Of a DNA stretch of 11,493 nucleotides, positions 1 through 11,493 are shown in pieces. A model generated the notes under the pieces. It was not told where the DNA came from and ran no database searches. It saw nothing but the letters and a program-made list of their open reading frames with translations. The translations under genes and the position numbers were made by a program. The stretch's first letter is position 1, and the number at the start of each line of letters is the position of its first letter. The stretch is from an uncultured Bacilli bacterium (GTDB lineage: Bacteria; Bacillota_I; Bacilli_A; RF39; UBA660). The stretch covers positions 1-11,493 of the forward strand of contig CALVJE010000027.1 in the NCBI GenBank assembly GCA_944331725.1. The letters are read 5' to 3'.

Positions 1-9
1 TATTTTCAT
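1..9 (-). CDS. 5' end (three codons) of a minus-strand gene leaving the window
   Basis: On the minus strand, ATG AAA ATA starts at position 9 and runs off the left edge, so only Met-Lys-Ile is visible and no product can be named. The call rests on the upstream signals: a strong ribosome binding site GGGAGG at 18-23, eight bases before the ATG, and a promoter at 36-65. No other minus-strand ATG is well placed for that binding site. Confidence 0.55.
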
Positions 10-17
10 ATGGCGAA

Positions 18-65
18 CCTCCCTTTAGTAACTTAAGTGTACTGTATAGAAGATATGTTTGTCAA
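18..65 (-). promoter_or_regulatory. Promoter and ribosome binding site of the left-edge gene
   Basis: Reading the minus strand, a perfect -35 TTGACA (60-65) is followed after 18 bases by TACACT (36-41, 4 of 6 matches to TATAAT). The ribosome binding site GGGAGG is at 18-23. The predicted leader is only about 20 nt. A/T-rich DNA upstream (about 95-125) could act as an UP element. The -35 box is the strong part; the -10 is weaker. Confidence 0.55.
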
Positions 66-91
66 TACATTTTTTCGGTTTTCAAGTATAA

Positions 92-535
92 CTTTCCTAT
101 TATATAAAAAAATATAATCTTTATAGTGAAAATAAAGACAGTCTTAAGTTAGCTAATCAAGATTTTGGAATTCATACTAATATTAGATGTATAGATATAG
201 GTTTTTACCCTTTTGTAATAGAAGACAATGGTATAAAAATTAATACTTTTAGTATTGATGACAAAACCATATTTAAATCTAGATTTATAGCAGGATTAAC
301 TTTTAATGATTTTTATGAAATAATTAGTTTTAAGAATTATAAAATTAAGATTATTAAAAGAGAATTACTATATATATTGAAAGAAAATTTAACAAGAAAC
401 AAAGATAAATTAGATTATGTGGTATTAAAAAAATTAAATATGAATAAAGAGTGTATAACTAGATTAAGAAAGTTAAATATCTCTAAATATACTAATATAG
501 ATGATTTTATTACAGAAAAAGAATCCAAAAACTAG
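92..535 (+). pseudogene. Start-less 147-codon open frame, probable 5'-truncated gene of unknown family
   Basis: The frame is open from just after TAA at 89-91 to TAG at 533-535, with codon use like the real genes nearby (AGA, TTA, ATA, AAA). It has no ATG, GTG or TTG near its beginning; the first in-frame TTG and ATG lie in its last half. No ribosome binding site precedes it. The translation is Lys/Ile/Asn-rich and mostly helical-looking, with stretches such as FIAGLTFNDFYEIISFKN in the middle and KKLNMNKECITRLRKLNISK near the end. I do not recognise the family. An open frame this long is unlikely by chance in such AT-rich DNA. The simplest reading is the C-terminal remnant of a gene whose front was lost when the minus-strand promoter region at 18-65 came to lie beside it. 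An ATT start is possible but unsupported. Confidence 0.45.
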
Positions 536-550
536 GATTCTCTTTTCTTT
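515..550. terminator. Bidirectional intrinsic terminator after queA and the 92-535 frame
   Basis: A 7-bp perfect stem, AGAATCC (520-526) and GGATTCT (535-541), closes an 8-base loop. T-rich runs lie outside it on both strands: TCTTTTCTTT on the plus strand and TTTTCTG on the minus strand. It ends the minus-strand queA operon, whose stop is at 562, and overlaps the stop of the plus-strand frame. Confidence 0.7.
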
Positions 551-561
551 ACTATAGTTAA

Positions 562-1587
562 CTACTTTATAAACATAGCATCTCCAAAAGAAAAGAATCT
601 ATATTTTTCTTTAACCGCTACATTATAAGCCTTTAAAATATTATCTTTACCTGCTATAGCAGAGACTAACATAATAAGTGTTGATTTAGGTAAATGAAAA
701 TTAGTAATAAGTCCATCTATACTCTTAACTTCTTTACCTGGATAGATAAAGATATCAGTAAAGCCATTATCTTCTCTAAACTCTCCAAACTTCCCGTAAA
801 CTGTCTCTAATGTCCTAGTAGAAGTTGTTCCAACTGCAATTATTCTTTTACCATCTTCTCTTGTTTTATTAAGAATATTAGCAACTTCACTACTTAATGA
901 ATAAAACTCACTATGCATTTTATGTTCTTCTATTTTCTCTACTTTAACAGGTCTAAAAGTACCAAGACCAACGTGTAGAGTTAAATAAACGATATTTACA
1001 CCTTTATCTTTTATTTTAGTAAGTAACTCTTCAGTAAAATGGAGTCCAGCCGTAGGAGCAGCAGCACTACCTACTTCTTTAGCATAAACAGTTTGATATC
1101 TATCTTTATCTTCTAATTTTTCGTGAATATATGGTGGTAGTGGCATAGTACCTAACTCATCTAATATTTCATAGAATATTCCATCATAACTTGCTTTAAA
1201 CACTCTAATACCTTCATCTTTAACTTCAGTACAGGTTAACTTTAACAAGCCATCACCAAAAGATACAATATCTCCTATATGTATACGTCTAGCAGGTTTA
1301 ACTAAAGCTTCCCAAGTATCACTACCCTTATCCTTTAATAATAATACTTCTATAATCGCTTTAGTTTTTTCTTTCTCACCAATTAATCTAGCAGGTAATA
1401 CTTTAGTATCATTTAATACTAAAGTATCCCCCGGATTAAGATAATCTATAATATCATAAAAATGTTTATGTTCAATTTCTCCAGTTTCCTTATCAAGTAC
1501 CATAAGTCTTGAAGTATCTCTTTGTTTAATTGGTGTTTGTGCAATTAATTCTTCAGGTAAATTATAATCAAAATCTAATACATTCAT
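562..1587 (-). CDS. queA: S-adenosylmethionine:tRNA ribosyltransferase-isomerase QueA
   Basis: QueA transfers and isomerises the ribosyl part of S-adenosylmethionine onto 7-aminomethyl-7-deazaguanine at the wobble position of GUN-anticodon tRNAs, giving epoxyqueuosine. It acts in the cytoplasm. The 341-residue length is normal. The N-terminus is typical ([15 protein letters not shown], then [11 protein letters not shown]), followed by [11 protein letters not shown] near residues 58-68, [14 protein letters not shown] near 175-190, [10 protein letters not shown] near 205-215, [10 protein letters not shown] near 252-262 and [19 protein letters not shown] towards the end. The gene is the last of a five-gene operon. 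Its ATG overlaps the TGA of the preceding gene (ATGA-type overlap, 1584-1587), pointing to coupled translation, with only a G-rich GGGGG upstream as a ribosome binding site. No other queuosine gene is in the window, so I cannot tell whether synthesis is de novo or salvage-dependent. Confidence 0.97.
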
Positions 1588-2111
1588 ATACTAATACCCC
1601 CATACATTTCTGGTTCACTCTGATAAGCAGTTTCTATTATCAGTTCATCAATATTTTTATTATTAAGATCTTTTTCTAAAAGACTATAATCATCATAATA
1701 ATCTAACAAATACTTTCTTAAATCATTATCTTCTATTTTTGTTACTAATAAATTTAAAGATCCAATATTATTAAGTATTTTATTACTAAAAATATCTAGC
1801 TCATCTAAAGACATATAACCAGTATATATTCCTAAATAAGCTAGAGTCCTTAAATTTAAATACTTATAAGGAATATCATAAGATAATAATATCACAAGCC
1901 CAGTCATATTTCTTGGAATCTCATCTTTATTCTTTTTATTCTTAATATAATAGTTATTAACTTTTAATATCAATTCTTTAACATCATCTTCATAATCTAA
2001 AGCATTTTGTATTTTATTTAAACGAAAAAACAATGAATCAGGACTATCTTCATTATTTTTCATTCTATTCAAAAGACATATTTCTAACTTTTTAATTAAC
2101 TCCTCATACAT
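1584..2111 (-). CDS. Hypothetical protein between ruvB and queA
   Basis: I do not recognise this protein. From the ATG at 2111 it has 175 residues ([20 protein letters not shown] at the front). I prefer this start over the GTG at 2135 because GGAAG lies eight bases upstream of it, while the GTG has no binding site and would overlap ruvB by 32 nt. With the ATG the overlap with the ruvB stop is 8 nt, and at its own end it shares four bases with queA. The protein looks soluble, acidic and helical, with a central segment [19 protein letters not shown] and then [14 protein letters not shown]. There is no signal peptide, membrane segment, Cys cluster or known catalytic motif. Its position inside a tight operon shows it is expressed, but not that it works in recombination or tRNA modification. 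Confidence 0.75.
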
Positions 2112-3126
2112 CAAAATCACTTCCAAATAATCCACCTTGATAGTTTATATTTAACTCTTTATAAGCTTTTTCTGTTACCATTCTACCACGACTTGTTCTT
2201 TTTAAATAACCTTCTTGTAATAGATATGGTTCTATTACATCTTCAATAGTAGAAGTTTCTTCACCAATTGAAGACGCTAGAGCATCTATTCCTACAGGAC
2301 CTCCATTAAATCTTTCAATAATAGCTTTTAGCAATTGATGATCTGTCTCATCTAAACCACTTTTATCTACTTTTAATCTTTCTAAAGCTTTATTCATTAC
2401 TTCTAAATCAATAGATTCTTTTTTATCTACTAAAGCAAAGTCACGAACTCTTTTAAATAAGCGATTAGCAATACGTGGAGTTCCTCTACTTCTTTTAGCA
2501 AGTTCAATAGCAGCTTCTTCATCAATAGGCATATCTAAAACTCTACTTGTTCTTTTTATAATTTCTGTTAACTCTTCTGTTGTATAAAATTTTAATTTAG
2601 AAATAATACCAAATCTATCACGAAGTGGTGCAGATAAGTCCCCTGCTCTTGTTGTCGCACCTACAAGTGTAAATGGCGGTAAGTCTATTTTAATACTACG
2701 AGAACTTCCTTCTCCACCGATTATAATGTCTAATGTGAAGTCTTCCATAGCAGGATAAAGTATTTCTTCTATAAATCTAGGCATTCTATGAATTTCATCT
2801 ATAAATAAGACATCTCCTGGTTCTAAAGTTGATAGTATCGCTGCTAAGTCACCACTTTTTTCAATTGATGGACCACTAGCAGTTTTAATATTAACCCCAA
2901 GTTCTCTTGCAATAATAAAAGCAAGAGTTGTTTTACCAAGACCTGGAGGACCATATAATAAAACGTGATCTAGTACTTCTCCTCTAATCTTACTAGCTTC
3001 TATAAAGACTCTAATATTTTCTTTTACTTCACTTTGTCCTATATATTCATCTAATACTTCAGGTCTAATAGTATTATCAACAACTCCATCATCTTCTAAT
3101 TTTTCACTTGTTATGACTCTTTCCAT
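2104..3126 (-). CDS. ruvB: Holliday junction branch-migration ATPase RuvB
   Basis: RuvB is the AAA+ hexameric motor that, with RuvA, drives branch migration of Holliday junctions in recombination and fork repair. The 340-residue protein is full length. Visible landmarks are [11 protein letters not shown] near residues 21-31, Walker [10 protein letters not shown] at 59-67, Walker B VLFIDEIH at 106-113, the sensor-1 stretch [18 protein letters not shown] near 175-193, [17 protein letters not shown] (sensor 2) near 215-231, and the C-terminal winged helix with [12 protein letters not shown] and [17 protein letters not shown]. It lies 13 nt downstream of ruvA with a good ribosome binding site (AAGGTG, five bases before the ATG). 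Its TGA overlaps the next gene. No ruvC is present here; most Bacillota resolve junctions with RecU instead. Confidence 0.98.
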
Positions 3127-3139
3127 CTAAACACCTTCT

Positions 3140-3700
3140 TTATTTTAAGAATAATTTTAAAGCTTCTTTTATTTGTTCTTCTATACTTAGTGAATTATCT
3201 ACTTTAAGTATTACACTCTTAATTTCTTTATCTTTATAACCAAGTCCAAGTAAAGCCTCTCTTAACTCTTCACTTGTATCTTTAACAATCTCTTCTCCAC
3301 TACTTAAATCATCAAGTTTCCCTTTTAAGTCAAGAATCATTTGTTTAGCAAGTTTCTCACCTATTTTAGGAAACTTCTTTAGATAAAGGATATTTTCTCT
3401 ATTAATAGCATCACTAATACCAGAAATAGAACCTGTAGCGATAATAGGTAAAGCCATTTTAGGACCTAATCCTTTAACACCAATAAGTTTTAAAAATAGT
3501 TCTTTTTCTTCTTTAGTTTTAAATCCAAATAAGCTATGTTCATCTTCTTTTATTTGTTGATATAAATAGACTTTATAATCACTACCCTCTAGAAAGGCAA
3601 AAGGATTAGGTGTATTAATAAGATAACCTATTCCATTATTTTCTAAAATGATAGCATTAGACACTACTTCTGTAACTTTTCCAATAATATAACTATACAT
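3140..3700 (-). CDS. ruvA: Holliday junction DNA-binding protein RuvA
   Basis: RuvA is the tetrameric junction-binding partner that loads RuvB. The 186-residue protein keeps the family layout. An N-terminal OB fold opens with MYSYIIGKVTEV and includes the YLYQQIKEDEHSLFGF strand-loop (residues about 45-60). The helix-hairpin-helix core carries FLKLIGVKGLGPKMALPI near 69-86 and KFPKIGEKLAKQMILDLK near 108-125. A short linker leads to the RuvB-contacting domain III (SEELREALLGLGYKDKEI). It starts one base after the yebC stop, with AGAGG inside the end of yebC as ribosome binding site, and is followed by ruvB after 13 nt. The acidic pin and all three domains appear intact. Confidence 0.97.
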   Translation of the reverse strand: MYSYIIGKVTEVVSNAIILENNGIGYLINTPNPFAFLEGSDYKVYLYQQIKEDEHSLFGFKTKEEKELFLKLIGVKGLGPKMALPIIATGSISGISDAINRENILYLKKFPKIGEKLAKQMILDLKGKLDDLSSGEEIVKDTSEELREALLGLGYKDKEIKSVILKVDNSLSIEEQIKEALKLFLK

Positions 3701-3701
3701 T

Positions 3702-4424
3702 TTAGTCCTCTTTCATATTGTGATGAACATCCTGAACATCATCTATATCTTCTAAAGCTTCTATTAAGTTATATACTTTCTCTTTAGTCTCTTCATCAAC
3801 TTCTACTTCATTATTTGGAACAAAAGTAACTTCACTAGTTAAGAATTCTGCGACTCCCATATCAGTTAAAGCATCTTTAATAGCGATAAACTTATCACTT
3901 GGTGTTGTAATTAAGTATGTATCTCCAGTATTTTCCATATCTAAGGCTCCTGCATCTAATGCTGTTAACATCACTTCATCTTCATCGTAATCACTAGGTA
4001 TTTCAATAATTCCCTTACGTTCAAAGATATAACTAACAGAACCATCAGTACCTAAATTACCACCACGTTTTGAAAATGTACTACGTACAGATGATGCTGT
4101 TCTATTACGATTATCAGTAAGACAATCTACCATAATAGCAACACCAGCTGGTCCATAACCTTCATATCTTATACTTTCGTAATTTTCTCCACTTCCAGCT
4201 CCCTTAGCTTTATCAATTGCCTTTTGTATATTATCTTTAGGCATATTAGCAGCTTTAGCTTTTTCAACTACTAATCTTAATGAAGCATTACTATCTACAT
4301 CAGGTGTACCGCTTTTAGCAGCTACATAAATTTCTTTAGCAAGTTTTTGAAACACTTTACCACGCGCTGCATCTATTAACCCTTTCTTTCTATGAATAGT
4401 AGCCCATTTTGAATGTCCACTCAT
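3702..4424 (-). CDS. yebC: YebC/PmpR family protein (TACO1-like)
   Basis: This is a YebC/TACO1 family protein. Members have been described as DNA-binding regulators and, more recently, as translation factors that help ribosomes through proline-rich stretches; which role applies here cannot be read from sequence. The 240 residues from ATG 4424 match the family length. The signature N-terminus MSGHSKWATIHRKKG is followed by DAARGKVFQKLAKEI, MPKDNIQKAIDKAKG, YEGYGPAGVAIMVDCLTDN (about 90-110) and RGGNLGTDGSVSYIFERKG. I reject an upstream in-frame ATG at 4448: it falls in the -10 box, whereas ATG 4424 has AAGGGAGG six bases upstream. yebC heads the yebC-ruvA-ruvB-unknown-queA operon. The yebC-ruvAB association is common in bacteria. 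Confidence 0.96.
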   Translation of the reverse strand: MSGHSKWATIHRKKGLIDAARGKVFQKLAKEIYVAAKSGTPDVDSNASLRLVVEKAKAANMPKDNIQKAIDKAKGAGSGENYESIRYEGYGPAGVAIMVDCLTDNRNRTASSVRSTFSKRGGNLGTDGSVSYIFERKGIIEIPSDYDEDEVMLTALDAGALDMENTGDTYLITTPSDKFIAIKDALTDMGVAEFLTSEVTFVPNNEVEVDEETKEKVYNLIEALEDIDDVQDVHHNMKED

Positions 4425-4476
4425 AATTATCCTCCCTTTCTTCTTCATTATAATAACACAAATACATCATTTGTTC
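4425..4476 (-). promoter_or_regulatory. Probable promoter and ribosome binding site of the yebC-ruvAB-queA operon
   Basis: On the minus strand a perfect -10 TATAAT (4447-4452) stands before the ribosome binding site GGGAGG (4431-4436) and ATG 4424. No convincing -35 lies at the usual distance, so the -10 is the only clear element. The predicted leader is short, about 16 nt. Confidence 0.4.
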
Positions 4477-4520
4477 TAGCTTTAATTTAAAAATAATGTT
4501 ATATTACATAAGAGGCGAAG

Positions 4521-4862
4521 ATGATGGAAAAATATATTAGAAATGGTAGTAAGAAAATTAAATTTAAATCTGTAATTAAGTTTAAAGATAGAATAAAAGG
4601 TTTTAGATTTTATCTTTATCCTATTAAAGAAGGATTATGTTATCCTAAAAAGAGAATGATTAACACTTATTTTGTATGTCAAAAATTAGATATAGTAGTT
4701 ACTGATAAAGAAAATAATATATTAGCAATATATCCATCTATTAAAACAGAAAAGTTTATAAGACCAAGACTTAAAGCTTATTATATATATTTACTTCCAG
4801 AAGGTAGTTCTAAAGGATTAGAAAATTATGAAAAGTTAAGAATAATGACTAAAGAAAAATGA
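4521..4862 (+). CDS. Small DUF192-like protein
   Basis: The 113-residue soluble protein resembles the DUF192 family, whose function is not established. The resemblance is a pattern match by eye: a hydrophobic GFRFYLYP segment, then TYFVCQKLDIVVTDKENNIL (about residues 49-68), aligning with the family's 'fWMknT.ipLDvvFlD..g.Il' core. A later YIYLLPEGSSKGLENYEKLRI-like end (about 87-107) matches 'yvlElpaGt......Gd.l'. The family's usual Met/Trp-rich GLM and WMKNT residues are replaced, so it would be a divergent member. AGAGG at 4511-4515 serves as ribosome binding site; it is five bases before the first ATG and eight before a second ATG at 4524, so either start is possible. It is divergent from yebC, and its TGA overlaps a terminator stem. 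Confidence 0.75.
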   Translation: MMEKYIRNGSKKIKFKSVIKFKDRIKGFRFYLYPIKEGLCYPKKRMINTYFVCQKLDIVVTDKENNILAIYPSIKTEKFIRPRLKAYYIYLLPEGSSKGLENYEKLRIMTKEK

Positions 4863-4893
4863 AATCTAGTATACACATAATGTACTAGATTTC
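4861..4893. terminator. Bidirectional terminator between the DUF192-like gene and the dnaI unit
   Basis: A perfect 11-bp inverted repeat, GAAATCTAGTA (4861-4871) and TACTAGATTTC (4883-4893), encloses an 11-base loop. A T-rich run follows on the minus strand (ATTTTTCTTT) and an AT-rich tail on the plus strand. It overlaps the TGA of the plus-strand gene and lies 17 nt beyond the stop of the minus-strand fragment at 4911, so it can serve both converging genes. Confidence 0.75.
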
Positions 4894-4910
4894 ATTATTA
4901 TTTATAGTTT

Positions 4911-5255
4911 TCAAAGACTAGGACTAAGCACGAGACGGAACGAGAGATTACTGCCTGGAGCACCAAGAACAACAGCACGAGAAAAGCTAAAAACACCTGC
5001 ACCAATATCATTACCAAAGTAACCGCCGCGCACCAACCATGGGTACTGTTCACTTACCATATTATGATAATCCCCATACCAGCCACTTGCTTCTGACAAA
5101 CTATGACTTAAACACTCACTTCCATTACATGCTGTCATTGGATCATTACTTGTATACTTATTATAATATTTTGATTCTGGCATACTTATAAATCCACTAT
5201 CTGCCACTATATCATTATAGTTTTCCATAACATATTCCCAGGTTCCTCCACTCAT
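4911..5255 (-). pseudogene. C-terminal fragment of an FGE/C-type-lectin-fold protein; possible variable-region cassette
   Basis: The 114 residues look like the last part of a formylglycine-generating-enzyme (FGE-sulfatase/SUMF) or C-type-lectin-fold protein. MSGGTWEYV at the start corresponds to the family 'YDMSGNVWEW'; WYGDY is mid-way; WLVRGGY (73-79) and SFRLVLSP near the end match 'vRGGsw...GFRlv'. The motif begins before the ATG: in-frame codons Lys-Tyr-Asp precede the Met, giving YDMSGG, and a TAA stands directly upstream (5265-5267), touching the dnaI stop. No ribosome binding site precedes the ATG. So this is a truncated remnant or an inserted cassette rather than a normal gene. From Trp73 on, the coding strand is adenine-poor (14 of 129, against about 80 of 216 before it) and about 48% GC. 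The lost N-terminal part probably carried an export or surface anchor. It could still be translated weakly. Confidence 0.6.
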
Positions 5256-5267
5256 ATCATACTTTTA

Positions 5268-6173
5268 TTAATTTCTTCTATTCTTACTAATTAACTCTAA
5301 AGAAACAGTAAGCTGTTTAATTCTTTCAACAATTCTCTTTGCTTTTACTTTTTCTATACCATTACTAGTCATACTTAAAGCACTCTCTAATTCTTTTAAT
5401 GTTAAATTAGAAGTAAAAAATGTAGGTAATTCTTCTTCCATTCTATATTGTAATATTGGTCCTAACACTTCATCTCTACTCCAAGCAGTTGTATTTTCTG
5501 CACCTATATCATCTAATAATAATAATGGTACTGTCTTAATAAACTCAAACTTTTCTTCATAGTCACTTCCAAATGATGATTTTAAACTCCTAAGTAACTC
5601 AGGATAATATACTAAAGCAGAACTAATATCTTTCTTAGCAAGTTCATTAAATAAAGCTGCTATTAAATATGTTTTACCACTTCCAAAAGAACCACTTAAA
5701 TATAGTCCTTTACCAGTTTTATTCTTAGTATAAGTATCTATAAATTCTTTAAAATACTTAATTATAGGTACTCTTTTACTATCATCTCGATATAAATCAT
5801 TAAAATTAGCATTACTAATTTCTCTAGGTAAATCAAAACAAGTAATATTCTTCTTATAAGCATAACTATTTTGTTCTTTAATAAACTTATCACAAGGAAC
5901 ATAAGAAAAATTAAGTCCATTACCTTCCTTAATTGCTTTTAAACAATGTCCTTTTAAAGTATTAGGACATTCTTTTAACGAAGGACAATTCTTACAATTT
6001 TTCTCTTCTTTAATAGCATCTTCTATATTAGAAGTATACTTCATAAGAACTTCATCATTAAGATCAATATTATCAGTATATTTCTTAAATTCTTCATCTT
6101 TTAATGCTTCTACATAATAAGATTTTAATTTATTAATATTACTTGGTTTAACTATAGTATTTATTTTTTTCAT
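5268..6173 (-). CDS. dnaI: Primosomal protein DnaI (replicative helicase loader)
   Basis: DnaI is the AAA+ loader that places the replicative DnaB-type helicase on DNA at origins and restarted forks in Bacilli. The 301-residue length fits. The N-terminal helicase-binding domain holds a Cys/His cluster (C60, C63, C69, H76, C77, C94) consistent with the zinc site known in DnaI. The C-terminal ATPase has Walker A GSFGSGKT at 161-168, Walker B LLLLDDIG at 217-224, a sensor-1 FTSN at 253-256 and an Arg-rich KAKRIVERIKQL near 278-288. Unlike the usual dnaB-dnaI pairing, it here follows comEA, comEC and an unknown gene; the upstream stop is only 10 nt away. GGGTG upstream is a modest ribosome binding site. 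Immediately downstream lies the lectin-fold fragment. Confidence 0.92.
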   Translation of the reverse strand: MKKINTIVKPSNINKLKSYYVEALKDEEFKKYTDNIDLNDEVLMKYTSNIEDAIKEEKNCKNCPSLKECPNTLKGHCLKAIKEGNGLNFSYVPCDKFIKEQNSYAYKKNITCFDLPREISNANFNDLYRDDSKRVPIIKYFKEFIDTYTKNKTGKGLYLSGSFGSGKTYLIAALFNELAKKDISSALVYYPELLRSLKSSFGSDYEEKFEFIKTVPLLLLDDIGAENTTAWSRDEVLGPILQYRMEEELPTFFTSNLTLKELESALSMTSNGIEKVKAKRIVERIKQLTVSLELISKNRRN

Positions 6174-6183
6174 TTACTTCACC

Positions 6184-6627
6184 CTAACTATATATTTTAG
6201 TTTTATATAACTCTTTATCTGTTTCAAAGTTATAAAGAACCTCTGCCATTATAAATATATCAAAATATAACTCATCAGCAATATCATCTAATCCTTCTTT
6301 AACAAATCTATTTCTAATACTGTTTCCTACTTCTAATAAAGTTCTATAATGTTCATTAAATCGCACTTTCTCAAGTATACCATCAATAGAATAATATTCT
6401 TTTTGATAATCAACTAATACTTGTCCAGTACAATAATTAAAACTTAAATTTAATCTAGCCAAATTCTCCATATTACTAAAAATTTCTATTGGCGCTTTAT
6501 TACCATAATAATCTAAGAGTATAATGTAATTATTAACCACTTCATCATAACTCCATTCTTTTCTATCAAGGGAAATACCCATTACATTTTTAGCACCCAT
6601 ATCAAGCATTTCATCATATCTATCCAT
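6184..6627 (-). CDS. Hypothetical protein between comEC and dnaI
   Basis: A 147-residue acidic, apparently soluble protein that I do not recognise. The front is MDRYDEMLDMGAKNVMGISL, followed by several likely helices (NNYIILLDYYG, NMENLARLNLSFNYC, RTLLEVGNSIRNRFV, ELYFDIFIMAEVLYNFE). There is no membrane segment, nucleotide-binding motif or metal cluster. It lies 30 nt after comEC and 10 nt before dnaI, so it is co-transcribed with both. The place before dnaI is held in many Bacilli by dnaB, but this protein is far too short and shows no DnaB/DnaD motif. A helicase-loading or regulatory role would be a guess from position only. AAAGG before the ATG is a weak ribosome binding site; Met7 and Met10 are alternative starts. 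Confidence 0.7.
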   Translation of the reverse strand: MDRYDEMLDMGAKNVMGISLDRKEWSYDEVVNNYIILLDYYGNKAPIEIFSNMENLARLNLSFNYCTGQVLVDYQKEYYSIDGILEKVRFNEHYRTLLEVGNSIRNRFVKEGLDDIADELYFDIFIMAEVLYNFETDKELYKTKIYS

Positions 6628-6657
6628 ATAATCACAGCCTTTAATTTATTTTACCAC

Positions 6658-8733
6658 TTATTTTTTAGTTTTGATAGTATTATTAGAAAAATCAAACATA
6701 GTCATTCCTTTTTCTCTTATATCATAGATAATTGTATTATTATTAGCAAGTCTTTCTATAACCTCTTTATGAGGATGATTAAATCTATTATCAATACCTA
6801 CAGAAATAAGAGCATAAGTAGGATTAATAGTTTTAATAAACTCTTCACTACTACTTGTCCTAGAACCGTGATGACCTACTTTTAATATCGTAATATCTTT
6901 AATATTATAATTATCTAAGATATAATTTTCACTTTTTATAGTAGCATCTCCCATAAATAATATTTTATTATCATAAATAGTTGTATAAAGAACTGTACTA
7001 CCATCATTTTCATCATCAAAAGTATTATTAATAACTAAAAAATTAAAGTTTCCTAAAGAAAAACTTGTCTCTTCTATTAGTCTATAACTATTATTACTTT
7101 CATTATTTATTTTTTGTTCTAAAGAGTTTAGATCATTACTATTAAATAAAACATTTTCTACTTCTATTTCTTTCATTATATTTAATGCTTCTCCACAATG
7201 ATCATAATCACCGTGAGTTAATAATAAATAATCTAGTTTTTCTATACCTAACTGATAAAGAAAAGTAACTATATATCTACCTCTATTAGTCTTATTTCTT
7301 TTTTCCCACTCTTTACTACTATACTCCATCACTCCACCTGTATCTATTAACATCGCTTTATTTTTAGATACTAGTAGAAAAGAATCTCCTTGTCCTACAT
7401 CTATCATATAGAGTCTATCATAACAAAATATCTTAGGAGTTAGATAATGAAAAGTTATAAAGATTAAAAAAATAACAAAGATAAATTTCTTCTTAAAATA
7501 AAGATATAAAAATATTACTAAGTAGTATAGAAAATAAAATATTAAAGGTATTCTCGCTAAAACCAATGTTCCTATTTTAATATTAGAAAGTATATTTACA
7601 CTATCCTCAAAAATATAAATAAATATTTCTAAAATATCTCTTAGAAAAGGTAATATTAAACATAGCATTGATAAAGGAAATATTATAATATTAATAAAAG
7701 GAACATAGAAAAGATTATAGATAATACTTAATATATTTATATAAGAAAAATGATATAAAGAAATGGGTAAACTTACAAGAAAGCTTACCCACGATATTTT
7801 TAATAATTCTCTTATCTTAGAAGTTTTTTCTTTTCTATTCATATATAATATCAAAGTAACTGATATAATAGTAGAATATTGAAATCCTATATCATAAATA
7901 TAAAATGGATTAATAAAGAAAAGAATACTTAAAGATAATAAAATTAAGAAAGAAGGTTTAATATTAAAGTTAAAAATATTGTTAAGGGCAAAGATAAGAT
8001 TAAAGACTAAAGCTCTATCTATGGCAGCACAACCTTCAATTAGAAAGTAGTAAAACGAAAGAATAAAAAGAATAATAAAGAACCTTATTTTATCATTTAA
8101 ATTAAATTTTTTTAAAATGAAGGTTATTATAACAATAAGAAAACTTATTTGTGTACCTGATAAAGCAAAGAGATGAGAAATTCCTAATTTTTGAAATTTA
8201 GAGGTTAATTCATTATCAAAATTATTATCATTTCCTAAGAAAAAGACGTTGATATATTCTCCTACTTTATCATTACCAATATTAGATCTAATAAATGATT
8301 TTAAAGATAAGAAAATATTACTATTCTTTTTTAATAATTCTATATTAGAGATATCCATTAAATAGAAAACTTTTATATTTTTAAGGTAGGAGTGGTAAGA
8401 AAAACTATAAAAGTTGTTACTAGATATAGGCTTATTTAGTTCACCTTCTAATTTAACAGTATCTCCTAATGACAATGTGTTTTTAGTGTTATTCAAATGT
8501 TCTTTGGTATCAAAATAATATGTGGCTATAATTTTTTCTTTTGTTTTTAACGTGATTGTAAGTTTATTACCATCATAAGATAGATTACTTATCATACCAA
8601 TTACATTAGTTTCACTCCCTTCATATTTAGAAGAGTAATCTATATTTATGGTAATAAATAGGTATAATAAACTAATTAAGAATATGGTTATATATAAACT
8701 TTTAAATAGTAATATTTTCCTTAATGTCATCAA
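6658..8733 (-). CDS. comEC: DNA-uptake channel protein ComEC with metallo-beta-lactamase domain
   Basis: ComEC forms the membrane channel that carries single-stranded DNA into the cell during transformation. Its 691 residues keep the full layout. One N-terminal membrane segment (about 8-28) leads to an OB-fold DUF4131-like region (about 40-130), then the Competence domain with ISHLFALSGTQISF near residue 185 and about ten membrane helices. The C-terminal metallo-beta-lactamase domain begins at YMIDVGQGDSFLL and has THGDYDHCG (506-514), FMGDA (about 593-597) and GHHGS (620-624). The metal-binding residues HxDxDH are present, so the nuclease-type domain may be active. The gene overlaps comEA by about 30 nt. 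AGGAG in comEA lies 9 bases before a TTG at 8733 and 12 before an ATG at 8730; either may start it. No uptake pilus genes are in the window. Confidence 0.94.
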   Translation of the reverse strand: MMTLRKILLFKSLYITIFLISLLYLFITINIDYSSKYEGSETNVIGMISNLSYDGNKLTITLKTKEKIIATYYFDTKEHLNNTKNTLSLGDTVKLEGELNKPISSNNFYSFSYHSYLKNIKVFYLMDISNIELLKKNSNIFLSLKSFIRSNIGNDKVGEYINVFFLGNDNNFDNELTSKFQKLGISHLFALSGTQISFLIVIITFILKKFNLNDKIRFFIILFILSFYYFLIEGCAAIDRALVFNLIFALNNIFNFNIKPSFLILLSLSILFFINPFYIYDIGFQYSTIISVTLILYMNRKEKTSKIRELLKISWVSFLVSLPISLYHFSYINILSIIYNLFYVPFINIIIFPLSMLCLILPFLRDILEIFIYIFEDSVNILSNIKIGTLVLARIPLIFYFLYYLVIFLYLYFKKKFIFVIFLIFITFHYLTPKIFCYDRLYMIDVGQGDSFLLVSKNKAMLIDTGGVMEYSSKEWEKRNKTNRGRYIVTFLYQLGIEKLDYLLLTHGDYDHCGEALNIMKEIEVENVLFNSNDLNSLEQKINNESNNSYRLIEETSFSLGNFNFLVINNTFDDENDGSTVLYTTIYDNKILFMGDATIKSENYILDNYNIKDITILKVGHHGSRTSSSEEFIKTINPTYALISVGIDNRFNHPHKEVIERLANNNTIIYDIREKGMTMFDFSNNTIKTKK

Positions 8734-9400
8734 ATGTAGAATCTCCTATGCCATTAACTTCTTTTAACTCTTCAATATTTTTAAATGACCCTACTTTATT
8801 ACGATATTCTATTATCGCTTTAGCTTTTGTTTCCCCAATACCTGGAAGTTGCATCAACTCTTCTAATGTAGCAGTATTTATAGATACTTTAATACTACCA
8901 TCTATAACTTTAGAAGTTGAAGTAGTACTATTATCTTCAATACAAGCATCATTAGGTATTTCATTTTGATTAAGACAAGCTTCTTGTTCAGTTTTCTCTT
9001 TTTCCAAGGTTTCAGTAAAGTTAGCTACTTCGTCATAACTATAAACAATTATTACCATTTCATCTACTACTTTTTTAGATAAATTTAATACACTAGTATC
9101 AGCATTTTCTGTTAAATCACCAGCTAGACGTATAACATCTATAACTCTACTATTTTCTTTAACAGTATAAATACCTGGAACATTAACTTCCCCTTTAATA
9201 TCTACTTGATAGTAAATATCCGCAGTATCTTCTTCCTTTTCTTTCTTTACATCTTCTTTAGATGTTTTAATAACTAATTTATCTTCACTTTTAGTAGTAG
9301 AACTAAATTTATAAAAAACGAAACCTCCCAAAACTAATAGCAAAGCACTTAATATTACAATTATAATTATTTGTTTTTTATGACGATAAGTAAAAGTCAT
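8702..9400 (-). CDS. comEA: Membrane-anchored DNA receptor ComEA (SLBB and helix-hairpin-helix)
   Basis: ComEA binds incoming double-stranded DNA outside the membrane and passes it to ComEC. The 232-residue protein has a short basic start, one membrane helix (about 11-31), a charged spacer, an SLBB-type domain (about 62-120, with VDIKGEVNVPGIYTV and VIRLAGDL), a spacer with two cysteines (C142, C153), and a C-terminal HhH domain (about 172-232) with SINTATLEELMQLPGIGE and VNGIGDSTFDDI. All parts are intact. A near-ideal ribosome binding site AAGGAGGT stands before the ATG. It opens the comEA-comEC-unknown-dnaI unit and has a probable promoter at 9427-9455. The cysteine pair could form a disulfide outside the cell (inference). 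Confidence 0.95.
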   Translation of the reverse strand: MTFTYRHKKQIIIIVILSALLLVLGGFVFYKFSSTTKSEDKLVIKTSKEDVKKEKEEDTADIYYQVDIKGEVNVPGIYTVKENSRVIDVIRLAGDLTENADTSVLNLSKKVVDEMVIIVYSYDEVANFTETLEKEKTEQEACLNQNEIPNDACIEDNSTTSTSKVIDGSIKVSINTATLEELMQLPGIGETKAKAIIEYRNKVGSFKNIEELKEVNGIGDSTFDDIKENITI

Positions 9401-9426
9401 TTCTAATTACCTCCTTTCCAAGTCAA

Positions 9427-9455
9427 ATACTAACAGATGTTAAAAATAAATGCAA
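9427..9455 (-). promoter_or_regulatory. Possible comEA promoter
   Basis: Reading the minus strand, TTGCAT (9450-9455) and TAGTAT (9427-9432) are 17 bases apart, upstream of the strong comEA ribosome binding site. The match is modest (3 and 4 of 6), but the SEDS-gene terminator at 9478-9510 lies further upstream, so comEA needs its own start of transcription near here. Confidence 0.35.
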
Positions 9456-9460
9456 AAAGG

Positions 9461-9560
9461 CAATTTTTAAAATTCAAGAAAAAAAGAGCTTCAATTTAAT
9501 GAATTGCTCTAGGGAATTTTCAAAATTGATATGCAAAAATACCTTGAATTTTAAAAATTC
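9461..9560. repeat. Three near-palindromic 15-bp sites upstream of comEA
   Basis: Three copies of a GAATTTTAAAAATTC-like near-palindrome occur at 9461-9475 (minus orientation), 9514-9528 and 9546-9560. The centres, about 9468, 9521 and 9553, are 53 and 32 bp apart, close to five and three helical turns. The outer two extend to a perfect 17-bp inverted repeat (9462-9478 and 9543-9559). The rest of the 9401-9651 gap holds the terminator, the possible comEA promoter and T-rich tracts at about 9565-9595; no gene is seen in it. Confidence 0.5.
9478..9510 (-). terminator. Intrinsic terminator of the SEDS (ftsW-like) gene
   Basis: On the minus strand, AGAGC (9506-9510) pairs with GCTCT (9485-9489), with an inner AATT/AATT extension and a three-base bulge, followed by a run of seven T. 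It lies about 140 nt downstream of the stop at 9652 and separates that gene from comEA. Confidence 0.65.
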
Positions 9561-9651
9561 ATACTTTTTTTATTTTTTTTAAATTTTTAATTAAAACGTT
9601 TAAAATCTATGATAACACATATAAGTTCTCTTCATCTTTAATATTATACAA

Positions 9652-10791
9652 TTACTGCTTCTTATCTCTTAATTTAGTCTCAATATTTACCCTTTGAACA
9701 AAGGTTAAAGCAACCATAAGACAAAGAGTAAAACTACCCCCATAACTCATAAATGGTAATGGTACTCCTGTCATTGGCATTAATCCAAATAGTCCCATTA
9801 AATTAACTGCTATATGTAAGAAAATATATACTGCAACACCATAACAAATTAAAGCTCCTCTATTTGTATAACTTTCTCTACCTATCTTTAATATTCTATA
9901 TAATAAATAGATGTAAGCTAGTATTATGATAATTCCTACAATAAGCCCTAATTCTTCAATAATAACAGCGAAAATAAAATCAGTATATGGTTCTGGTAAA
10001 TATAAATATTTTTGCGTACTATTACCTAAACCTATACCAGTTAAACCACCATTATTAATAGCAATATAACCATTACATACTTGATTTCCTGTATCTAGTA
10101 ATCTATCACAAGGTCTTGTAAAATTAAAACGTTCTATTTGTCTTTCTTGTAGAAAACTTCCTCCTGTCATAATAATTGCTAATACTCCTACTATTACCAT
10201 TCCAACTAATAACAAAATAATATTAGCTTTTATCCTCTTGGCAACAGGTGATGATAAAAATATTATTCCTGTTAAAAGAGCAAATATAATAGCAGTACCA
10301 AGATCTGGTTGAATCATAATAAGAAAAGTAATTATTATACCTATTAAAAGAGGTATTATAGCAACTACCCAATTATTTAATCTTTTTTCGTGCACTTCAT
10401 AAAACCTTGCCATAAAAACAATCATAATTATTTTTATAAATTCACTAGGTTGGATACCAAAAGATCCTACATAAAACCAACTTACAGCATTATTAGTAGC
10501 ACTTCCATATACTAATAATAATATCATTACGAGTACTATCGCTATTAATAAAAGGTTTGATATAATACCATAGAACTTAGTATTAAATTTTATAATAAAA
10601 ATACAGAGTATAAAACTTACTAATAAAAATAAACCTTGTCTAATAAAATAAGCATAAGGACTTCCCCCATTCATATAGGATGTTACATTACTAGCAGAAA
10701 ATACCATAATAAGTCCTAAAACAAAGAGAATTAAACTAATAAGAAATAAAGGCTTATCTAAGTTTTTAATAATATCTTTAAATTTAGTCAC
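9652..10791 (-). CDS. ftsW: SEDS-family peptidoglycan glycosyltransferase, FtsW/RodA/SpoVE type
   Basis: SEDS proteins polymerise lipid II into glycan strands together with a class B penicillin-binding protein, FtsW at the septum and RodA along the wall. The 379-residue protein has about ten membrane helices. Family marks are NAVSWFYVGSFGIQPSEFIK (about 101-120), IQPDLGTAIIF (160-170), INNGGLTGIGLGNSTQKYLY (245-264), LPEPYTDFIF with the predicted catalytic Asp271, and LMPMTGVPLPFMSYGGS (337-353). The large outer loop contains C228 and C239, unusual in this loop as far as I know. The LPEPYTDFIFA stretch and loop favour FtsW over RodA, but without neighbours from the division cluster the subtype is not certain. 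The start is a GTG at 10789-10791, with AAGGAG seven bases upstream. A terminator follows at 9478-9510, so it appears to be a single-gene unit. Confidence 0.92.
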   Translation of the reverse strand: MTKFKDIIKNLDKPLFLISLILFVLGLIMVFSASNVTSYMNGGSPYAYFIRQGLFLLVSFILCIFIIKFNTKFYGIISNLLLIAIVLVMILLLVYGSATNNAVSWFYVGSFGIQPSEFIKIIMIVFMARFYEVHEKRLNNWVVAIIPLLIGIIITFLIMIQPDLGTAIIFALLTGIIFLSSPVAKRIKANIILLLVGMVIVGVLAIIMTGGSFLQERQIERFNFTRPCDRLLDTGNQVCNGYIAINNGGLTGIGLGNSTQKYLYLPEPYTDFIFAVIIEELGLIVGIIIILAYIYLLYRILKIGRESYTNRGALICYGVAVYIFLHIAVNLMGLFGLMPMTGVPLPFMSYGGSFTLCLMVALTFVQRVNIETKLRDKKQ

Positions 10792-10875
10792 TTTAATTCT
10801 CCTTCCTAGTCTTTTATTTTAGGATACCACATTTTTTACTTAGTTTAAAGTTACTAGGGCCATTTCATTAACAAT

Positions 10876-10914
10876 TTGACATATATTTTCATATCTTATA
10901 ATAGAAAAAGGAGG
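10876..10914 (+). promoter_or_regulatory. Strong promoter and ribosome binding site of the YjcZ-like gene
   Basis: A perfect TTGACA (10876-10881) and a perfect TATAAT (10897-10902) are separated by 15 bases, shorter than the usual 17. A TAATAG at 10899-10904 would give 17. The ribosome binding site AAGGAGG is at 10908-10914, nine bases before the ATG. Because it falls inside this promoter, the upstream TTG cannot be the start codon. The rest of the 10792-10875 gap is AT-rich and must hold the start of the divergent SEDS gene; a weak TTTAAA/TATCCT pair there is not convincing. Confidence 0.7.
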
Positions 10915-10923
10915 TTTTTAACT

Positions 10924-11103
10924 ATGTATTATTATGGTGGTGGATCTTTTAATTCATTCCCAAGTTGTAGTTGTGGATGCGGTAATCAATGGTTTTTCCC
11001 AAGTTGTGGCTTTGGATGGAACAACAACAGTAACAATTATGCAATTATTTTAGTATTATTTATACTTCTAGTTATTGTAATTGGTGCTAGATTTACACGT
11101 TAA
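10924..11103 (+). CDS. YjcZ-like small Cys/Gly-rich tail-anchored protein
   Basis: The 59-residue protein has a Gly/Ser/Asn/Cys-rich front (MYYYGGGSFNSF, then CSCGCG and PSCGFGW, four cysteines) and a single C-terminal membrane helix (NYAIILVLFILLVIVIGARF, about 38-57). This matches the plan of the YjcZ/small-sporulation-protein family of Bacilli, whose members end in a 'FALIVVLFILLIIVG'-like helix; their exact role is unknown. The cysteines are more numerous than I recall for that family. Strong promoter, strong ribosome binding site, own terminator and tiny size suggest a highly expressed single-gene unit. The membership is by pattern, not by search. It does not show that this organism sporulates. 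Confidence 0.8.
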   Translation: MYYYGGGSFNSFPSCSCGCGNQWFFPSCGFGWNNNSNNYAIILVLFILLVIVIGARFTR

Positions 11104-11130
11104 GAAAGGTTTTCCTTTCTTTTTTCTTTA
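11102..11130 (+). terminator. Intrinsic terminator after the YjcZ-like gene
   Basis: An 8-bp perfect stem, AAGAAAGG (11102-11109) and CCTTTCTT (11114-11121), with a TTTT loop, is followed by TTTTTCTTT. It overlaps the TAA stop and isolates the small gene from the deformylase gene. Confidence 0.8.
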
Positions 11131-11138
11131 AATCGTGT

Positions 11139-11160
11139 TAAAATATAGCAAGAAATGGGG
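11139..11160 (+). promoter_or_regulatory. Possible -10 and ribosome binding site of the deformylase gene
   Basis: TAAAAT (11139-11144, 5 of 6 matches to TATAAT) lies 18 nt after the preceding terminator stem. GGGG (11157-11160) stands seven bases before the ATG at 11168. No clear -35 is seen. Confidence 0.35.
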
Positions 11161-11167
11161 TATTTAG

Positions 11168-11493
11168 ATGTTAAAGATGAAAGATATATTAGATGAGAAA
11201 GATAAAAGGTTAAGGCTAGTTAGTAAAGATGTTACTTTTCCTTTAAGTAAAGAAGATAAAAAAGTAATTAATGAAATGGTAGAATATTTAACTAATAGTC
11301 AAATAGAAAGATTAGCAGAGAAATATGATTTAAGACCTGGTATGGGTATGGCTGCTATTCAACTTGGTATTCCCAAAAGATTCTTAACTATTGTTCACGA
11401 AGTTGATGAAGAAGAATTTGATACTTATATTATTTGTAATCCTAAAATTATTAGTAATTCAGCTGAAAAGATTTATGTAGAAATGGGAGAAGG
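11168..11493 (+). CDS. def: Peptide deformylase, 5' part, cut by the right edge
   Basis: Peptide deformylase removes the N-formyl group from new proteins using a metal held by the motifs GxGxAAxQ, EGCLS and HExDH. The first 108 codons are present, beginning MLKMKDILDEKDKRLRLVS. Motif 1 appears as GMGMAAIQLGIPKR near residues 60-73, with Met in place of the more usual Leu. The window ends at EMGEG, the start of motif 2 EGCLS, so the catalytic Cys and HExDH lie outside. The long insertion between the opening strands and motif 1, and the segment HEVDEEEFDTYIICNPKI, fit the Gram-positive (type 2) form. ATG 11168 is preferred over the in-frame ATG 11177 because GGGG lies seven bases before it. Confidence 0.93.
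   Translation, partial: MLKMKDILDEKDKRLRLVSKDVTFPLSKEDKKVINEMVEYLTNSQIERLAEKYDLRPGMGMAAIQLGIPKRFLTIVHEVDEEEFDTYIICNPKIISNSAEKIYVEMGE

Follow-up and report, generated by a model that had tools for sequence, protein, structure and literature searches.

A probable DGR variable region on a truncated target-gene end, and the template arrays of sister species

The DGR of Bordetella phage BPP-1 (mtd, avd, brt) has one template adjoining its genes, and in the usual picture of DGRs such a template randomises a target, AAY codons avoiding stops. In pilE/pilS, vlsE and similar silent-cassette systems, one expressed gene is rewritten from a series of partial copies by homologous recombination. AAY codons have been argued to be a way round stops in DGR templates (PMC12875486). 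In Treponema denticola (PMC4891356), the DGR acts on chromosomal targets, up to 7 per template, among them truncated targets of 58–136 aa, and some isolates have targets but lack a template or reverse transcriptase; at most one template is found per isolate (Table 1 of that paper), multiple templates occurring only within individuals' metagenomes. Among the DGRs of the MetaCSST study, 216 of the 271 multi-VR DGRs are single-template so that the rest must have several; the examples given include one DGR of 2 templates and one of 6, the latter called atypical, with few A-to-N substitutions (PMC6642488). Thiohalocapsa PB-PSB1 is described as having many targets per genome and several DGR loci, mobile elements having disrupted some of these (PMC10907252).

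Here, we analysed a stretch of 11,493 nt from an uncultured Bacilli bacterium (the window), together with genomes of its relatives. The DGRs of sister species resemble that of BPP-1 in having Avd and a reverse transcriptase, an A-specific transfer from template to variable region, a conserved 3′ end and a hairpin after the variable region. Unlike in BPP-1, template units number 3 to at least 25 per locus, a stop-bearing first unit (the null unit) occurs and the site is chromosomal, near rpsL. Chromosomal targets, truncated ones among them, are shared with T. denticola, but its single template per isolate contrasts with the several templates per locus in sister species. The multiplicity in Thiohalocapsa PB-PSB1, in the portion of PMC10907252 available, is one of several DGR loci rather than of one template array. 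In contrast to pilE/pilS and vlsE, 7 of 9 sister-species transfers bear adenine changes as expected of error-prone reverse transcription. The accessible text of PMC6642488 describes no stop-bearing template and no structured units in tandem array, and a tandem template array with a stop-bearing unit is likewise absent from the accessible parts of PMC4891356, PMC10907252, PMC3521204, PMC8144416, PMC12875486, PMC10053308 and PMC11792537. A template array or stop-bearing template was not found in the open-licence DGR literature within the limited coverage and partial texts available.

The adenine-poor gene end in the window

On the minus strand, positions 4911–5039 contain 14 A, 25 C, 37 G and 53 T in 129 nt (11% A, 48% GC), following 216 nt of coding strand with 80 A (37%), and 35 of the 43 codons end in C or T, just as the earlier note had described the adenine depletion and pyrimidine-ending codons of this site. 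It is the A-poorest 129-nt stretch of the window on either strand; 5 of 22,728 overlapping segments of this length, both strands counted, have 14 or fewer A, every one of them at this site. Within it lies a variable region of 102 nt (4929–5030, minus strand), which runs from CGCGGCGGT to TCGTTCCGTCTCGTG, boundaries common to sister-species targets and templates. The 5′ boundary (5022–5030, minus) is the identical motif found at template units and targets; the 3′ boundary (4929–4943, minus) corresponds, by comparison with the units of relatives, to the homing (IMH-like) end position. Its TCGTTCCGCCTCGTG is invariant across 62 aligned units, which were chosen by that very motif with slight leeway. 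The gene thus has, as DGR targets do, a 3′-end variable region with both template-like boundaries (4929–5030).

An exact template for this variable region was not found among the units of sister species, and every window-template comparison uses foreign templates. At codon positions 1–2, the window mismatches a G018 unit at 18 of 25 template A and 5 of 43 other bases (one-sided p 6e-7; 18/27 and 13/75 over all positions), and a G014 unit at 16/25 and 6/43 (p 3e-5). As these are the two closest foreign units, picked from 20 of equal length, the p values are optimistic. Pooled over all 20, mismatches at codon positions 1–2 fall on 339 of 462 A and 205 of 898 other bases; the non-A mismatches could reflect drift of the foreign template. 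The proposal that this stretch is DGR-diversified gains from its two conserved GC-rich boundaries and from foreign-template mismatches that fall mainly at template adenines. No reverse transcriptase or Avd was seen among the listed ORFs of the window, read by eye, and no template repeat among the 20 largest direct repeat families and 25 longest inverted pairs shown.

The variable region ends a frame of about 117 codons (4911–5264, minus), the 3′ part of a DGR-target-family gene of about 600 aa. An in-frame TAA TAA stands immediately 5′ of the frame, directly after the stop of a dnaI-like gene, which bears out the claim that the gene is a fragment. The first codons fall midway in the conserved motif Y-D-M-S-G-G, and full-length homologues, in L001, L002, L003 and across the genus, have about 590–640 codons; because of these two features, the window can be taken to hold about the last 117 codons. 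To judge by such comparisons, the window gene is a 5′-truncated remnant and the complete gene is absent there. It is probably not translated as a surface protein. A Pfam search of the fragment gave no match.

The dnaI-like gene encodes an ATPase of 301 aa (5268–6173, minus) and its stop abuts the remnant; the name rests on resemblance and place, as Pfam matches only an IstB/AFG1-type ATPase. It is 98% identical at the protein level in G003, the nearest relative among four genomes compared (DNA identity 93% over 4.4 kb). At the junction, an 8-nt microhomology, TATGATAT (5254–5261, minus), is common to the region downstream of dnaI in relatives and to the target codons Y-D-M. The sequence 3′ of dnaI is AAAGTATGATATTAC in G001, AAGTTATGATATAAT in G003 and AAAGTATGATATGAG in the window, where the post-dnaI AAAGTATGATATGAGTGGAGG runs on into the target codons Y-D-M-S-G-G. 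A different gene follows dnaI in G003 (293-aa frame) and in G001 (290-aa frame), and the match of G002 to the window likewise stops at the dnaI end. On its other side, the remnant is tail to tail with a 113-aa gene (4521–4862, plus), which is conserved next to yebC or, in G001, faces a full-length target in the same tail-to-tail arrangement, dnaI lying on a separate contig. In G003, a 648-aa frame occupies this position. One contig of G016 holds the dnaI end, an inserted gene and the 113-aa gene, and in the window dnaI and the 113-aa gene likewise share a contig, with the remnant standing where G016 has the insert. What flanks the 113-aa gene and dnaI varies by species, and some of these neighbours are surface-protein-like (window 4862–5268; L219–L223).

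The gene end CTTAGTCCTAGTCTTTGA (4911–4928, minus), compared with the 3′ flanks of other targets, lacks the other arm of the relatives' hairpin, GACTAGTCC..GGACTA. A hairpin of the type GACTAGTCCGTAAGGACTA stands 3′ of all nine rpsL-linked targets and is not intact in the window. As other targets with A-poor ends (e.g., in G008 and G029) are also without it, its loss is no proof of inactivity.

In an alignment of 26 sequences including the window, the part from R-G-G to S-F-R-L-V varies in sequence and length, and the preceding part is better conserved. Family matches are present in 27 of the 35 genomes of G003's genus, G003 itself having three target-family genes. These are probably surface proteins, given a hydrophobic stretch near the N-terminus and the look of the family. 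Seven of eight full-length members weakly match PF03781 (FGE-sulfatase; best E 0.0016; first member 16.1 against a cut-off of 23.3), and the target end alone has no PDB sequence match. Differences between sister loci are concentrated in the variable region: 18 of 76 differing columns inside and 15 of 3349 outside for G012/G027, and 50/85 inside and 30/1915 outside for G014/G030, where the inside difference arises because G030 holds the null sequence.

DGR loci and template arrays of sister species

Five loci (L117, L118, L119, L120, L142) share one arrangement 5′ of rpsL-rpsG-fusA-tuf (named by resemblance), with all parts in the same orientation: the target, about 625 codons long, is followed by a terminator-like hairpin, then by the row of units, and last by a small gene and the reverse transcriptase; in some loci, one or two further genes precede rpsL. 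In L137 (G006), which breaks off at the target, the genes that follow the reverse transcriptase are different ones. The small gene of G001 encodes an Avd (NCBIfam NF033474, DivGenRetAVD, 84.4 bits against a cut-off of 80; Pfam bAvd PF22296, 81.9 against 40). The closest PDB sequence to the G001 reverse transcriptase is 8ub7 (E 1.3e-49), titled only 'Reverse transcriptase', the enzyme of phage BPP-1; in NCBIfam, reverse-transcriptase families are matched only below cut-off. The sister-species enzyme contains the motif LPIGNYTSQ, the signature of DGR reverse transcriptases. Full-length homologues of the window gene in the same genus are thus DGR targets adjoining Avd and a DGR-type reverse transcriptase, which supports the DGR origin proposed for the window stretch.

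Near full-length relatives of the reverse transcriptase, at 79–100% identity, occur in 9 of 35 genomes; G025 and G031 have only contig-end pieces (89–90% identity), and the remaining genomes of the genus have distant matches at 49% identity or less, two being without any. One more genome, G014, has the gene interrupted by a group II intron, which carries a reverse transcriptase of its own (L116; G014:C1, about 3241–5126). No good match to the DGR reverse transcriptase and no template unit with exact boundaries was found in G003. The assemblies of G003, G029 and G020 (3 of 9 examined) are missing rpsL, which neighbours the DGR elsewhere, so that the absence of a DGR there tells little. When 291 family genomes were drawn for a search outside the genus, the boundary pattern appeared in 2, one of which lies inside the genus. 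G004, of another genus (L146–L165, L017), has short template-like copies dispersed through its genome, which make up about 45 of its 75 profile matches; several lie near target genes, some have promoter-like sequence before and hairpin-like sequence after them, and one DGR-like reverse transcriptase is present. No A-specific template/target pair emerged from the G004 pieces compared: four targets had a same-length copy, with 22 to 29 non-A differences at best, and a fifth had none.

A unit consists of the 5′ boundary, a lectin-family cassette, the 3′ boundary and a conserved segment, with a repeat spacing of 316–402 nt in G001. At least 25 such tandem template-like units precede avd and the reverse transcriptase in G001 (G001:C20, about 3413–12460; L115, L014), several of them no longer AAY-rich and resembling diversified variable regions. 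G034 has 10 units, G014 and G018 have 6 each, G016 and G030 5 each; counted by boundaries, G006 has 5 (on one contig, interrupted by another gene) and G012 and G027 have 3 each. Two units stand at a contig end in G008. A single template beside the reverse transcriptase, the archetypal arrangement, is thus replaced by 3 to at least 25 units per locus; since multi-template DGRs are known (PMC6642488), template number marks a variant rather than non-membership. The close loci of G014 and G030 have three units in common by protein sequence, and the remainder differ.

Of the ordinary units, 58 (53 distinct) have an exact 5′ boundary, and every one of these is in frame and stop-free; this count takes a unit present in two overlapping loci once and leaves out two G001 units with an altered 5′ boundary and two units (G001, G008) in which none was found. 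For the 62 aligned units, which exclude one G034 unit of irregular length and the G027 rows (near-copies of those of G012), we propose a stem with two inner helices, in which 96.4% of cells are paired. Cells changed on both sides number 38, against 7.5 in shuffles (0 of 500 reach 38) and 1–6 when the stem is slid, counts that are inflated because the units are related; double-change pairs (5 vs 3.7) and further pair types (18 vs 17.2) are unremarkable. The outer stem was proposed by reading a single sequence, and RNAalifold unaided gives the inner helices only, weakly (−3.0 kcal/mol).

Target variable regions of sister species differ from one same-genome template almost only at template adenines. 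In five loci (G001, G014, G016, G018, G027), 55 of the 133 template A are changed in the target, as is 1 of the 377 remaining bases (C 1/116, G 0/110, T 0/151; Fisher 1.5e-35). The G006 pair differs at 13/26 A and 1/70 other bases, the G012 pair, with one 3-nt deletion allowed, at 15/30 and 1/66. Pooled over these 7 of 9 loci, 83 of 189 template A are changed, as against 3 of 513 other bases; the template-mismatch check suggested in the earlier note, run here in relatives, thus gave A-specific differences within one genome. The source template was taken as the unit with the fewest non-A differences, a choice that favours low non-A counts; where listed, the second-best unit of the same length has at least 13 non-A differences, bar a copy of the target itself. 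Only variable regions that start with RGG and equal a template in length were compared; two template units were counted among templates, not variable regions, and L105+12, a target-identical piece of the G001 target that a locus end cuts off, was excluded. The source is the first lectin unit in G018 and G006, the second in G016 and the last in G014, G012 and G027. Remote G001 targets were also considered as array products; in the best case, L001:5753, 12/31 A are changed but 17/71 other bases as well, so that no recent transfer is claimed.

The stop-bearing first unit

The first unit of 7 of the 9 loci encloses, between the usual ends, a non-lectin filler of 89–93 nt with 7–13% A. All seven fillers carry a stop in frame with the variable region. 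Shuffled fillers do so in 46–74% of cases (product 0.02 if independent, but the units are related), and as stops are this frequent, the seven of seven lend modest support. In G012 and G027 (L142, L143), the first unit combines a null-type 3′ flank with a lectin cassette; taken as a fresh copy of another unit, it differs at 11/31 A but also at 5–6/68 other bases and is not recent.

Two of the nine target genes examined are in an 'off' state, with null sequence in the variable region. In G030 (L119, G030:C7), the target variable region repeats the null unit without a difference through 91 nt; the match in G034 (L120, G034:C74) is broken only by an extra T in a T run and one A-to-G change. Both targets have a stop 6–7 codons past R-G-G. 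Adenines are changed at 0 of 12 and 1 of 8 positions in these copies (1/20 together, vs 55/133 in the first five loci; Fisher 0.001), and so few adenine changes count against plain mutagenic retrohoming. Moreover, a flank ATGAGCGTGACTA past the 3′ boundary is common to null unit and target in 6 of 7 loci (not in G006; one change in G016), and the ordinary units listed lack it. This shared flank makes gene conversion a fair alternative for installation of the null sequence. The off states may reflect regulated switching rather than accidents or assembly faults.

In addition, the null unit holds 28–29 nt that are reverse-complementary, with 3–4 mismatches, to a conserved element in the 3′ flank of the target. 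This antisense match scores 38–43 in G001, G014, G016, G018 and G030 (L115–L119), compared with 16–29 for a same-strand control; it is weaker in G034 (33) and there is none in G006 (15). When it occupies the variable region, null sequence could base-pair with the target's 3′ flank.

Origin of the remnant and meaning of the arrays

We consider it very probable that the window stretch is a genuine DGR variable region, left behind on the stranded, 5′-truncated remnant of a target gene. An intact target would once have faced the 113-aa gene tail to tail, the arrangement of G001, and its end would last have been rewritten by adenine-error cDNA, the template being of the R-T-x-x-L-G-G class. The first ~500 codons would then have been lost and the rest fused to dnaI through a deletion or rearrangement, with the 8-nt TATGATAT microhomology as its site; such an event would be the simplest account of the junction. 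That the adenine poverty merely mirrors the usual base composition of a lectin-fold end, or its codon bias, a DGR playing no part, is hardly credible: although the conserved boundary codons are GC-rich in themselves, the site is the A-poorest on either strand of the window, variability among homologues and sister loci is concentrated in the variable region, and the A-specific template/target pairs of relatives contradict this explanation.

The joint itself might be an assembly chimera, with an intact gene elsewhere in the real genome, and many contigs of relatives do end within these repeated genes. We regard this as improbable, since only 8 nt are common at the joint, the G016 contig also unites dnaI end, insert and 113-aa gene, and the truncated protein belongs to a cluster of 5 member sequences on 8 contigs as listed; it is on the microhomology and this one cluster that the joint would rest as real. 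Somewhat less far-fetched, yet still unlikely, is a live silent cassette, that is, a promoterless 5′-truncated copy kept as acceptor of mutagenic cDNA or as recombination donor to intact targets. A locus shared by G011 (L130, G011:C29) and G023 (L129, G023:C6), 94.6% identical over 4 kb and away from contig ends, has a 5′-truncated target with an intact hairpin and differing variable regions, as such a cassette might; however, the two also differ mid-domain, so that ordinary recombination accounts for part of this, and the window lacks the downstream arm of the hairpin. Furthermore, the window's variable region did not turn up in any intact gene among proteins of 0.55–1.75 times the fragment length (best others 68–69% identical) or in the genus match (best 79% identity over a part).

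With the window stretch read as a stranded DGR variable region, the feature itself would belong to a known DGR type, and what appears new is the array and null-unit locus of the relatives. It is plausible, if still somewhat doubtful, that the DGR of this genus is a multi-template writing machine, in which one reverse transcriptase, supplied with an array of structured template RNA, exchanges the target end for various scaffolds of unequal length, each adenine-randomised on transfer, and the conserved, A-poor, stop-bearing first unit serves as an 'off' template that switches the protein off. The window illustrates the decay of target genes into stranded ends. If the proposal is true, an array of alternative templates would add a choice of scaffold to randomisation, and a stop-bearing template would be an off switch, uniting antigen-style diversification with phase variation.
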